DNA of 64,000 nt from Cellulomonas aerilata (GTDB lineage Bacteria > Actinomycetota > Actinomycetes > Actinomycetales > Cellulomonadaceae). The translations under genes were made by a program, and so were the position numbers. Under the pieces are notes generated by a model, which did not search any database, was not told the DNA's origin, and saw only the letters and a list, made by a program, of their open reading frames with translations. Location of the stretch: contig NZ_BJYY01000001.1 in NCBI RefSeq assembly GCF_007991755.1, forward strand, positions 124,001 through 188,000, in the 5' to 3' direction. Each line of letters starts with the position of its first letter. Position 1 is the first letter of the stretch. Positions 1 through 64,000 of the stretch are shown one piece after another.

Positions 1-1
1 G

Positions 2-757
2 CTGACCATCACCGCCGTCGCACCCGAGCGAGCGCTCGTACCGCTGTGGATCCTGCTGGCCCTGGGCGAGATGGGCGTCCCGATCTGGGCGGAGCGGGCG
101 GCGCGCACGTCCTGGCACACCGGCCACATCGCCGAGCGGTACGGCCTGTTCATGATCATCGTGCTGGGCGAGTCCGTGCTCGCGGGCTCCCTCGCCATCC
201 AGACGGTCCTCGACGAGGGAGCGTTCACCGCACCGCTCCTGCAGATCGTCGGCGGCGGGCTGCTCGTGCTGTTCGCCATGTGGTGGGTGTACTTCGAGCG
301 TCCGGAGGACTGGATGCTCCGGCGCCTGCCGACGGCGTTCGTCTGGTCGTACCTCCACCTCGTCGTCTTCGCCGCGGTCGCGGCGGTCGGCGCCGGGCTG
401 GCGGTCGCGCTGGAGCACGCGACCGGGCACGGGGAGATCGGCGCGACCGGGGCGGCCCTGAGCGTCGCCGTCCCCCTCGCGGCGTACCTGCTGAGCCTGT
501 GGTCGATGTACGTCCGGTCGGACGACGCGCCGATCCGCCGCGTGGGCATCCCGGTCCTCGCGCTGCTGGTCCTCGCGGCCGTGCTGACGCCGTGGCCGGT
601 CCTGGCGATGGGCGTGCTGCTGGTGGTGTACATCGCGCTCAAGCTGCGGCTGGGCGCGACCTCCGGCGCCGGCGCGCCCGTGGCGGCGGCCGGGGTCGGG
701 GCCGCAACTGGGGCCGGGGCCACGGGCTCGGACCAGTCTGCGACCGTCTCACCATGA
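2..757 (+). CDS. Low temperature requirement protein A (LtrA) family membrane protein, 3' part
   Basis: The reading frame is open from base 2, so the gene starts before the window and only the last 251 residues are visible. The motif HIAERYGLFMIIVLGES is the hallmark of the LtrA family, which are multi-pass membrane proteins of unclear function first linked to growth of Listeria at low temperature. At least five hydrophobic segments follow, then an Ala/Gly-rich tail of about 30 residues with no predicted structure. The stop codon overlaps the ATG of the next gene (ATGA at 754-757), so the two are probably co-transcribed and translationally coupled. The family assignment is firm, but the biochemical role is unknown. 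Confidence 0.85.
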   Translation: MTITAVAPERALVPLWILLALGEMGVPIWAERAARTSWHTGHIAERYGLFMIIVLGESVLAGSLAIQTVLDEGAFTAPLLQIVGGGLLVLFAMWWVYFERPEDWMLRRLPTAFVWSYLHLVVFAAVAAVGAGLAVALEHATGHGEIGATGAALSVAVPLAAYLLSLWSMYVRSDDAPIRRVGIPVLALLVLAAVLTPWPVLAMGVLLVVYIALKLRLGATSGAGAPVAAAGVGAATGAGATGSDQSATVSP

Positions 758-1497
758 GTCACGCGTCGACCGCGGACCCGGAGTACCCCCTGTCCGGGCG
801 CCACGCGTCGACCGTCGCCGACCTCGACCGCCTCGTGGTGGAGTGCCGCGCCTGCCCACGCCTGGTCGCCTGGCGCGAGGAGGTCGCCGTCGTGAAGCGG
901 GCGGCGTTCCGCGACGAGACCTACTGGGCCCGCCCGGCACCCGGGTTCGGGGACGAGCGCGCACCGGTGCTCGTCGTCGGGCTCGCGCCGGCGGCGCACG
1001 GCGCGAACCGCACCGGGCGCATGTTCACCGGGGACCGCAGCGGGGACTTCCTCTTCGCGGCGCTGCACCGCACCGGCTTCGCGTCGCAGCCCACGTCGAC
1101 CCACCGCGGCGACGGGCTGACGCTCACAGGTCTGCGGATGACGGCACCGGTGCGGTGCGCTCCCCCGGCCAACCTGCCGACACCGGACGAGCGACGGCGG
1201 TGCGGGCCGTGGCTCGGCCGGGAGCTGGAGCTGGTCGACCCCGACGTCGTGGTCGTGCTGGGCGGCTTCGGGTGGCAGGCGCTGCTGGCGACCCTGGAGG
1301 AGCAGGGGTGGCGCGTGCCCCGGCCACGCCCACGGTTCGGGCACGGGGCCGAGGTGGAGCTCACCGGACCCGCCGGGCGCATGCTCACCCTGCTCGGGTG
1401 CTTCCACGTGAGCCAGCAGAACACGTTCACCGGGCGGCTCACCCCGGCGATGCTCGACGCCGTCCTGCTGCGGGCGCGCGAGCTGACCGGCCTCTGA
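754..1497 (+). CDS. Family 5 uracil-DNA glycosylase (UdgB type)
   Basis: This 247-residue protein should excise uracil, and in this family also hypoxanthine and xanthine, from DNA as the first step of base excision repair. Cys31, Cys34, Cys135 and Cys150 have the spacing of the 4Fe-4S ligands of family 4/5 enzymes. The active-site segment GLAPAAHGANRTGRMFTGD (residues 76-94) lacks the catalytic Asp/Glu of families 1 and 4, which is characteristic of family 5. A second motif, HVSQQN, lies near the C-terminus. I chose the ATG at 754 because it overlaps the upstream stop; an in-frame extension upstream would only read through the LtrA gene. High-GC actinobacteria commonly carry such an enzyme against cytosine deamination. 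Confidence 0.92.
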   Translation: MSHASTADPEYPLSGRHASTVADLDRLVVECRACPRLVAWREEVAVVKRAAFRDETYWARPAPGFGDERAPVLVVGLAPAAHGANRTGRMFTGDRSGDFLFAALHRTGFASQPTSTHRGDGLTLTGLRMTAPVRCAPPANLPTPDERRRCGPWLGRELELVDPDVVVVLGGFGWQALLATLEEQGWRVPRPRPRFGHGAEVELTGPAGRMLTLLGCFHVSQQNTFTGRLTPAMLDAVLLRARELTGL

Positions 1498-1613
1498 CCT
1501 CGGCCGCCACGCCTCACCGGCCGCCCCGCCACCGGCGAACCGCGATCGCCAACCTCGACCGGCCGACGTCGGCCGCCGTCGGGGTGACGCAGGGCCGGCC
1601 CGCGGGTGAAAAC

Positions 1614-1642
1614 GGCGCCGCCGACCGCTGGGGAGCGGCGCC
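1614..1642 (+). terminator. GC-rich stem-loop after the glycosylase gene
   Basis: Perfect 8-bp inverted repeat GGCGCCGC/GCGGCGCC with a 13-base loop, preceded by GAAAAC. No U-tract follows. It may end the udg transcript, or it may be a 5' leader structure of the next gene, whose ATG is 57 bases further on. Confidence 0.35.
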
Positions 1643-1698
1643 CGCCCTCAGGATCGACCGGCCACGTGCGGCCCGCGCACGGACCACCTGGAGATCTC

Positions 1699-2550
1699 AT
1701 GAGCACCCCCGACGCGCCCGTCAGCCCCTTCGCACCACCGTCGGAGAGCTCGCAGGCGCCGGCACAGGCGACGGCGCAGCAGCCGTCCGGCGACGCGTCG
1801 CCGTACGCCCGGCGCGACCTGCCCGCCGACGCGCCCGGGGGCTCGCCGCTCCCGCAGCCGCGCCACAGCCGTGCCGCCGTCGCCGCGTTCGTCGTCGGCC
1901 TGGTGTCCGTCGTCCTGTGCGCGCTCCCGCTGGTGAACCTGATCTCGGTCGTCGGCGGTCTGGTCGCGGTCGTGCTGGGCGTCGTCGGGCTGCGCACGCT
2001 CCGGCCCGGCGTCCCGGGGAAGGGGTTCGCGATCGCCGGGACCGTGCTCGGGGCGGTCGGCCTCGTCGTCGCCGTGGTGATGCTCCTCGTCATCGGCGCG
2101 GCGGTGAAGTCGCTGGACGAGTCCGGCGAGCTCGGCGCCATCCTGGACGAGGTCCAGGCGGTGCAGGAGGCCGGCGTCGGCGAGCAGCCCGCTGCCTCCA
2201 CGGCCGAGGTCCCGGCCGAGGTGGCCGACGCGCCGGGGCAGCCCCATGTGGGTGCGCCCGAGCTGGTCCGCGAGGACTTCTCCGGCCTCACCTGCGACGT
2301 GCTCGCCGACCAGGCGGTGGCGATGTCGCAGTCGACGGCCGAGGCCGGCTCCGTGCTGGTCGACGTCCGTGACGCCGTCCCCGTCGAGGACCACCTCGTC
2401 GACTACCCCGTGCCGGCCGGCGCGGAGGAGTCCCTCGTGCTGTCCTGCCGCGGCACCGCGACCTGGGACGACGCCACGGAGTCCTCGGTCCTGACGCAGC
2501 TGACCATCGACTCCGCCGCCGAGCTGTACGTCGACTACGCCGCCGAGTGA
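1699..2550 (+). CDS. DUF4190 domain-containing membrane protein
   Basis: This 283-residue protein of unknown function begins with about 57 residues rich in Pro, Ser, Ala and Gln that are probably disordered and cytoplasmic. Two close hydrophobic segments (about 58-98) and a third (about 111-137) form the DUF4190 membrane module, in which the loop sequence GKGFAIAGTVLG is typical. The C-terminal 140 residues are acidic and probably face outside. The ATG at 1699 was preferred because the Pro-rich start is usual for this family and upstream sequence in the same frame has no coding character. It stands alone between intergenic gaps of 201 and 195 bases. Confidence 0.8.
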   Translation: MSTPDAPVSPFAPPSESSQAPAQATAQQPSGDASPYARRDLPADAPGGSPLPQPRHSRAAVAAFVVGLVSVVLCALPLVNLISVVGGLVAVVLGVVGLRTLRPGVPGKGFAIAGTVLGAVGLVVAVVMLLVIGAAVKSLDESGELGAILDEVQAVQEAGVGEQPAASTAEVPAEVADAPGQPHVGAPELVREDFSGLTCDVLADQAVAMSQSTAEAGSVLVDVRDAVPVEDHLVDYPVPAGAEESLVLSCRGTATWDDATESSVLTQLTIDSAAELYVDYAAE

Positions 2551-2745
2551 CCCGCCGCTGACGGCAGCACACCCGACCCACGAGGGTCATCACCCCGCAA
2601 CACCCCGGACACGTGCCGTCCGTAGCGTCCAGCGCATGGACCTCGACGGCGACGTGCCCACGCCGGGCCGACGTCCGCCGTCACCCGTCTCCCGGCCGGC
2701 GCCGGCCCGTCCGCACCGTCACGACGCCGGCCTGCGGGGTCCACG

Positions 2746-4956
2746 GTGACGGGCCGCGTGGACCCGTTCATCGGGACCGGCGTGACCGACCTGCCCCCGC
2801 CGCACGGCGTCGCGGCGTCCTGGTGGTGGCCCAAGCCGCAGATCGGCAACACCCACCCCGGGGCGACGTACCCGCTCGGGATGGTCTCGGCGTGCGCGTA
2901 CTCGGGCGCCTACCCGACCGGGTACGGACGGTACGACCTGAGCACCGAGGGCGTCCCGCCGGCGATGTACGACCGGCAGGTGGCGTCCGGGTTCACGCAC
3001 TTCCAGCAGTCGGGGACCGGGGCGATCCGCAAGTACTACAACTACTTCCGGGTCACCCCGATGCTCCAGCCGCTCGACGACCTCGGGCAGACGTGGGACC
3101 TGCAGGACGAGGTCGCGACCCCGGGCCTGTACGCCGCGACGCTCGCGTCCGGGATCCGGTGCGAGATCACGGTGGGGCCCAAGAGCGCCGTGCACCGGTA
3201 CACGTTCCCCCGGCACCGCGACGCGCGCCTCGTCGTCGACCTGTCGCTGGGCGGTCTGGCGATCCCGTACGGGCGCACGGTCCCGCTGCGCGCCCACCTG
3301 CACACGCTCGCCCCCGGGGTCGCGCAGGGCGAGATAGTCGTGGAGGGCGCCCCGCTGGCCGTCCACGTGGAGTGCGACACCCCGCAGTGGCGCCAACTGC
3401 TCTGGTACGACCGGCGGCTCATGCCGGGCGGCACGCGGCTGGACTTCGACCACATCCGCCCCACGACGCTGCGCCCCTTCGGTCTCATGTGGGCCGGGCC
3501 CACGGAGGCCGGGCAGGTGGTCGAGCTGCGGTTCGGCTTCTCGTTGCGCGGGGTGGACCGGGCCCGTGACAACCTCCACGCCGACTGCGGTCCCGGACCG
3601 TCGTCGTTCCGCTCCCGGCTGGCGGCGACGACGGCGGCCTGGGACGACCACCTGGGCGCGATGGAGGTCGAGGCGCCGTCGTCGGACCAGGAGACGGTCT
3701 TCACCACCGCGCTGTACCACTCGCTGGTCAAGCCGTGCCTCGCCCCCGGCGAGAGCCCGTTCTGGCCGGCGGACGGGCCGTTCGCCTTCGACATCTCGAC
3801 GATGTGGGACATCTACCGCACCCAGCTGCCGCTGCTGACGACGCTGGTCCCGGACCGCGCGGTAGAGCTGGCGCAGGCGCTGCTGTACATCTGCGAGGAG
3901 GAGGGCAACCTGCCGATCGGGTACCGGATGGCCCGGGGCGCCGACCAGTTCTCCCGGCAGGGGAGCGCGCTGGCGCACACGTTCTTCGCGGACCTGTGCC
4001 GGCTGGGGCTGCCGGGCGTCGACTGGGACTGGGCGCTGGTGCACCTGCACAACGACCTGCGGCGCACCTACGGCGAGGAGTTCCTGCTGCGGGGCGTCGC
4101 GCACCCGATCAGCCACACCCTCGACCTGGCGTTCGGGTACTGGTGCACGTCCCGCATCGCCGAGCACGTCGGGGACGCGGCGCTCGTCGACCAGTTCGCC
4201 CCGCTGGCCGCGCAGTGGGTCAACGCGTTCGACCCGGTCACCGGGCTGGTCCGGGACTCCACCTACTACGAGGGCGGCAAGTGGAACTACTCGTTCCGCC
4301 TCGTGCACGACATGGCGGCCCGCATCGCACTGGGCGGCGGCGACGCGGAGTTCGTCGCGACCCTCGACCGGTTCTTCGGCTTCGACGCGCCGCCGGTGAC
4401 GCAGCCCGGCGTGCGTCCAGGGGTCCAGGAGATGGTCGCCGGGTACGCCCTGCACCGGTTCGAGGGTCTGAACAACGAGCCGGACATGGAGGCGCCGTGG
4501 GCCTACCAGTACGCCGGGCGGCCGGACCGGACGGCCGACGTCATCCACGCCGTGGTGCAGAACCAATTCGGCGTGGGCCGCGGCGGCCTGCCGGGCAACG
4601 ACGACTCCGGGGGCCTGAGCTCCTGGTACGTATGGGCGTCGCTGGGGCTGTTCCCGGTCGCCGGCCAGGGCCTGTTCCTCATCAACGCGCCGGCGTGGCG
4701 GTCGTCCCGCGTCCGGGTGGCCGGCGGCGAGCTGGCGGTCGAGACGACCGGCTTCGTCGAGCCGTCCCCGGACCGACCCGCGCAGTACGTCCGGTCCGTC
4801 CGGCTCGACGGGCAGCCGCTGGAGCGGACGTGGCTGACCGGCACGGAGGTCCACCGCGGCGGCCGGCTGGTCGTGGAGCTCGGTCCCGAGCCCGGCCGCT
4901 GGGGGACGGTCGTGCGACCGCCGTCCGACTCCACCACCCCGTCGCACGCCGCGTGA
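2746..4956 (+). CDS. Glycoside hydrolase family 92 (alpha-mannosidase-like)
   Basis: GH92 enzymes are calcium-dependent exo-alpha-mannosidases, mostly acting on alpha-1,2, -1,3 or -1,6 mannose linkages. This 736-residue protein has the usual family signatures: VDPFIGTG at the start, GNTHPGATYPLGMV (34-47), FTHFQQSGTG, a NNEPD motif that fits the general acid region, and GLPGNDDSGG near residue 615 carrying the Asp residues assigned to base catalysis in characterised members. It starts at GTG 2746, directly before the conserved N-terminus, and there is no signal peptide. The protein is therefore predicted to be cytoplasmic, unlike the secreted or periplasmic family members. The glycosyltransferase 112 bases downstream suggests a shared glycan. 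Exact linkage specificity cannot be read from the sequence. Confidence 0.88.
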   Translation: MTGRVDPFIGTGVTDLPPPHGVAASWWWPKPQIGNTHPGATYPLGMVSACAYSGAYPTGYGRYDLSTEGVPPAMYDRQVASGFTHFQQSGTGAIRKYYNYFRVTPMLQPLDDLGQTWDLQDEVATPGLYAATLASGIRCEITVGPKSAVHRYTFPRHRDARLVVDLSLGGLAIPYGRTVPLRAHLHTLAPGVAQGEIVVEGAPLAVHVECDTPQWRQLLWYDRRLMPGGTRLDFDHIRPTTLRPFGLMWAGPTEAGQVVELRFGFSLRGVDRARDNLHADCGPGPSSFRSRLAATTAAWDDHLGAMEVEAPSSDQETVFTTALYHSLVKPCLAPGESPFWPADGPFAFDISTMWDIYRTQLPLLTTLVPDRAVELAQALLYICEEEGNLPIGYRMARGADQFSRQGSALAHTFFADLCRLGLPGVDWDWALVHLHNDLRRTYGEEFLLRGVAHPISHTLDLAFGYWCTSRIAEHVGDAALVDQFAPLAAQWVNAFDPVTGLVRDSTYYEGGKWNYSFRLVHDMAARIALGGGDAEFVATLDRFFGFDAPPVTQPGVRPGVQEMVAGYALHRFEGLNNEPDMEAPWAYQYAGRPDRTADVIHAVVQNQFGVGRGGLPGNDDSGGLSSWYVWASLGLFPVAGQGLFLINAPAWRSSRVRVAGGELAVETTGFVEPSPDRPAQYVRSVRLDGQPLERTWLTGTEVHRGGRLVVELGPEPGRWGTVVRPPSDSTTPSHAA

Positions 4957-5068
4957 GGCCCGCCCCGATGCGGATCGCCCCGGCCGCCGTGCCCGCCCAG
5001 ATGCCCTCCGTGCAACCCGCCGTGATGCCCGCCCTGACACCCCTGCCGGAACCCTGGAGGTCGAGCAC

Positions 5069-6382
5069 ATGACCCACACCCCGACCCGTCGGCTGGTCAT
5101 CGTCGTCCGCGCCGACCCGGTCATCTGCGGGCACTCCGGCGAGGCGCGCAACCTCGCCGAGGCCGCACTGACGCGCGGTTTCGACGACGTGCGGATCATC
5201 ACCTGGCCGCTGGAGCGCCTGGTGGCCAGCGGCCTGCCGCTCAAGCCGGTGGACGGCGTCCTGCCGTACAGCCCGGGGATCACGGTCGAGCGGCCCGAGC
5301 CCGTCGGCGACTACAAGGTGGTGGACGGGCGCTACCTCGCCGGGGTCACCGGTCGGCTGGTGGAGCTGTTCACCGACGGCGTCCCGACCGTCGCGATGTC
5401 GCTGTACCTCAGCCCGCACGCGGTGGCCGTGGCGGACGCCGTCCGGGTCGCGCACGCCACCGGCCTGCCGGTGGACGTGGTCACGGTCGCCGAGGCGGTC
5501 GGGTCCGACGTGACCAACGTCGTACGGGCGTGCGTCGAGGAGGACCGGTTCGGCGCGGCCGCGCACGTGCTCGCGAGCTACCTCGCGCACGACGTGTGCC
5601 TGGCCGTCTCCGCGTACACCCGCGAGCTGATCGTCTCGGCGGCCGAGCTCATCGACGCCCGCCACGGCACGACCTTCGCCGTCCGGTGCCGCGAGCGCGT
5701 GCACGTCTCCTACCCCGCGATCGACGTGGCGTCCTACGTCGCCGTCGACGCGGACGAGACCGCGCGCGTGCTGGCGTCCCGCGGGCTGGAGCGGGACGGG
5801 TACGTGCTGTTCCTGTCCCGGCTGGTCGCCGCCAAGGGGGTCGACGACCTCATCGCCGGCTACGCGCGGAGCGAGGCGGCCGGTTCGGTGCGGCTGGTCA
5901 TCGCCGGCAACGGTCCGGACGCCGGCACCCTGCGGGCCCTGGCCGCGGCGTCCCCCGCGTCCGACCGGATCGTCTTCCTGGACGACGTCGACGACGCCGA
6001 GAAGTCCCACCTCATGGCCGGGTCGGTCGCCTACGTGCTGCCGAGCAAGCCGCGCCCGGAGTTCGTCGAGACGTTCGGGATCGCGCTGGTGGAGAAGATG
6101 CTGTCCGGCGGCGGCCCGGTGATCACGACCGACACGGGCGGGATCGGTGAGGCGGTCGGCGGGTGCGCACTGATCGTCCCGGTCGAGGACCCGGCGGCGA
6201 TCGCGGCGGCGCTGGACCGGGTGGTGCTCGAGATGTCGGAGTCCGAGCGGCACGAGTGGGAGCGTCGCGCGCGCGAGCACGGCCGGCGGTTCCACCGGTC
6301 GGTCGTGCTCGACGGCGTGCTCGCGCGGGTGGCCGACGTGGACGTCGACGCCGCACCGAGGGCGCGGCTGCGGCTGGTGTGA
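5069..6382 (+). CDS. GT4-type glycosyltransferase
   Basis: This 437-residue retaining glycosyltransferase has a GT-B fold. The C-terminal half holds the family features: LFLSRLVAAKGVDDLI, the nucleotide-binding VIAGNGPD segment and the ETFGIALVE motif (E-x7-E) around residue 333. The N-terminal half is unusual for GT4 and contains DPVICGHSGEARNLAEAAL and EAVGSDVTNVVR, a pattern I recall from a conserved actinobacterial subfamily whose acceptor is not known. It follows the GH92 gene with a 112-base gap, probably in the same transcript. A role in making or remodelling a mannose-containing oligosaccharide is inference from this neighbour. No membrane segment is seen. Confidence 0.82.
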   Translation: MTHTPTRRLVIVVRADPVICGHSGEARNLAEAALTRGFDDVRIITWPLERLVASGLPLKPVDGVLPYSPGITVERPEPVGDYKVVDGRYLAGVTGRLVELFTDGVPTVAMSLYLSPHAVAVADAVRVAHATGLPVDVVTVAEAVGSDVTNVVRACVEEDRFGAAAHVLASYLAHDVCLAVSAYTRELIVSAAELIDARHGTTFAVRCRERVHVSYPAIDVASYVAVDADETARVLASRGLERDGYVLFLSRLVAAKGVDDLIAGYARSEAAGSVRLVIAGNGPDAGTLRALAAASPASDRIVFLDDVDDAEKSHLMAGSVAYVLPSKPRPEFVETFGIALVEKMLSGGGPVITTDTGGIGEAVGGCALIVPVEDPAAIAAALDRVVLEMSESERHEWERRAREHGRRFHRSVVLDGVLARVADVDVDAAPRARLRLV

Positions 6383-6406
6383 ACGGGTTCACGCGGCCGG
6401 AGGCCG

Positions 6407-6697
6407 TCAGCGCATGGGGTACCAGCGCGCGCCGGACCTGCGGGTGACGCGGCTCGTCTCCACCACGACCAGCTCACCGACCCGCGCCACGACGGCCCGG
6501 CCGACGTCCGACGCCGTCTGGTCGTCCAAGGCCTCGTAGCGCACGGTGATCCTCGGCTCGCCGCGCACGACCTCGACCGTGCCCGCCTCCACGGTGGTCC
6601 GCTCCCCCGCCGCCTCGATCGCGGCCGGCAGGACGGCGGCCGGGTCCACGCCCCGGTGCAGGACCCCGGGGACGACGCGGACGCGGTAGGACGGCAC
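6407..6697 (-). CDS. Conserved hypothetical protein, 96 aa
   Basis: This small protein has no recognised domain. It has an alternating beta/alpha look (YRVRVVPGVL, TVEVV, ITVRYEALDD) and ends in a basic tail with RWYPMR. I start it at GTG 6697, because the open frame upstream has different, Arg/Gly-rich composition; the next in-frame start at 6790 would add 31 unlikely residues. It converges on the glycosyltransferase with only 24 bases between their ends. The sequence gives no clue to function. Confidence 0.55.
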   Translation of the reverse strand: MPSYRVRVVPGVLHRGVDPAAVLPAAIEAAGERTTVEAGTVEVVRGEPRITVRYEALDDQTASDVGRAVVARVGELVVVETSRVTRRSGARWYPMR

Positions 6698-6819
6698 CGG
6701 GTGAGCGTAGGGCCGTGCGCTCCGGGGCTCGCCGACCACCCGCCCCTGGCTGCGACCGCCAGGCGTACCGCCGGCGACCGAGCGGAACACGGGACGCGCC
6801 GGCGTGGTTGCCGACGCAC

Positions 6820-7743
6820 ATGAGAGCCATCGCCTACTCCCGCTACGGCGGACCCGACGTCCTCGAGCTCGTGGACCTGCCCGAGCCCAAGGTCGGACCC
6901 GACTCCGTCCTCGTCCGGGTGCGCGCCACCTCGGTCAACCCCGTCGACTGGAAGGTCCGGCAGGGCTACCTCGACGGGCTGATGGACGCCGTGTTCCCCG
7001 TCGTGCCGGGGTGGGACGTCGCGGGCGTGGTCGAGAAGGTCGGCCTCGACGTGCCGGAGCTCGCGGTGGGCGACGAGGTCGTCGGGTACGTCCGCAAGGA
7101 CGTCGTCGGCGGCGGGACGACGGCGGAGCTCGTGTCGGCTCCTGTCCGGACGCTCGCCCGGAAGCCGGCGTCGCTGTCCTGGGAGGAGGCCGCCGCCCTG
7201 CCGCTGGCCGGGCTGACCGCGTACCAGTCGCTGCGCCGCCTCGGCGTCACCGAGGGCGACACCGTGCTGATCCACAACGCGGCCGGCGGCGTCGGCAGCT
7301 TCGGGGTGCAGATCGCGGCGGCGTTCGGCGCCCGGGTGATCGGCACGGCGTCCCCGGCGCGCCACGAGTACGTCCGAAGCCTCGGTGGCGAGCCGGTGCC
7401 CTACGGCGACGCGATGGTGGAGGCGGTGCGCGCGCTGGCTCCCCAGGGGGTCGACGTCGTCGTGGACCTCGCCGGCGGTGGGGTCGTGGCCACGACGCCG
7501 CAGGTCGGCACCCCGGACGTGCGACTCGGGTCCGTGGCGGACGCCGACGTCGCGGCGCACGGCGGCGCGAACTTCTGGGTGCGCCCGGACGCGGCCGACC
7601 TCGCCGCGCTGGGTGACCTGGTCGACGCCGGCCTCGTGAAGGTCCAGGTCGCCCGGACCTTCCCGCTGGAGGAGGCAGCAGCCGCGCACGACCTGAGCGC
7701 GACGGGCCACGTGCAGGGGAAGGTCGTCATCCGGGTGTCCTGA
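6820..7743 (+). CDS. NADP-dependent quinone-oxidoreductase-like protein (zinc-independent MDR family)
   Basis: This 307-residue medium-chain dehydrogenase/reductase resembles bacterial quinone oxidoreductases. The N-terminal GroES-like domain carries VRVRATSVNPVDWKVR, and the Rossmann domain carries the dinucleotide-binding motif NAAGGVGSFGVQIA. The catalytic zinc cysteines of alcohol dehydrogenases are absent, so it should reduce quinones or enones with NADPH. The ATG at 6820 gives the typical start MRAIAYSRYGGPDVLEL. It is a single-gene unit, followed by a strong hairpin. Confidence 0.87.
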   Translation: MRAIAYSRYGGPDVLELVDLPEPKVGPDSVLVRVRATSVNPVDWKVRQGYLDGLMDAVFPVVPGWDVAGVVEKVGLDVPELAVGDEVVGYVRKDVVGGGTTAELVSAPVRTLARKPASLSWEEAAALPLAGLTAYQSLRRLGVTEGDTVLIHNAAGGVGSFGVQIAAAFGARVIGTASPARHEYVRSLGGEPVPYGDAMVEAVRALAPQGVDVVVDLAGGGVVATTPQVGTPDVRLGSVADADVAAHGGANFWVRPDAADLAALGDLVDAGLVKVQVARTFPLEEAAAAHDLSATGHVQGKVVIRVS

Positions 7744-7762
7744 CGGACTCCACGGGGTTGGT

Positions 7763-7804
7763 GCCAGTGGCCGCCGGGCGTGCCTCGCGCCGGCGGCCAC
7801 CGGT
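7763..7804. terminator. Bidirectional hairpin between convergent genes
   Basis: An 11-bp perfect stem GTGGCCGCCGG/CCGGCGGCCAC (7767-7777 with 7790-7800) has a 12-base loop and is extended by further pairs past one mismatch. It lies between the stops of the oxidoreductase and the lysozyme-like gene and could end both transcripts. There is no U-tract. Confidence 0.6.
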
Positions 7805-7815
7805 GTCTTCGGGGG

Positions 7816-8454
7816 TCAGCGACCGGTGATCTGCGCCGCCGTCGCGCCGGTGAGGCGGGAGACGACGGCGACGGCGTCGTCCCAGTGCTTCGCGTAGTGG
7901 TTCGGGTCCGCGTTGCGCTGCACGGTGTGCGCGACCTGCGTCGGGGACATGCCGTCGCGGCCGCCCACGCGGTCCAGAGCGGTGAAGAAGCTGGTCGCGC
8001 TGGCGGCCGGGTCCATGCGCTGCGCGAGGGTGCCCCACGCGCCGTTGTCGCGCTGCTGGAACAAGCCGCGGCTGTCGGGACCGGCCTTGTCGCCGTGGTC
8101 GAGCACCTGGAGCGACGACTCGCCCATGGCGGTCATCACGCCGATGGCCTGGTCGCGCGAGGACAGGCCCATCGTCTGAGCGGCGTTGACGATCGCGCGG
8201 GCGTTGTCGAGCTGGACGCCGGAGTAGCCGCCGACGGGCGCCGAGGCAGCCGCCGAGCTGATCGCCGTCGTCGACGCCGTACGGGAGACCTCCGTGGCGA
8301 GCGCGGTGGCGAACCGGGTGGCCGACGACGGCGTCGCGGCGTCGCCCGGCGCCCTGGTGGACGCGACCGACGTGACCGTCGGCTGCGGGCGCAGCGCGGC
8401 GAGGCTCGTCTGGATCATGGCGATCCGGTTCTCGATCCCGGCGATGCCGTCCAC
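7816..8454 (-). CDS. Lysozyme-like / lytic transglycosylase-like protein, possibly flagellum-associated
   Basis: This 212-residue protein has two parts. The first 25 residues (GIENRIAMIQTSLAAL) resemble the N-terminus of muramidases found in actinobacterial flagellar loci, followed by an Ala/Ser/Thr linker. The C-terminal half (about 80-205) looks like a lysozyme-fold domain with a catalytic Glu candidate in AMGESSLQ, then DSRGLFQQRDNGAWG. The start GTG 8454 has a GGAGG sequence five bases upstream; an in-frame ATG at 8526 lacks one. No signal peptide is visible, which fits export through a flagellar or other dedicated route. A sequence matching the flagellar sigma factor consensus lies just upstream. 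No flagellar genes are in the window, so the role is inferred. Confidence 0.7.
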   Translation of the reverse strand: MDGIAGIENRIAMIQTSLAALRPQPTVTSVASTRAPGDAATPSSATRFATALATEVSRTASTTAISSAAASAPVGGYSGVQLDNARAIVNAAQTMGLSSRDQAIGVMTAMGESSLQVLDHGDKAGPDSRGLFQQRDNGAWGTLAQRMDPAASATSFFTALDRVGGRDGMSPTQVAHTVQRNADPNHYAKHWDDAVAVVSRLTGATAAQITGR

Positions 8455-8485
8455 GGTGCCTCCTGCCTCGACGGTGCTGCCGTGC

Positions 8486-8512
8486 TCATCGGCCGGGATC
8501 CCCGGGCGTGAA
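8486..8512 (-). promoter_or_regulatory. Candidate FliA/WhiG-type promoter
   Basis: On the minus strand TTCA, a 15-base spacer and GCCGATGA occur 31 bases before the GTG of the lysozyme-like gene. The sigma-28/WhiG consensus is TAAA-N15-GCCGATAA, so the -10 matches 7 of 8 bases and the -35 matches 2 of 4. Spacing and position are right, but this rests on sequence alone. Confidence 0.35.
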
Positions 8513-8665
8513 GTGGTGTGGCGCATCTGACGTGACGGTGACTCGTCGTCGACCCAGCCGGGCCCGAGCCCGCGCGGGAATGCCCCACGGCGGACCAGAC
8601 TTGTCCCGAGCGGCGCCGTCACGCCCGGACCGACGGCCACGCCATCGCGATCGAGAGGCACTCCC

Positions 8666-10093
8666 CTGAGCACCGCCGACACGACCACGCACGCCGACGG
8701 CGTCGGCTTCCGCTCGAGCCGCGGCCCGATCCTCGTCGCGATCATGATGGCGACGAGCCTGGTCGCGATCGACTCCACGATCCTGGCGACGGCCGTCCCC
8801 ACGATCGTCGCGGACCTCGGCGGGTTCTCCAGCTTCCCGTGGCTGTTCTCGATCTACCTGCTGACCCAGGCGGTCTCCGTCCCGATCTACTCCAAGCTCG
8901 CCGACACCGTCGGGCGCAAGCCCGTGATGCTGGCGGGCATCGGGCTGTTCCTGCTCGGCTCGGTCCTGTGCGGCTTCGCCTGGTCGATGCCGGCGCTCAT
9001 CGCGTTCCGTGCGGTGCAGGGGCTCGGCGCGGGGGCGGTGCAGCCCATGGCGATCACGATCGCCGGCGACATCTACACCGTCGCCGAGCGCGCCAAGGCG
9101 CAGGGGTACATGGCCAGCGTCTGGGCGATGTCGTCCGTGGTGGGGCCGACGCTCGGCGGCGTCTTCTCGGAGTTCCTCACCTGGAACTGGATCTTCTTCG
9201 TCAACATCCCGCTGTGCCTGCTCGCCGGGTGGCTGATCGTCCGGCACCTGCACGAGTCGGTCGAGCGGCAGAGCCACCGCATCGACTGGCTGGGCGGGGT
9301 GCTGCTGACGGTCGGGGTCAGCCTGCTGATCCTCGCCCTGCTCGAGGGCGGCAACGCGTGGGCCTGGAGCTCGCCGATCAGCGTCGGGTCGCTCGTCGCG
9401 GCGGCGGTGCTGCTCACGGTGTTCGTCCTCGTCGAGCGCCGCGCCGAGGAGCCGGTGCTGCCGCTGTGGGTGCTCTCGCGCCGGCTGCTGCTGAGCACGG
9501 CGCTGATCGGCGTCGGCGTCGGCGTCATCCTCATCGGGCTGACGTCCTACGTGCCGACCTTCCTCGAGACGCTGCTCGGGGCCTCGCCGCTCGTCTCCGG
9601 GCTCACGCTCGCGGCGCTGACGCTGGGCTGGCCGATCGCCGCGACGCTGTCCGGTCGGGTGTACCTGCGCCTGGGCTTCCGGTCCACGGTCCTCATCGGG
9701 TCGGGTCTGGTGGTCGCGGCCACGATCGCGCTCACGTTCGTGTCCCGGTCGCCGTCCATCCTGGCCGTCGGGCTGTGCTGCTTCGTGATCGGGCTCGGCA
9801 TGGGGCTCGTCGCCTCGCCGAGCCTCATCGCCGCGCAGTCCAGCGTCGGGTGGGGCGAGCGCGGCGTCGTCACCGGGACCAACATGTTCGCCCGGTCCGT
9901 GGGCAGCGCCGTGGGCGTGGCGGTCCTCGGTGCTCTGGTCAACGCGCGGCTGGACGGTCGGGACGCGATCGAGGCGCCGCAGGTGTTCGGTGACGCGGTC
10001 ACCGGGGTGTTCGTCGCCGTGGTGGCGATGGCGGTCGCCGTCGTGCTCGCGGGGCTGTGGATGCCGCGCGGGCAGCGGGTCCAGGCGGACTGA
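8666..10093 (+). CDS. MFS exporter, EmrB/QacA (DHA2) type, probable CTG start
   Basis: This 475-residue drug:proton antiporter-like protein has about 14 membrane segments. It shows the motif-A-like segment SKLADTVGRKPVML after the first two helices and DSTILATAVPTIV in helix 1, both typical of the DHA2 family. The first in-frame ATG (8744) would fall inside helix 1 and remove half of it, and no ATG, GTG or TTG lies upstream in frame before coding potential ends. CTG at 8666 has GAGAGG seven bases before it and gives the N-terminus (M)STADTTTHADGVGFRSSRG plus a full first helix. I therefore propose a CTG start. The substrate is unknown and no regulator is adjacent. Confidence 0.85.
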   Translation: MSTADTTTHADGVGFRSSRGPILVAIMMATSLVAIDSTILATAVPTIVADLGGFSSFPWLFSIYLLTQAVSVPIYSKLADTVGRKPVMLAGIGLFLLGSVLCGFAWSMPALIAFRAVQGLGAGAVQPMAITIAGDIYTVAERAKAQGYMASVWAMSSVVGPTLGGVFSEFLTWNWIFFVNIPLCLLAGWLIVRHLHESVERQSHRIDWLGGVLLTVGVSLLILALLEGGNAWAWSSPISVGSLVAAAVLLTVFVLVERRAEEPVLPLWVLSRRLLLSTALIGVGVGVILIGLTSYVPTFLETLLGASPLVSGLTLAALTLGWPIAATLSGRVYLRLGFRSTVLIGSGLVVAATIALTFVSRSPSILAVGLCCFVIGLGMGLVASPSLIAAQSSVGWGERGVVTGTNMFARSVGSAVGVAVLGALVNARLDGRDAIEAPQVFGDAVTGVFVAVVAMAVAVVLAGLWMPRGQRVQAD

Positions 10094-10108
10094 CGCCGCC
10101 CGTCGCCC

Positions 10109-11758
10109 TCAGCGCACCGGGATGTCGGTGAGCCGGAACGGCACCGAGCCGAGACCCGCGTCGACCTGGACGGTCACGGACCCCACGTCACCGAAGGCGG
10201 GGTAGACGATGCTGAAGGTCCGCGTCTGCCCCCCGTCGATCCGGCTGACCGTGTCGAGGTCGGTCAGCGGCAGCCACAGCTCGAACTCGCCACCGGTCGA
10301 GGTGTCCGCCAGGTAGTCCATCGGGTGGACCGCGGTGCTGCCGGTCAGGAGGGTCACGCCGGACGCCGCGTCGAGAGCCGTCCACGTCTCGGCGCCACGG
10401 TAGGAGAACACGCCGGACAGCCAGCCGATCCCGTAGAACGGGTCGACCTCGTCGTCCAGCGCGGAGATCTGCAGGTCGACGACGACGTGCCCGTCGACGA
10501 GACGCGCCTCGGGGGCCACGACGCGGTACGGGCGCGACGCGTCGAGCTCGACCCCGTCTTCGCCCGTGCCGACCGGTCCGTCGAAGGCGGGGAGCTCCCC
10601 GGAGGTCTCCACCTCGGTCGTCGTGGTGACCTCCGAGGTGAGCGTGAGGGTCACGCGCCGGTTGAGCGCCCGGTTCTCGTCGCTGTCGTTGGGCACCGCG
10701 GGCTCGGTCTCCCCCCTCCCGGACGTCTCGACCGGGTAGGTCCCGGTGTCGACGCGCTCGGCGAGGGCGGCGGCGACGCTCTGCGCACGGCGCTGCGAGA
10801 GGTCCTGGTTGTGCGCGTCGTCGTCCACGTCGTCGGTGTGGCCGACGACGGCGATGGTCCCCGGCGCGCGGCTGACCAGGTGCGCCGCGGCCGCGTCGAG
10901 CGCTGCCTGCGCCTGGGGTGACAGGTCGGCCGAGTCGACGGCGAACAGCACGTCCGAGCCCAGGGTGATCTGCACCTCCTCCGTGGACTGCAGCGTGGCG
11001 ACGGCCCCGGCGAGCTCGCGCGTGTAGGACCCGAGCGAGTGGGTCTCCGCCTCCACGACGGCGTCCAGGTCGAGCGGCTCGGCAGCCCCCGGATCGGCGG
11101 CCGGCGTCGCTGCGGCGCCCGCGGTGGCGGTGGCACCCGGGGTCGCGGTGGCGCCCGGGGTGGCCTCCGGCGGGGACGGGGCACCGACCTCGGGACCCGG
11201 CACGTCGCCGTCGACCACGGGGACGGCCTCGACGTACGAGCCACCCGGCAGGAACAGGTCGAGCGCCTCGACGTCGTCCGGTGGCGCCGCGTAGGCGAGC
11301 TGGACGCGGGTGCCCTCCGGCTCGACGGTCACCCAGGAGTCGTCGCCGGCCCGGACCACCTGGCCGTCGGCGTCCTCCCCGGCCGTGTAGACCTGGTCCG
11401 CGGCAAGGTCGACGAGCCGGAGCCCGGCGAAGGAGCCCATCGTGATCGCGGTCCCCTGGGACGTGCCCCCGAAGTAGCCCGCCAGGAACAGCCCGTCCGG
11501 CTCGACGTCCTCGGCGCTGAGGTCCATCGTCAGGACGACGTGCTCCCCGGCGCGGACCAGCGGGTGGATCCTCGCGGTCACGTCGGTCCCGCCGGCGGTG
11601 AGCGTCCGGGTCTCGACGACCTCGTCGGGCGACGGCCCGGCGGCGGCCGGGGCTGTGGTGGGCGTCGGGTCCGTGTCCCGGTCCGCGGGCGTGGGGGTGC
11701 AGCCGGCGAGGAGCAGCGCGGCAGCAGGGAGCAGGACGGGCAGGACGACGGAGCGCAC
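10109..11758 (-). CDS. OmpA-domain lipoprotein
   Basis: This 549-residue protein has a lipoprotein signal peptide ending in the lipobox LLAGC, with lipidated Cys20. Residues about 45-185 form a beta-rich domain, 195-225 are an Ala/Thr/Pro repeat linker, and about 263-376 form an OmpA-like peptidoglycan-binding domain (LFAVDSADLSPQAQAALD, GHTDDVDDDAHNQDLSQRRA, ALNRRV). A further beta-rich region of about 170 residues follows. Placing the OmpA domain in the middle is unusual. The protein is probably anchored to the outer face of the membrane and ties it to the wall. It starts at GTG 11758 behind AAGGAA. It converges on the exporter, with 15 bases between ends. Confidence 0.85.
   Translation of the reverse strand: MRSVVLPVLLPAAALLLAGCTPTPADRDTDPTPTTAPAAAGPSPDEVVETRTLTAGGTDVTARIHPLVRAGEHVVLTMDLSAEDVEPDGLFLAGYFGGTSQGTAITMGSFAGLRLVDLAADQVYTAGEDADGQVVRAGDDSWVTVEPEGTRVQLAYAAPPDDVEALDLFLPGGSYVEAVPVVDGDVPGPEVGAPSPPEATPGATATPGATATAGAAATPAADPGAAEPLDLDAVVEAETHSLGSYTRELAGAVATLQSTEEVQITLGSDVLFAVDSADLSPQAQAALDAAAAHLVSRAPGTIAVVGHTDDVDDDAHNQDLSQRRAQSVAAALAERVDTGTYPVETSGRGETEPAVPNDSDENRALNRRVTLTLTSEVTTTTEVETSGELPAFDGPVGTGEDGVELDASRPYRVVAPEARLVDGHVVVDLQISALDDEVDPFYGIGWLSGVFSYRGAETWTALDAASGVTLLTGSTAVHPMDYLADTSTGGEFELWLPLTDLDTVSRIDGGQTRTFSIVYPAFGDVGSVTVQVDAGLGSVPFRLTDIPVR
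11095..11170 (-). repeat. Short coding repeat for Ala-Thr-Pro-Gly linker
   Basis: GC-rich imperfect repeats of about 18 bases encode an ATPGAT-type linker between the N-terminal and OmpA domains of the lipoprotein. Such linkers often vary in length between strains. Confidence 0.5.
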
Positions 11759-11922
11759 GGGTTCCTTCTGACTGCTCGGCGAGGTCGATCGGCGCGGCGC
11801 ACCGCGCGGCTGGGCCGAGGATAGGCGGCGCCCTCGCCGGACAGGGCCCCTGGACGCCGGTCGGGTGATGTCGGTGCCCGCGGGTAGCGTGCGCGACGAC
11901 GTCGACGACGAGGGGAACCACC

Positions 11923-14900
11923 GTGCTGAGGCTGCACCGCTCCGAGCGCTCGGACGCGCTGGTGCTGCCGCTCGCGGAGGTCCTGCGCGAGCCGCCGCCC
12001 GACCCGTTCTCGGTCGACGTCGTCGCCGTGCCGACGCCCGGTGTGGAGCGCTGGCTCGCCCAGCGGCTGTCCCACCACCTGGGGACCGGCCCGGCGGGCG
12101 AGGGCGGCGTCGCCGCCCACATCCGCTTCGACTCCCCCGGCCGCGTCCTGGACGACGCCGTCGCGGCCGTCCTCGGCGCCGGCCGCGGCGCCGACGACCC
12201 GTGGTCGCGCGAACGGCTGACCTGGCACGTGCTCGACGCCGTCGACGCGTGCGCCGGCGAGCCGTGGTGCGCCCCGCTCGCCCGCCACCTGGGCGCCGGC
12301 GGAGGTCCGGACGACCCTCGCCGCGACCGCCGGCTGCAGGCCGCGGCCCACCTGGCCGCCCTGTTCAGCTCGTACGGGACCCAGCGCCCGGCGATGCTGC
12401 GGGCGTGGGCCGACGGCCGTCATGAGGACGGCGCCGGTGACGCCGTGCCCGCCGACCTCGACTGGCAGGTCCGGCTCTGGCAGCACGTCCGCGAGGGCAT
12501 CGGCGCACCCGGGCCCGCGGAGCGGCTGGACGAGGTGGTGGCCGCCCTGCTCGACGAGCCGGCCGCGGTCGACCTGCCCGACCGCCTGTCCGTCTTCGGC
12601 GCGACCCGGCTCGCGGCGGGGCGGCTGAGGGTGCTGGCTGCGCTGGGCGAGCACCGTGACGTCCACCTGTGGCTGCCGCACCCGTCCCCTGCCCTGTGGG
12701 CCGCGACCAGCGACGTTGTGGGCGCGGCGGCGCCGACCTCGGTCCGCCGGTCGGGTGTGCGCCCCGCCGCCGAGCACCCGCTGCTGGCCTCGATGGCCCG
12801 CGACGTGACCGAGCTGCAGCTGCGGCTGGCCGCGTCCGGCGCCGGCTCGGACACGCACCACCCCGCACCCGAGCCGCCGCCGACCCTGCTCGGGGCCCTG
12901 CAGGCGCGGCTGCGGGACGACGCCCCCGAGGCGCCGCCGCACCGGCTCGCCCCCGACGACCGCAGCGTGCAGGTGCACGCCTGCCACGGTCGGTCCCGTC
13001 AGGTGGAGGTGCTGCGCGAGGCCCTCATCGGCCTCTTCGACGCCGACCCGACGCTGGAGCCGCGCGACGTCATCGTGCTCTGCCCCGACATCGAAGCCGT
13101 CGCGCCCCTGGTCGCCGCCACCTTCGGCCTGGCCGCCGACGACGACGTCGCCCCCGACACCCACCCGGGGCGCACCCTGCGGGTCCGGCTCGCCGACCGG
13201 TCGCTGCGGCAGACGAACCCGCTGCTGTCGCTGCTCAGCCGCCTGCTCGAGATGGCCGACGGGCGGGTCAGCGCCCCGGACGTGGTGGACCTCGTGGGCA
13301 GTGACCCGGTCCGGCGCCGGTTCCGCCTCGTCGACGAGGACGTCGACCGGATCCGCCGGTGGGCGGTGGAGTCGGGCGCGCGCTGGGGGGAGAACCGAGC
13401 CCGCCGCGAGCGCTTCGGTCTGGTGCACGTGGCGCAGGGGACCTGGGAGACCGCCCTGGACCGCATCCTGCTGGGTGCGGCCATGGCCGAGGAGGAGCAG
13501 CGCTACGTCGGCTCCGCGCTGCCGCTGGACGACGTCGACAGCACCGACATCGAGCTCGCCGGGCGCCTGGCCGAGCTGGTCGACCGGCTCACCGCCGTGC
13601 TCGCCGACCTCGACGGCGCCCACCCGGCCGAGCACTGGCTCGACGCGCTGGACCGGGCGCTCGACCTGCTCGCCGGCACGAGCCCGACCGACGTGTGGCA
13701 GGAGGTGGAGGCCCGGGCGGTGCTCGACGGGGCCCGGCGGACCGCGGCCGCGACGCGGGGCCGCTCGGACCTGCGCCTGGCGGACGTGCGCGCACTGCTC
13801 GCCCGGCGCCTGCGCGGGCGCCCCACCCGCGCCGGCTTCCGCACCGGGGCCCTGACCCTGTGCTCGCTGGAGCCGATGCGGGCGGTGCCGCACCGGGTGG
13901 TGGTCCTGCTCGGCATGGACGACGGCGCCTTCCCGCGGGGCTCGGGCTCCGACGGCGACGACCTGCTGCTGCGCGACCCCCTGATCGGCGAGCGCGACCG
14001 CCGCGGGGAGGACAGGCAGCTGTTCCTGGACGCGCTCACCGCCGCGACCGAGCACCTCGTGGTGCTGTACTCCGGCGCGGACGAGCGGACGGGGGCGTCC
14101 CGGCCGCCGGCCGTCCCCGTCGGGGAGCTGCTCGACGCCCTGGACCGCGCCGCCGCGACCACCGACGGCGCCGCCGTGCGCGAGCAGGTGCTCGTCCGGC
14201 ACCCGCTGCAGACCGTGGACGAGCGGAACTTCACCACCGGGGCCCTCGGGCACCCCGGGCCGTTCAGCTACGACGCCGTCGCCCACCGCGCCGCGGTCGT
14301 CGGACGGGGCACCCGGGTCACCCCCGGGCCGTTCCTGCCCGAGCCGCTCGCCCCCGACCCGGACCTGCTCGGGGACGTCGACCTCGACGACCTGGTCCGC
14401 GACCTCGAGCACCCGCTGCGTGCCTTCCTGCGCCGGCGGCTGGGGGTGAGCCTGCCCGCCGAGGCGGAGGACGTCGACGACCGCCTGCCGCTGACCCTCG
14501 ACGGCCTCGCGCAGTGGTCCATCGGCGACCGGCTGCTGGCGGCCGCGCAGTCCGGTGTCGACCTGGACCGGGCGCGGCAGGCGGAGCTGCGGCGCGGGTC
14601 CCTGCCACCGCTGCGCCTGGGCGGGGCGGTCGTCGACGACCTGCGCGGCCGGGTCGAGCCGATCGCGGAGGCCGCCCGGCAGCACGCGTCCGGACCGGCC
14701 GGGTCCCGCGACGTCACGGTGGTGCTGCCCGGTGGTCGGGCGGTGACCGGGACGGTCCCCGGTGTGCACGACGGCATCCTGCTCCGTGCGGTGTACTCCA
14801 AGCTCGCGGCGAAGCACCGCCTGCGCGCCTGGGTCCAGCTGCTCGCGGTGACCGCGGCGACCGGGACGCGGCAGCACCGGGCGGTCACGATCGGGCGGTC

Positions 14901-15306
14901 CCCGGCACGCAACGCACGCGCCGCGATGGCGACCATGGTCGCGCCGGTCCCGGACGAGGCGCTCGACCACCTGCAGGAGCTCGTCGCGCTGCGGGACGCC
15001 GCCCTCACCGAGCCGCTGCCCCTCCCGCTCGCCGCGAGCTGCGCCTACGCACGGGCGCGCGCCGCCGGGGACCTCACCGAGCAGGCGCTGGGCACCGCGG
15101 CCCGGGAGCTGCGGGACGCCTACGAGCACCTCGACGACTACCACCGGTACGTGTGGGGCGACGACCTGCACCTGGAGGACCTGCTCGGCGCGGCGCCGTC
15201 GGCGCGAGAGCGCAGCTGGTGGCCGGAGGAGGGCACGCGGTTCGGGGTGCTCGCCCGGCGGCTGTGGGAGCCGCTGGTCGCGCACGAGCGGACGGAGACG
15301 CTGTGA
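11923..15306 (+). CDS. recC: RecBCD enzyme subunit RecC
   Basis: RecC is the scaffold and Chi-recognition subunit of exodeoxyribonuclease V, which unwinds and degrades double-stranded ends before RecA loading. The 1127-residue length matches the E. coli protein (about 1120). The start SERSDALVLPLAEVL and VPTPGVERWLAQRLSHHLG are RecC family features. Later come KHRLRAWVQLLAVTA and a degenerate nuclease-like C-terminus. The GTG at 11923 is preceded by GAGGGG and, 33 bases further up, by a TAGCGT hexamer that could be the -10 box. Its stop overlaps the recB GTG by four bases. Many actinobacteria rely on AdnAB for end resection; this organism at least encodes a full RecBCD. Confidence 0.93.
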   Translation: MLRLHRSERSDALVLPLAEVLREPPPDPFSVDVVAVPTPGVERWLAQRLSHHLGTGPAGEGGVAAHIRFDSPGRVLDDAVAAVLGAGRGADDPWSRERLTWHVLDAVDACAGEPWCAPLARHLGAGGGPDDPRRDRRLQAAAHLAALFSSYGTQRPAMLRAWADGRHEDGAGDAVPADLDWQVRLWQHVREGIGAPGPAERLDEVVAALLDEPAAVDLPDRLSVFGATRLAAGRLRVLAALGEHRDVHLWLPHPSPALWAATSDVVGAAAPTSVRRSGVRPAAEHPLLASMARDVTELQLRLAASGAGSDTHHPAPEPPPTLLGALQARLRDDAPEAPPHRLAPDDRSVQVHACHGRSRQVEVLREALIGLFDADPTLEPRDVIVLCPDIEAVAPLVAATFGLAADDDVAPDTHPGRTLRVRLADRSLRQTNPLLSLLSRLLEMADGRVSAPDVVDLVGSDPVRRRFRLVDEDVDRIRRWAVESGARWGENRARRERFGLVHVAQGTWETALDRILLGAAMAEEEQRYVGSALPLDDVDSTDIELAGRLAELVDRLTAVLADLDGAHPAEHWLDALDRALDLLAGTSPTDVWQEVEARAVLDGARRTAAATRGRSDLRLADVRALLARRLRGRPTRAGFRTGALTLCSLEPMRAVPHRVVVLLGMDDGAFPRGSGSDGDDLLLRDPLIGERDRRGEDRQLFLDALTAATEHLVVLYSGADERTGASRPPAVPVGELLDALDRAAATTDGAAVREQVLVRHPLQTVDERNFTTGALGHPGPFSYDAVAHRAAVVGRGTRVTPGPFLPEPLAPDPDLLGDVDLDDLVRDLEHPLRAFLRRRLGVSLPAEAEDVDDRLPLTLDGLAQWSIGDRLLAAAQSGVDLDRARQAELRRGSLPPLRLGGAVVDDLRGRVEPIAEAARQHASGPAGSRDVTVVLPGGRAVTGTVPGVHDGILLRAVYSKLAAKHRLRAWVQLLAVTAATGTRQHRAVTIGRSPARNARAAMATMVAPVPDEALDHLQELVALRDAALTEPLPLPLAASCAYARARAAGDLTEQALGTAARELRDAYEHLDDYHRYVWGDDLHLEDLLGAAPSARERSWWPEEGTRFGVLARRLWEPLVAHERTETL

Positions 15307-18300
15307 GCGCCGCCCCGCAGGCCGACCCGGTGACGACCCCCGCCCCGCCGGTGTTCGACGTCTGCGGCCCCCTGCCGCGGGGCACGACCGTCCTGGAGGC
15401 GAGCGCCGGGACCGGCAAGACGTTCACGATCGCCGCGCTGGCCACCCGGTACGTCGCCGAGGGGCTGGCCGAGCTGTCCGAGCTCATGCTCGTCACCTTC
15501 GGCCGCGCCGCGACGTCCGAGCTGCGCGACCGCGTCCGCGAGCGCCTGGTCGGCACCGAGCGGGCGCTGCGCGACCCCGCGTCGGCCGGGTCGCCGGACG
15601 CCCTGGTCCGGCACCTGGCCGGCGGCGGGGACGCGGAGCGGGACCGGCGTCGCCGCCGGCTGACCCGGGCGCTCGCCGAGTTCGACGCCGCGACCATCGC
15701 CACCACGCACGGGTTCTGCCAGCAGATGCTCACCGCCCTCGGCATCGCCGCCGACGTCGACCCCGACGCCGTCCTGGTCCCCGACCTGGCCGACCTGGTC
15801 GACGAGGTGGTCGACGACCTGTACCTGCGGGGGTACGCGACGAACCCCGAGCCGGTCCTGAGCATCGAGGCGGCACGGTCCGCCGCGCGGGCCGCCGTCT
15901 CGGACCACGACGCCGACCTGCGGCCCCTCGACGCCGAGCCGACCAGCCCCGCCGCGCACAGGCAGCGGTTCGCCGCAGCCGTCCGCGCCGAGCTGGCCCG
16001 TCGCAAGCGGGCACGGCGGGTGCTGGACTACGACGACCTGCTCGTGCTCCTGCGGGACGCGCTGGTCGACCCCGGTACCGGCGCGGCGGCGGTCGAGCGG
16101 GTCCGGTCCCGGTACCGGGTGGTCATGGTCGACGAGTTCCAGGACACCGACCCGGTGCAGTGGGAGATCCTGCGGACCGCGTTCCACGGCCACCGCACCC
16201 TGGTGCTCATCGGCGACCCCAAGCAGGCGATCTACGCGTTCCGTGGCGCCGACGTCGTGACCTACCTGCACGCCGTCGGCGAGGCGGACACCGTGCAGAC
16301 CCTCGGCCGCAACTGGCGCAGCGACGAGCCGGTCCTCACCGGGCTCGCCGCCGTGCTCCGTGAGACCGCCCTCGGCGACCCCAGGATCGTGGTGCGACCG
16401 GTGGAGGCGGAGCACGCCGGTCGCCGCCTGGAGGGGTCGCCGCCGGTCCGCATCCGCCAGGTCACCCGGGCGTCCCTCGGGGTCAGGGGCGTGAAGAACC
16501 CGAAGGTCGGGGAGGTCCGTGAGCTGATCTACGCGGACGTCGCGGCCGAGGTCGTGGCGTCGCTGGGGACCACGCGCCTGCGGGACGCCGACGGGTGGCG
16601 TCCGCTGCGGCCCGGGGACGTGGCGGTCCTGGCCCGGCGGAACGCCGACGCGTCGGCGATCCGGGCGGCGCTGGTCGCGGCCGGCGTCCCGGCCGTCGAG
16701 TCGGGCGTCTCCAGCGTCTTCACCACCCCGGCGGCCGCGCACTGGCTGTCGCTGCTGACGGCGCTGAGCCAGCCCGGGCACTCCGGGCGGGTGGCGGCCG
16801 CGGCGCTCACCGTGTTCGTCGGCTGGACGGCACGCGAGCTGGCCGAGGCGCCCGAGCCCGCCCGGGACACGCTCGCGGACCGGCTGCGCACCTGGGCGCA
16901 CGTGCTGGACGGGCGGGGCGTGGCGGCCCTCCTCGAGGTGGCCGGCGCCACCGGCCTGACCGAGCGGCTGCTGCGGACGGCCGGTGGGGAGCGGATGCTC
17001 ACCGACGTCCGGCACATCGGGCAGGCGCTGCACGCCGCCGCCGTCGCCGACCGGCTCGGCACCGTGGCCCTCACCGAGTGGCTGCGCACCCGGGTCGCCG
17101 AGGCCGAGACCGACTACTCCGAGGAGCGCAGCCGACGGCTGGAGACCGACGCCGCCGCCGTGCAGGTGGTCACCATCCACGCCAGCAAGGGTCTGGAGTT
17201 CCCGGTGGTGCACGTGCCGTTCGCCTGGGACCGGTTCGTGGAGAGGACGCCCGCCCTGCTGCGCTACCACGACGACGACGGCGGGCGGCTGCTGCACCTG
17301 GGCGGGACCGGGTCGCCGGGGTACGACGAGGCGCTGGTGCGCCACCGCTCGGAGGACTTCGGCGAGGACCTGCGCCTGGCGTACGTGGCGCTGACCCGCG
17401 CGAGCGCCCAGGTGGTCGCGTGGTGGGCGCCGTCCACGAACAGCGCCTCCGCGCCGCTGACGCGTCTGCTGCTCGGGGGGCACGGGGCGAGCCAGGAGCC
17501 GCCCCAGACGGCCACGGTCCCCGACGACGCCGGTGTGGCGGCCGCGCTGGAGGCGCTGGCGGCCCGCTCGGGCGGCACGGTCGCGCACGAGGTCGTCGCG
17601 GTGCCGGTGCCGGGGGCGCGGTGGTCGCCCCCCGCGACGCAGCGGCCCGGGCTCGAGGTCGGCCGGTTCACGCGCCGGCTCGACGCGTCCTGGCGGCGGA
17701 CCTCCTACTCCGGGCTCACGGCGTCCGCGCACGAGGCGACGGTGTCGAGCGAGCCCGAGGCGACCGGGACCCAGGACGAGCCGGACACGTCCGGGGGGCC
17801 CCTGACGACCCTCGGGCCCGGGCGCGTCGGCCGCCGTGCGGGCACGGACGACGGTCAGGTCGGCACGGTCGCCGGTGGCGAGGTCGCCGACGGTCCCGTC
17901 CCCGGCGGCGCTCGGACGGCGGGCGGCGCGGGCGGCGCGGGCGGCGCGGGCGGCGCGGGCGACCCTGACCTCGAGCACCGGCTCCGCGCGATCGCCTCGC
18001 CGATGAGCGAGCTCCCCGGCGGCACGGCGTTCGGGACGCTGGTGCACGAGGTGCTCGAGTACGTCGACACCGACACCGGGGACCTCCCCGGGCAGCTGCG
18101 GCTCCACTGCCGGGAGGCGACGCTGACCCGGGGCCTCGGGGTCGACGCCGACACCCTCGCCGGGGCTCTGCTCCCGGTCATGCAGACCCCGCTCGGCGAC
18201 CTGGCGGGCGGTGCGACGCTGGGCGGGATTGCCGGCCGGGACCGGCTCGCCGAGCTCACGTTCGAGCTGCCGCTCGCCGGCGGCGACACCCCACGCCGGG

Positions 18301-18824
18301 GCGCCGCCACGCTGCGCACCCTCGCCTCCCTGCTGCGGCGCCACCTGCCGGACGACGACCCGTTCGCTTCGTACGCGGACCGGCTCGCCGGGCCCCACCT
18401 GCCCACGGAGCCGCTGCGCGGCTACCTGACCGGGTCCGTCGACGCGGTGCTGCGGGTCCGCGGCGACGACGGCGAGCCGCGGTACCTGGTCGTCGACTAC
18501 AAGACGAACCGCCTGGCGCCCGCGACCGAGCCCGTCACCGCCTGGCACTACCGGCCGGGCGCGATGGCGGCCGCGATGATCGACGCGCACTACCCGCTGC
18601 AGCTGCTGCTGTACTCCGTCGCCCTGCACCGGTTCCTGCGCTGGCGACAGCCCGGGTACGACCCGGACCGCCACCTGGGCGGCGCCCTCTACCTGTTCGT
18701 CCGGGGGATGGTCGGGCCGGCGACGCCGGTGGTCGACGGGATGCCGTGCGGGGTCCTGGCGTGGCGCCCTCCGACGCCGCTCGTCGTCGAGCTGTCGGCG
18801 GCCCTGCACGGGGGCGCGTCGTGA
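15303..18824 (+). CDS. recB: RecBCD enzyme subunit RecB (helicase-nuclease)
   Basis: RecB is the 3'-5' SF1 helicase and the only nuclease of RecBCD. The 1173-residue protein has Walker A ASAGTGKT (33-40), Walker B MVDEFQDTDPVQWEIL, the IHASKGLEFPVV motif and LRLAYVALTRA. The C-terminal nuclease domain has GTLVHEVLEY and the catalytic YLVVDYKTNR. A Gly/Ala spacer coded by 9-base repeats near residues 875-890 separates helicase and nuclease. The frame stays open about 1.9 kb upstream of GTG 15303, but that is a shadow of recC; the true start overlaps the recC stop by four bases. It likewise overlaps recD, so the three subunits are translationally coupled. Confidence 0.94.
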   Translation: MSAAPQADPVTTPAPPVFDVCGPLPRGTTVLEASAGTGKTFTIAALATRYVAEGLAELSELMLVTFGRAATSELRDRVRERLVGTERALRDPASAGSPDALVRHLAGGGDAERDRRRRRLTRALAEFDAATIATTHGFCQQMLTALGIAADVDPDAVLVPDLADLVDEVVDDLYLRGYATNPEPVLSIEAARSAARAAVSDHDADLRPLDAEPTSPAAHRQRFAAAVRAELARRKRARRVLDYDDLLVLLRDALVDPGTGAAAVERVRSRYRVVMVDEFQDTDPVQWEILRTAFHGHRTLVLIGDPKQAIYAFRGADVVTYLHAVGEADTVQTLGRNWRSDEPVLTGLAAVLRETALGDPRIVVRPVEAEHAGRRLEGSPPVRIRQVTRASLGVRGVKNPKVGEVRELIYADVAAEVVASLGTTRLRDADGWRPLRPGDVAVLARRNADASAIRAALVAAGVPAVESGVSSVFTTPAAAHWLSLLTALSQPGHSGRVAAAALTVFVGWTARELAEAPEPARDTLADRLRTWAHVLDGRGVAALLEVAGATGLTERLLRTAGGERMLTDVRHIGQALHAAAVADRLGTVALTEWLRTRVAEAETDYSEERSRRLETDAAAVQVVTIHASKGLEFPVVHVPFAWDRFVERTPALLRYHDDDGGRLLHLGGTGSPGYDEALVRHRSEDFGEDLRLAYVALTRASAQVVAWWAPSTNSASAPLTRLLLGGHGASQEPPQTATVPDDAGVAAALEALAARSGGTVAHEVVAVPVPGARWSPPATQRPGLEVGRFTRRLDASWRRTSYSGLTASAHEATVSSEPEATGTQDEPDTSGGPLTTLGPGRVGRRAGTDDGQVGTVAGGEVADGPVPGGARTAGGAGGAGGAGGAGDPDLEHRLRAIASPMSELPGGTAFGTLVHEVLEYVDTDTGDLPGQLRLHCREATLTRGLGVDADTLAGALLPVMQTPLGDLAGGATLGGIAGRDRLAELTFELPLAGGDTPRRGAATLRTLASLLRRHLPDDDPFASYADRLAGPHLPTEPLRGYLTGSVDAVLRVRGDDGEPRYLVVDYKTNRLAPATEPVTAWHYRPGAMAAAMIDAHYPLQLLLYSVALHRFLRWRQPGYDPDRHLGGALYLFVRGMVGPATPVVDGMPCGVLAWRPPTPLVVELSAALHGGAS
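17923..17968 (+). repeat. 9-bp tandem repeat inside recB
   Basis: About four to five consecutive GGCGCGGGC units encode a Gly-Gly-Ala run in the linker before the RecB nuclease domain. The period keeps the frame, so slippage would change linker length without frameshift. Confidence 0.7.
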
Positions 18825-20869
18825 GCGCCGAGCCGACGACCAGCCGGACCGCCGCGCCGACCACCGGCCGGACCGCCCGGCCGTCCACCGGCCCGACGAC
18901 CGGCCCGCCCGCCCGGCCGCCTGCCCGGGGCACCGGCGGAGGCGTCGACCCGGGCCTGGCCGTCGCCGCACGTCCGCTGCTGGCCCAATTCAACGTCGCG
19001 GGCGTGCTGGACGCCGCCGACGTGCACGTCGCGGACCGGCTGGGGCGGCTGACCGGCGAGTCCGACGAGCGCGTCCTGCTGGCGGTGGCGCTGGCCGTGC
19101 GCGGTGTGCGCGCGGGCGCCGTGTGCGTCGACCTCGCCGACGCGGAGAGCCTCGCGGTCGCCGACGCCGCCGACGAGGTCCAGGCCGCCGCACCGGGGCC
19201 GGCGGCCGGGCCGGCCGGGGAGCCGGTCGCCGGCGCGCTCCCCTGGCCCCCGATCCCCGCCTGGTCGGCCGCGATCGGGGCCAGCCCGCTGGTCGCCGTC
19301 GGCGTCGACGGTCCGGCGGACCGGCCGGTGCGCTGGGTGGGCGGGCGGCTGTACCTGGACAGGTACTGGCGGCACGAGCAGGTCGTGCGGCGGGAGGTGG
19401 ACGGGCGGCTCGCCGCCGAGCCGTTCACGGTCGACACCGCGGCGCTGGCCGCGGCGGTCCACCGGCACTTCCCCGACGCCGCACGCCCGGACGCACGGGT
19501 CGGCGCGTCCGCGACGTCCGACAACAGCCGCCAGCGGCTCGCCGCCACGACGGCGGCGCTCAGCCGGGTCACCGTGCTGACCGGCGGCCCGGGCACCGGC
19601 AAGACGACGACCATCGCGCGTCTGCTCGCGGTGCTCCAGGAGGTGGCCGGTCCGGACCTGCGGGTGGCGCTGGCCGCGCCCACCGGCAAGGCGGCCGCGC
19701 GGCTGCAGGAGTCGATCGGCGGGGTCGTCCGTGGCATGGACGAGGCCGACCGAGCCCGCGTCGGCGCCCCCGCCGCGACGACGATCCACCGCCTGCTCGG
19801 CTGGCGACCGGGCTCGTCGACCCGCTTCCGCCACGACGCCGCTCACCGGCTCCCGCACGACGTCGTCGTCGTGGACGAGACGTCCATGGTGTCGCTGCCG
19901 CTGATGGCGCGGCTGCTCGAGGCCCTGCGGCCGCAGACCCGGCTCGTCCTGGTCGGCGACCCGGACCAGCTCGCCTCGGTCGAGGCCGGGGCGGTGCTCG
20001 GTGACCTCGTGCGGCGCCCACCGGTCGCCGACGGACTGCCGGACCGGCTGCGCGCCGTCGTGCCGGCGGACGTGCCGCACGCACCGGACGACCTGACCGT
20101 GCTGCGCAACGGCGTCGTCCGGCTGACGGAGACCTACCGGTACGGTGCCCGGCTGGGCCGACTGGCCGAGGCGATCCGGCAGGGCGACGCGGAGTCCGCC
20201 CTGGCGGAGCTGCGTGCCGGGTCCGACGCCGCGTCCTTCGTCGAGACCGGCGAGCGGCTGACCGACGTGGACCTGGCGGGCGTGCGCGCCGACGTGGTCG
20301 CCACCGGGGTGGCGCTCACCGGGGCCGCCCGGGCCGGGGACGCGGCGCAGGCCCTGCGAGCCCTCGAGGAGCACCGGCTGCTGCTGGCCCACCGGCGCGG
20401 GCCCGCCGGCGTCGCGCACTGGGCGGCGGTCGCGGAGGAGTGGGTGGCGGAGGCCGTCGGACCGGCCGCCGACGGGCCGTGGCCGCCCGGGCTGCCGCTC
20501 CTCGTGACCGCCAACGACCGGGACACCGGCCTCTACAACGGCGACACCGGGGTCGTCGTCGCCGACGGCGCGGGTGGGACGGTCGTCGCCTTCGGCGACC
20601 CGGACCAACCGCGACTGGTCCGACCGCACCGGCTGCCGGCGGTCCAGCCGGTGCACGCGATGACCGTCCACCGCGGTCAGGGCAGCCAGTTCCGCCGCGT
20701 GTCGGTGCTGCTGCCGCCCCCGGGCTCCCCGCTGCTCACCCGTGAGCTGCTGTACACGGCGGTCACCCGTGCACGCGAGCACGTGCGGGTGGTGGGCACC
20801 GAGGCCGCCGTCCGGGCCGCGGTCGGGCGTCCCATCCGCCGCGCGAGCGGGCTGCAGGAGCCGCTGTGA
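18821..20869 (+). CDS. recD: RecBCD enzyme subunit RecD (5'-3' helicase)
   Basis: RecD is the fast 5'-3' SF1B helicase of RecBCD. The 682-residue protein has Walker A GGPGTGKTTT beginning at residue 255, Walker B VVVDETSMVSLPLMARLLEAL, and the C-terminal MTVHRGQGSQF and LLYTAVTRAREHV motifs. The N-terminal domain of about 200 residues carries a Pro/Thr-rich head of roughly 40 residues that is not part of the conserved fold. The start is GTG 18821, overlapping the recB stop by four bases. It is the last gene of the recCBD operon, and a hairpin follows. Confidence 0.93.
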   Translation: MSAEPTTSRTAAPTTGRTARPSTGPTTGPPARPPARGTGGGVDPGLAVAARPLLAQFNVAGVLDAADVHVADRLGRLTGESDERVLLAVALAVRGVRAGAVCVDLADAESLAVADAADEVQAAAPGPAAGPAGEPVAGALPWPPIPAWSAAIGASPLVAVGVDGPADRPVRWVGGRLYLDRYWRHEQVVRREVDGRLAAEPFTVDTAALAAAVHRHFPDAARPDARVGASATSDNSRQRLAATTAALSRVTVLTGGPGTGKTTTIARLLAVLQEVAGPDLRVALAAPTGKAAARLQESIGGVVRGMDEADRARVGAPAATTIHRLLGWRPGSSTRFRHDAAHRLPHDVVVVDETSMVSLPLMARLLEALRPQTRLVLVGDPDQLASVEAGAVLGDLVRRPPVADGLPDRLRAVVPADVPHAPDDLTVLRNGVVRLTETYRYGARLGRLAEAIRQGDAESALAELRAGSDAASFVETGERLTDVDLAGVRADVVATGVALTGAARAGDAAQALRALEEHRLLLAHRRGPAGVAHWAAVAEEWVAEAVGPAADGPWPPGLPLLVTANDRDTGLYNGDTGVVVADGAGGTVVAFGDPDQPRLVRPHRLPAVQPVHAMTVHRGQGSQFRRVSVLLPPPGSPLLTRELLYTAVTRAREHVRVVGTEAAVRAAVGRPIRRASGLQEPL

Positions 20870-20905
20870 CCCGCCGACCTCAACCGAGCGGCGAACCACC
20901 GAGCA

Positions 20906-20923
20906 GGTCCGCACCGGCGGACC
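20906..20923. terminator. Hairpin between convergent recD and VOC genes
   Basis: Perfect 7-bp stem GGTCCGC/GCGGACC with the tetraloop ACCG, 37 bases after the recD stop and 20 bases from the VOC stop. No U-tract. Confidence 0.45.
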
Positions 20924-20942
20924 GCACCCGGCGAAGCGTCAC

Positions 20943-21341
20943 TCAGCCCCCGGCACCGCCGACCGGCGGCTCGAACAGCCCGAACGGCGACCCCTGGTCG
21001 TCGCGGCACAGGACGAAGCGCCCGCGCACCGTCTCCATCGTCGCCGCGTCGGTCGCCGCGTCGGCGTCGGCAGCGCCCTCGTCGGCGAGGCTCTGCGTCG
21101 ACCCGCCGAGCGCACGCACCTCGTCGACGGCCGCCCCGAGGTCGTCGACGCGGAAGAACACGGACGGCGCCGCCCGGGGGTCGCCGCCGTGGATCCCGCC
21201 GGTGAGCGTGCCCCTCTCCACCAGGAGTCCGCTCCCCGACGGTCCCGGCGTGGATCGCCACCCGAACGGCTCGCCGTAGAAGACGCGAGCCCGCTCGGCG
21301 TCGTCCACCCCGATCTCGACGAACGCCGGTTCACCCACCAT
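20943..21341 (-). CDS. VOC (glyoxalase/bleomycin resistance) family protein
   Basis: This 132-residue protein has the paired beta-alpha-beta-beta-beta modules of the vicinal oxygen chelate superfamily: FVEIGVDDAERARVFYGEPFGW at the start and FFRVDDLGAAVDEVRALGG in the second half, ending in GSPFGLFEPP. The metal-ligand pattern is incomplete, so it could bind a small molecule without catalysis. The ATG at 21341 overlaps the response-regulator gene by 11 bases, so it belongs to the kinase-regulator operon. Its link to that system is unclear. Confidence 0.8.
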   Translation of the reverse strand: MVGEPAFVEIGVDDAERARVFYGEPFGWRSTPGPSGSGLLVERGTLTGGIHGGDPRAAPSVFFRVDDLGAAVDEVRALGGSTQSLADEGAADADAATDAATMETVRGRFVLCRDDQGSPFGLFEPPVGGAGG

Positions 21342-22083
21342 GCCGACCACTCCCTCCGTGAGTCCTGCCCCGTCGTCCGCGCTGCTCCGCCGAGCCGTCC
21401 GAGGCGCCACCCGCCGGGCGGTCCACCGTGCCGCGCGGCGACTCGAGCAGACCAAGGTCGAGCGCCCGCAGGACCGCCCGGGTCCGGTCCCGCACCCCGA
21501 GCTTCAGCAGCACGCCGGTCACGTGGTTCTTCACCGTCCCCGGCGCCAGGTGCAGGGCGGACGCGATCTCGTTGTTGGAGTACCCCGCCGCCACGAGCCG
21601 CAGCACGTCCAGCTCGCGGCCGGTGAGCGGCTCCGGACGGTCGATGCCGGCCACCGGCGTCGGACGGCGCGCGGCGGCGCGGAGCAGCCGGTCGGTCAGC
21701 GCCGGCTGCAGCAGCGTCCCGCCGGTCGCCACGGTCCGGATCCCCCCGAGCAGCTGGTCGAGGGTCACGTCCTTCAGCAGGTAGCCCCGGGCCCCGGCCC
21801 GCAGGGCGGCCAGCACGAGCTCGTCGTCGTCGAACGTGGTCAGCACGAGCACGGGCACCGTGTCCCCGCGGTCCCGCATCGCCTCCAGGGCCGCGATCCC
21901 GTCCCGCCGCGGCATCCGCAGGTCGAGCAGCACGACGTCGACCCCGCCCCGCGCCACGATGTCCAGCGCGTCGTCGCCGTCGGCGCCCTCGGCCACCACC
22001 TCGACCTCCGCGCTGAGCCCGAGCAGGCTGCGGATGCCCTGGCGGACCAGGGTCTGGTCGTCGACGATCGCGACCCGGGTCAT
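21331..22083 (-). CDS. NarL/LuxR-family response regulator
   Basis: This 250-residue regulator has a receiver domain (DD at 8-9, phosphorylation site Asp54 in VVLLDLRMP, conserved Thr and Lys in VLTTFDDDE and YLLKD) and a C-terminal LuxR helix-turn-helix (LTGRELDVLRLVAAGYSNNEIA, VKNHVTGVLLKLGVRDR). The last 30 residues are Gly/Arg-rich and probably disordered. The ATG overlaps the kinase stop (ATGA), so the pair is coupled. By analogy with DesK/DesR and YvfT/YvfU systems it should control the divergent ABC exporter. Confidence 0.92.
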   Translation of the reverse strand: MTRVAIVDDQTLVRQGIRSLLGLSAEVEVVAEGADGDDALDIVARGGVDVVLLDLRMPRRDGIAALEAMRDRGDTVPVLVLTTFDDDELVLAALRAGARGYLLKDVTLDQLLGGIRTVATGGTLLQPALTDRLLRAAARRPTPVAGIDRPEPLTGRELDVLRLVAAGYSNNEIASALHLAPGTVKNHVTGVLLKLGVRDRTRAVLRALDLGLLESPRGTVDRPAGGASDGSAEQRGRRGRTHGGSGRHGG

Positions 22084-23207
22084 GACGCCGGCATCCGTGC
22101 CGTGACGCCGAACCCGCGGCCGCTGCCCGGGTCGAACGCGATCTGGCCGCCCCGGTCCTCCACCCGCTCCGACATGCCGGTGAGCCCGTTGCCGAGGGCG
22201 AGCCGCCGCGCGCCGCTGCCGTCGTCACGCGCCTCCAGGGTGACGCCGTCGTCGTCCGCGACCACCCGGATCGACAGGTGCCGCGCGCCGGCGTGCCGGA
22301 CGGTGTTCGTCACCAGCTCCTGGACGCAGCGCACCAGGACGAGCGCCTGCGTCGGGTCGACCGGCACGCGCTCCTCCACGTGCAGGTGGACGTCCAGGCC
22401 GGCCACGTGGTCGACGGCGTCGCGCAGCGCGGCCTCCAGCCCGTGCACCTCCTGGCGCAGGTCGCTCACGGTCGCGCGCACGTCGCGCAGCAGGTCCTTG
22501 GCGATGCCCCGGGCGCGCACGACGTGCTCGCCCGCCTCCCCGCCGGCCTGGTGGGACGCGACCTCGAGCTCCAGCGCGAGCGCGGTGAGCTGGTGCCCGA
22601 CGACGTCGTGCAGGTCCCGGGAGATCCGCAGCCGCTCGGCGTCCCGGGTGGACGTCGCCAGCAGCGTGGACGCCGCCCGCAGGTCCGCGTGCGCCGCCGC
22701 GAGCGCGGCGCGGTTCTCGGCCTCGCGACGGGCGGACAGCACCACGAGCGCGGCGAAGGCCTGGAAGGACGCGTAGACGACCGTCGACAGGACGACGTCC
22801 GTGGTGGCCCGGCCCGTCAGCGCCGTCCCCACGGCGACCGCCAGGGTCTGCACCCCCACCACCACCGCGGTCACCCCGCGGGACAGCTCGAAGGCCGCCG
22901 CCGCGGCGCTGACCACGAACAGCACCGCGGTGAACCCGGACTGCGGCGCGACGAACCACGCGACCAGGGCCGTGACCACCTCCAGGCCGACGACGACGCC
23001 CGGCCGCAGCCATCCCGGGCGTCGCCCGACGAGGTCCAGGTCGGCGACGAACGCGAGGAGGAACACGCCGTAGGCCGTCCACCACAGCAGCATCAGGCGA
23101 GGGCTCACGGTGGCGGACCACGGCGCGGACAGGGCGGCGAGGCCGACCACGAGCGTCGCGGCGAGGCCGGTGCCCGCCGCCAGTCGGTCGTCCGTGCGCG
23201 TCTGCAC
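22080..23207 (-). CDS. Sensor histidine kinase, DesK/NarX (HisKA_3) type
   Basis: This 375-residue kinase has about five hydrophobic segments in the first 140 residues and no large external domain, so it probably senses the membrane or an intramembrane signal. His200 lies in SRDLHDVVGHQLTALALELE, the dimerisation and phosphoacceptor motif. The ATPase domain follows, with LVTNTVRHA and GNGLTGMSERV. I chose GTG 23207, which follows a TAGCAT hexamer by seven bases and could be nearly leaderless; an alternative ATG at 23258 would add 17 residues of weak coding character. It is divergent from the ABC exporter. Confidence 0.9.
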   Translation of the reverse strand: MQTRTDDRLAAGTGLAATLVVGLAALSAPWSATVSPRLMLLWWTAYGVFLLAFVADLDLVGRRPGWLRPGVVVGLEVVTALVAWFVAPQSGFTAVLFVVSAAAAAFELSRGVTAVVVGVQTLAVAVGTALTGRATTDVVLSTVVYASFQAFAALVVLSARREAENRAALAAAHADLRAASTLLATSTRDAERLRISRDLHDVVGHQLTALALELEVASHQAGGEAGEHVVRARGIAKDLLRDVRATVSDLRQEVHGLEAALRDAVDHVAGLDVHLHVEERVPVDPTQALVLVRCVQELVTNTVRHAGARHLSIRVVADDDGVTLEARDDGSGARRLALGNGLTGMSERVEDRGGQIAFDPGSGRGFGVTARMPAS

Positions 23208-23214
23208 GGTCCCG

Positions 23215-23312
23215 ATGCTACGAGCGGCCCCGGCCGCCGGACCCGTGCCAGAGGTCATGGCTCGGATCGGTGACCTCCGGCACAGGTGCCGGGGCAGGCC
23301 GGTCCCTAGCGT
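23215..23312. promoter_or_regulatory. Divergent promoter region between kinase and ABC exporter
   Basis: Two outward-facing -10-like hexamers are present: TAGCAT on the minus strand at 23215-23220 and TAGCGT on the plus strand at 23307-23312. The region between them (about 85 bases) is the natural place for the response regulator to bind. No clear -35 boxes are seen. Confidence 0.4.
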
Positions 23313-23335
23313 CGGACCGACGAAGGGAGCCACCG

Positions 23336-24051
<716 letters not shown>

Positions 24052-24055
<4 letters not shown>

Positions 24056-25002
24056 GCACCCACGCGATCGAGCCGGGCCGTCGGCCCACCACCGACGCCA
24101 CCCGGGCACCTGCCCCGTCCGGCCGCACCCCCGCGCCCGCGAGCCCCGCCACAGGACCGGCCGCCGCGCCGGCCGCCGAGCCGGTCCCCGAGGTCCGCGC
24201 CCGACCCACCGGCGGCCGTGCCGGGCTCCTCGGCCTGCAGGTCGCGACCGAGGTGCGGTCCAGCCTGCGCAGCCCGGAGTTCGCGGTCGGGGCGGTGATC
24301 ATCCCGGTGATCCTTTACGCGATGTTCGGGCTGACGAACGCCTCGAGCCTCCTTCCCGGCGGGACGCGGATCGGCCTGGCGATGCTCGTGTCGCTGTCCT
24401 GCTACGGCGTCGTCACCCTCGCGATCGTCGTGTTCGGCGAGGACGTCGCCAAGGACCGGGGTCGCGGATGGCTGCGGACCCTGCGCGCCACCCCGTTCCC
24501 GACCGGCGTGTACCTCGCGGGCAAGCTCGGGGCGGCCCTCGTCCATGCCGCGCTCATCGCCGTCGTGATGGCCGTCCTCGCCGGCACCGCCGGCGGTGTG
24601 GACCTGCGTCCGGGTCAGTGGGCCGTGTACGGCGCGCTCATGCTGGCCGGCGTCGTGGTCTTCAGCCCGCTCGGGTTCGCCATCGCCTACCTCGCCAAGC
24701 CCAGGACGGCGGCCGTGGTCGCCAACGTGATCTTCCTGCCGCTGGCGTTCGCGTCCGGGTTCTTCGCCCCGCTGTCCGAGCTGCCGGACGTCATGGGCGA
24801 CATCGCGCGCTACCTGCCGACGTTCCACTTCGGCCAGATCGCGTACGGCGCCCTCCTCCCCGCCGACGACGTCGTCGCCTTCACCGGGGCGGCGACGCAG
24901 CCCCTGGGTGCGCACCTCGGGTGGGTCCTCGGGTCCGCCGCCGTCCTGGCCGCGGCCGCGCTGCTGGCGGCCCGCCGTGAGGCGGTCACCCGGCGAGGGT
25001 GA
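24052..25002 (+). CDS. ABC-2 exporter permease subunit
   Basis: This 316-residue permease has an unusual Pro/Ala/Thr-rich cytoplasmic head of about 60 residues, then the ABC2_membrane domain with six hydrophobic segments, including AVIIPVILYAMFGL and NVIFLPLAFASGFFAPLSELP, the usual ABC-2 loop before the last helix. It partners with the ATPase encoded immediately upstream. Substrate cannot be deduced. A strong hairpin follows the stop, ending the unit. Confidence 0.9.
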
Positions 25003-25017
25003 CCGGGGGCGGCGTGT

Positions 25018-25057
25018 CGACGGGGGTGCCGGTCGGATCGGACCGGCACCCCTCGTC
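25018..25057 (+). terminator. Strong hairpin after the ABC permease gene
   Basis: Perfect 12-bp stem GGGGTGCCGGTC/GACCGGCACCCC (25023-25034 with 25041-25052), six-base loop, with further partial pairing outside. It begins 16-20 bases after the stop. No U-tract. Confidence 0.65.
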
Positions 25058-25174
25058 GCGTGCCCGCGCGGACCTGTCCGTGCCCGCGGCCGTCACGCCG
25101 GCCGGGCCGAGCTGGCCGGGCCCAGCTGACTGGGCCGAGTTGCCGGGGCGCCGGGCCGCGCCGACGATCACGCG

Positions 25175-25930
25175 GTGACGGGATGGGTCGAGGCGGCTGC
25201 GTGGGGACTGCTGGGCGGGGCGGCGCTGGTGATCGGCGCAGCGGTGGCCTGGTACGTCCGGGTGCCCCGGCAGGTCATCGCCGGCGTCATGGCGTTCGGC
25301 TCGGGGGTGCTGATCTCGGCGCTGTCGTTCGACCTCGCGCAGGAGGCGGTGGAGACCGGTGGGCTCGGCCCGACCGTCGCGGGCTTCCTCAGCGGGGCGG
25401 GCGCGTACGTGCTGGCGAACGCCGCGCTGGCGCGCCGCGGCGCCCGGCACCGCAAGCGGTCGGGGGACCTGCAGGTCGGCGAGGACCAGCAGGCCGGCAG
25501 CGGGTCGGCGATCGCGGTCGGGGCCTTGCTGGACGGGATCCCGGAGTCGGTCGTCCTGGGGGTGAGCCTGCTCGGCGGCGGCGGGGTGAGCACCGCCGTG
25601 GTCGCCGCCGTGTTCATCTCGAACGTGCCGGAGGGGCTGTCCAGCGCGGCCGGCATGCGTCGCGCGGGACGCAGCGCTCGCTACGTGTTCGGGGTGTGGT
25701 CGGGCATCGCCGCGGCCAGCGCGGTCGCGGCCGCGGTGGGGTACGCGGCGCTGGGATCGGCGAGCCCCGGGACGGTCGCGGTCATCACCGCGGTCGCCGC
25801 CGGTGCCATCCTCACGATGGTCGCCGACACGATGATCCCCGAGGCGTTCGAGCGCACCCACCTGCTCACCGGGTTCATCACGACGCTGGGGTTCCTCACC
25901 GCGTTCAGCATCAGCCGGGCCGGCGGCTGA
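25175..25930 (+). CDS. ZIP-family divalent metal transporter
   Basis: This 251-residue membrane protein with about eight hydrophobic segments should import zinc or a similar divalent metal. The two metal-site helices are visible as AVGALLDGIPESVVLGVSL and FISNVPEGLSSAAGMRRAG, with the conserved His of the second helix replaced by Asn (ISNVPE), as in several bacterial ZIPs. The loop between helices 3 and 4 is basic and lacks the His-rich stretch of eukaryotic members. GTG 25175 begins right at the first helix. It stands alone, convergent with a hypothetical gene. Confidence 0.87.
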   Translation: MTGWVEAAAWGLLGGAALVIGAAVAWYVRVPRQVIAGVMAFGSGVLISALSFDLAQEAVETGGLGPTVAGFLSGAGAYVLANAALARRGARHRKRSGDLQVGEDQQAGSGSAIAVGALLDGIPESVVLGVSLLGGGGVSTAVVAAVFISNVPEGLSSAAGMRRAGRSARYVFGVWSGIAAASAVAAAVGYAALGSASPGTVAVITAVAAGAILTMVADTMIPEAFERTHLLTGFITTLGFLTAFSISRAGG

Positions 25931-25956
25931 GGTCGCCGGTCCGCCGGGCGGCTGCT

Positions 25957-26032
25957 CCGGTCCGGTGCCGGCCAGGTGGCGATCAGCTGCCGGCCCGGTG
26001 GCGATCCGCGCCGGTCCGGTGCCGGCCAGGTG
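25957..26032. repeat. Intergenic direct repeat, 22-bp copies
   Basis: A 22-base sequence beginning CCGGTCCGGTGCCGGCC occurs at 25957-25978 and 26011-26032, with a third, diverged copy between them that shares the GGTGGCGATC part. It fills most of the 105-base gap between convergent genes. It may help to end transcription or be a slippage product. Confidence 0.6.
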
Positions 26033-26035
26033 CCG

Positions 26036-26476
26036 TCAGACGGGCTGCACCCACAGGTAGACGGTGAGCCCGTCCTTCGCCGCGGCGGTCACCAGCTCGA
26101 CGAGGTCGGCGACGATCGGCTGGGTGACCTCCGGGGTGGCTCCCATCTCCTCCGAGCGGGCCCACTCGGCCGCGACGTCCGCGAGCGCCTCCGGGTCCTC
26201 GGCCCGGCCCAGCTCGGTGAGCACCTCGCACAGGAACGGCGGCAGCTCGAACAGGGACTCGTGGTCGAGGTCCACCTCCTCCAGCTCCAGGTCCCCGGTG
26301 CCGAAGCGCAGCACGCGGGCCGCGATCTCCCCGAGCGCCTCGAGCTCCATCGTCGTGACGTCGCTCAGCTCGAGGTGCCGGACGTCGTCCGGCGCGTCCT
26401 CCCCGGCGTCGAGCGCCTCGGAGCGCGCCAGCGCACCCCGGTGCCTGGTGGCGAACACTTCGGACAGGACAGCCAT
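26036..26476 (-). CDS. Acidic hypothetical protein, 146 aa
   Basis: This acidic cytoplasmic protein of unknown function begins MAVLSEVFATRHRGAL and continues with ELSDVTTMELEALGEIAARVL, then a helical C-terminal half ending in LTVYLWVQPV. No catalytic motif or membrane segment is seen. The ATG at 26476 has GGGAG upstream and was preferred over an in-frame upstream ATG at 26518. It converges on the ZIP gene, and the next plus-strand gene is divergent, so it is probably monocistronic. Confidence 0.65.
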   Translation of the reverse strand: MAVLSEVFATRHRGALARSEALDAGEDAPDDVRHLELSDVTTMELEALGEIAARVLRFGTGDLELEEVDLDHESLFELPPFLCEVLTELGRAEDPEALADVAAEWARSEEMGATPEVTQPIVADLVELVTAAAKDGLTVYLWVQPV

Positions 26477-26662
26477 GAGGGCTCCCGGGTGGACGGTTCT
26501 GCAGAGCCGATCGGCCACGCGGGCGGCAGCCTAACGCCCCTCCCCCGAGGTGACCCGGGTGGCCCGGCGACGCCCCCGGCACCCACGCGGCCCCACCCAC
26601 ACGCCCGTCCATTGTCGGGGCGCGCTGATGCGAGCGGCGCCACGGGGTCCCACGATGGCGCC

Positions 26663-27184
26663 ATGACGCACCCCGACACGGTCTCCTCCGAGCTGCCCGC
26701 CGACGTGCTGGCCGGCGCCCCGGCCCTGCCCAGCGACCCCGACCGGCCCGACCCCGCGCACCAGCCGCCGGAGGAGGTCGACGAGGCGACCGTCCGCGCC
26801 GTCGGCAAGGTCACCGCGGCCCTGGAGGTGGCCGAGCACGCCCGCGGCAACCTGTACGCGTTCCACCGGCTGATCGGCCGCGCCGACAACGAGCTGCAGG
26901 AGGCCCTGGACGAGCTGGAGGAGGCCGGCCACGGTGACCTGGCCGACGCCGTGCGCGCCGAGGTGGTCGGCCGCAACGTCCTGGAGGGCCGCTGGAGCTT
27001 CCAGGTCGTGGAGGACTTCGACGACAACTACTGGTCCCGGTTCCGGGAGGCGGAGCGCACGGTGCGCGACCGGCTGGTGGGTGGGCGCCGGCACGTCTAC
27101 GAGTCGTCCATGAAGGAGCGCAACCGCACGCACGGCCGCCGGGGTCACGAGGCCCGGCCGGGTGAGATGACGCCGGACGCCTGA
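26663..27184 (+). CDS. Hypothetical protein, 173 aa
   Basis: This soluble protein has a Pro/Asp-rich first 40 residues, then a helical core (EATVRAVGKVTAALEVAEHA, LYAFHRLIGRADNELQEALD) and a basic end (MKERNRTHGRRGHEARPG). The core looks like a small helical bundle of a family common in actinobacteria, but I cannot name it. ATG 26663 begins the Pro-rich head; upstream sequence in frame belongs to the intergenic region. There is no evident operon partner. Confidence 0.65.
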   Translation: MTHPDTVSSELPADVLAGAPALPSDPDRPDPAHQPPEEVDEATVRAVGKVTAALEVAEHARGNLYAFHRLIGRADNELQEALDELEEAGHGDLADAVRAEVVGRNVLEGRWSFQVVEDFDDNYWSRFREAERTVRDRLVGGRRHVYESSMKERNRTHGRRGHEARPGEMTPDA

Positions 27185-27233
27185 ACCGGGCGGGCCGTCG
27201 CCCGGCACGACGGACGGCCGGCCCGACCGCGGC

Positions 27234-27325
27234 GCGACGGGCACACCGGACCGCCGGCCGACCCCCGGCCGACCGCCGTGCGACGGGCACACCGGACCGC
27301 CGGCCGACCCCCGGCCGACCCCCAA
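27234..27325. repeat. Two-copy 46-bp tandem repeat, intergenic
   Basis: The sequence beginning GCGACGGGCACACCGGACCG at 27234 is repeated with a period of 46 bases at 27280, nearly exact for about 42 bases. It lies in the 218-base gap between the hypothetical gene and the HNH nuclease gene. No reading frame crosses it convincingly. Confidence 0.75.
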
Positions 27326-27402
27326 CCCGGCCGGCGTCGTCGTGACCATCACCACGGCCGCGCCGGCGCGGACGTGTGGGTGACCGGTGGCACCCTCGTC
27401 CC

Positions 27403-28131
27403 GTGCCGTCGCTCACCTCCCGCCGCGTGCGGCGCCGCACCGTCTCGCTGGTCGTCTACCTCGTGTCGGCGGTGGCGGTGGTGGTGGGCGCCGGCCTCGC
27501 CCTGCCCGAGCTCACGTCGCCGGACGGCCCGCGCTACCCGGTGACCACCGAGGAGCTGGCCACGGGGCGCGCCGCGCTCGACTCCCTCGAGGTGAAGGGA
27601 CGGGCGCCGCGCACCGGCTACGACCGCGACCTGTTCGGGGCGGCCTGGGCGGACGTGGACCGCAACGGCTGCGACACCCGCAACGACGTCCTGGCCCGGG
27701 ACCTGACCGGGGAGACCTTCAAGCCCGGGACGCGCGACTGCGTGGTGCTGGCCGGCACGCTCCAGGACCCGTACGGCGGCGGGGTCGAGCGCTTCGTCCG
27801 CGGGCCCTCCACCAGCGCGGACGTGCAGATCGACCACGTCGTCGCGCTCTCCGACGCATGGCAGAAGGGCGCCCAGGGCTGGGACGACGCGACCCGCACC
27901 GCCTTCGCGAACGACCCGCTCAACCTGCTCGCCGTCGACGGACCGATCAACCAGGCCAAGGGCGCCTCGGACGCCGCCACCTGGCTGCCCCCGCACCGGC
28001 CGTACCGCTGCCGCTACGTCCTGCGCCAGGCCCAGGTGAAGGCGACCTACCGGCTGTGGGTCACGGCGGCGGAGCGGGACGCCATGGCGCGCGAGATGGA
28101 CCGCTGCGAGGTCACGCCGCCGGGGCCCTGA
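27403..28131 (+). CDS. Membrane-anchored or secreted HNH nuclease (DUF1524-type)
   Basis: This 242-residue protein has a basic N-terminus (LTSRRVRRRT) and one hydrophobic segment (about 10-32), suggesting a signal peptide or anchor. The rest is the family often annotated as HNH endonuclease DUF1524: GYDRDLFGAAWADVDRNGCDTRND, then the metal motif VQIDHVVALSDAW, ANDPLNLLAV and NQAKGASDAATWLPP. The DHVV and downstream Asn/Lys residues form the HNH-like site. Extracellular DNA degradation for nutrients or competition is plausible. GTG 27403 sits directly before the basic head; GTG 27376 would add nine residues. Four Cys residues suggest disulphides. It is followed by a hairpin. Confidence 0.8.
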   Translation: MPSLTSRRVRRRTVSLVVYLVSAVAVVVGAGLALPELTSPDGPRYPVTTEELATGRAALDSLEVKGRAPRTGYDRDLFGAAWADVDRNGCDTRNDVLARDLTGETFKPGTRDCVVLAGTLQDPYGGGVERFVRGPSTSADVQIDHVVALSDAWQKGAQGWDDATRTAFANDPLNLLAVDGPINQAKGASDAATWLPPHRPYRCRYVLRQAQVKATYRLWVTAAERDAMAREMDRCEVTPPGP

Positions 28132-28138
28132 GAGCGCC

Positions 28139-28174
28139 CGGGCGCAGGCCGTCCGGGCAGGGACGGCGCGCCCG
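28139..28174. terminator. Hairpin between convergent HNH and DUF2993 genes
   Basis: A 14-bp stem made of CGGGCGC/GCGCCCG (outer) and GCCGTCC/GGACGGC (inner) with a two-base bulge and a GGGCAG loop. It begins eight bases after the HNH stop and ends 11 bases from the DUF2993 stop, so it can serve both. Confidence 0.65.
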
Positions 28175-28184
28175 GCTGAGCGGC

Positions 28185-28877
28185 CTAGCCGGCCATCGGC
28201 AGGACGACGTCCGTCCCGCTCGCGGTGACGCGCAGCCCGCCGTCCTGCACGACGACGTCGGTCAGCGCCAGCCCGTCCGGCAGCCCGTCCACCGGGACGG
28301 CGAGGTCCCGCAGCCGCGACGCGGCGGCGCGCGGGAGGTCCTCGACGTCGATCACCGCTCCGGCGAGCGTCACGCTCACCACGTCCACGGCGATCGAGTC
28401 GCCCTGCGCGGTCGGGACCAGCTCGGCCGTCACGTCGGCACGCAGCACCTGCAGCGTCGCGGTGAGCCGGCCGCCGTCCACGGCGAGGTCGACGTCGGCG
28501 TCGGTGCGCTCGGCCACCAGCGCCTCCAGGGCGCCCGTGGTCAGCGTGCCGCGGACCTCGGCGCTGCCGGCCCGGTACGGCGCGGAGGTGCTCACGCCGT
28601 GCGCGCGCAGGTCGACGTCCCGCAGGTCCACGCCGGAGAGCGAGGCGGTGGCCAGGTCGACCGAGACGTCGTCGAGCGAGCCCGCCGCCAGCTGGGTGAG
28701 GAACGGGAAGCCGGCGATGTCGACCCCGGGACGACCGGTGACACCGTCGACCCCCTCACCGATCCGGTCGGCGAACTGCTCCTCGGCGCGCCCCAGGGCC
28801 CAGCGGTCCCCGACGCACGCCCCGCCGACCAGCGACGCGAGCGCCACCGTGACCGCGACGACCGTCCGTGCCCCCAT
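28185..28877 (-). CDS. DUF2993 (LmeA-like) secreted protein
   Basis: This 230-residue protein begins with a hydrophobic signal-anchor (TVVAVTVALASLVGGACVG) with a possible lipobox-like Cys, followed by a DUF2993 domain: GVDIAGFPFLTQLAAGSLDDVSVDL is the hallmark. The mycobacterial member LmeA binds phosphoinositides and helps to elongate lipomannan. A TAGAGT hexamer lies eight bases before the ATG, suggesting a leaderless or very short leader transcript. The link to lipomannan in this organism is inference. Confidence 0.82.
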   Translation of the reverse strand: MGARTVVAVTVALASLVGGACVGDRWALGRAEEQFADRIGEGVDGVTGRPGVDIAGFPFLTQLAAGSLDDVSVDLATASLSGVDLRDVDLRAHGVSTSAPYRAGSAEVRGTLTTGALEALVAERTDADVDLAVDGGRLTATLQVLRADVTAELVPTAQGDSIAVDVVSVTLAGAVIDVEDLPRAAASRLRDLAVPVDGLPDGLALTDVVVQDGGLRVTASGTDVVLPMAG

Positions 28878-28983
28878 CGGGCGGACTCTACCCAGCGCTC
28901 CCGGATCGTTGCCGGGCGGGCGTGGCGGCCCGCGCGAGCCCGGCTTAGCCTGGAGCCGTCCACGCCGACGAGGGCGGTACGCG

Positions 28984-29295
28984 ATGCGGTGGCTCCTGCT
29001 CCGGCTGCGGCGTCGACCGCCGCCTCCGGACCCGTTCGAGGTCCTGCGCGTCCAGATGCGGCTGGCGGTCCTCGCCGACGAGGTGCGCGCGCTCGAGCGC
29101 AGCGACGACGTCTACGCCCGCATGCACCACCTGCGCGCGACCGAGGCCGCCTACGACGCGATGCTGATCCGTGCGTGCCACCTCGCCGGGGTGCCGACCA
29201 GCCACGGGCCCGACGAGCGCACCACCGTGCCGCAGAGCCAGGAGGAGCGGTTCCGGGCCGAGGTGGAGCTCGCGGCGCGCGGCTGGTCGTGGTGA
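28984..29295 (+). CDS. Conserved small hypothetical protein, 103 aa
   Basis: This small, Arg-rich protein begins MRWLLLRLRRRPPPPDPFEV and continues with one long amphipathic helix region (LRVQMRLAVLADEVRALERS, YARMHHLRATEAAYDAMLI). There is no catalytic motif. Similar proteins occur singly in many actinobacterial genomes with no known role. A TAGCCT hexamer lies 32 bases before the ATG. The gene is divergent from the DUF2993 gene. Confidence 0.65.
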   Translation: MRWLLLRLRRRPPPPDPFEVLRVQMRLAVLADEVRALERSDDVYARMHHLRATEAAYDAMLIRACHLAGVPTSHGPDERTTVPQSQEERFRAEVELAARGWSW

Positions 29296-29482
29296 CCGGC
29301 CGCCCCGGTCCGCGCCGCTGACCTCCGCCGGTCCGGTGACGGCGACCGTGCGGGTGACGTCGGCCACGCCCCCGGCCCGTGCCCCCCACCGGTCGAGCCC
29401 GTGCACGGCCGGGTGCCGTCCACCATGTGGACGAGGCGGGGCCGAGGGAAGAAGGCGGGAGCGCCGGGCGGTTGCCGCCGAC

Positions 29483-30793
29483 ATGCCTCAGATCCCCGCG
29501 CGCACGCGGATCAGCGCGGGACTCATCCTGCTGCTGTCCGCGCTCACGGCCATCGGCCCGCTGACCTTCGACACCTACCTGGCCGCGTTCCCGCAGATCG
29601 CGCAGGACCTGTCCGCCTCGCGCGCCACGGTGCAGCTGACGCTGACGGCGTCGCTCGCCGGGCTGGCGCTCGGCCAGGTGCTGATCGGGTCGCTGTCCGA
29701 CACGTTCGGCCGGCGCCGGCCGCTGCTGGGCGGGCTGAGCCTGTACGTCCTCGTCTCGGCCGCGCTGATCTTCGTCGACTCGATCGCGCTGTTCACCGCC
29801 CTGCGGTTCGTCCAGGGGTTCAGCGCCGCGGCCGGCATGGTCCTGTCGATGGCGATCCTGCGGGACAGCTACGAGGGCCTCGCGGTCTCCAAGGCCATGG
29901 CACGCCTCATGCTCGTCGTCGGCGTCGCGCCCGTGCTCGCCCCGACGCTCGGGGCGCAGCTGCTGCGGTTCGGGTCGTGGCGGATGATCTTCGGCTTCCT
30001 CACCGTGGCCGGGGTCCTGCTGCTCGCCCTCGCCGCCCGGCGCCTGCAGGAGACGCTGCCCGTCGAGCGCCGTCGCACCGGAGGTACCGTCGCGGCCCTG
30101 CGCACCTACCGCGACCTGCTGCTCGACCGCGGCTTCCTCGGCCTGGCGCTGCTGTCGGCGTTCTACATGGGTGCGCTGTTCACCTACGTGTCCGGCTCGA
30201 CGTTCGTCTTCCAGGACGGGTTCGGCCTCGACCCGCAGCAGTTCGGCTACGTCTTCGCCAGCGGCGCGGTGGCCATCACCATCGCCAGCCAGGTGTACGG
30301 CGCGCTGGTCGACCGCTTCCGGCCGGAGCAGATCCTCACGGTCGCCGTGATCGCGGGCCTCGTGCTCTCCGCGACGCTGGTCGCGGTCGCAGCCAGCGGA
30401 GCCGGGCTGGTCCCGGTCCTGGTCCTGCTGGTGCTCACCCTGAGCACCGCCGGTCTGGTGATGCCGTCGGCGCCGGCGATCGCGCTGGACCAGAACCCGC
30501 ACCGGGCGGGCAGCGCCGCGGCGCTGCTCGGCGCCCTGCAGTTCGGCATGGGCGCCGCGATCGCGCCGGTGACCGGGCTCGTGGGCGGGTCCCCCGCGAC
30601 GGCGATGGCCCTCGTCATGGCCCTGCTCATCCTCGTCAGCGCCCTGCTGCTCCTCGCCGTGTCCCGCGGGTGGCGCCGGACGCGCCGGGCGACGGCGGCG
30701 CTCTCCGTCCCGGGCGCCGTGGCGCCCGAGCCGGTGGGGTCGGGGACCGAGGCGTCCGTCGTGACGGCGCCGGAGGCGCAGCCGGTCCGCTGA
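29483..30793 (+). CDS. Bcr/CflA-type MFS multidrug exporter
   Basis: This 436-residue transporter has 12 predicted helices and the features of the Bcr/CflA (DHA1) group: LTFDTYLAAFPQIAQDL in helix 1, GSLSDTFGRRRPLLGG as motif A, and LRFVQGFSAAAGMVLSMAI with motif C-like GVAPVLAPTLGAQLL. Export of drugs or sulphur amino-acid metabolites is known for relatives. ATG 29483 gives the usual short head; the frame is open further upstream but without coding character. The C-terminal 35 residues are a hydrophilic tail. It forms a separate unit. Confidence 0.88.
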   Translation: MPQIPARTRISAGLILLLSALTAIGPLTFDTYLAAFPQIAQDLSASRATVQLTLTASLAGLALGQVLIGSLSDTFGRRRPLLGGLSLYVLVSAALIFVDSIALFTALRFVQGFSAAAGMVLSMAILRDSYEGLAVSKAMARLMLVVGVAPVLAPTLGAQLLRFGSWRMIFGFLTVAGVLLLALAARRLQETLPVERRRTGGTVAALRTYRDLLLDRGFLGLALLSAFYMGALFTYVSGSTFVFQDGFGLDPQQFGYVFASGAVAITIASQVYGALVDRFRPEQILTVAVIAGLVLSATLVAVAASGAGLVPVLVLLVLTLSTAGLVMPSAPAIALDQNPHRAGSAAALLGALQFGMGAAIAPVTGLVGGSPATAMALVMALLILVSALLLLAVSRGWRRTRRATAALSVPGAVAPEPVGSGTEASVVTAPEAQPVR

Positions 30794-30858
30794 CGGCACC
30801 GGCGCGGCGTGCGTGACCGGGCTTCCGGCGCCCGCGAGGCGGCGGCAGGATCGGGGTC

Positions 30859-31647
30859 GTGCCGGACCGCCCCGTGAGCCCGACCGTCGCCGCACCCACC
30901 GCGGCGACCCACCCCCCGGCGTCCCCCGACGCCCGCAGGGCCGGCGTCCTGCTCGGCGCGGTGCGGGACAACGCGCGGTGGTGCGCGCTCGTCTCGGCGA
31001 GCCACGGGATCGCCGGCCGGGCGGACGCCGACGCGTGGACCGCCCGGCGCCGGACGCCGCCCGGCTACCCCGACGCGGTGACGCTCCGGCCGCGGCTCGC
31101 CCCCGGGTCCGTGCTCTCCCGCATCGACACGGAGGCACCGGGGTGCTCGGTGAAGGACAGCTTCGCCGACCTCGACCTGGCGCCGTCCGGCTTCCGGGAG
31201 CTGTTCGCCGCGACCTGGATCGGGCACCCGGGCACGTCCCACCGCGCCCCGGCTCCCGGGCGCCTGCGGTGGGCGCGGGTGACGGACGCCGCGACGCTGT
31301 CGGCCTGGCAGGACGCCCGGGGCGACACCGCGCACCCCCTGCTCCCGGCGCTGCTCGCCGAGCCCGAGGTCACCGTGCTCGCGGCGCGCGACGGCACCGG
31401 TGACGGCGGCGACGTCGTCGCCGGGGCGATCCTCACCACGGGCGTCCCCGGCGTCGTCGGCGTCTCCAACGTCTTCACGGCCGGCGCGACGGCCGGCGAG
31501 GCGTGGGCGGGTCCGCTCGGATGGGCCGCGGACCGTCACGCCGGTCGCCCGCTCGTGGGCTACGAGCGTGGCGACGACCTGGCTGCCGCCCTGGCCGGCG
31601 GGTTCGCGGCCCTCGGACCCCTGCGGGTCTGGATGGCCACCGCCTGA
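30859..31647 (+). CDS. Possible GNAT-fold acetyltransferase-like protein
   Basis: This 262-residue protein is not clearly assigned. The C-terminal half reads like a GNAT fold: VVAGAILTTGVPGVVGVSNVF as a central beta strand pair, then a helix, then PLVGYERGDDLAAALAGGF, which resembles the end of acetyltransferases that detect a transcendent, duplicated fold. The classic acetyl-CoA motif Q/RxxGxG/A is not seen, so activity is uncertain. The first 30 residues are Pro/Ala-rich. The start is GTG 30859. The gene stands 69 bases before the LLM oxidoreductase gene and may be co-transcribed. Confidence 0.5.
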   Translation: MPDRPVSPTVAAPTAATHPPASPDARRAGVLLGAVRDNARWCALVSASHGIAGRADADAWTARRRTPPGYPDAVTLRPRLAPGSVLSRIDTEAPGCSVKDSFADLDLAPSGFRELFAATWIGHPGTSHRAPAPGRLRWARVTDAATLSAWQDARGDTAHPLLPALLAEPEVTVLAARDGTGDGGDVVAGAILTTGVPGVVGVSNVFTAGATAGEAWAGPLGWAADRHAGRPLVGYERGDDLAAALAGGFAALGPLRVWMATA

Positions 31648-31716
31648 CCCGGGCCCGACCGTCGCCACCGACCCGGCGTCGCGCGGCCCCGCGCGGGGCA
31701 CGGTAGACACGTCGGC

Positions 31717-32730
31717 ATGACGCAGATCGGCTGGCACGCCTCGCACGAGCAGATCCACCCGGCCGAGCTCCTGCGCTCCGCGCGGCTGGCGCAGGACGCC
31801 GGCTTCGACGCCGCCATGTGCTCCGACCACTTCATGCCGTGGAGCGAGCGCCAGGGCCACTCCGGGTTCGCGTGGTCGTGGCTGGGTGCCGCCCTGGCGA
31901 CGACCGACCTGACCTACGGCACGGTGAGCGCACCCGGTCAGCGCTACCACCCGGCCGTCCTGGCCCAGGCCAGCGCGACCCTGGCGGCGATGTACCCCGG
32001 GCGGCTGTGGGTGGCACTGGGCTCGGGGGAGAACGCCAACGAGCACATCACCGGCGACCGCTGGCCGTCCAAGGCCGAGCGGGACGCCCGGCTGCGCGAG
32101 TGCGTCGACGTCATCCGCGCCCTCCACCGGGGTGAGGAGGTCACCCACCGGGGACACGTCGTCGTCGACCGCGCCCGGCTGTGGTCGCTGCCGGACGAGC
32201 CCCCGCTGCTGATCGGACCCGCGGTCACCGCCCCGACCGCGCGCGCGCACGCCGACTGGGCCGACGGGCTCGTCACCACGAACCAGCCGCTGGAGACGGT
32301 GCGCGAGCTGGTCGACGCCTACCGGGGCGCCGGCGGACGGGGCGAGGTGGCGGTCCAGGCGCACCTGTCCTGGGCGCCGACAGAGGACGAGGCCTTCGCG
32401 CTCGCGCACGACCAGTGGCGCACCAACGTCTACCCGCCGCCGGTCTGCTGGGACCTGGAGACGCCCGGGCACTTCGACGTCGTCGGGGAGGGCGTCACCG
32501 AGGAGATGGTGCGGGGCGTGGTGATGGTGTCCCACGACCTCGGCCGCCACGCGCAGTACCTGGCGGAGCTCGTCGACGTCGGCGTCGACCGGGTGTACCT
32601 GCACCACGTCGGCCAACGGCAGGAGGCCTTCCTCGACGCCTTCGGTCAGCACGTGCTGCCGCAGCTGCGCCCCGGCCGTGCGGTCGGTGCGGCACGGGTG
32701 GACGAGGCGGGCGTCACCGCCACGGCCTAG
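31717..32730 (+). CDS. LLM-class (F420-type) oxidoreductase
   Basis: This 337-residue TIM-barrel protein belongs to the luciferase-like monooxygenase class, close to the F420-dependent glucose-6-phosphate dehydrogenase group. Seen features: AGFDAAMCSDHFMPWSERQG, the bulge region GTVSAPGQRYHPAVLAQA, the cofactor segment ALGSGENANEHITGDRWP and VYLHHVGQRQ. In this subgroup F420, not FMN, is usually the cofactor. Substrate is unknown. The start ATG 31717 is preceded by a TAGACA hexamer that could be a -10 box of a short-leader transcript. Confidence 0.87.
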   Translation: MTQIGWHASHEQIHPAELLRSARLAQDAGFDAAMCSDHFMPWSERQGHSGFAWSWLGAALATTDLTYGTVSAPGQRYHPAVLAQASATLAAMYPGRLWVALGSGENANEHITGDRWPSKAERDARLRECVDVIRALHRGEEVTHRGHVVVDRARLWSLPDEPPLLIGPAVTAPTARAHADWADGLVTTNQPLETVRELVDAYRGAGGRGEVAVQAHLSWAPTEDEAFALAHDQWRTNVYPPPVCWDLETPGHFDVVGEGVTEEMVRGVVMVSHDLGRHAQYLAELVDVGVDRVYLHHVGQRQEAFLDAFGQHVLPQLRPGRAVGAARVDEAGVTATA

Positions 32731-32736
32731 CGCCCG

Positions 32737-33168
32737 TCAGGCGTCGATCGTCACCGGCAGGAACCGGTACGGCCCGGGGCACTCGGGCCACCCGGAGCCG
32801 CCGTCGTCCGCCCGCCCGACCTCCGCGACGCGGTCGACCACGACGACGCCGGCGGCCGTGGCCCGGACGGTGACGTGCGTGACGGCCCCGGGCTCGACCG
32901 CCTGGAGGTACTCCCGGGTCTGCGGGACCGCCCAGCCGCCGCCCGCGTCGGCGAGGGCGACCGGCCGGCAGGGCGCCCCGAGGCACGCGGCGACCGAGTC
33001 GACCCCGAGTGCCGGGTCGAACCTCAGCTCGATGGGCGCGACGTCGGCGAAGCCCACAGCGGAGCACGCCCGCAGGGGACCCCCGCCGGGCACGACGGCC
33101 GCGGCGAGCAGGGCCACCCCACCCGCGGCGACACCGGCGGCGACCCTGCGGCGGCGGTTCCAGGACAC
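32737..33168 (-). CDS. Hypothetical membrane-anchored secreted protein
   Basis: This 143-residue protein has a basic head (SWNRRRRVAAG) and one hydrophobic segment (about 10-28), so it is probably anchored with its C-terminal domain outside. Four Cys residues (one in LRACSAVG, two in ACLGAPC, one in WPECPG) suggest disulphides. No domain is recognised. The start is GTG 33168, with TAGGCT just upstream (CCTAGGCTGCCGTC), consistent with a leaderless mRNA. It lies downstream of sbcC but is separated by a hairpin, and it converges on the LLM gene with six bases between stops. Confidence 0.6.
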   Translation of the reverse strand: MSWNRRRRVAAGVAAGGVALLAAAVVPGGGPLRACSAVGFADVAPIELRFDPALGVDSVAACLGAPCRPVALADAGGGWAVPQTREYLQAVEPGAVTHVTVRATAAGVVVVDRVAEVGRADDGGSGWPECPGPYRFLPVTIDA

Positions 33169-33200
33169 GACGGCAGCCTAGGAGTGGCGGGCGGCGTCCT

Positions 33201-33224
33201 GACCGGTGAGGCAGGACACCGGTC
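33201..33224 (-). terminator. Hairpin after sbcC
   Basis: Perfect 7-bp stem GACCGGT/ACCGGTC with a 10-base loop, 27 bases beyond the sbcC stop and before the next minus-strand gene. No U-tract. Confidence 0.4.
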
Positions 33225-33250
33225 CCGACGGCACCCGGGCGGGTGACCCG

Positions 33251-36200
33251 TCAGCCCGCGCGCACGGTCAGCGTGCTGGACCCGTCCGGCAGCCGGCGGA
33301 CCTCGATCCGCTCCGCGATCGACTGCTTGAGCGCCTCCACGTGCGACACCACCCCGACCACCCGCCCCCCGGCACGCAGCTTGCCGAGCTCGGTCAGGAC
33401 GGCCTCCAGCGTCTCCGGGTCCAGCGTGCCGAACCCCTCGTCGACGAAGAGCGTCCCCACGTCGATCCCGCCGGCCTCGGCCGTGACCACGTCGGCCATC
33501 CCGAGCGCGAGGCACAGCGACACGTAGAACGTCTCCCCGCCGGACAGCGTCCGAGGGTCGCGCTCGGCCTCGATCCGGTGGTCGAGGACCTTCATGGCCA
33601 GACCACGCTTGCGGGAGGACACGTCCTCCCGCTCCTCGCTGCGGACGAGCTCGAACCGCCCGTCGGACATGCCGGCCAGCCGGTCGTTGGCCGCCGCCAC
33701 CACGTCCTCGAACCGCCGCGCCAGGACGTACGTCGCCAGCGTCAGCCGCAGCGCGTTGTCGCCGCCGGACGCGGACGCCAGGTCGGCGATGCGCGTGACC
33801 GGAGCGGCGGCGTCGCGCGCCGCGGTGAACGTCCCGAGCGCCCGGGTGACCTCCTGGAGCCCGTCCGTCGCGGCGGAGGCGCAGCGGGCCGAGAGCGTCG
33901 CCTGACGCGACGCGGCGGCTGCGAGGCCCTCCGCCTGCTCGCAGGCGGCCTGAGCGGCGGCCACGTCGACGACCACGTCGTCGGGGAGGGCAGCGACGGC
34001 CGGCTCGGCCAACCCCGCCTCGACCCGGGCGACCGCCGCCTCGAACGCACCGAGGGACCGCTCCAGCGCCCCGAGCTCCGCCGCACCGAGCAGCGCGGCG
34101 CGGGCGGCACCGGCGTCGGCGAACCCGTGCTCGGCCAGGCCGCGGTGCAGCTCGCCGAGTCGCGTGCGCAGGTCGTCCTCGGCCGCCGCGGCGGACGTCA
34201 GCGCCCGGGCGAGCGCCGTGACGGACGTCGCGTGCGCCTCGATCTCGGCGAGCCGCGCGGCGACGGTGGGCGCCCCGACCCGTGCCGCGTCGACCTCCTT
34301 GTCGTCCGCCTCGAGCGCGGTCACCGAGGCCTCGATGGTCGCCTGACCGCGGGCCACCGCGACGTCGAGGCCTCGGGCCCGGTCCAGCAGCACGTCGCTC
34401 TCGGCGTCGTGGACCTGCAGCCGCTGCCGCGTCGCGAGCAGCTCGCGCTGCGCCGCCTCGGCGAGCGTCACGCGCGCCTCGATCTCGGCGACGAGCGCCT
34501 CCAGCTCGGGGCGGGACCCACCGGCGAGCACACGCTGGGCCGCGGCCCGCTCGACGAGCACGGCGACGGCGGCGCCCGCCTCGGCCGACCACGTCTCGGC
34601 CCGCGCCCTCGCCGCCTCCGCGGCGGCCACCTGCTCGTCGTCGGGGTGGTCCTCGGCGAGGGCGGCCGGGTCGGGGTGCTCCGGCGACCCGCACACCGGG
34701 CACGCGTCGCCGGGGACGAGCCCCAGGGCCAGCTCCCCCGCCATCCCGGCCAGGCGCCGACCGCGCAGGTCGGCCTCCGTCCGGACCGCGTGCCGGGCGG
34801 CCTCCAGGGCGTCCAGCGCCCGGGACCGGGCGGCGTCCAGCTGCTCGTCCAGCGTCTCGGCCCGCCGGGCGGCGTCGTGACGCTCCTGCGCGGCGGCGAG
34901 CGCGGTGCGACCGCTCGCGAGCTCGGCGCCGGGGTCGCCGAGGAGGTCCATGAGGTCGACGAGCTCGGCTCGCAGCACCGGGCGCGCGGCGAGCTCGGCG
35001 GTCAGCGCCGCGCGCTCGGCCATCGCGGCACCCATGGCGGCCTCCTGCGTGGCCAGCTCCGTGCGACGCCGGGGCAGCGTGCGCTCGACCTGCGCGACGG
35101 CCCTCAGCCGTCCCGCCTCGACGGCCAGCGACTCCCGGAGCCGGCCGAGCGCGTCCCCGTCGAGGCCGGCGAGGTCCGGCTCCTCGCCGCGCAGCCGCTC
35201 GACCGCCCGGCGGGCCTCGTCCGCCGAGCGCTGGGCGGTGTCCGCGCCGGTCAGGACGGACGCCAGGACCGCGGCGCGGCGCGCGAGGTCCCGGCGGGCG
35301 ACTCCCTCGGCGTGCACGTCGGCGGCCGACCGCAGCTGCTGCTGCTCGGCCCGCAGCGCGTCCCGGCGACGGACCGTGCCGGCCAGCGCGCGGGCGTCGT
35401 CCAGCTCGGCCCGGGCGTCGGCGAGGACCGCCCGGGCGGCGCCGTCCCGCTCGGCGTCCGCCTCGGCCTCGTGGGTGAGCGCGACGACGTGGGCCGTCGC
35501 CGCGGGGAGCAGGTCGGGGTCCGCCGCCTCGCCCAGGGAGCGCAGCTCGGAGGCCGTCGCCAGCGGCGCCGGTGACGGCCCGCGCGGCCCGTCGTCCGGG
35601 TCCGCCGCGGCTCGCGCCCGACCCTCGGCGAACGCCGGCTCGTCGGTCACCGACGCCGCTCCGACGAAGTGCGCGGCGGCGACGGCCACCGCCGACCGGG
35701 CGGAGTCGACGGACGCCTGCGCCTCCCGCCGCATGGCGACCAGGCGCTCCTGCACGCGCTCGTACACCTCGGTCCCGAACACCTTCTGCAGCAGGCCGCG
35801 GCGCTGCTCGGGGTCGGCCCGCAGGAAGCTCGCGAACTCCCCCTGCGGCAGCACGATCGTCTGCACGAACTGGGCGCGGTCCAGCCCGATCGCCCGCTGG
35901 ATCTCCGGTCCGGCCTCGTCCAGGCGGGTGGACAGCAGCTCGCCGCCGTCGACGTCGTCGGCGCTCGCCAGCCGCCACAGCTTGATGGTCGCGTTCTGCC
36001 GCGTCGTGCCGGTGCCGCGCTTCTTCGCGCGCTGCCGCTCCGGGGTCCGGCGGACCCGGTAGACGCCCGACCCGGTCTCGAACACGAGGTCGACGACCGT
36101 GTCGACGTCGTCGGGCGCGTAGCCGGACCGGAGCCGGTCGTCGCTCGTGGCCGCCGAGGCGACCTTGCCGTACAGGGCGAACACGACGGCGTCGATGATC

Positions 36201-36328
36201 GTGGACTTGCCCGCCCCCGTCGGACCCTCCAGCAGGTACAGCCCGGACGCGCCGAGCTCGGCGAAGTCGACGGTGTGGGTGCCGGCGAACGGCCCGAGGG
36301 CCTGCAGGGTCATGGTCCGCAGGTGCAT
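33251..36328 (-). CDS. sbcC: SbcC/Rad50-like nuclease ATPase subunit
   Basis: SbcC is the SMC-like ATPase that with SbcD opens hairpins and trims protein-blocked DNA ends. The 1025-residue protein has Walker A GPTGAGKST (35-43), Q-loop LPQGEFASFL, long coiled coils flanking a zinc hook GDACPVCGS near residue 543, signature LSGGETFYVSLCLALG and Walker B TLFVDEGFGTLD with the His of SHVEAL. The length is close to the E. coli protein (1048). Its ATG shares one base with the sbcD stop (TGATG), so translation is coupled. Confidence 0.95.
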   Translation of the reverse strand: MHLRTMTLQALGPFAGTHTVDFAELGASGLYLLEGPTGAGKSTIIDAVVFALYGKVASAATSDDRLRSGYAPDDVDTVVDLVFETGSGVYRVRRTPERQRAKKRGTGTTRQNATIKLWRLASADDVDGGELLSTRLDEAGPEIQRAIGLDRAQFVQTIVLPQGEFASFLRADPEQRRGLLQKVFGTEVYERVQERLVAMRREAQASVDSARSAVAVAAAHFVGAASVTDEPAFAEGRARAAADPDDGPRGPSPAPLATASELRSLGEAADPDLLPAATAHVVALTHEAEADAERDGAARAVLADARAELDDARALAGTVRRRDALRAEQQQLRSAADVHAEGVARRDLARRAAVLASVLTGADTAQRSADEARRAVERLRGEEPDLAGLDGDALGRLRESLAVEAGRLRAVAQVERTLPRRRTELATQEAAMGAAMAERAALTAELAARPVLRAELVDLMDLLGDPGAELASGRTALAAAQERHDAARRAETLDEQLDAARSRALDALEAARHAVRTEADLRGRRLAGMAGELALGLVPGDACPVCGSPEHPDPAALAEDHPDDEQVAAAEAARARAETWSAEAGAAVAVLVERAAAQRVLAGGSRPELEALVAEIEARVTLAEAAQRELLATRQRLQVHDAESDVLLDRARGLDVAVARGQATIEASVTALEADDKEVDAARVGAPTVAARLAEIEAHATSVTALARALTSAAAAEDDLRTRLGELHRGLAEHGFADAGAARAALLGAAELGALERSLGAFEAAVARVEAGLAEPAVAALPDDVVVDVAAAQAACEQAEGLAAAASRQATLSARCASAATDGLQEVTRALGTFTAARDAAAPVTRIADLASASGGDNALRLTLATYVLARRFEDVVAAANDRLAGMSDGRFELVRSEEREDVSSRKRGLAMKVLDHRIEAERDPRTLSGGETFYVSLCLALGMADVVTAEAGGIDVGTLFVDEGFGTLDPETLEAVLTELGKLRAGGRVVGVVSHVEALKQSIAERIEVRRLPDGSSTLTVRAG

Positions 36329-37533
36329 CAGGCGCTCCGCTCCAGGCCCGCGACGTGCTCGAACGCGGCCCGCAGGACCGCCGCCTCGGCGTCGGACGGC
36401 CGCCCACCGGTCACGTGCTCGACGAACTCGGCTGCGACCTGGACGGGGTCGTGCGCGGCGGTCACGGCCACCGAGGACGACCGTGCGCCGACGGCCGGGG
36501 GCCGGTGCTGCACGACCAGGGCGTGCGGGAACCGTCGCCGGACCCGCGCGAACAGCTCCGCCGGCCGGGCGGCGTCGGTCACCACGACGCGGACCCAGTC
36601 GCCGGTGAACGGGTCACCGGCGGCGCCGAGCAGGTCCGCCATGGTCCCGGTCACGTCCGAGAGCCGGCGCGGCACCGGCGCGGGGACCAGCCGCACGTCA
36701 CCCCGGACCCCGTCCCGGTCGAGCTCGAGCAGGACGGTGGACTTCGCGTGGTGCTGCTCGGAGAACGAGTACGCCAGCGGTGACCCGGAGTACCGCAGGA
36801 CGACGCCGGGCGGCCCGGATACCCGCTGGGGACCGTGCAGGTGACCCAGGGCGACGTAGTCCACCCCGGCGAACACGTCGGCCGGGACGTGGTCGACCCC
36901 GCCGACGCGGATGTCGCGCTCGGACTCCGACGCCTGCCCGCCCAGCACGAACGCGTGCGCGAGCACCACCGCCCGGGGTCGCACGCCACCGCCGGCGCCG
37001 CCTGCCGTCCGGGTGGCGAGGTCGGCCCGCACCCGGTCCATCGCCGCGCGGGTCACGGACTCGTGCGACCGGGCCAGGGGCACGTCGCCGGACGCCAGGG
37101 CGTGCCGGCAGCCGTCCGGGTCGAGGTACGGCAGGCCGTACACCAGGACCGGCGCACCGTCGGACCGACCCGACCGGTCCCGCGGCCTCAGCTCGACGGG
37201 GGCGCCGACGTCGGCGACGCGGGTCCGCAGGTGCACGCCGTCGCGCATGAGGCCGGCGCCGAACCCGAGCCGCGCCGCGGAGTCGTGGTTGCCGGGGGTG
37301 AGCACGACCGCACAGCGCTCGGACAGCCGCGCCAGGGTCTCGGACAGCAGCGTGACCGCCTCGACGGGCGGGACCGCGCGGTCGTAGACGTCTCCCGCGA
37401 CCAGGACGGCGTCGACCCCCTCCTCGCGCGCCACCTCCACGAGGTGGTCGAGGTAGGCGGCCTGGTGCTCGAGCAGGTCCACCCCGTGCAGGGTGCGCCC
37501 GAGGTGCCAGTCGGAGGTGTGCAGCAGCCGCAT
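36328..37533 (-). CDS. sbcD: SbcD/Mre11-like exonuclease subunit
   Basis: This 401-residue calcineurin-like phosphoesterase is the nuclease partner of SbcC. All phosphoesterase motifs are visible: HTSDWHLGR, LVAGDVYD, LTPGNHD, LAHAFV and LGHLHGPQ, which place the Asp, His and Asn ligands of the two metal ions. The C-terminal capping domain follows, from about 270. sbcD precedes sbcC in the operon, the usual order. The start ATG 37533 gives MRLLHTSDWHLG, as in most family members. Confidence 0.95.
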   Translation of the reverse strand: MRLLHTSDWHLGRTLHGVDLLEHQAAYLDHLVEVAREEGVDAVLVAGDVYDRAVPPVEAVTLLSETLARLSERCAVVLTPGNHDSAARLGFGAGLMRDGVHLRTRVADVGAPVELRPRDRSGRSDGAPVLVYGLPYLDPDGCRHALASGDVPLARSHESVTRAAMDRVRADLATRTAGGAGGGVRPRAVVLAHAFVLGGQASESERDIRVGGVDHVPADVFAGVDYVALGHLHGPQRVSGPPGVVLRYSGSPLAYSFSEQHHAKSTVLLELDRDGVRGDVRLVPAPVPRRLSDVTGTMADLLGAAGDPFTGDWVRVVVTDAARPAELFARVRRRFPHALVVQHRPPAVGARSSSVAVTAAHDPVQVAAEFVEHVTGGRPSDAEAAVLRAAFEHVAGLERSA

Positions 37534-37562
37534 GCGGCGACGGTAACCGGGGGCACCGACAC

Positions 37563-37590
37563 TCCCGCGGCGCCGTGCCGCGCCGCGGGA
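37563..37590 (-). terminator. Strong hairpin after the amino-acid permease gene
   Basis: Perfect 11-bp stem TCCCGCGGCGC/GCGCCGCGGGA with a six-base loop CGTGCC, 22 bases past the permease stop and 29 bases before the sbcD start on the same strand. It separates the two units. Confidence 0.65.
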
Positions 37591-37612
37591 GGTGGGTGCC
37601 TCGACGGCCGGC

Positions 37613-38977
37613 TCAGCCGGTGTGCGCCGTCCCGGAGGACACCTCGGACGCCACCGACCCCTCGGTGGGCGCCGACACCCGCCGCGTCACGAGGTAGAGC
37701 ACGACGCCGACCGCGAGCAGCGCCCCGGCGAGCAGCCAGTGGAACGCCTCCTGCTGCGTGAGGAGCACCAGGCAGGACACGATCGCCAGGACCGGCAGCG
37801 CGGTCCAGGCGCGGTAGTGCGAGTGGGCCACGCGGTCCTTGCGCAGGACCAGCACCGCGAGGTTGGTGCTGAGGAAGACGAACAGCAGCAGCAGGACGAC
37901 CGTGGAGGCGAGGTCCTCCAGGGTCGCGGTCGTGGTGAGCACCATCGCGACGGCCGTGGTGGCGACGATCGCGACCCAGGGGGTCCGGCGCCCAGGCAGC
38001 ACCCGGCCCAGCACGGAGGGCAGCAGGCCCTGCTCCGCCATGCCGAAGGCCAGGCGGCTGGACATGATCATCGTGAGCAGGGCGCCGTTGGCGACCGCGA
38101 TGAGGGCGACCACCGCGAAGAGCCGCAGCGGCACCCCACCGGCGGCACGCACGACCTCCAGCAGCGGACCGGTCGAGCCGGACAGCTGGGCCGGGCTGAC
38201 CGCGGTCGGCGCGACGACGGCGATGAGCAGGTAGACGACGCCGGCGACGAGCAGCGCACCGAACAGGGCGCGCGGGTACACGCGCCGCACGTCGCGGACC
38301 TCCTCGGCGATGTTCGCCGAGGTCTCGAAGCCGACGAACGAGTAGTACGCGATGAGGGAGCCGGCGAGCACCGCCGAGCCGAGGCCCACGCCGTCGGGCA
38401 GCTGCGTGAGGCGGCTCAGGTCGCCGTCGCCGCGGCCCAGGACCACGGCGCCCAGCACGACGACGAGCAGCAGGCCGGACACCTCGATGGCGGTCATGAC
38501 GAGGTTGGCGCGCAGCGACTCCTTGATGCCGCGGGCGTTGAGGAGCGCCACGAGCAGCAGGAACACGATGGCGGCGGGGACGGCGGGGACGTCGAGGAAC
38601 TCCCCGAGGTAGGCCCCGGCGAAGGCCAGCGACAGGCCGGCGGCGCTCGTCACGCCGGCGGCGAGCATGGAGAACCCGACGAGGAACGAGATCAGCGGCC
38701 TGCGGAAGGCGCGCTCGGCGAACACGGCCGAGCCGCCGGCGCGCGGGTACTTCGTGACGAGCTCGGCGTAGGACGCCGCCGTGAGCAGCGCCATCGCCAG
38801 CGCGACGAGCAGCGGGAGCCAGAACATGCCGCCGGCGGCGTCGCTCATCACGCCGACCAGCGCGTACACGCCGGCGCCGAGCACGTCACCGAGGATGAAG
38901 AGGAACAGCAGAGGTCCGGTCACGCTGCGGCGCAGACGCGTGGACTCCTCTGCCGGGGAGGGGGCGGTCGTGGTCAT
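37613..38977 (-). CDS. APC-superfamily amino acid permease
   Basis: This 454-residue transporter has 12 predicted helices. The first carries the APC substrate motif ILGDVLGAGVYALVG, and helix 6 carries YYSFVGFETSANIAEEVRD, typical of the amino acid/polyamine/organocation family. The substrate is unknown. The frame is open for 2 kb further upstream, but that is a shadow; ATG 38977 has the compact start TTTAPSPAEESTRLRRSV before helix 1. It is transcribed alone, downstream of the STAS gene by orientation only (they are separated by 125 bases of featureless sequence). Confidence 0.9.
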   Translation of the reverse strand: MTTTAPSPAEESTRLRRSVTGPLLFLFILGDVLGAGVYALVGVMSDAAGGMFWLPLLVALAMALLTAASYAELVTKYPRAGGSAVFAERAFRRPLISFLVGFSMLAAGVTSAAGLSLAFAGAYLGEFLDVPAVPAAIVFLLLVALLNARGIKESLRANLVMTAIEVSGLLLVVVLGAVVLGRGDGDLSRLTQLPDGVGLGSAVLAGSLIAYYSFVGFETSANIAEEVRDVRRVYPRALFGALLVAGVVYLLIAVVAPTAVSPAQLSGSTGPLLEVVRAAGGVPLRLFAVVALIAVANGALLTMIMSSRLAFGMAEQGLLPSVLGRVLPGRRTPWVAIVATTAVAMVLTTTATLEDLASTVVLLLLFVFLSTNLAVLVLRKDRVAHSHYRAWTALPVLAIVSCLVLLTQQEAFHWLLAGALLAVGVVLYLVTRRVSAPTEGSVASEVSSGTAHTG

Positions 38978-39102
38978 GCGGCGATCGTCCCGCGAGCCTC
39001 GCTCCGGCGCCCGCCGGGAGGTCCACGTCACACCGCCGGGACCGGGGGGGCGTCGCGACCGGGCGGCGCGCGGCGGGCCGCACCTCGCGAGCAAACGGTG
39101 CG

Positions 39103-39447
39103 TCAGACCCCCTGCGGGTCCTCCGGCCGGAACAGCTGGTCGAGCCCGACGAGTGCGAGCAGGTCCGTGACGGCGCCCGCGGGGTCGCGCAGCACCACCG
39201 GTCGTGCGGCGTCGGACGCGACGCCGTGGAGCTGCAGCAGGAACGCCATCCCGGAGGAGTCGATGAACGTGACCGCGGACGTGTCGATGACCAGCGGACC
39301 CTGACCGGCCAGGACGGCGACCATCGCGTCGCTGGCGGCGTGACGCAGGCCGGCGTCGATCTCGCCGCGCAGCGTCACCACCGTGAGGCCGTCCGCCCCC
39401 TGGACCGTGATGGCGTGGGGCTCCACTGCCTGGGTGGTCTCGTCCAT
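39103..39447 (-). CDS. STAS-domain anti-sigma factor antagonist
   Basis: This 114-residue protein is a single STAS domain like SpoIIAA/RsbV: VVTLRGEIDAGLRHAASDAM and VIDTSAVTFIDSSGMAFLLQLH, with the phosphorylatable Ser in FIDSSG. Such proteins release a stress sigma factor by binding its anti-sigma kinase when unphosphorylated. No kinase, phosphatase or sigma gene is nearby, so its partner is encoded elsewhere. ATG 39447 was chosen because the first residues before the domain are then only about 12. It is divergent from the MFS gene. Confidence 0.87.
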   Translation of the reverse strand: MDETTQAVEPHAITVQGADGLTVVTLRGEIDAGLRHAASDAMVAVLAGQGPLVIDTSAVTFIDSSGMAFLLQLHGVASDAARPVVLRDPAGAVTDLLALVGLDQLFRPEDPQGV

Positions 39448-39550
39448 GTCTCCTGTCGTCCCCTCCGCGTCGGCGCGGGATGGCAGCGGGTGGCGGCCAT
39501 CGAGCAGGCTGCACGCTACGCACGCCCACCGACACCCGAGAGGCAGCGAT

Positions 39551-40999
39551 GTGAAGAACCCCACACCGCGGGCCGACCCGGCCGGCATCCCGGCCGCCGA
39601 GGCCTCGCCGTTCGCCGCCCGCTACCGGACGGTCACCACCGGCATGGTGGCGCTGGTCGGGCTCGGCGCGTTCGAGGCGCTGGCGGTCACGACGGTGATG
39701 CCGACGGTCGTCGGGGCGCTCGGTGGGCTCGGTCTCTACGCCATGGCGTTCGCCGGACCGCTGGCCTCGAGCGTGGTCGGCATGGTCGCGGCCGGCGGGT
39801 GGACCGACCGGCGCGGGCCGACCGGCTCGCTCCACACCGGCGTCGCGCTCTTCGTCGCCGGCCTGCTCGTCGCCGGCACGGCCACGACCATGGGCGTCGT
39901 CGTGACGGGCCGGGTGGTGCAAGGCCTGGGGTCGGGCATGTTCGGGGTCGCCCTGTACGTCGTCGTCGCCCGCGTCTACCCCGACGCGCTGCAGCCCCGG
40001 GTGCTGTCCGCCTTCTCGGCGGCGTGGGTGCTGCCTGCCGTGGTCGGTCCGGCGATCGCCGGGACCATCGCCGAGCACCTGGGGTGGCGGTGGGTCTTCC
40101 TCGCCGTGCCGGTGCTCGCGGTCCCCGCCGTGCTGCTGCTGCGTCCGGCCCTGGCGTCGGCTGCAGTGAGGGGAGGGCCGCCGACGTCCGCCACCGCCGG
40201 TCCGACGGCGTCGCCGGACGACCCGGCACCGTCGGCGGCGGCCTCCCGTCGGCTGGCCGGGGCGGTGGGCGCCGCGACCGGGCTGCTCCTGCTGCAGGTG
40301 GGCGGCCGGGCGGACGGCGGACGGGCGGTCGTGCTCGTCGCCGTCGGCGTCGCTCTGCTGGGGACCGTGCGCGGTCTGGTGCCGCGCGGGACGCTGCGCG
40401 CGGCCGCCGGGCTGCCGGCGGTCCTGGTGGTGCGCGGCCTGCTCGCCGGCGCGTTCTTCGGTGCCGAGGTCTACCTGCCGCTGCTGCTGACCCGCGAGCG
40501 CGGGCTGAGCGCTGCGCAGGCGGGTCTGGCGCTGACCGCTGCGGCGCTGACCTGGTCGCTCGGCTCGTGGCTGCGCGGACGCTTCGAGGGCCGGTGGGCG
40601 GACCGCGTCGTGCTCGTCATCGGCGCCGGGGCGATCGCCGTCGGCATCGTGCTCGCCGCCCTGGGGCTGTGGCCATCGTTCCCCGTCGTGGCGACCGTCG
40701 CCGGGTGGGGCGCGGCCGGGCTCGGCATGGGCCTGACGTACCCGACACTCTCCCTGCTGGTGCTGCGCCTGTCGGCACCCACCGAGCAGGGCGAGAACAC
40801 CGCCGCCCTGCAGCTGGTGGAGTCGCTGTCCATCGCGCTCGCCCTCGCGGTCAGCGGCCCGGTGTTCGCCCTGCTCGTGGCGGACCGGCCGACGACGGCG
40901 TTCGTCGCGTGCTTCGCGGGCGCCGGCCTGCTCGCGCTGCTCGGTGCGGCGGTCTGCGCGCGCGTCCCCCACCGCGTCGCCGCGTCGACCGCCGGCTGA
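39551..40999 (+). CDS. MFS transporter
   Basis: This 482-residue transporter has 12-14 hydrophobic segments. VTTVMPTVVGALGGLGLYAMAFA in helix 1 and GWTDRRGPTGSLHTG as motif A place it among drug-exporter-like MFS proteins. An Ala/Thr/Ser/Pro-rich loop (about residues 205-235) divides the two halves. GTG 39551 has GAGAGGCAG upstream with good spacing. The stop is 23 bases before the YbaK-type gene, so these two may form an operon. The substrate is not predictable. Confidence 0.83.
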   Translation: MKNPTPRADPAGIPAAEASPFAARYRTVTTGMVALVGLGAFEALAVTTVMPTVVGALGGLGLYAMAFAGPLASSVVGMVAAGGWTDRRGPTGSLHTGVALFVAGLLVAGTATTMGVVVTGRVVQGLGSGMFGVALYVVVARVYPDALQPRVLSAFSAAWVLPAVVGPAIAGTIAEHLGWRWVFLAVPVLAVPAVLLLRPALASAAVRGGPPTSATAGPTASPDDPAPSAAASRRLAGAVGAATGLLLLQVGGRADGGRAVVLVAVGVALLGTVRGLVPRGTLRAAAGLPAVLVVRGLLAGAFFGAEVYLPLLLTRERGLSAAQAGLALTAAALTWSLGSWLRGRFEGRWADRVVLVIGAGAIAVGIVLAALGLWPSFPVVATVAGWGAAGLGMGLTYPTLSLLVLRLSAPTEQGENTAALQLVESLSIALALAVSGPVFALLVADRPTTAFVACFAGAGLLALLGAAVCARVPHRVAASTAG

Positions 41000-41022
41000 C
41001 CGACGTCCGTACGCTGGCGCGC

Positions 41023-41580
41023 ATGACCGACCCCACGATCCCCAGCGGTCCGGCGAGCGCGCAGGCGCATGACGACCCCCTCGCGGTCCAGCCGACGGAG
41101 GGCGAGCGGCGCGCCGTGGCCGCCCTCGACGGGGCCGGTGTCCCGTACCGGCTCACGCGCCACGGCCGGGTCCGCTCGCTCGCCGAGGCGGCCGAGGTCC
41201 GTGGCATCGACCCGTCCGGCATCGTCAAGACGCTCGTGGTCCGGCGCGGGGAGGACGACTACCTGTTCGTGCTCGTCCCAGGGGACCGGACGATCTCCTG
41301 GCCCAAGCTCCGTGAGCTGCTCGGCGTCAGCCGGATGTCCATGCCCGACGCCGCGACGGCTCAGGCGGTCACCGGCTACGAGCGCGGCACCATCACGCCG
41401 TTCGGCTCGACCCGGACGTGGCCGGTCGTGGCGGACGAGCGCGTCCCGGGCCGGCCGGCGTCCATCGGCGCCGGTGCGCACGGGACCGCGGCCACCGTCG
41501 ACGGCGACGACCTGGTCCGGGTGCTGCAGGCGCAGGTCGCGGACGTGACCGACCCGGAGCCCGAGCCCGGCGCTCGCTGA
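41023..41580 (+). CDS. YbaK/EbsC-type aminoacyl-tRNA deacylase
   Basis: This 185-residue protein carries a YbaK domain that hydrolyses mischarged tRNA (for example Cys-tRNAPro in YbaK). VPYRLTRHGRVRSLAEAAEVRG starts the domain; IVKTLVVRRGEDDYLFVLVPGD contains the conserved Lys of the active site; ITPFGSTR carries the GxxxP-like region. The first 25 residues are extra and Pro/Ala-rich. The start ATG 41023 follows a TACGCT hexamer by ten bases. The gene is separate from any tRNA synthetase. Confidence 0.87.
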   Translation: MTDPTIPSGPASAQAHDDPLAVQPTEGERRAVAALDGAGVPYRLTRHGRVRSLAEAAEVRGIDPSGIVKTLVVRRGEDDYLFVLVPGDRTISWPKLRELLGVSRMSMPDAATAQAVTGYERGTITPFGSTRTWPVVADERVPGRPASIGAGAHGTAATVDGDDLVRVLQAQVADVTDPEPEPGAR

Positions 41581-41709
41581 CCGGCACCCCCGACCGGCAC
41601 TGCTGACCGGCACCCTCGTCCGTCCGGAATACCGGGCGCGCGCCGGCGCTTGTTCCATGCAGACGCATCGACCACCCGGTCCGGTGCGGCACCACGGGGA
41701 GGCACCGAC

Positions 41710-42150
41710 ATGGCTCACCTGGCGGTCGACGCCTGGGAGTCGCTGCTGCTCGCGCAGGTGACGCTGATGAAGGAGTTCGCCGAGGACTTCCGCGGCGCCC
41801 CGGTGTCCATGCAGGAGTACGACGTGCTGTACACCCTCACCGGGTGCCCGGGCGGACGGACGCGGCTGCGGGACCTGTCCGAGCGGGTGCGGCTGAGCCA
41901 GCCGGGACTGAGCCGGCTCGTCGAGCGCATGGAGGCCGACGGGCTGGTGGTCCGCGAGCGCGACCCGCAGGACGGTCGCGGGACGCTGGTCGGCCTCACC
42001 GATCGGGGACGGGACGCCCAGCGCGCCGTCGGACGCACCCACGCCGGGTCGATCGTCGCCCGGATGACCGGCGCCCTGACGGCTCCGGAGCAGGCGGAGC
42101 TCGCCCGGCTGTGCACCAAGCTGCGCGCACCGGGCACCCCGACGGCGTGA
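41710..42150 (+). CDS. MarR-family transcriptional regulator
   Basis: This 146-residue winged-helix regulator contains the MarR features VSMQEYDVLYTLTGCPGG, a recognition helix in LRLSQPGLSRLVERME, and the wing DGLVVRERDPQDGRGTLVGLTDRG. MarR proteins usually repress adjacent efflux or catabolic genes in response to phenolic ligands. The strongest candidates are its own gene and the upstream MFS gene, but no palindromic operator is obvious. ATG 41710 has GGGGAGG upstream. A short GC hairpin follows the stop. Confidence 0.88.
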   Translation: MAHLAVDAWESLLLAQVTLMKEFAEDFRGAPVSMQEYDVLYTLTGCPGGRTRLRDLSERVRLSQPGLSRLVERMEADGLVVRERDPQDGRGTLVGLTDRGRDAQRAVGRTHAGSIVARMTGALTAPEQAELARLCTKLRAPGTPTA

Positions 42151-42156
42151 CCGCGC

Positions 42157-42172
42157 GCCCCTCCGGTGGGGC
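42157..42172 (+). terminator. Short hairpin after the MarR gene
   Basis: 5-bp stem GCCCC/GGGGC with a TCCGGT loop, seven bases past the stop. Weak. Confidence 0.25.
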
Positions 42173-42315
42173 AGCAGAGGGGCCTGACGACGCTTGCCCG
42201 ACGACGTCCGAACCCGATATTTTCACGCCAGCACTGTTCGTCGGCGAGGGCGCCCCTGCGAACGAGCGGTCCGGGTCGGTGACCGAGTCGAGGGTCTGTC
42301 AAGCGGAGCCGCGCT

Positions 42316-43620
42316 ATGGATCTGGCAGCCGCCGGTCGTCGATCGGCTTACTGGACCCTCGACCGGGCTCGTGGAGGCCGCGTCGCAGCTGCTGTCGCCG
42401 ACATCGGTGCGCTCCTGGACGCCCCTCGGTCACCTCACGCGCTCGAGGTGCGCCGAGCCCGCCTGACGAACATCGTCCGGCATGCGGTCGAGCACACCGA
42501 CTTCTACGCCGGGCACGAGCCGGACCACCTCGCCGACCTCCCCGTCGTCGACAAGATGACGTTCCGCACCCAGGGCCCGGCGATGCTCGCGCGCGGCGTC
42601 GACCGGTCGACGCTGCACCCCCACTACACCTCCGGCTCCACGGGCATCCCGTTCGAGTCCTTGTGGGATGCAGGCAAGGTCCTCCGCAACCAGGCCGACA
42701 CCGTCGCGCTCGCCGAGCGGGCGGGCTACCGGCTGGGCACTCCCCTGCTCTACCTCCGCGCCTGGGGCGGCCAGTACGGCAAGGGCCGCCTGCGCAGGCT
42801 GAAGGAAGGCATCACGCCCATCGAGGTCCGCACCCTGGATGCGTCTCGGGCGCGCGAGGTCCTCCTCGCGATCCGGCGTCGCTCGCACCCGGTGATGATG
42901 CTGGGCTACGGCTCCGCCCTGGAGGAGCTCTGCCGCGCATCCGAGAGGACGGGCATCGACGTCCGCGGCCGCGTCGCGGGCGTCATCGCGTTCGGGGAGA
43001 CACCCACCACATACCTCCGTACGGCGGTGCCCGTGACCTTCGGCCGCCCGCTCGTCGCCCGGTACTCCAACACCGAGAACGGGCTCATCGCCCAGCAGGA
43101 GCCGGGTGAGTCCGCCTACCGGATCAACGTGGCGGGGTACCACGTCGAGATCCTCCGGCACGGGTCGGACGAGCCCGCCGATCCAGGCGAGGAGGGGCGC
43201 ATCGTCCTCACGGATCTCTTCAACCGCGCCATGCCCTTCGTCCGGTACGACACCGGTGACCTGGGTGCCTTCGGCGCAGACGAGGACGGCATCGTGGACG
43301 ACACCGTCCTGGTGTCCATGAGCGGCCGCACCTACGATCGGCTGTTCGACACCCACGGCCGCTTCGTCAACCCGATGGTGACCCCTGAGCTGGCCGACTA
43401 CGACCTGCGCCAGTTCCAGCTCGTTCAGACCGGTCACGGCCGATACACGCTCCGGATCAACGCCGACCGGGATCCGGAGCGGGACGCCCGCATCCGGGCC
43501 GAGTTCCTCGATGTGCTCGGAGCAGACGCCGACCTCCGGTTCGAGTACGTCGACGAGGTGCCGCTCCTCTCGTCCGGCAAGCGCCGGCCGGTGCTCAACG
43601 AGTGGCGGCCCGGCCAGTGA
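42316..43620 (+). CDS. CapK/phenylacetate-CoA-ligase-like adenylate-forming protein
   Basis: This 434-residue protein belongs to the CapK branch of the adenylate-forming superfamily. Seen: IVRHAVEHTDFYAGH near the start, the ATP-binding YTSGSTGIPFE (about 103-113), MLGYGSALEEL, IAFGETPT, RYSNTENGLIAQQE, VRYDTGDLG and the C-terminal LLSSGKRRPV. CapK proteins usually sit in capsule or polysaccharide loci, where they may activate an acid; here it is alone. The gene uses GAT for Asp at least seven times, while its neighbours almost always use GAC, and the upstream region holds the AT-rich run GATATTTTC, rare in this window. Recent acquisition is plausible. The start ATG 42316 has GGAG upstream. 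Confidence 0.82.
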   Translation: MDLAAAGRRSAYWTLDRARGGRVAAAVADIGALLDAPRSPHALEVRRARLTNIVRHAVEHTDFYAGHEPDHLADLPVVDKMTFRTQGPAMLARGVDRSTLHPHYTSGSTGIPFESLWDAGKVLRNQADTVALAERAGYRLGTPLLYLRAWGGQYGKGRLRRLKEGITPIEVRTLDASRAREVLLAIRRRSHPVMMLGYGSALEELCRASERTGIDVRGRVAGVIAFGETPTTYLRTAVPVTFGRPLVARYSNTENGLIAQQEPGESAYRINVAGYHVEILRHGSDEPADPGEEGRIVLTDLFNRAMPFVRYDTGDLGAFGADEDGIVDDTVLVSMSGRTYDRLFDTHGRFVNPMVTPELADYDLRQFQLVQTGHGRYTLRINADRDPERDARIRAEFLDVLGADADLRFEYVDEVPLLSSGKRRPVLNEWRPGQ

Positions 43621-43804
43621 CCTGACGGCTGCCGGCCCCGCACACCGCGTGATCCGTCCCGGCCCGCTGTGAGGGGTACCGGCTCGTGCGGCCGGACGCG
43701 GCGACGAGCGGCGTCGCCTCGGTGCAGCTGTCGGGGCTCGGCCGTGGACCGTGGAGCAGCCTTCGCCGCGACCCAGGTCGGCCGGTCGGGGAGGATGGTC
43801 GACG

Positions 43805-46800
43805 ATGAGTGACGTCGACCGCCCTGCCGCGCGGCCCCAGCCCGCGCCCGCGACGGCTCCCGGGGCTCCGTCCCCCCGTCCGCGACGCCGTCGCGGGTCC
43901 TCGGGTCGAGGCCCGCGGCAGCAAGGCGCCCCCCGCGCCGACCGGCACCCCGAGGGCACCAGCGACCCCAGCACCGGCGACGCGACCCGCCTCAGCACCG
44001 TTCAGCGCCCCGACCGCACCGCCCGGCCGTTCCGTACCCGCCCGCACGACCCGGCCGAGCTCGACCGCCGCCAGGTCGCCCGCGTCGCGCGCAAGGCCGA
44101 GGTCCGCCGCGGCGTCGTCGTCCCGCCGCTCGCCTACCCGGCCGAGCTGCCGGTGTCCGGCCGGCGCGACGACATCGCCGCCGCCATCCGCGACCACCAG
44201 GTCGTCATCGTCGCCGGCGCGACCGGCTCGGGGAAGACGACCCAGCTGCCCAAGATCCTGCTCGACCTGGGCCGCGGGCGCGACGGCCAGATCGGCCACA
44301 CCCAGCCGCGCCGGATCGCCGCCCGGACCGTGGCCGAGCGGATCGCCGAGGAGGTCGGCACCGAGCTGGGCCAGATCGTCGGGTACCAGGTCCGGTTCAC
44401 GGACACCTCGTCCGACGAGACGCTCGTCCGCGTCATGACCGACGGCATCCTGCTCGCGCAGATCCAGCGCGACCCGATGCTGCGCGGCTACGACACGCTG
44501 ATCATCGACGAGGCGCACGAGCGCTCCCTCAACATCGACTTCATCCTCGGGTACCTGACCCGGCTGCTGCCCCAGCGCCCGGACCTCAAGGTCGTCATCA
44601 CCTCGGCGACCATCGACTCCGAGCGGTTCGCCGCGCACTTCGCCGGCCCACCGACCGCCGAGCACCCGGACGGCGTGCCGGCGCCGGTCGTCGAGGTCAC
44701 CGGCCGGACCTACCCGGTCGAGATCCGCTACCGCCCCCTGTCCGCCGAGGACGTCGGCGCGGCGGACGACGACCTGGAGCCCGAGCTGGGCACGCCGCTC
44801 CGCCGCAGGTCGTCAGCCGGGACCGGAGCGCCCACGGCGCCGCGCGAGGACCGCGACCTGATGACCGCCCTCACCGAGGCGGTCGACGAGCTCTGCGCGG
44901 AGGGCCCCGGCGACATCCTCGTGTTCCTGTCCGGCGAGCGGGAGATCCGCGACGCCGAGGACGCGCTCACCGGGGCGCTCGGTCCGCGCGTCACCGACCC
45001 ACGGCACCCGGACGCCGTCGAGATCGTCCCGCTGTACGCCCGGCTGTCCTCCGCCGAGCAGCACCGGGTGTTCGAGCCGCACCGGACGCGCCGGGTCGTC
45101 CTGGCCACCAACGTCGCCGAGACGTCGCTGACCGTCCCCGGGATCCGGTACGTCATCGACCCCGGCACCGCCCGCATCTCGCGCTTCTCCAAGGCCACCA
45201 AGGTCCAGCGGCTGCCGATCGAGCCGATCTCCCAGGCCAGCGCGAACCAGCGCTCGGGCCGCTGCGGGCGCGTCGCGGAGGGCATCGCGATCCGGCTCTA
45301 CTCCGAGCAGGACTTCGCGTCCCGGCCGGAGTACACCGAGCCGGAGATCCTGCGCACGTCGCTGGCCGCCGTCATCCTGCAGATGGTCGCGGTGGGGGTG
45401 GCCGCCACCCCGGACGACGTCGCCCGCTTCCCGTTCGTGGAGCCGCCGGACGTGCGCGCCATCCGCGACGGCGTGCAGCTCCTCACCGAGCTCGGCGCGC
45501 TGGCGAGCCGCGCGCCGGGGACGGCCGGCACCGCCCAGGACCCGGTCACGCAGGACGGCGTCGCACAGGACCCCTCGCAGGACCCGGCAGCCCAGGACGG
45601 CGCCGCGGCCCCGGCCCAGCTCCTCACCGAGACCGGCCGCGCGCTCGCCCAGCTGCCGATGGACCCGCGGCTGGCCCGGATGATCGTCGAGGGCGGGCGC
45701 CGCGGCGTCGCGCGCGAGGTCATGGTCATCGCCGCCGCGCTGTCCATTCAGGACCCGCGCGAGCGTCCCGCCGAGCAGCGCCCCCAGGCGGACCAGCTGC
45801 ACGCCCGGTTCGCCGACCCCTCGTCGGACTTCCTCAGCTACCTCAACCTGTGGCAGTACGTGAAGGACTCCCAGCGCGAGCTGTCCGGGTCGGCGTTCCG
45901 GCGGCTGTGCCGCGCCGAGCACCTCAACTACCTGCGGCTGCGCGAGTGGCAGGACGTCGTCACCCAGCTGCGGGAGATGGCCAAGCCGCTGGGCATCCGC
46001 GTCGAGCCGCCGCGCCGACCCGCCGAGCCCGGACCGGGCGCGCCGGCACCGGCCGCCACGGCCGCCACCACGCCCGGCACCACCACGTCGTCCGCCGCCC
46101 CCCGACGGCGCACCGCCCCCGGCGCCGCCCAGGACGCGCTGGCGTCCGACACCGGCGACGGGACGCAGAGCCTGCGCCTGGACTGGGACGCCGACCGCAT
46201 CCACGTGTCCCTGCTGTCGGGGCTGCTCAGCCAGATCGGCATGCAGGAGGTCAACGACGTCCGGGCCGCCCCCAAGGGCGGTGACCGCAAGCCGCCGCCC
46301 GGGAAGCCGCGCAAGGGCGGCCGCAACGAGTACGTGGGCGCCCGCGGCGTGCGGTTCGCGATCTTCCCTGGCTCGCCGCTGTCCCGGAAGCCACCCGCGT
46401 GGGTCATGGCCGGCGAGCTCGTGGAGACCTCGCGCCTGTGGGCCCGCGACGCCGCCCGCATCCAGCCGGAGTGGGCCGAGGAGCTGGCCGCCCACCTGGT
46501 GCGGCGGACCTACTCCGAGCCGACCTGGTCCACCAAGCAGGGCGCCGCGATGGCGTTCGAGCGGGTGCTGCTCTACGGCGTCCCGATCGTCGCCCAGCGC
46601 CGCGTGCTGTACGCCAAGGTCGACCCGGAGCACGCCCGCGAGCTGTTCATCCGGCACGCGCTCGTCGAGGGCGAGTGGACCACCCACCACGCCTTCTTCC
46701 ACGACAACCGCGCGCTGCTGGCGCAGGCGGAGAGCCTGGAGCACCGCGCCCGCCGCCGGGACCTCGTGGTCGACGACGACGCCCTCTTCGCCTTCTACGA

Positions 46801-48532
46801 CGAGCGCATCCCGGCCGACGTCGTCTCCTCCCGGCACTTCGACACCTGGTGGAAGTCCGCCCGGCGCGAGAAGCCCGACCTGCTGGACTTCACGCTGAGC
46901 ATGCTCGTCGCCGACGACGCCGACGTGAGCGAGGCCGACTTCCCCTCCGTGTGGCCGCAGGGCGACCTCGAGCTGCCGCTCACCTACCAGTTCCAGCCGG
47001 GCACCGACGCCGACGGCGTCACCGTGCACGTCCCGCTCGTCGTCCTCAACCGGGTCCGTCCCGAGGGCTTCGACTGGATGGTGCCGGGGCTGCGCGAGGA
47101 GCTCGTGGTCGCGCTGATCCGGTCCCTGCCCAAGCCGGTCCGCGTGCAGCTCGTCCCCGCGCCGGACGTCGCCCGGGACGTCGTCGCCTGGATCGACGCG
47201 CACATGGCGGGCTGGGCGGACACCGTGCGGGCCGCCGACCTCGCGCCGTCGTTCCACGAGGCCGTCGCCTCCGCCGTGCGGGCGCTGCGGGACGTCGTCG
47301 TGCCGCCGGAGGCGTGGGACGACGAGCGCCTGCCCGCGCACCTGCGCCTGACGTTCCGGGTCGAGGAGGAGCGCGGCGGCGGCGCGGTCGTGCTGGACGA
47401 GGGCAAGGACCTGGTGGCGCTCCAGCGCCGACTGGCGGCACGCACCCAGGACGCCGTCCGGGTCGCGGTGCGGTCCGCCGTCCGCGACGCGATGCGGGAG
47501 GCCGCCCGCGACGGCGCGACCGCCGGCGCCGGCGCCGCGGGCACCCCGGACGGGACGGGCCCGGCCGGCACGGGCGACCACCACGCGGGCGACCCCGCCG
47601 CGCCGACGCTCCCGGCGCCGGTCGCCGAGCGCACCGGCCTGACGACGTGGCCCGCGGACGTGCCCGGCGGGCACCTGCCCGAGGCCGTCCAGACGAGCCT
47701 GCCGGGCGGGGTGGTCGTGCGCGGGTTCCCGGCCCTGGTCGAGGAGCCCGGACCCCGGCACGAGCCGACCGTCGCCCTGCGGGTCCTGGCCGATCCCATG
47801 CAGCAGGCGTCCGCGCACCGGCGCGGGGTCCGCCGGCTGCTGCTCGCCGAGACCGCGCTGGCCACGTCGCGGGTCACCACGCGGTGGAGCGGCACGCAGG
47901 CGCTGACGCTGGCCTCCAGCCCGTACCGGACGACGGAGGCGCTGGTCGCCGACGTCCAGCTCGCCGCCGTGGACGCGCTCATGTCCGAGCGGCCCGACGG
48001 CGGAGCCGTCCGGGACGCCGACGCGTACCGCGCCCTGCGCGACGCCGTCCGCCCACGCCTGGAGGACGTCGTCCACCGGGTCGTCACCGACCTCGTCGCG
48101 GCGCTCACCGCCGCGCGCGAGCTCGACGCCGCGGTCCGGTCCGGCACCAGCCTCGCGCTGCTGAACACCCTGCAGGACGTGCGCGAGCAGGCCGCGGCGC
48201 TCGTCCACGACGGGTTCGTCTCGGAGACGGGTGCCGAGCGCCTGCGGCACCTGACCCGGTACCTGCGCGCCGCGCAGCACCGGCTTGCCAAGGCGGCCGA
48301 CAACCCGAACCGGGACGCCGAGCTCGCCTGGAAGGTGCACGACCTCGAAGGGCTGCTGGACGCGGCGCGCGCCCGGGTCGCGGCGGGCCCGCCCGACCCG
48401 GCCAAGGTCGCGGCGCTGGCGGACGTGCGCTGGATGCTCGAGGAGCTGCGGGTCAGCCTGTTCGCGCAGGGGCTCGGGACGCCCTCGCCCGTGTCGGAGA
48501 AGCGGGTCCGCGCCGCCCTGGCCGCGATCTGA
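43805..48532 (+). CDS. hrpA: HrpA-type DEAH-box RNA helicase
   Basis: HrpA is a DEAH-box ATP-dependent RNA helicase implicated in mRNA processing and rescue of stalled ribosomes. The 1575-residue protein has Walker A GATGSGKTTQ near residue 138, DEAH in IIDEAHERS near 235, SAT in VVITSATID, and motif VI QRSGRCGR. The large C-terminal region contains the HrpA-specific DUF3418 domain. It is about 275 residues longer than E. coli HrpA. Extra length lies in the basic, Pro-rich head (first 90), a Gln-Asp-Pro/Gly repeat insert (nt about 45520-45620), an Ala/Thr/Pro insert (46010-46165) and another at 47500-47620. The start ATG 43805 is the first after the upstream non-coding gap. Confidence 0.93.
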   Translation: MSDVDRPAARPQPAPATAPGAPSPRPRRRRGSSGRGPRQQGAPRADRHPEGTSDPSTGDATRLSTVQRPDRTARPFRTRPHDPAELDRRQVARVARKAEVRRGVVVPPLAYPAELPVSGRRDDIAAAIRDHQVVIVAGATGSGKTTQLPKILLDLGRGRDGQIGHTQPRRIAARTVAERIAEEVGTELGQIVGYQVRFTDTSSDETLVRVMTDGILLAQIQRDPMLRGYDTLIIDEAHERSLNIDFILGYLTRLLPQRPDLKVVITSATIDSERFAAHFAGPPTAEHPDGVPAPVVEVTGRTYPVEIRYRPLSAEDVGAADDDLEPELGTPLRRRSSAGTGAPTAPREDRDLMTALTEAVDELCAEGPGDILVFLSGEREIRDAEDALTGALGPRVTDPRHPDAVEIVPLYARLSSAEQHRVFEPHRTRRVVLATNVAETSLTVPGIRYVIDPGTARISRFSKATKVQRLPIEPISQASANQRSGRCGRVAEGIAIRLYSEQDFASRPEYTEPEILRTSLAAVILQMVAVGVAATPDDVARFPFVEPPDVRAIRDGVQLLTELGALASRAPGTAGTAQDPVTQDGVAQDPSQDPAAQDGAAAPAQLLTETGRALAQLPMDPRLARMIVEGGRRGVAREVMVIAAALSIQDPRERPAEQRPQADQLHARFADPSSDFLSYLNLWQYVKDSQRELSGSAFRRLCRAEHLNYLRLREWQDVVTQLREMAKPLGIRVEPPRRPAEPGPGAPAPAATAATTPGTTTSSAAPRRRTAPGAAQDALASDTGDGTQSLRLDWDADRIHVSLLSGLLSQIGMQEVNDVRAAPKGGDRKPPPGKPRKGGRNEYVGARGVRFAIFPGSPLSRKPPAWVMAGELVETSRLWARDAARIQPEWAEELAAHLVRRTYSEPTWSTKQGAAMAFERVLLYGVPIVAQRRVLYAKVDPEHARELFIRHALVEGEWTTHHAFFHDNRALLAQAESLEHRARRRDLVVDDDALFAFYDERIPADVVSSRHFDTWWKSARREKPDLLDFTLSMLVADDADVSEADFPSVWPQGDLELPLTYQFQPGTDADGVTVHVPLVVLNRVRPEGFDWMVPGLREELVVALIRSLPKPVRVQLVPAPDVARDVVAWIDAHMAGWADTVRAADLAPSFHEAVASAVRALRDVVVPPEAWDDERLPAHLRLTFRVEEERGGGAVVLDEGKDLVALQRRLAARTQDAVRVAVRSAVRDAMREAARDGATAGAGAAGTPDGTGPAGTGDHHAGDPAAPTLPAPVAERTGLTTWPADVPGGHLPEAVQTSLPGGVVVRGFPALVEEPGPRHEPTVALRVLADPMQQASAHRRGVRRLLLAETALATSRVTTRWSGTQALTLASSPYRTTEALVADVQLAAVDALMSERPDGGAVRDADAYRALRDAVRPRLEDVVHRVVTDLVAALTAARELDAAVRSGTSLALLNTLQDVREQAAALVHDGFVSETGAERLRHLTRYLRAAQHRLAKAADNPNRDAELAWKVHDLEGLLDAARARVAAGPPDPAKVAALADVRWMLEELRVSLFAQGLGTPSPVSEKRVRAALAAI

Positions 48533-48596
48533 GCCCGCTGCGTCACCCCGGCCCTCGTGCGGACCCTGCCGGTCCCGCCGACCTAGCCTGACCGGC

Positions 48597-49607
48597 ATGG
48601 ATCCGCTGGACGCCCCCACGACCACGGCGGCCTGGTACGCCCGCTTCGCCGAGCAGGACACCCGTGACGCGTCGCCCGTGCTGAGCGAGTGGGCCGCCGG
48701 CATCGCCGGCGACGACCGGGTGCTCGCGCTGATCGACGCACTGCCCCGGCCCCGGCGCCAGCCGAACCTCGTCCTGGGCGCCGCCCGGTACCTCGGCGCA
48801 CCGGACGGGACCTGGCCGGACCTGCGGTCCTGGCTGCTCGCGCACTGGGAGGACGTCGCCGAGGTGACCGCCCGGCGGAGCACGCAGACCAACGAGGCCG
48901 GCCGCTGCGCGACCCTGCTGCCGCACCTGGCCGCGGTCGACGGCCCGGTCGCCCTCCTGGAGGTGGGCGCGTCCGCCGGGCTGTGCCTGCTCCCGGACCG
49001 GTACAGCTACCGGTACGACACCGTGGACGGCCCGGTCCGGCTGGACCCGCCGGACGGGCCCGGCCCGGTGGTCCTGCCGTGCCGCCTCGACCCGCCCGAC
49101 GACGTGCCCACCCGGCTGCCGGACGTGGCCTGGCGAGCGGGGATCGACCTGGCCCCCGTCGACGTCACCGACCCGGACGACCTGGCGTGGCTGTCGGCGC
49201 TGGTCTGGCCCGGTCAGGACGAGCGGCTGGCCCGGCTGCACGCCGCCGCCCGGCTCGTCGCGGCGGACCCGCCGAGGATCGTGCGCGGCGACCTCGTGGA
49301 GGCGCTGGAGCGGACCGCCGCCCAGGCACCGTCCGGCGCCCGCCTCGTCGTCCTCCACACCGCCGTGCTCGCCTACCTCCCCGAGGCCCGGCGCACCGAG
49401 TTCGTCCGACGGGTGCGGGACCTGGACGCGACCTGGATCAGCAACGAGTCACCGGGCGTCCTGACCTACGACGGCTGGACCGACCCGCCGGCACCGCAGG
49501 TGGGGAGCCGCAACGTCCTGGCCGTCGACGGCGTCCCGCGGGCCCTGACCGGTCAGCACGGCGCCACGTGGTCCGCGCTGCCCACCCCGCCGGACCGGCG
49601 CGCCTGA
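48597..49607 (+). CDS. DUF2332 family protein
   Basis: This 336-residue protein of unknown function belongs to DUF2332, common in actinobacteria. Typical features: WYARFAEQDTRDASPVLSEWA, TQTNEAGRCATLLPHLA, LLEVGASAGLCLLPDRYSY (which resembles a Rossmann nucleotide or SAM-binding loop), VLHTAVLAYLPE and WISNESPGVL. A methyltransferase-like fold is possible, but catalysis is not shown. A TAGCCT hexamer lies seven bases before the ATG, so the mRNA may have almost no leader. It converges on a small hypothetical gene. Confidence 0.85.
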   Translation: MDPLDAPTTTAAWYARFAEQDTRDASPVLSEWAAGIAGDDRVLALIDALPRPRRQPNLVLGAARYLGAPDGTWPDLRSWLLAHWEDVAEVTARRSTQTNEAGRCATLLPHLAAVDGPVALLEVGASAGLCLLPDRYSYRYDTVDGPVRLDPPDGPGPVVLPCRLDPPDDVPTRLPDVAWRAGIDLAPVDVTDPDDLAWLSALVWPGQDERLARLHAAARLVAADPPRIVRGDLVEALERTAAQAPSGARLVVLHTAVLAYLPEARRTEFVRRVRDLDATWISNESPGVLTYDGWTDPPAPQVGSRNVLAVDGVPRALTGQHGATWSALPTPPDRRA

Positions 49608-49630
49608 CGGCCCGGCCGGCCGGCGCGCCG

Positions 49631-49653
49631 AGCGACCCGGCGAGCCGGGCGCT
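49631..49653. terminator. Hairpin between convergent genes
   Basis: Stem AGCG-CCCGG/CCGGG-CGCT with one bulged A and a CGAG loop, located between the DUF2332 stop and the stop of the small minus-strand gene. Confidence 0.45.
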
Positions 49654-49662
49654 GGCAGCCGG

Positions 49663-49902
49663 TCAGTCCGCCGGCGCGTGGTCCGGGCGGCCGCCGAGCA
49701 GCACCCGCGTCATCGCGTTGCGCGTGTCCAGCAGCTCGTCCAGCGCCCCGCGCAGGTCCGCCGTGGTGACGTCGGGCAGCCGCTCCGGACGCCCGGGGTC
49801 ACCGCCCGGCCCGGCGGCGTCCGGACCGCCCAGCTCGACGACCACGCTGCCCCCGACCGCGGCCGGACCGCCCCCGACGTGCGCTGCGGTGTGCTGCGAC
49901 AT
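49663..49902 (-). CDS. Small hypothetical protein, 79 aa
   Basis: This small acidic protein has a Gly/Ala-rich first half (AAHVGGGPAAVGGSVVVELGG) and a helical second half (TTADLRGALDELLDTRNAMT). ATG 49902 was chosen because GGGAGGG lies just upstream; the frame is open to 49980 but with odd composition. No domain is recognised. It is divergent from the methyltransferase. Confidence 0.5.
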   Translation of the reverse strand: MSQHTAAHVGGGPAAVGGSVVVELGGPDAAGPGGDPGRPERLPDVTTADLRGALDELLDTRNAMTRVLLGGRPDHAPAD

Positions 49903-50021
49903 GCGTCCCTCCCGGTCCCCGTGGCCGCCCGCCGTCGCGCGACCCTGGCCGCACGCTAGCGCCCGGAACCGGTCGCCCACCCCGTCGGGCCGACCGGACC
50001 AGGAGTCGCCCGGATCGGAGC

Positions 50022-50762
50022 ATGATGCGTCGGGTGAGCCAGACCGGACCGTCCCGCCACGGCGACCACGGCGACGACGGCGACGACCACGGCGGCGACC
50101 CGGGCGGCGGCGGTCCCCAGGACCGGCCGCACCCCGTGTTCGCCCGCCTGTACGCGCGGGCCAGCGCGCGGATGGACGCCGAGGGCCTGGCGGACCTGCG
50201 CGCGGAGCTCGTGCGCGGGCTGGCCGGGACGGTGGTGGAGGTCGGCGCCGGGAACGGGCGGATGTTCGCCCACTACCCGCCGGGCGTCACCCGGGTCCAG
50301 GCCGTGGAGCCCGAGCCGAGCCTGCGGGCGCTCGCGACGGCGGCCGCGGCGTCGGCGCCCGTGCCGGTCACCGTCCGGCCGGGGACGGCCGAGCGGCTCC
50401 CGCTGCCCGACCGCAGCGCGGACGCCGCCGTCCTGTGCCTGGTGCTGTGCTCCGTCGCGGACCCGCGTGCCGCGGTGGCGGAGGTCGTCCGCGTCCTGCG
50501 TCCCGGCGGGACCGTGCGGTTCCTCGAGCACGCCGTCGCGCCCACCCGCGGGCTGCGGGTGGTCCAGCGGACCCTGGACGCGACCGTGTGGCCGCTGCTC
50601 ACCGGCGGCTGCCACACCTCCCGAGACCCGGTGGGCACCCTCACGGCGGCCGGCGTCGCGGTCACCGACCTGCGTGCGCTGCGGTACCCGGTGACGCAGG
50701 TGCCCACCCCGGTCACCCACCACGTGCTGGGCAGCGCCCGGACGCCGGGCGGTGCGCCCTAG
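50022..50762 (+). CDS. SAM-dependent class I methyltransferase
   Basis: This 246-residue protein has a methyltransferase fold: VVEVGAGNGRMFAHYP as the SAM-binding motif I, VEPEPSLRALA for the acidic motif II, GTAERLPLPDRSADAAV (motif post II) and EVVRVLRPGGTVRFLEH (motif III). The first 35 residues are His/Asp/Gly-rich and probably disordered. It is similar to UbiE-like phospholipid or quinone methyltransferases. The ATG at 50022 has GGAG five bases upstream; GTG 50034 is an alternative. Its substrate is unknown. The next gene begins about ten bases after the stop, so both likely share a transcript. Confidence 0.85.
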   Translation: MMRRVSQTGPSRHGDHGDDGDDHGGDPGGGGPQDRPHPVFARLYARASARMDAEGLADLRAELVRGLAGTVVEVGAGNGRMFAHYPPGVTRVQAVEPEPSLRALATAAAASAPVPVTVRPGTAERLPLPDRSADAAVLCLVLCSVADPRAAVAEVVRVLRPGGTVRFLEHAVAPTRGLRVVQRTLDATVWPLLTGGCHTSRDPVGTLTAAGVAVTDLRALRYPVTQVPTPVTHHVLGSARTPGGAP

Positions 50763-50772
50763 GGTGCTGGCC

Positions 50773-51387
50773 ATGCCGCCCATGACGCCCCCCGCCCCGC
50801 GCACACCCGGCGCCTCCCCCGCGCCTGCCAGGGCCCACACGCGCGCCCACACCGGGATGGTCGGCGACGACGCGATGGCGGCCGCCACCGGCGAGCCGCG
50901 GGCGCACTGGTTCGCGCTGCTCGACGGGCAGGGCGCGACCGGCTGGTCGCACCGCGACATCGCCGCCTGGCTGGTCGTGGCCCAGGGGGTGGACGCGTGG
51001 TGGGCCCAGGGGATCACGGTCGGCTACGAGCAGGAGCGCGGTATGCGGGCGCCCGGGCAGCGCGCCGACGGCCTGTTCGAGTCGAGCGCGTCCAGGACCG
51101 TGGCGCTCCCGGTCGGCGACGCGTACCGGCTGCTCGCCGACGACGCGGCCCGCGAGCGCTGGCTGGACGTGCCGGTGGAGGTCACCGGCCGGACGGCGGA
51201 GCGCTCGGTCCGCTGGACCATGCCGGACGGCTCGCGCGTCGTGGTCCGGGTGCAGGCGGTCCGGGACGACGCGACCCGGGTCGCGGTCCAGCACCGCCGC
51301 CTGGCCGACGCGGCGGCCGTCAGCGCCGCGAAGGCGTCCTGGGCGGACCGCCTCGCCCGCCTCGGCGCCCTCGCCGCGGTGCGCTGA
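50773..51387 (+). CDS. DUF4287/SRPBCC-domain protein
   Basis: This 204-residue protein combines two parts. The first (about 25-85) has MVGDDAMAAATGEPRAHWFALLD and WSHRDIAAWLV, which resemble the small DUF4287 helical domain. The second (about 95-200) has ASRTVALPVGDAYRLLADDAARERWL, similar to START/SRPBCC (AHSA1-like) ligand-binding proteins. The start ATG 50773 follows a TAGGGT hexamer by eight bases; an in-frame GTG at 50752 overlaps the methyltransferase. Function unknown. Confidence 0.75.
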   Translation: MPPMTPPAPRTPGASPAPARAHTRAHTGMVGDDAMAAATGEPRAHWFALLDGQGATGWSHRDIAAWLVVAQGVDAWWAQGITVGYEQERGMRAPGQRADGLFESSASRTVALPVGDAYRLLADDAARERWLDVPVEVTGRTAERSVRWTMPDGSRVVVRVQAVRDDATRVAVQHRRLADAAAVSAAKASWADRLARLGALAAVR

Positions 51388-51404
51388 CCCGCCCGCCGGG
51401 GTCG

Positions 51405-51433
51405 TTGCCCGGGCCAGGACGCGCGCCTATGCT
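51405..51433 (+). promoter_or_regulatory. Housekeeping sigma promoter for metF-metE
   Basis: TTGCCC (51405-51410), a 17-base spacer and TATGCT (51428-51433) form the best vegetative promoter in the window. The start of transcription would be about 51440, directly before the riboswitch. Confidence 0.7.
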
Positions 51434-51440
51434 CGCGCAC

Positions 51441-51531
51441 ACCATCCAGAGCGGCTGAGAGACCCGGCTCGACGACGCCGCAGCAACCCCCCTCGCTCGG
51501 AGGGAGTGGGTGCTTCGGCCGGGAGCGATGG
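51441..51531 (+). promoter_or_regulatory. SAM-I (S-box) riboswitch
   Basis: This 91-base leader matches the S-box aptamer: ATCCAGAGCGGCTGAGAGA, GACGACGCCGCAGCAACC, a P3-type stem CCCTCGCTCGGAGGG, GGTGCTTC and the closing GATGG. Helix P1 pairs CCATC (51442-51446) with GATGG (51527-51531). The last two G of P1 are the first bases of the metF ribosome binding site GGAGAG (51530-51535), so SAM binding should block translation directly; no separate terminator is seen. It controls the metF-metE operon. Confidence 0.85.
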
Positions 51532-51537
51532 AGAGCC

Positions 51538-52593
51538 ATGCCCGCACCCGTACCCGCACGCCGCCCGGGGCTCACGCACGGCCCCGCGGCGATCGACCGT
51601 CCGACCGTGTCCTTCGAGCTGTTCCCACCCCGCACGCCGGAGGCCACCGCGACGCTGTGGCGCACCGTCGAGGCGCTCGCCCGCGTGCGCCCGGACTTCA
51701 TGTCGGTGACCTACGGCGCGTCCGGGTCCACCCGGGCCACCACGCGCGAGCTCGTCCGGCGGCTGCTCGCCGAGACGCACGTGCTGCCGATCGCGCACCT
51801 GACCTGCGTGGGCGCCACGCGTCGGGACCTCGTCACGGTCATCGAGGAGTTCCTCGACGAGGGCGTGCGGACGTTCCTCGCCCTGCGCGGGGACCCGCCC
51901 ACCGGCGCCGCCGAGTGGCGCCCGCACCCCGGCGGGCTCACCCGCGCCTCCGAGCTCGTCGAGCTCATCCGCGAGGTGGAGCACGCCCGGTGCGGCTCGT
52001 CGGCGAGTGGTGCGCTGCGCGGGGCGGCGCACAAGCTGAGCATCGCCGTGGCCGCGTTCCCGACCGGCCACCCCGGCCCGGAGTCCCCCGAGGAGCGGCG
52101 CGCGCGGGACCTGCAGTCCCTCGTCGCCAAGCAGGCCGCCGGGGCCGACTTCGCCATCACCCAGGTGTTCTTCGACGCCCGGACCTACCTCGACCTCGTG
52201 CGGGACGCGCGCGCCCTCGGCGTGAGCATCCCGATCCTGGCCGGCGTGTTCCCCACGACCGACCCCGCCCGGCTGCTGCGCCTGGAGCAGATGACCGGGG
52301 TGACCGTCCCGGCGGACCTGCTCGGCCGCCTGCTGGCCACCGACGACGAGGACGAGCGGCACCGCATCGGCACCCGCGCCAGCGTCGACCTCGCCAACGC
52401 CGTGCTGGACGGCGGGGCCCCCGGTCTGCACGTCTACACGTTCAACCGGCACCGGGCCGCGCTCGCCCTCGTGGAAGGCGCGGGGCTGGCGGAGGCGTCG
52501 GTCGCCGGGCCGTCCCGGCCGCTCGGACCGCCACCCCCGATCCCGTCCGTCATCCCCCACCCGCACGACCTCGAGACCCAAGGAGCTCCATGA
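51538..52593 (+). CDS. metF: 5,10-methylenetetrahydrofolate reductase
   Basis: MetF reduces methylene-THF to methyl-THF with FAD, supplying the methyl group for methionine synthesis. The 351-residue protein has [18 protein letters not shown] at the barrel start, with the catalytic Glu, then [48 protein letters not shown] and [18 protein letters not shown]. It is about 50 residues longer than E. coli MetF because of short N- and C-terminal extensions. ATG 51538 follows GGAGAG, part of the SAM riboswitch. The stop overlaps metE by four bases. Confidence 0.94.
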
Positions 52594-54962
52594 GCGCGTG
52601 TCCGTTCCCGGCGGCGACCGTCCTCGGCTATCCCCGCATCGGCCCCCGCCGGGAGCTCAAGAAGGCGATCGAGGCGTTCTGGTCCGGCCGCGCCGACGCC
52701 GGCGACGTGGAGCGGACCGGCGCCGCGCTGCGCACCCGCACCCGGACGCGGCTGGCCGAGCTCGGGCTGCCGACGGACGCACCGGCGATCCCGTCGTCGT
52801 TCTCGTTCTACGACCAGGTGCTCGACGCCGCGGTGACCGTGGGGGCGCTGCCGGAGCGGTTCGCGCACCTCGCACCCGCCGACGGCGCCGGGGACCCGGG
52901 GCAGAGCCCCACCGGCCTCGACCTGGCGGCGTACTCGGTGCTCGCCCGCGGCACCGAGGGACTGGCGCCGCTGGAGATGACGAAGTGGTTCGACACGAAC
53001 TACCACTACCTCGTCCCGGAGATCGGCCCGGCCACGCCGCTGCGGTACGCCGACGACCGCGTGGTCCGCGAGGTCGCCGAGGGGCTCGCCGAGGGCGTCG
53101 CGACCCGGCCCGTCGTCGTCGGCCCGGTGACGCTGCTGCTGCTGTCCAAGACGTCGGCCGACGCGCCCGACGGCTTCCACCCGCTCGACCGGCTGGACGA
53201 CCTGCTGCCCGTCTACGCCCGGCTGCTGCGCGAGCTCGCCGCGGCCGGCGCGACCTGGGTGCAGCTGGACGAGCCGGCGCTGGTCTCCGACCTGCTCGAC
53301 GTCCCCGCCGGGCAGGTGCACCGCGCGCTCGAGCGGGCGCTGGCCGCGCTGACCACCGACCTGCCCGCGGACCAGCGGCCCTGCGTCCTGGTCACGGCCC
53401 CGTACGGCGACGTCGGCGACGCGCTCGGGGTCCTGGCCGCGTCCGACGTCGACGCGATCGGGCTCGACCTCGTGCGCGGCGCCGTCCCGGCCGGGCCGGT
53501 GGCCGGGCTGGCCGGCAAGACCGTGGTCGCGGGCGTGGTGGACGGGCACAACGTCTGGCGCACCGACCTGGCCGCCGCCCTGGACCGGCTGACCGGGCTG
53601 CGCGAGGCGCTCGGCCCGGACGTCGCGGTCACCGTGTCGACGTCCACGTCGCTGCTGCACGTGCCGCACGACGTCGACGACGAGCCGGACCTCGACCCCA
53701 CGCTGCGGACCTGGCTGGCGTTCGCCGACCAGAAGGTGCGCGAGGTGGTCGCCCTGGCCCGCGGCCTGACCGAGGGCCCGGACGCGGTCGCCGACCACCT
53801 CACGGCCGCGTCCGTCGCCCACGGGACCCGCCGGACCGCCGACGGCGTCGTCCGCCCCCAGGTGCGCGACCGGCTGGCCTCCCTGACCGGCGACGCGCTG
53901 CGCCGCTCGGACTACCCGGTGCGGCGGGCCGCGCAGGAGGCCCGGCTGGACCTGCCGCCGCTGCCCACCACGACCATCGGGTCGTTCCCGCAGACCGCCG
54001 AGATCCGCGCCGCGCGGGCGGCGCACGCCCGCGGCGCGCTGAGCACCGCCGACTACGAGGACGCGATGCGCGCCGAGATCCGCCGGGTGGTGGCGCTGCA
54101 GGAGGACATCGGCCTGGACGTCGTCGTGCACGGCGAGGCGGAGCGCAACGACATGGTGCAGTACTTCGCCGAGCAGCTCACGGGGTTCGCCGCGACGGTC
54201 AACGGCTGGGTGCAGTCCTACGGCTCGCGCTGCGTGCGGCCGCCGATCCTGTGGGGGGACGTCAGCCGGCCGGCGCCCATGACGGTCGGCTGGTCCACGT
54301 ACGCCGCGTCGCTCACCACCAAGCCGGTCAAGGGCATGCTCACGGGTCCGGTGACGATCCTGGCGTGGTCGTTCGTGCGCGACGACCAGCCGCTCGCCGA
54401 CACCGCCCGCCAGGTCGCCCTGGCGCTGCGGGACGAGATCGGCGACCTCGAGGCCGCCGGCATCGCGGTGATCCAGGTCGACGAGCCCGCGCTGCGCGAG
54501 CTGCTGCCCCTGCGCACCGTGGACCACCCGGCCTACCTCGACTGGTCGGTGACGGCCTTCCGGCTGGCGACCTCCGGCGTGCGCGACGAGACCCAGGTCC
54601 ACACGCACCTGTGCTACTCGGAGTTCGGGCAGGTCATCGGCGCGATCGACGGCCTGGACGCGGACGTCACGAGCGTGGAGGCGGCCCGGTCGCGGATGGA
54701 GATCCTCGTCGACCTCGCGGACCAAGGGTACCCGCGGGGCATCGGCCCCGGGGTGTACGACATCCACTCCCCGCGGGTCCCGAGCGAGGACGAGATCACG
54801 TCGCTGCTCACCGAGGCGGTCCGCTCGGTCGACCCGACGCTGCTGTGGGTCAACCCGGACTGCGGGCTCAAGACCCGCCGCTACGAGGAGGTGGACCCGG
54901 CGCTGCGGCACCTGGTCGGCGCCGCGCGGACGGTCAGGGCGACGCTGGCCACACGGGTCTGA
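52590..54962 (+). CDS. metE: Cobalamin-independent methionine synthase
   Basis: MetE transfers the methyl group from methyl-THF (polyglutamate) to homocysteine. The 790-residue protein has both barrels: [21 protein letters not shown] at the start, [17 protein letters not shown], and in the C-terminal catalytic barrel [53 protein letters not shown] and [11 protein letters not shown]. The His and Cys of HTHLCYSE, the Glu and the last Cys are the zinc ligands. It is coupled to metF by ATGA. A strong hairpin follows. Confidence 0.96.
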
Positions 54963-55045
54963 CCGCACGTCCGGTCCAGGTCGACCGGGGTCATGTCCTG
55001 ACCAGTGGATCGGTCTCGCCGTGGGACCAGCGCCGCCGGTCCGGT

Positions 55046-55076
55046 GGGGCACGGCGGTGTGCGGCCGCCGTGCCCC
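55046..55076. terminator. Strong hairpin between convergent metE and hsp20
   Basis: Perfect 12-bp stem GGGGCACGGCGG/CCGCCGTGCCCC with a seven-base loop. It ends seven bases from the hsp20 stop and 83 bases after metE, and could end both transcripts. Confidence 0.65.
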
Positions 55077-55082
55077 GAGGCG

Positions 55083-55535
55083 TCAGCCCTGCGTCGACGG
55101 CGCCGAGCTGTTGATCTGCTTGGCGTCCGCGCCGGACGCCACGTGCTGCACCTCGACGCGGCGCGGCTTGGACTCCTCGGCCACCGGGATGGTCAGCGTC
55201 AGCACGCCGTCGGCGTACGTCGCGCCCATCTTGTCCAGGGCGAGACCGCGCCCGACGGTGAGCTGACGCGCGTACGTGCCGCTGGGCCGCTCGTTGACGA
55301 GCCACTGGACGTCCTGCTCGGTCCGCGAGGTCCGCTGCGCGCGGATCGTCAGCGTGCGGTCCTCGATGTTGACGTCGATCGTCCCCGGGTCGGCACCGGG
55401 CAGGTCGACGTGCAGGACGTAGTGGTCGCCGGACCGGTAGAGGTCCATCGGCATCGTGCCGGCCGCCTTGGCCGAGCCGAACACCTGCCCCATCAGGCGG
55501 TCCATCTCCTGGAAGGGGTCGTAACGCGTAGCCAC
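55083..55535 (-). CDS. Hsp20-family small heat shock protein
   Basis: This 150-residue holdase has an alpha-crystallin domain (about 38-130): MDLYRSGDHYVLHVDLPGAD, GTIDVNIEDRTLTIRAQR, and the C-terminal GVLTLTIPVAE with the I-x-I-like anchor. The first residues ATRYDPFQEMDRLMGQVF are typical of actinobacterial Hsp20/IbpA proteins. I chose GTG 55535, six bases after AGGAGG; the nearer ATG 55541 would be only two bases from it. A CIRCE element lies about 95 bases upstream and a hairpin is in the leader (55561-55579). Confidence 0.93.
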   Translation of the reverse strand: MATRYDPFQEMDRLMGQVFGSAKAAGTMPMDLYRSGDHYVLHVDLPGADPGTIDVNIEDRTLTIRAQRTSRTEQDVQWLVNERPSGTYARQLTVGRGLALDKMGATYADGVLTLTIPVAEESKPRRVEVQHVASGADAKQINSSAPSTQG

Positions 55536-55560
55536 ACCCATCACCTCCTCGTCCCACGAA

Positions 55561-55579
55561 GGCCCCGGCCGCCGGGGCC
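55561..55579 (-). other. Hairpin in the hsp20 5' leader
   Basis: Perfect 8-bp stem GGCCCCGG/CCGGGGCC with a CCG loop, 25 bases before the start codon. It does not overlap the ribosome binding site. Confidence 0.4.
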
Positions 55580-55629
55580 CGGATGCTCCCGGTCCGGAGG
55601 TCCCCGGCCCGGGTGGCTACAGCGATTTT

Positions 55630-55656
55630 TTAGCACTCTCGCAACGAGAGTGCCAG
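55630..55656 (-). promoter_or_regulatory. CIRCE operator (HrcA-binding site) for hsp20
   Basis: TTAGCACTC-N9-GAGTGCCAG matches the CIRCE consensus TTAGCACTC-N9-GAGTGCTAA in 16 of 18 arm positions. The palindrome extends inward as GCACTCTCG/CGAGAGTGC around CAA. HrcA should bind here and repress hsp20 in the absence of heat stress. Confidence 0.8.
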
Positions 55657-55671
55657 CGTCCGCTCGTTCGC

Positions 55672-56289
55672 TCAGGGTGAAACCGGCGGGGGCGCGGACG
55701 ACGACCCGGGCGATGGTGCGGACGGCGCCGGAGGCGGCTCGACGGGCACGTGCAGGCTCCGCGCGAGCGCGTGCACGATCGGGACGTCCGCGTCCAGCCA
55801 GGGCACCGCGAGCCAGTCCCCGGCGTCCAGCCAGCGCAGCTCGTCGTGCTCCACCAGCGGCTGCGGCTCCCCGACGGTGACCCGCGCCGTCCAGAGCCGC
55901 ATGACGTACCGGTCCGACAGCCGCCACGCGCCGCCCTCCGGCCCGACGAGCTCGGTCCCCAGCTCGACCTCGACGCCGAGCTCCTCGGCGAGCTCGCGGT
56001 GCACCGCCGCCAGGACGTCCTCGCCGGGCTCGACCTTCCCGCCGGGGAACTCCCACCGTCCGGCCAGGCTGACCGGCTGGGCGCGGCGGGCGGCGAGCAG
56101 CCGTCGCGGGGCACCGAGGTCGTCGACGATCGCGGCCGCGACCACGAGCACGGGCGTGGGTGCGGCGGGCGTGGCTGCGGCGGGCGTGGGTGGGGCGGGC
56201 GTGGCTGCGGCGGGCGGGGCTGCGGCGGGCGTGGCTGCGGCGGGCGCGGGTGGGGCGGGCGTGGGCAGGTCGGGCGAGGGCGGCGCCAT
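55672..56289 (-). CDS. Nudix hydrolase (MutT-like)
   Basis: This 205-residue protein has the Nudix box G84 to V106 (GKVEPGE then REL and EELGV), preceded by WEFPGG, which is typical of MutT-like 8-oxo-dGTP or related nucleotide pyrophosphatases; an AAAIVDDLG strand opens the domain. The first 46 residues are a low-complexity Ala/Pro/Thr run coded by 15-base repeats; the last 30 are Pro/Ser-rich. ATG 56289 has GGGGAG ten bases upstream. GTG at residue 47 would give a bare Nudix domain but has no ribosome binding site. Confidence 0.87.
   Translation of the reverse strand: MAPPSPDLPTPAPPAPAAATPAAAPPAAATPAPPTPAAATPAAPTPVLVVAAAIVDDLGAPRRLLAARRAQPVSLAGRWEFPGGKVEPGEDVLAAVHRELAEELGVEVELGTELVGPEGGAWRLSDRYVMRLWTARVTVGEPQPLVEHDELRWLDAGDWLAVPWLDADVPIVHALARSLHVPVEPPPAPSAPSPGSSSAPPPVSP
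56155..56275 (-). repeat. 15-bp tandem coding repeats in the Nudix gene
   Basis: Imperfect repeats of GCGGGCGTGGCTGCG-type units encode the Ala/Thr/Pro head of the Nudix protein. They are in frame, so copy changes would alter only the tail length. Confidence 0.7.
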
Positions 56290-56304
56290 GGCGCGCAGTC
56301 TCCC

Positions 56305-57402
56305 CTACGTGACCACCACGAGCCCGCCGAGGCTGACGGCGAGCGCCACGATCGTCGAGACGGCGCCGAGCGCCAGCGGCCGGCCGCCCGTGCGCAGCAG
56401 GCGGCGGACGTCCACCTGAGCGCCGAGCCCGACCATGGCGGCGGCGAGCAGCACCGTGGTGAGCACGGCGGCGTGGGTGAGCACGCGGTCCGTGAGCAGC
56501 CCGGTGCTGCGCACCGCGACCGCGGCGAGGAACCCCACGACGAAGAGCGGCAGCAGCGGCGGGCGGGCGCGTCCGTCGCGCGGTGCGGTGCGGTGCAGGA
56601 CGACGCCGACACCCGCGACCAGGGGAGCGAGCAGCACGACGCGAGCGAGCTTGGCGACCACGGCGGCGGCCAGCGCGACCCCGGAGACGGCGCCCGCCGC
56701 GGCGACGACCTGGGCGACCTCGTGCACGGCCAGCCCAGCCCACAGCCCTGCCGTGCGGTCGGCCAGCCCGAGCGCGCGCGCGAGCACGGGGACGAGCAGG
56801 ATGGTGCCGCTGCCGTAGAGCGTCACGAGGGCGATGGCGGTGGCGACGTCGTCGTCGTCCGCGTCGGCGACCGGAGCCATGGCGGCGACCGCGGCGGCGC
56901 CGCAGATCGAGAAGCCCGTGGCCACCAGCAGGCGCAGCGGGCGGCCGACGCCCAGCCGGCGTCCGGCGACCAGGGTGGCGGTGTACGTGGCAGCGACGGT
57001 CAGCAGGAGGACGCCGATCTCACCGAGCCCGAGCCTGAGCACGTCGGTGAGGGCCAACTGCAGCCCGAGCAGGACGACGCCGGCGCGCAGCAGGCGCCGG
57101 GACGACCAGGTCAGCCCCGGCTCGAGGGCCCGCGGGACGGCGTGCAGGTTGCGGGCCAGGGCGCCGACGGCGATCGCCAGCAGCAGGGCCGACAGCGGCA
57201 CGCGAGCCGCCGTGACGAGGCACGCGACGGCGACCACGAGGACCGCGGCGACGCCCGGCGTCCGCCGGACCGCGGTGCCCCACCACGCCCGGGCCCGAGG
57301 TGCGGGCCCACCGGGGGCGCCACGACCGGCGCCACCACGCCCACCGGGGACCGGGTCACCGGCAGCGGGTCGGTCGGTCGAGGTCGTCGGCACGCCGACC
57401 AC
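56305..57402 (-). CDS. YeiH/YadS-type putative sulfate exporter family protein
   Basis: This 365-residue protein has about ten hydrophobic segments and matches the YeiH family (UPF0324, putative sulfate exporter): LLLAIAVGALARNL, GVVLLGLQLALTDVL, VATGFSICGAAAVAAM, and a C-terminal AMVGLGAQVDVRRLL. The Pro/Gly-rich head of about 35 residues is unusual. Function in sulphur or taurine efflux is suggested by family annotation only. It lies 15 bases upstream of the Nudix ORF, same strand. The start is GTG 57402 or 57393. Confidence 0.8.
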   Translation of the reverse strand: MVGVPTTSTDRPAAGDPVPGGRGGAGRGAPGGPAPRARAWWGTAVRRTPGVAAVLVVAVACLVTAARVPLSALLLAIAVGALARNLHAVPRALEPGLTWSSRRLLRAGVVLLGLQLALTDVLRLGLGEIGVLLLTVAATYTATLVAGRRLGVGRPLRLLVATGFSICGAAAVAAMAPVADADDDDVATAIALVTLYGSGTILLVPVLARALGLADRTAGLWAGLAVHEVAQVVAAAGAVSGVALAAAVVAKLARVVLLAPLVAGVGVVLHRTAPRDGRARPPLLPLFVVGFLAAVAVRSTGLLTDRVLTHAAVLTTVLLAAAMVGLGAQVDVRRLLRTGGRPLALGAVSTIVALAVSLGGLVVVT

Positions 57403-57449
57403 CCTGCCTCACCGGCGGCGAGGCGGCCGCCCGGGGGGACGGGCGTGGG

Positions 57450-57692
57450 TCAGCGCAGACCGGCGGCGTAGGCCCAGGCGACGGCGTCGGCGCGGGTGGA
57501 GACGCCGAGCTTGCGGTACAGGCTGCGCACCTGCGACTTGATGGTGTTGCGCGTGACGAAGAGCGTCGTCGCGATCTCCTCGAGAGTGACGTCCTCGGAG
57601 AGGTGCTCCAGGACGACGAGCTCGCGGCGCGTCAGGGGCTCGGCGACGGGTGCGGGAGCCGCAACCGGCCTGACCAGCTCGAGAGTGCTCAC
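57450..57692 (-). CDS. Solo LuxR-type DNA-binding protein, 80 aa
   Basis: This 80-residue protein is almost only a LuxR/GerE helix-turn-helix: PLTRRELVVLEHLSEDVTL, then EEIATTLFVTRNTIKSQVRS and LYRKLGVSTRADAVAWA. There is no receiver or ligand domain. GTG 57692 has GGAGG five bases upstream; a start seven residues further up lacks one. A GTGACA-N17-CAGGCT pair in the upstream 100 bases is a weak promoter candidate. Its regulon is unknown; as a receiver-less protein it may be controlled by its abundance or dimer partner. Confidence 0.8.
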   Translation of the reverse strand: MSTLELVRPVAAPAPVAEPLTRRELVVLEHLSEDVTLEEIATTLFVTRNTIKSQVRSLYRKLGVSTRADAVAWAYAAGLR

Positions 57693-57889
57693 GGTGACCT
57701 CCAGGTGTTCCACGCGGCGTGCATCGGCGGGAGCCTGGACACAGCCACTGTTCTTGTCACCAGGAGAGACGCACGACCCCGCCGGCTATGACGCGGGTTT
57801 CACCCGAGATCTTGGCCGCGCGCCTCCCGGACCTCTCCGCGGGCGTGCGCTACGGCGAAGGTGCAGGTCAGGGCGCCGAGGCGCACGGC

Positions 57890-58261
57890 TCAGGACTCGA
57901 CCTGACCGCGGTACTCCTCGGCCGACAGCAGCGGGCCCGTCCCGGTGACCGAGACGCGCAGCAGCCAGCCCTCGCCGTACGGGTCGGAGTTGACCAGCGC
58001 GGGGTCGTCCACGGCGGCCTGGTTGACCTCCGCGACCGTCCCGGTCACCGGGGAGAACAGCTCGGACACCGACTTGGTCGACTCGACCTCCCCGCACACC
58101 GAGCCCGCGGTCACCTCGTCGCCCACCGCGGGCAGCTCCACGTAGACCAGCTCACCGAGGGCGTCAGCCGCGGTCCGGGTGATCCCGAACGTCGCGGGGT
58201 CGCCCTCCTGCAGCCACTCGTGCTCGGCGGTGTAGCTCAGGTGCTCGGGGAAGTCGGTCAC
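57890..58261 (-). CDS. gcvH: Glycine cleavage system H protein
   Basis: GcvH is the lipoyl carrier that shuttles the methylamine between GcvP, GcvT and the L protein. The 123-residue protein has Lys63 in [11 protein letters not shown], the lipoylation site, and the flanking [15 protein letters not shown] and [13 protein letters not shown] 58261 abuts the gcvT stop with no gap (TGAGTG), so translation is coupled. It is the last gene of the gcvP-gcvT-gcvH operon. Confidence 0.95.
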
Positions 58262-59484
58262 TCAGGTCTCCAGGGTCGGGGCGGGCGTGGGCTGCAGGGG
58301 TGCCGGCGCGGCGGCAGGTGCGCCCGCAGGTCGACGGTAGAAGGGCAGGGCCACCACGCGCACGGGTTCGGCGCGGCCGCGCACGTCCACGGCGAGCTCG
58401 GTCCCCTGCGCGGCGACCTCCGGCGCGACGTAGGCCATCGCGACGGGGTGGCCGAGCGTGGGCGACGGCGCCCCGGACGTGACCTCGCCGACGACGTCCG
58501 CGAGGTCACCCGCCGACCGCACCACCGGGTAGCCGTGCCGGGCGGCTCGACGGCCCAGCCCGCGGAGCCCGACGAGCACGCGAGCCGGCTCCGCCTCGGC
58601 GCGGGCGGCCAGCGCGGCGCGCCCGACGAAGGCGACCGGCTCGCCGTCGGGCCGGGTCTTGTCCAGCCGGACCACGCGGGCGAGCCCGGCGTCGAAGGGG
58701 GTGGTCGTCCGGTCCAGCTCGTTGCCGTACAGCGGCATCCCGGCCTCCAGACGCAGGCTGTCGCGCGCCGCGAGGCCCACCGGGACGAGCCCGAGCGGGG
58801 CACCGGCCGCGAGCAGCGCGCGCCACAGGGGCACGGCCCGGTCGGCCGGTGCGAACAGCTCGAATCCGTCCTCGCCGGTGTACCCGGTCCGCGCCACCAT
58901 GACCGGCGTGCCGGCCACGGTCGCCCGCAGCCCCGCGTAGTAGCGCAGCCCCGTCACCGCCGCGACGTCGTCCGGCGCGGTGACCGAGGTGACGATCTCG
59001 ACCGCTCGCGGGCCCTGGACGGCGACCAGCGCGGTGACGGCCGACTCGTCCGTCACCGCGACGTCGAACCCGGCCCCGCGGGCCACCAGCTCGGCGAGCA
59101 CCAGGTCGGCGTTGGACGCGTTCGCCACGACGAGGTAGTCGTCCACGCCCGGCCGGTAGACGACGAGGTCGTCGAGGACCCCGCCGTCCTCGGCGCAGAT
59201 CATCGTGTAGCGGGCGCGCCCGACCCCCACCGCCGACAGGTGCCCGACCAGGGCGTGGTCGAGCATCGCCGCGGCGTCCGGCCCGGTGACCCGGATCTCG
59301 CCCATGTGCGACAGGTCGAACAGGCCGGCCGCGGCCCGCACCGCGGTGTGCTCGGCGAGGTCGCTGGAGTACCGCAGCGGCATGGACCACCCGGCGAACG
59401 GGGTCAGCGCGGCGCCCAGGGCGACGTGCTCGTCGTGCAGCGGCCCCGTGCGCTCCGGCGGCGGTCCCGCGGAGCCGACCACGC

Positions 59485-59488
<4 letters not shown>
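58262..59488 (-). CDS. gcvT: Glycine cleavage system T protein (aminomethyltransferase)
   Basis: GcvT moves the one-carbon unit from the lipoyl arm to tetrahydrofolate, releasing ammonia. The 408-residue protein has [48 protein letters not shown] with the catalytic Asp, and [14 protein letters not shown]. The GTG at 59488 overlaps the gcvP stop (GTGA). The Pro/Ala-rich last 25 residues are an extra tail. The order and strand match actinobacterial gcv operons. Confidence 0.95.
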
Positions 59489-62514
<3,026 letters not shown>

Positions 62515-62523
62515 GTGGCGGCT

Positions 62524-62548
62524 CCGGGTTCGCCCGGCTCTCGCCGGG
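62524..62548 (-). promoter_or_regulatory. Candidate riboswitch expression platform on the gcvP ribosome binding site
   Basis: Two mutually exclusive hairpins share bases here: CCCGGC-GAGA-GCCGGG (62533-62548, GNRA loop) and CCGGG-CGAA-CCCGG (62524-62537). The second pairs the first two G of the GGAG ribosome binding site (62522-62525). Switching between them is a plausible way to turn gcvP translation on or off. Confidence 0.4.
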
Positions 62549-62565
62549 GACGGGTGGTGGCCTCC

Positions 62566-62840
62566 CCGCTCTGTCATCCAGCGTCCGCAGGGGTCGCCGA
62601 CCTGAGAGTTTGGCCGGTCCGCCGTGGCCCCTCGCGGGGCCCGGGGCGCGCCGGCTTGCACCGTCGGTGAGCCGGACCCGTCGTCGTGCGGGGCCGGCTG
62701 CTTTCCAGAGTTGCCTCGCCGTGGCGGTACGGGGGCCTGAGAGTTTCCCGGGGAGGGTTGCTCCTTCGGCGCCTCGCGCGTCCGGCGCGTCCGTCGGGGA
62801 CGGGCGGCCGGTGCGGGAGGGCTCTCCCGCCGCGGTTCGA
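62566..62840 (-). promoter_or_regulatory. Tandem glycine riboswitch
   Basis: Two glycine aptamers lie upstream of gcvP. Aptamer 1 has GGGAGAGCCCTCCCG, CGCCGAAGGAGCAA (62758-62771) and AAACTCTCAGG (62736-62746). Aptamer 2 has GGAAAGCAGCCGGCC, GCAAGCCGG and a second AAACTCTCAGG (62601-62611). The linker between them is short. Such tandem aptamers activate gcv expression when glycine is high. This fills nearly all of the 407-base stretch between gcvP and the Lsr2-like gene. Confidence 0.9.
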
Positions 62841-62921
62841 GCAGCATGTCGCGTTCAGTTGTCGTCCGTGGACAGGGTACGCGGCCGGGGGCCGATCCCT
62901 CTCGCCGGACCGCGCCGGGCG

Positions 62922-63140
62922 TCAGGCCGACGCGGACGACGACGCCGGCCGGGCCGTCCGTCGCGGCGAGGTGCGGCGACCGCTCGAGATGTACGGCTCC
63001 AGCGCGCGCAGGAGCTCGTCGCGGTGGGCGTCGGTCAGGTCGATCTCGTACGAGGTGTCGCCCCAGGAGAAGGCGTACGTCCGTGCGCCCTCCGAGCCGT
63101 CGAGGTCGTCCGTGGTGATGACGCGGGTCTGCTGGGCCAT
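62922..63140 (-). CDS. Lsr2-like protein with dimerisation domain only, 72 aa
   Basis: Lsr2 is the actinobacterial H-NS-like silencer with an N-terminal dimerisation domain and a C-terminal domain whose RGR motif binds AT-rich DNA. Here the N-terminal domain is clear: [47 protein letters not shown]. The sequence then ends in a short basic tail ([20 protein letters not shown]) and lacks the whole C-terminal DNA-binding domain (Lsr2 is about 112 residues). The downstream 80 bases contain no frameshifted continuation. It may modulate full-length Lsr2, or bind DNA only weakly through the Arg-rich tail. ATG 63140 matches the usual MAQ start. Confidence 0.8.
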
Positions 63141-63235
63141 GGGTCTCATCATGGCGGGTCGACGGCCAGCGCCGGGGACGCGCCGGACCCCGGCGAGCCC
63201 GCTCGGCCCACGGCTGACGCGTCGCGCCGTCCCCC

Positions 63236-63279
63236 TGCGCGGGCCTTGCGCGGGCCCTGCGCGGGCCCTGCGCCGGCCT
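63236..63279. repeat. 11-bp tandem repeat, four copies
   Basis: TGCGCGGGCCT-type units with a period of 11 bases occur four times, the last overlapping the stop of the zf-TFIIB gene. It lies upstream of the Lsr2-like gene, in the transcribed direction. Confidence 0.7.
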
Positions 63280-63721
63280 AGCCGAAGTCGAGCAGGTCCC
63301 CGAGCCAGGACTCCTTGCGCTTGCGGCGCGGGTCGTGCCCCCGCTCACCGTGGCGCTCGTACCGGGACCGGTCCTCCCCGTAGCGGCGACGGTCGTCGTC
63401 GTCGTACCGGCGGGGGTCGTCGGAGCGGGGCCGGTCGTCGGGGCGGGCGTAGCGCCGGTCGTCGTCGCCGTACGCCCCGGCGGGCGGGTACCCGCCGACG
63501 CCGTAGCCACCGGTGGAGGGCGCACCGGGGTCGTGGACCGGCACCCTGGGGGCCGGCCCGGCCGGAGCCGGCGAGGGTGCCAGCTCGGCTGCGCGGTCGA
63601 GGATCTTGTCGAGCTCGCCGCGATCCAGCCACACCCCGCGGCAGGTAGGGCAGTAGTCGATCTCCACGCCCTGCCGCTCGGTCATCACCAGGTCGACACC
63701 GACGTCCAGCGGACACCTCAT
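63278..63721 (-). CDS. zf-TFIIB (TFIIB-type zinc ribbon) domain protein
   Basis: This 147-residue protein begins with a short zinc-binding domain [40 protein letters not shown], with Cys3, Cys24 and Cys27 as zinc ligands. The rest is low complexity: Gly/Tyr/Pro, then Asp/Arg/Tyr repeats ([26 protein letters not shown]), then a basic [14 protein letters not shown] end. Such proteins are common in actinobacteria with unknown function. ATG 63721 gives the family start. Confidence 0.85.
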
Positions 63722-63743
63722 CGCGCTCTCCTCACCGTCAGCC

Positions 63744-63764
63744 CACCGGCCCTGGCGGCCGGTG
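63744..63764 (-). terminator. Hairpin after the aminotransferase gene
   Basis: Perfect 8-bp stem CACCGGCC/GGCCGGTG with a five-base loop, 45 bases after the aminotransferase stop and 23 bases before the zf-TFIIB start on the same strand. Confidence 0.5.
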
Positions 63765-63808
63765 CGGTCCGTCCCCTCGGGCGGCCGGGTCCGCCCCTCG
63801 TGCCGGGG

Positions 63809-64000
63809 TCACAGCGTGCGCTGCCAGGCCACCACCCGGTCGACGGCCTCCCCGACCACCTCGACCGACGACGCGAACGACAGCCGCACCCACGCGTCGC
63901 CGTCGACCCCGTCGAAGTCGCTGCCCGGGGTCAGGGCGACGCCCGCCTCGTCGAGCAGCCGGGCGCACCAGGTCACCGAGTCCAGACCCGACCCGGACAC
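63809..64000 (-). CDS. Aminotransferase class I/II, C-terminal fragment
   Basis: The gene runs off the right end; only the last 63 residues are visible. WCARLLDEAGVALTPGSDFD and WVRLSFASSVEVVGEAVDRV are the C-terminal signature of PLP-dependent class I aminotransferases such as aspartate or alanine aminotransferases, where the Arg in VRLSFA binds the substrate carboxylate. Its specificity and start lie outside the window. Confidence 0.8.
   Translation of the reverse strand: MSGSGLDSVTWCARLLDEAGVALTPGSDFDGVDGDAWVRLSFASSVEVVGEAVDRVVAWQRTL

What the first reader, a model, noticed from the sequence alone, without database searches (positions are those of the whole stretch)
62922..63140. Lsr2 homologue lacking the DNA-binding domain
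The 72-residue protein has a full Lsr2 dimerisation domain but no C-terminal RGR-containing domain. It has its own start, and no frameshifted remainder follows, so it looks like a deliberate short protein rather than a pseudogene. It could poison or tune full-length Lsr2 filaments, as H-NS truncated paralogues do for H-NS. This role is inference.
Basis: partly seen in the sequence, partly recalled or inferred. Interest (0 to 1): 0.55.

Follow-up and report, generated by a model that had tools for sequence, protein, structure and literature searches.

The report
DNA-binding-domain-less Lsr2 protein
This bacterium carries a tiny relative of the gene-silencing protein Lsr2 that keeps the part for sticking to other copies but lacks the part that grips DNA; similar stripped-down versions turn up in related bacteria and in some phages, so they may be natural regulators of Lsr2 silencing.

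Summary
Window 62922-63140 (-) encodes 72 aa: a complete Lsr2 dimerisation domain (PF11774, 73.6 bits) plus a 15-residue tail, with no DNA-binding domain (DBD) in frame or nearby. The genome also has two full-length Lsr2 genes and a second short copy broken by TAG. The window gene is an insertion between a zinc-ribbon gene and the gcv riboswitch; 0 of 4 congeners have it there and one has an empty site. Its close relatives form a distinct subfamily: 24 places in 20 of 221 family genomes, of which 9 places in 8 genomes lack the DBD. In five genomes (two syntenic groups) the DBD-less form is under strong purifying selection (dimer-domain omega 0-0.11). Compact DBD-less Lsr2 proteins also occur elsewhere in the order, on two viral contigs beside an integrase, and in 5 of 11 hand-picked named phages (all Likavirus), annotated as 'DNA bridging'. 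A 2019 review lists natural truncated Lsr2 as 'unidentified'. Best reading: an Lsr2 counterpart of H-NST that co-assembles with Lsr2. Cautions: the subfamily has lost both residues of the known Lsr2 dimer salt bridge (0 of 23), so pairing with canonical Lsr2 is unproven, and selection on the window copy itself is weakly supported.

The parts
62922..63140 (-). CDS of the 72-aa DBD-less Lsr2 paralogue, stop codon included
   Evidence: PF11774 73.6 bits
62970..63140 (-). Lsr2 dimerisation domain, residues 1-57 (beta-beta-alpha)
   Evidence: PF11774 positions 1-57; AF2 model mean pLDDT 79.2 matches 4e1p, TM 0.80 by target length, 0.63 by query length
62925..62969 (-). 15-residue tail, [15 protein letters not shown]: three Arg, no acidic residue, in place of linker and DBD
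   Evidence: no DBD match
63148..63153 (-). Possible -10-like hexamer CATGAT, 7 nt before the ATG, suggesting a leaderless transcript (inference, read by eye)
   Evidence: similar element at about the same distance in several short and full-length relatives; no Shine-Dalgarno seen
62840..63277 (.). 438-nt gap between zinc-ribbon gene stop and glycine aptamer that holds the gene; the same gap is 93 nt and empty in congener G002

Best explanation
It is a scattered, probably horizontally moving Lsr2 paralogue without a DNA-binding domain that works as a natural modulator (anti-silencer) of Lsr2 nucleoprotein filaments. The dimerisation domain joins Lsr2 assemblies, either by subunit exchange in the dimer or by the N-terminal strand contacts between dimers, and contributes no specific DNA grip, so filaments and bridges are weakened and silenced promoters become easier to express. 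Shown: anatomy, no DBD, a class of DBD-less relatives of which two groups are under selection, canonical Lsr2 as the only other PF11774 protein found in five of the genomes. Inferred: physical contact with Lsr2, the direction of the effect, the role of the tail.
For: Complete dimer domain without DBD and predicted fold like 4e1p. DBD-less forms under purifying selection: Cellulomonas trio omega 0-0.045, G019/G138 0.11 in the dimer domain, 0.03-0.13 over the whole gene; both groups syntenic; canonical Lsr2 in the same genomes gives 0.06-0.08. G019, G138, G118, G064, G121 each have 2 PF11774 and 1 PF23359 match. Compact DBD-less forms in five further genomes, on two viral contigs beside a tyrosine-type integrase (omega 0.12), and in five Likavirus phages between ribonucleotide reductase and integrase. 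Precedent: an overexpressed N-terminal part of CgpS derepressed a prophage (PMC7074111, passages); Lsr2 R82A, defective in DNA binding, is dominant negative (PMC6584129, passages).
Against: Residues matching the D28-R45 salt bridge of the M. tuberculosis Lsr2 dimer (PMC3374832, passages) are absent in all 23 aligned subfamily members, while 26 of 37 rows outside it keep an acid and a base there; pairing with canonical Lsr2 may be poor. Selection on the window copy is marginal (P 0.057 against G019, 0.050 against the broken own copy, 0.002 against G138). The own genome's second short copy is broken. No congener of 4 has the gene at this site. DBD-less forms are rare: of the 80 nearest loci from named genomes only 5 lack an in-frame DBD, all five already known from the subfamily. 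Two of the five selected genomes are incomplete (G118 81%, G121 89%), and the looser search counted 4 places in G019, two of them unlisted. No expression or interaction data.
Confidence: 0.47

Rival explanations
1. Orthogonal protein: it forms homodimers or homopolymers through its altered interface, does not mix with canonical Lsr2, and acts through its basic tail as a weak non-specific DNA coater or as a scaffold for another partner.
For: Both salt-bridge residues are missing in all 23 subfamily rows. In 17 short tails K+R is 33% (61 of 184 residues) with 2 acidic residues.
Against: DBD-bearing subfamily members show the same interface, so it is not specific to short forms. First linker residues of 14 full-length members are nearly as basic (26% K+R), so the tail may be just a linker remnant.
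Confidence: 0.22
2. Drifting leftover in this genome: a mobile lsr2 paralogue whose window copy is intact by chance and is decaying, although short forms matter in other genomes.
For: Insertion at a variable site not shared by congeners, weak constraint on the window copy, sister copy in the same genome broken by TAG.
Against: No stop or frameshift despite synonymous divergence of about 0.3-0.6 from its nearest short relatives; fewer nonsynonymous changes than expected against G138 (P 0.002).
Confidence: 0.25
3. Cognate anti-silencer for DBD-bearing subfamily members carried on incoming plasmids or islands (incompatibility-like defence), not for the chromosomal Lsr2.
For: DBD-bearing members share the altered interface; one is on the plasmid pCPRO01; many show no shared neighbours.
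Against: No direct evidence. In the 8 genomes with a DBD-less copy no DBD-bearing copy of the subfamily was found; this fits the idea but does not favour it over the others.
Confidence: 0.06

Closest known systems
H-NST of E. coli (truncated H-NS)
   Same: A natural silencer paralogue without a DNA-binding domain, horizontally acquired, beside a full-length core silencer (reviews PMC7074111, PMC6936261, passages).
   Different: Unrelated protein family; H-NST is said to lack the oligomerisation site too, while this one keeps the whole Lsr2 dimer domain. H-NST antagonism was tested; this was not.
Lsr2 (M. tuberculosis; solved N-domain 4e1p/4e1r)
   Same: Homologous N-terminal domain (profile E 7.5e-24; Foldseek E 4.5e-4).
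   Different: No C-terminal DNA-binding domain; D28-R45 bridge positions hold G27 and L44.
Engineered forms: N-terminal CgpS fragment, Lsr2 R82A
   Same: Dimer domain without working DNA binding.
   Different: Artificial alleles in Corynebacterium and Streptomyces; the present ones occur naturally.
Likavirus 'Lsr2-like DNA bridging protein' (Sujidade gp49 and kin)
   Same: 71-76 aa, dimer domain plus basic tail, no DBD found.
   Different: Keeps D and R at the bridge positions (Sujidade and Lorelei checked); sits near a phage integrase; under 50% identical to the window protein over residues 3-51 (Sujidade 46.9%).
LsrL (Streptomyces) and MSMEG_1060, Lsr2 paralogues
   Same: Second Lsr2 copies.
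   Different: MSMEG_1060 binds DNA, though without the Q/RGR motif (PMC8125055, passages); that LsrL has a full C-terminal domain is recalled.

Membership tests
Lsr2 dimerisation-domain family (PF11774) | Matches the Pfam model over the curated cut-off (29.6 bits) | tested here: met
   73.6 bits, positions 1-57 of 58
Lsr2 dimerisation-domain family (PF11774) | beta-beta-alpha fold of 4e1p | tested here: met
   AF2 model with 50 rows pLDDT 79.2, TM 0.80 by target; a first model with 23 rows was poor, pLDDT 55.2; monomer model only
Lsr2 nucleoid protein (full) | C-terminal DNA-binding domain (PF23359) | tested here: not met
Lsr2 nucleoid protein (full) | D28-R45 inter-chain salt bridge residues | tested here: not met
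   G27 and L44 in the window protein; 0 of 23 subfamily rows. 11 of 37 rows outside also lack the pair, so it is not an absolute family mark
H-NST-type antagonist (functional class) | Natural paralogue lacking DBD, coexisting with the full-length silencer | tested here: met
H-NST-type antagonist (functional class) | Binds the full-length silencer | not testable with these tools
   needs co-purification or two-hybrid
H-NST-type antagonist (functional class) | Relieves silencing | not testable with these tools
   needs reporter, RNA-seq or ChIP
H-NST-type antagonist (functional class) | Window copy maintained by selection as a short form | tested here: inconclusive
   P 0.057, 0.050 and 0.002 against three relatives; clear selection only for the Cellulomonas trio and the G019/G138 pair

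The most novel reading that the evidence does not exclude
Actinobacteria and their temperate phages have repeatedly evolved DBD-less Lsr2 proteins ('Lsr2T') as dedicated anti-silencers, the Lsr2 counterpart of H-NST; the phage versions, now annotated as DNA-bridging proteins, would open silenced phage or host genes around integration or induction, and the window's subfamily evolved its own dimer interface.
Probability: 0.38. Interest if true: 0.75.

Novelty: new variant of a known kind. Interest (0 to 1): 0.55.

Why it matters
Lsr2 silences foreign DNA, prophages and antibiotic clusters in actinobacteria. A 2019 review lists natural truncated derivatives for H-NS and Rok but 'unidentified' for Lsr2 (PMC6936261, passages). 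A natural set of DBD-less forms, two groups of them under clear selection and some in cultured phages with a full-length relative at the same locus (Nanodon against Sujidade), makes counter-silencing of Lsr2 by subunit poisoning directly testable.

Tried and rejected
Recent local deletion of a full-length gene: rejected for this locus, since congener G002 has no lsr2 between the zinc-ribbon gene and the riboswitch (93 nt against 438 nt).

Frameshifted DBD: rejected for the window. For G103 only 322 nt of downstream sequence is held, so its check is short; the other eight have more than 4 kb held, of which 1.5 kb was searched.

Conserved gcv-locus partner: rejected; 0 of 4 congeners carry it there, and the loci of the other subfamily copies show no gcv gene.

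Single origin of all 9 DBD-less subfamily forms: undecided. AU test p 0.072 on all codon positions and 0.049 on positions 1+2. An earlier run (p 0.013) had one row (G199) out of register and is not used. In one search the G010 row was one codon out of register, so its pairs are not used.

Foreign, AT-rich gene: not supported; gene GC 73% against 75% for the locus.

A wide class among the nearest named relatives: not supported; 75 of the best 80 loci carry an in-frame DBD, and the 5 that do not are G103, G064, G118, G121 and G010 again.

G031 was first counted as compact; one search shows no clear start there, so it was dropped.

Close-match scan of genome contigs with the single protein found nothing; the alignment did. 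The first AF2 job was poor. PMC7002338 passages gave nothing on N-terminal fragments. Not tested: dimer modelling, expression.

Full report
Observation. The ORF at 62922-63140 on the minus strand encodes 72 residues. Residues 1-57 match PF11774, the Lsr2 dimerisation domain, at 73.6 bits against a cut-off of 29.6; NCBIfam has no match at E up to 1. The tail of 15 residues holds three arginines and no acid. A profile of 50 dimer domains matches two PDB sequences at E up to 0.01, the solved N-Lsr2 entries 4e1p and 4e1r, and a predicted structure (mean pLDDT 79.2, pTM 0.51) has the two chains of 4e1p as its only Foldseek matches at E up to 0.001. An earlier model from 23 rows was poor (pLDDT 55.2).

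No DNA-binding domain. In the own genome PF11774 has four matches and PF23359, the Lsr2 DBD, has two, both inside full-length lsr2 genes (proteins). The fourth PF11774 match, on contig C13, is a second short copy of the same subfamily, with TAG after residue 49 and, read past it, an end near residue 70 without a DBD. A DBD profile built from 14 relatives found nothing in the three sense frames up to 1.5 kb downstream of the 9 short genes (best E 0.11, for G121), while the 14, by construction, scored 5e-17 to 4e-23 and the independent G154 about 1e-19. For G103 only 322 nt downstream is held.

Locus. The gene lies between a zinc-ribbon gene (63278-63721; PF13453) and the glycine riboswitch (62715-62839) of gcvPTH. 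In congener G002 the same two neighbours are 93 nt apart with no gene between; in the window they are 438 nt apart. Near this spot G001 has a GNAT acetyltransferase gene, G004 a chemotaxis-receptor gene, and G003, without the zinc-ribbon gene, a methyltransferase-domain gene; 0 of 4 congeners has the short lsr2 there. It is therefore an insertion not shared by the sampled congeners, at a variable site. GC content does not mark it as foreign (73% against 75%).

Subfamily. A search of 221 genomes of the family (own included) with the window protein gives a clear gap: 24 places in 20 genomes at 71 bits or more and at least 59% identity, and the next at 53.9 bits. Of the 24, 15 carry a DBD (one of these, G154, has a disrupted start) and 9, in 8 genomes, do not: the window, its broken sister, G019, G138, G103, G118, G064, G121 and G010. 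One DBD-bearing member lies on the Cellulosimicrobium protaetiae plasmid pCPRO01. Several short and full members share, a few bases before the start codon, a -10-like element and show no obvious ribosome-binding site (by eye); leaderless transcription is my inference.

Selection. The Cellulomonas trio (G118, G064, G121) and the pair G019/G138 are syntenic groups. In the dimer domain the trio shows 0-1.5 nonsynonymous against 8-12 synonymous changes (omega 0-0.045) and the pair 4 against 11 (omega 0.11); binomial P 7e-8 to 2e-4. Over the whole gene omega is 0.03-0.10 and 0.13. The dimer domain of canonical Lsr2 in the same genomes gives 0.06-0.08. The window copy is less clear: 17 of 29 changes nonsynonymous against G019 (21.3 expected, P 0.057), 23 of 38 against its broken sister (P 0.050), 20 of 39 against G138 (P 0.002). 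These binomial tests ignore codon bias and saturation.

Partner. G019, G138, G118, G064 and G121 have two PF11774 matches and one PF23359 match each, so the only other Lsr2-type protein found is canonical Lsr2. G118 and G121 are 81% and 89% complete, and the looser search counted 4 places in G019, two of them not listed. G010 is similar, apart from one stray DBD in a long ORF. Yet all 23 aligned subfamily members lack both residues of the D28-R45 dimer bridge described for M. tuberculosis Lsr2 (passages of PMC3374832): position 27 is Q, G, S or N and position 44 is L or I; 26 of 37 rows outside the subfamily keep an acid and a base there. The change is shared by DBD-bearing members, so it is not specific to short forms. 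It weakens a simple heterodimer model and leaves N-terminal strand contacts between dimers as an alternative.

Wider class. The best 80 of 409 related loci in named genomes include only 5 without an in-frame DBD, all of them subfamily members already listed; so DBD-less forms are rare. In 109 genomes of the order, 94 have PF11774 and 94 have PF23359 (match lists truncated). I fetched 17 places, from that survey and, chosen for a short frame, a weak match or no visible DBD partner. Ten had no in-frame DBD by my profile. Five of these are compact with a start codon: G007 67 aa, G300 69, G292 60, G314 71 and G109 60; the others (G278, G275, G319, G012, G031) have longer or degenerate ends or no clear start. 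Of 24 viral-contig loci, three lack an in-frame DBD: L263, with a long tail, and L259 and L261, which encode 72-aa proteins followed by a conserved small protein (105 aa in L261) with no Pfam match and, on the other strand, a phage integrase (PF00589); omega between the two is 0.12. Of 140 phage records that match the L261 protein, I opened 11, chosen by hand: five Likavirus phages (Sujidade 71 aa, Godpower with the same protein, Lorelei 72, Danzina 76, Goby 76) have no DBD, and six (Nanodon, also Likavirus, phiScoe55, Endor1, Success, Culver, Aegeus) do. Omega within the five is 0.25-0.60, weaker than in the bacterial groups. The five genes lie between ribonucleotide reductase and an integrase (called serine integrase or S-int in four; in four a small opposite gene lies between) and are annotated as Lsr2-like DNA bridging proteins. 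Seven of nine convergent short proteins checked keep D and R at the bridge positions.

Origin. A tree of 171 nt is poorly resolved. One clade for all 9 DBD-less subfamily forms is not firmly rejected (AU p 0.072; 0.049 on codon positions 1+2), so several losses within the subfamily are possible but not shown. The other DBD-less forms are outside the subfamily by identity, so loss of the DBD has probably occurred more than once (inference).

Literature. The 2019 review (PMC6936261, passages) lists truncated derivatives as H-NST for H-NS, sRok for Rok and 'unidentified' for Lsr2. The 2020 review (PMC7074111, passages) reports that an overexpressed N-terminal part of CgpS derepressed the CGP3 prophage. 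The phage survey PMC8612146 (passages) discusses cluster BD lsr2 near the integrase and mentions H-NST as an example, without, in the passages seen, noting short Lsr2. Full-text searches listed no paper whose title or abstract start names a natural DBD-less Lsr2; two listed papers use the words 'truncated Lsr2' (PMC7858621, PMC6906086; listing only, not opened). Most subscription journals and all bioRxiv preprints are not held.

Verdict. A real, natural DBD-less Lsr2 paralogue, one of a rare but recurrent class. Most likely it modulates Lsr2 assemblies as H-NST does for H-NS; the contact with Lsr2 and the effect remain to be shown, and in this genome a decaying copy is not excluded.

Noticed in passing
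G000:C13:482517-482699 (L075 6496-6700, L004): Second short lsr2 copy of the same subfamily in the window's genome, broken by TAG after residue 49.
   Followed up: yes
L283, L285, L288, L289, L290: Likavirus phage 'Lsr2-like DNA bridging proteins' of 71-76 aa have no DNA-binding domain, while Nanodon of the same genus keeps one at the same locus; the annotation is probably misleading.
   Followed up: partly
L259 and L261, 4001-4219: Viral-contig modules with a 72-aa DBD-less Lsr2, a conserved small protein (hydrophobic by eye) and a tyrosine-type phage integrase (PF00589).
   Followed up: partly
L263 (viral contig): Lsr2 dimer domain followed by a long Pro/Thr-rich tail, frame of about 209 aa, no DBD found.
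   Followed up: no
G010:C12:179617-179715 and other PF23359 matches: Lsr2 DNA-binding domains inside long open frames without a listed dimer-domain match nearby, suggesting possible DBD fusions.
   Followed up: no
window 62840-63277: The spot between the zinc-ribbon gene and the gcv glycine riboswitch differs among congeners (chemotaxis receptor in G004, acetyltransferase in G001, nothing in G002): a variable site.
   Followed up: partly
window 62715-62839: Glycine riboswitch aptamer upstream of gcvP.
   Followed up: no
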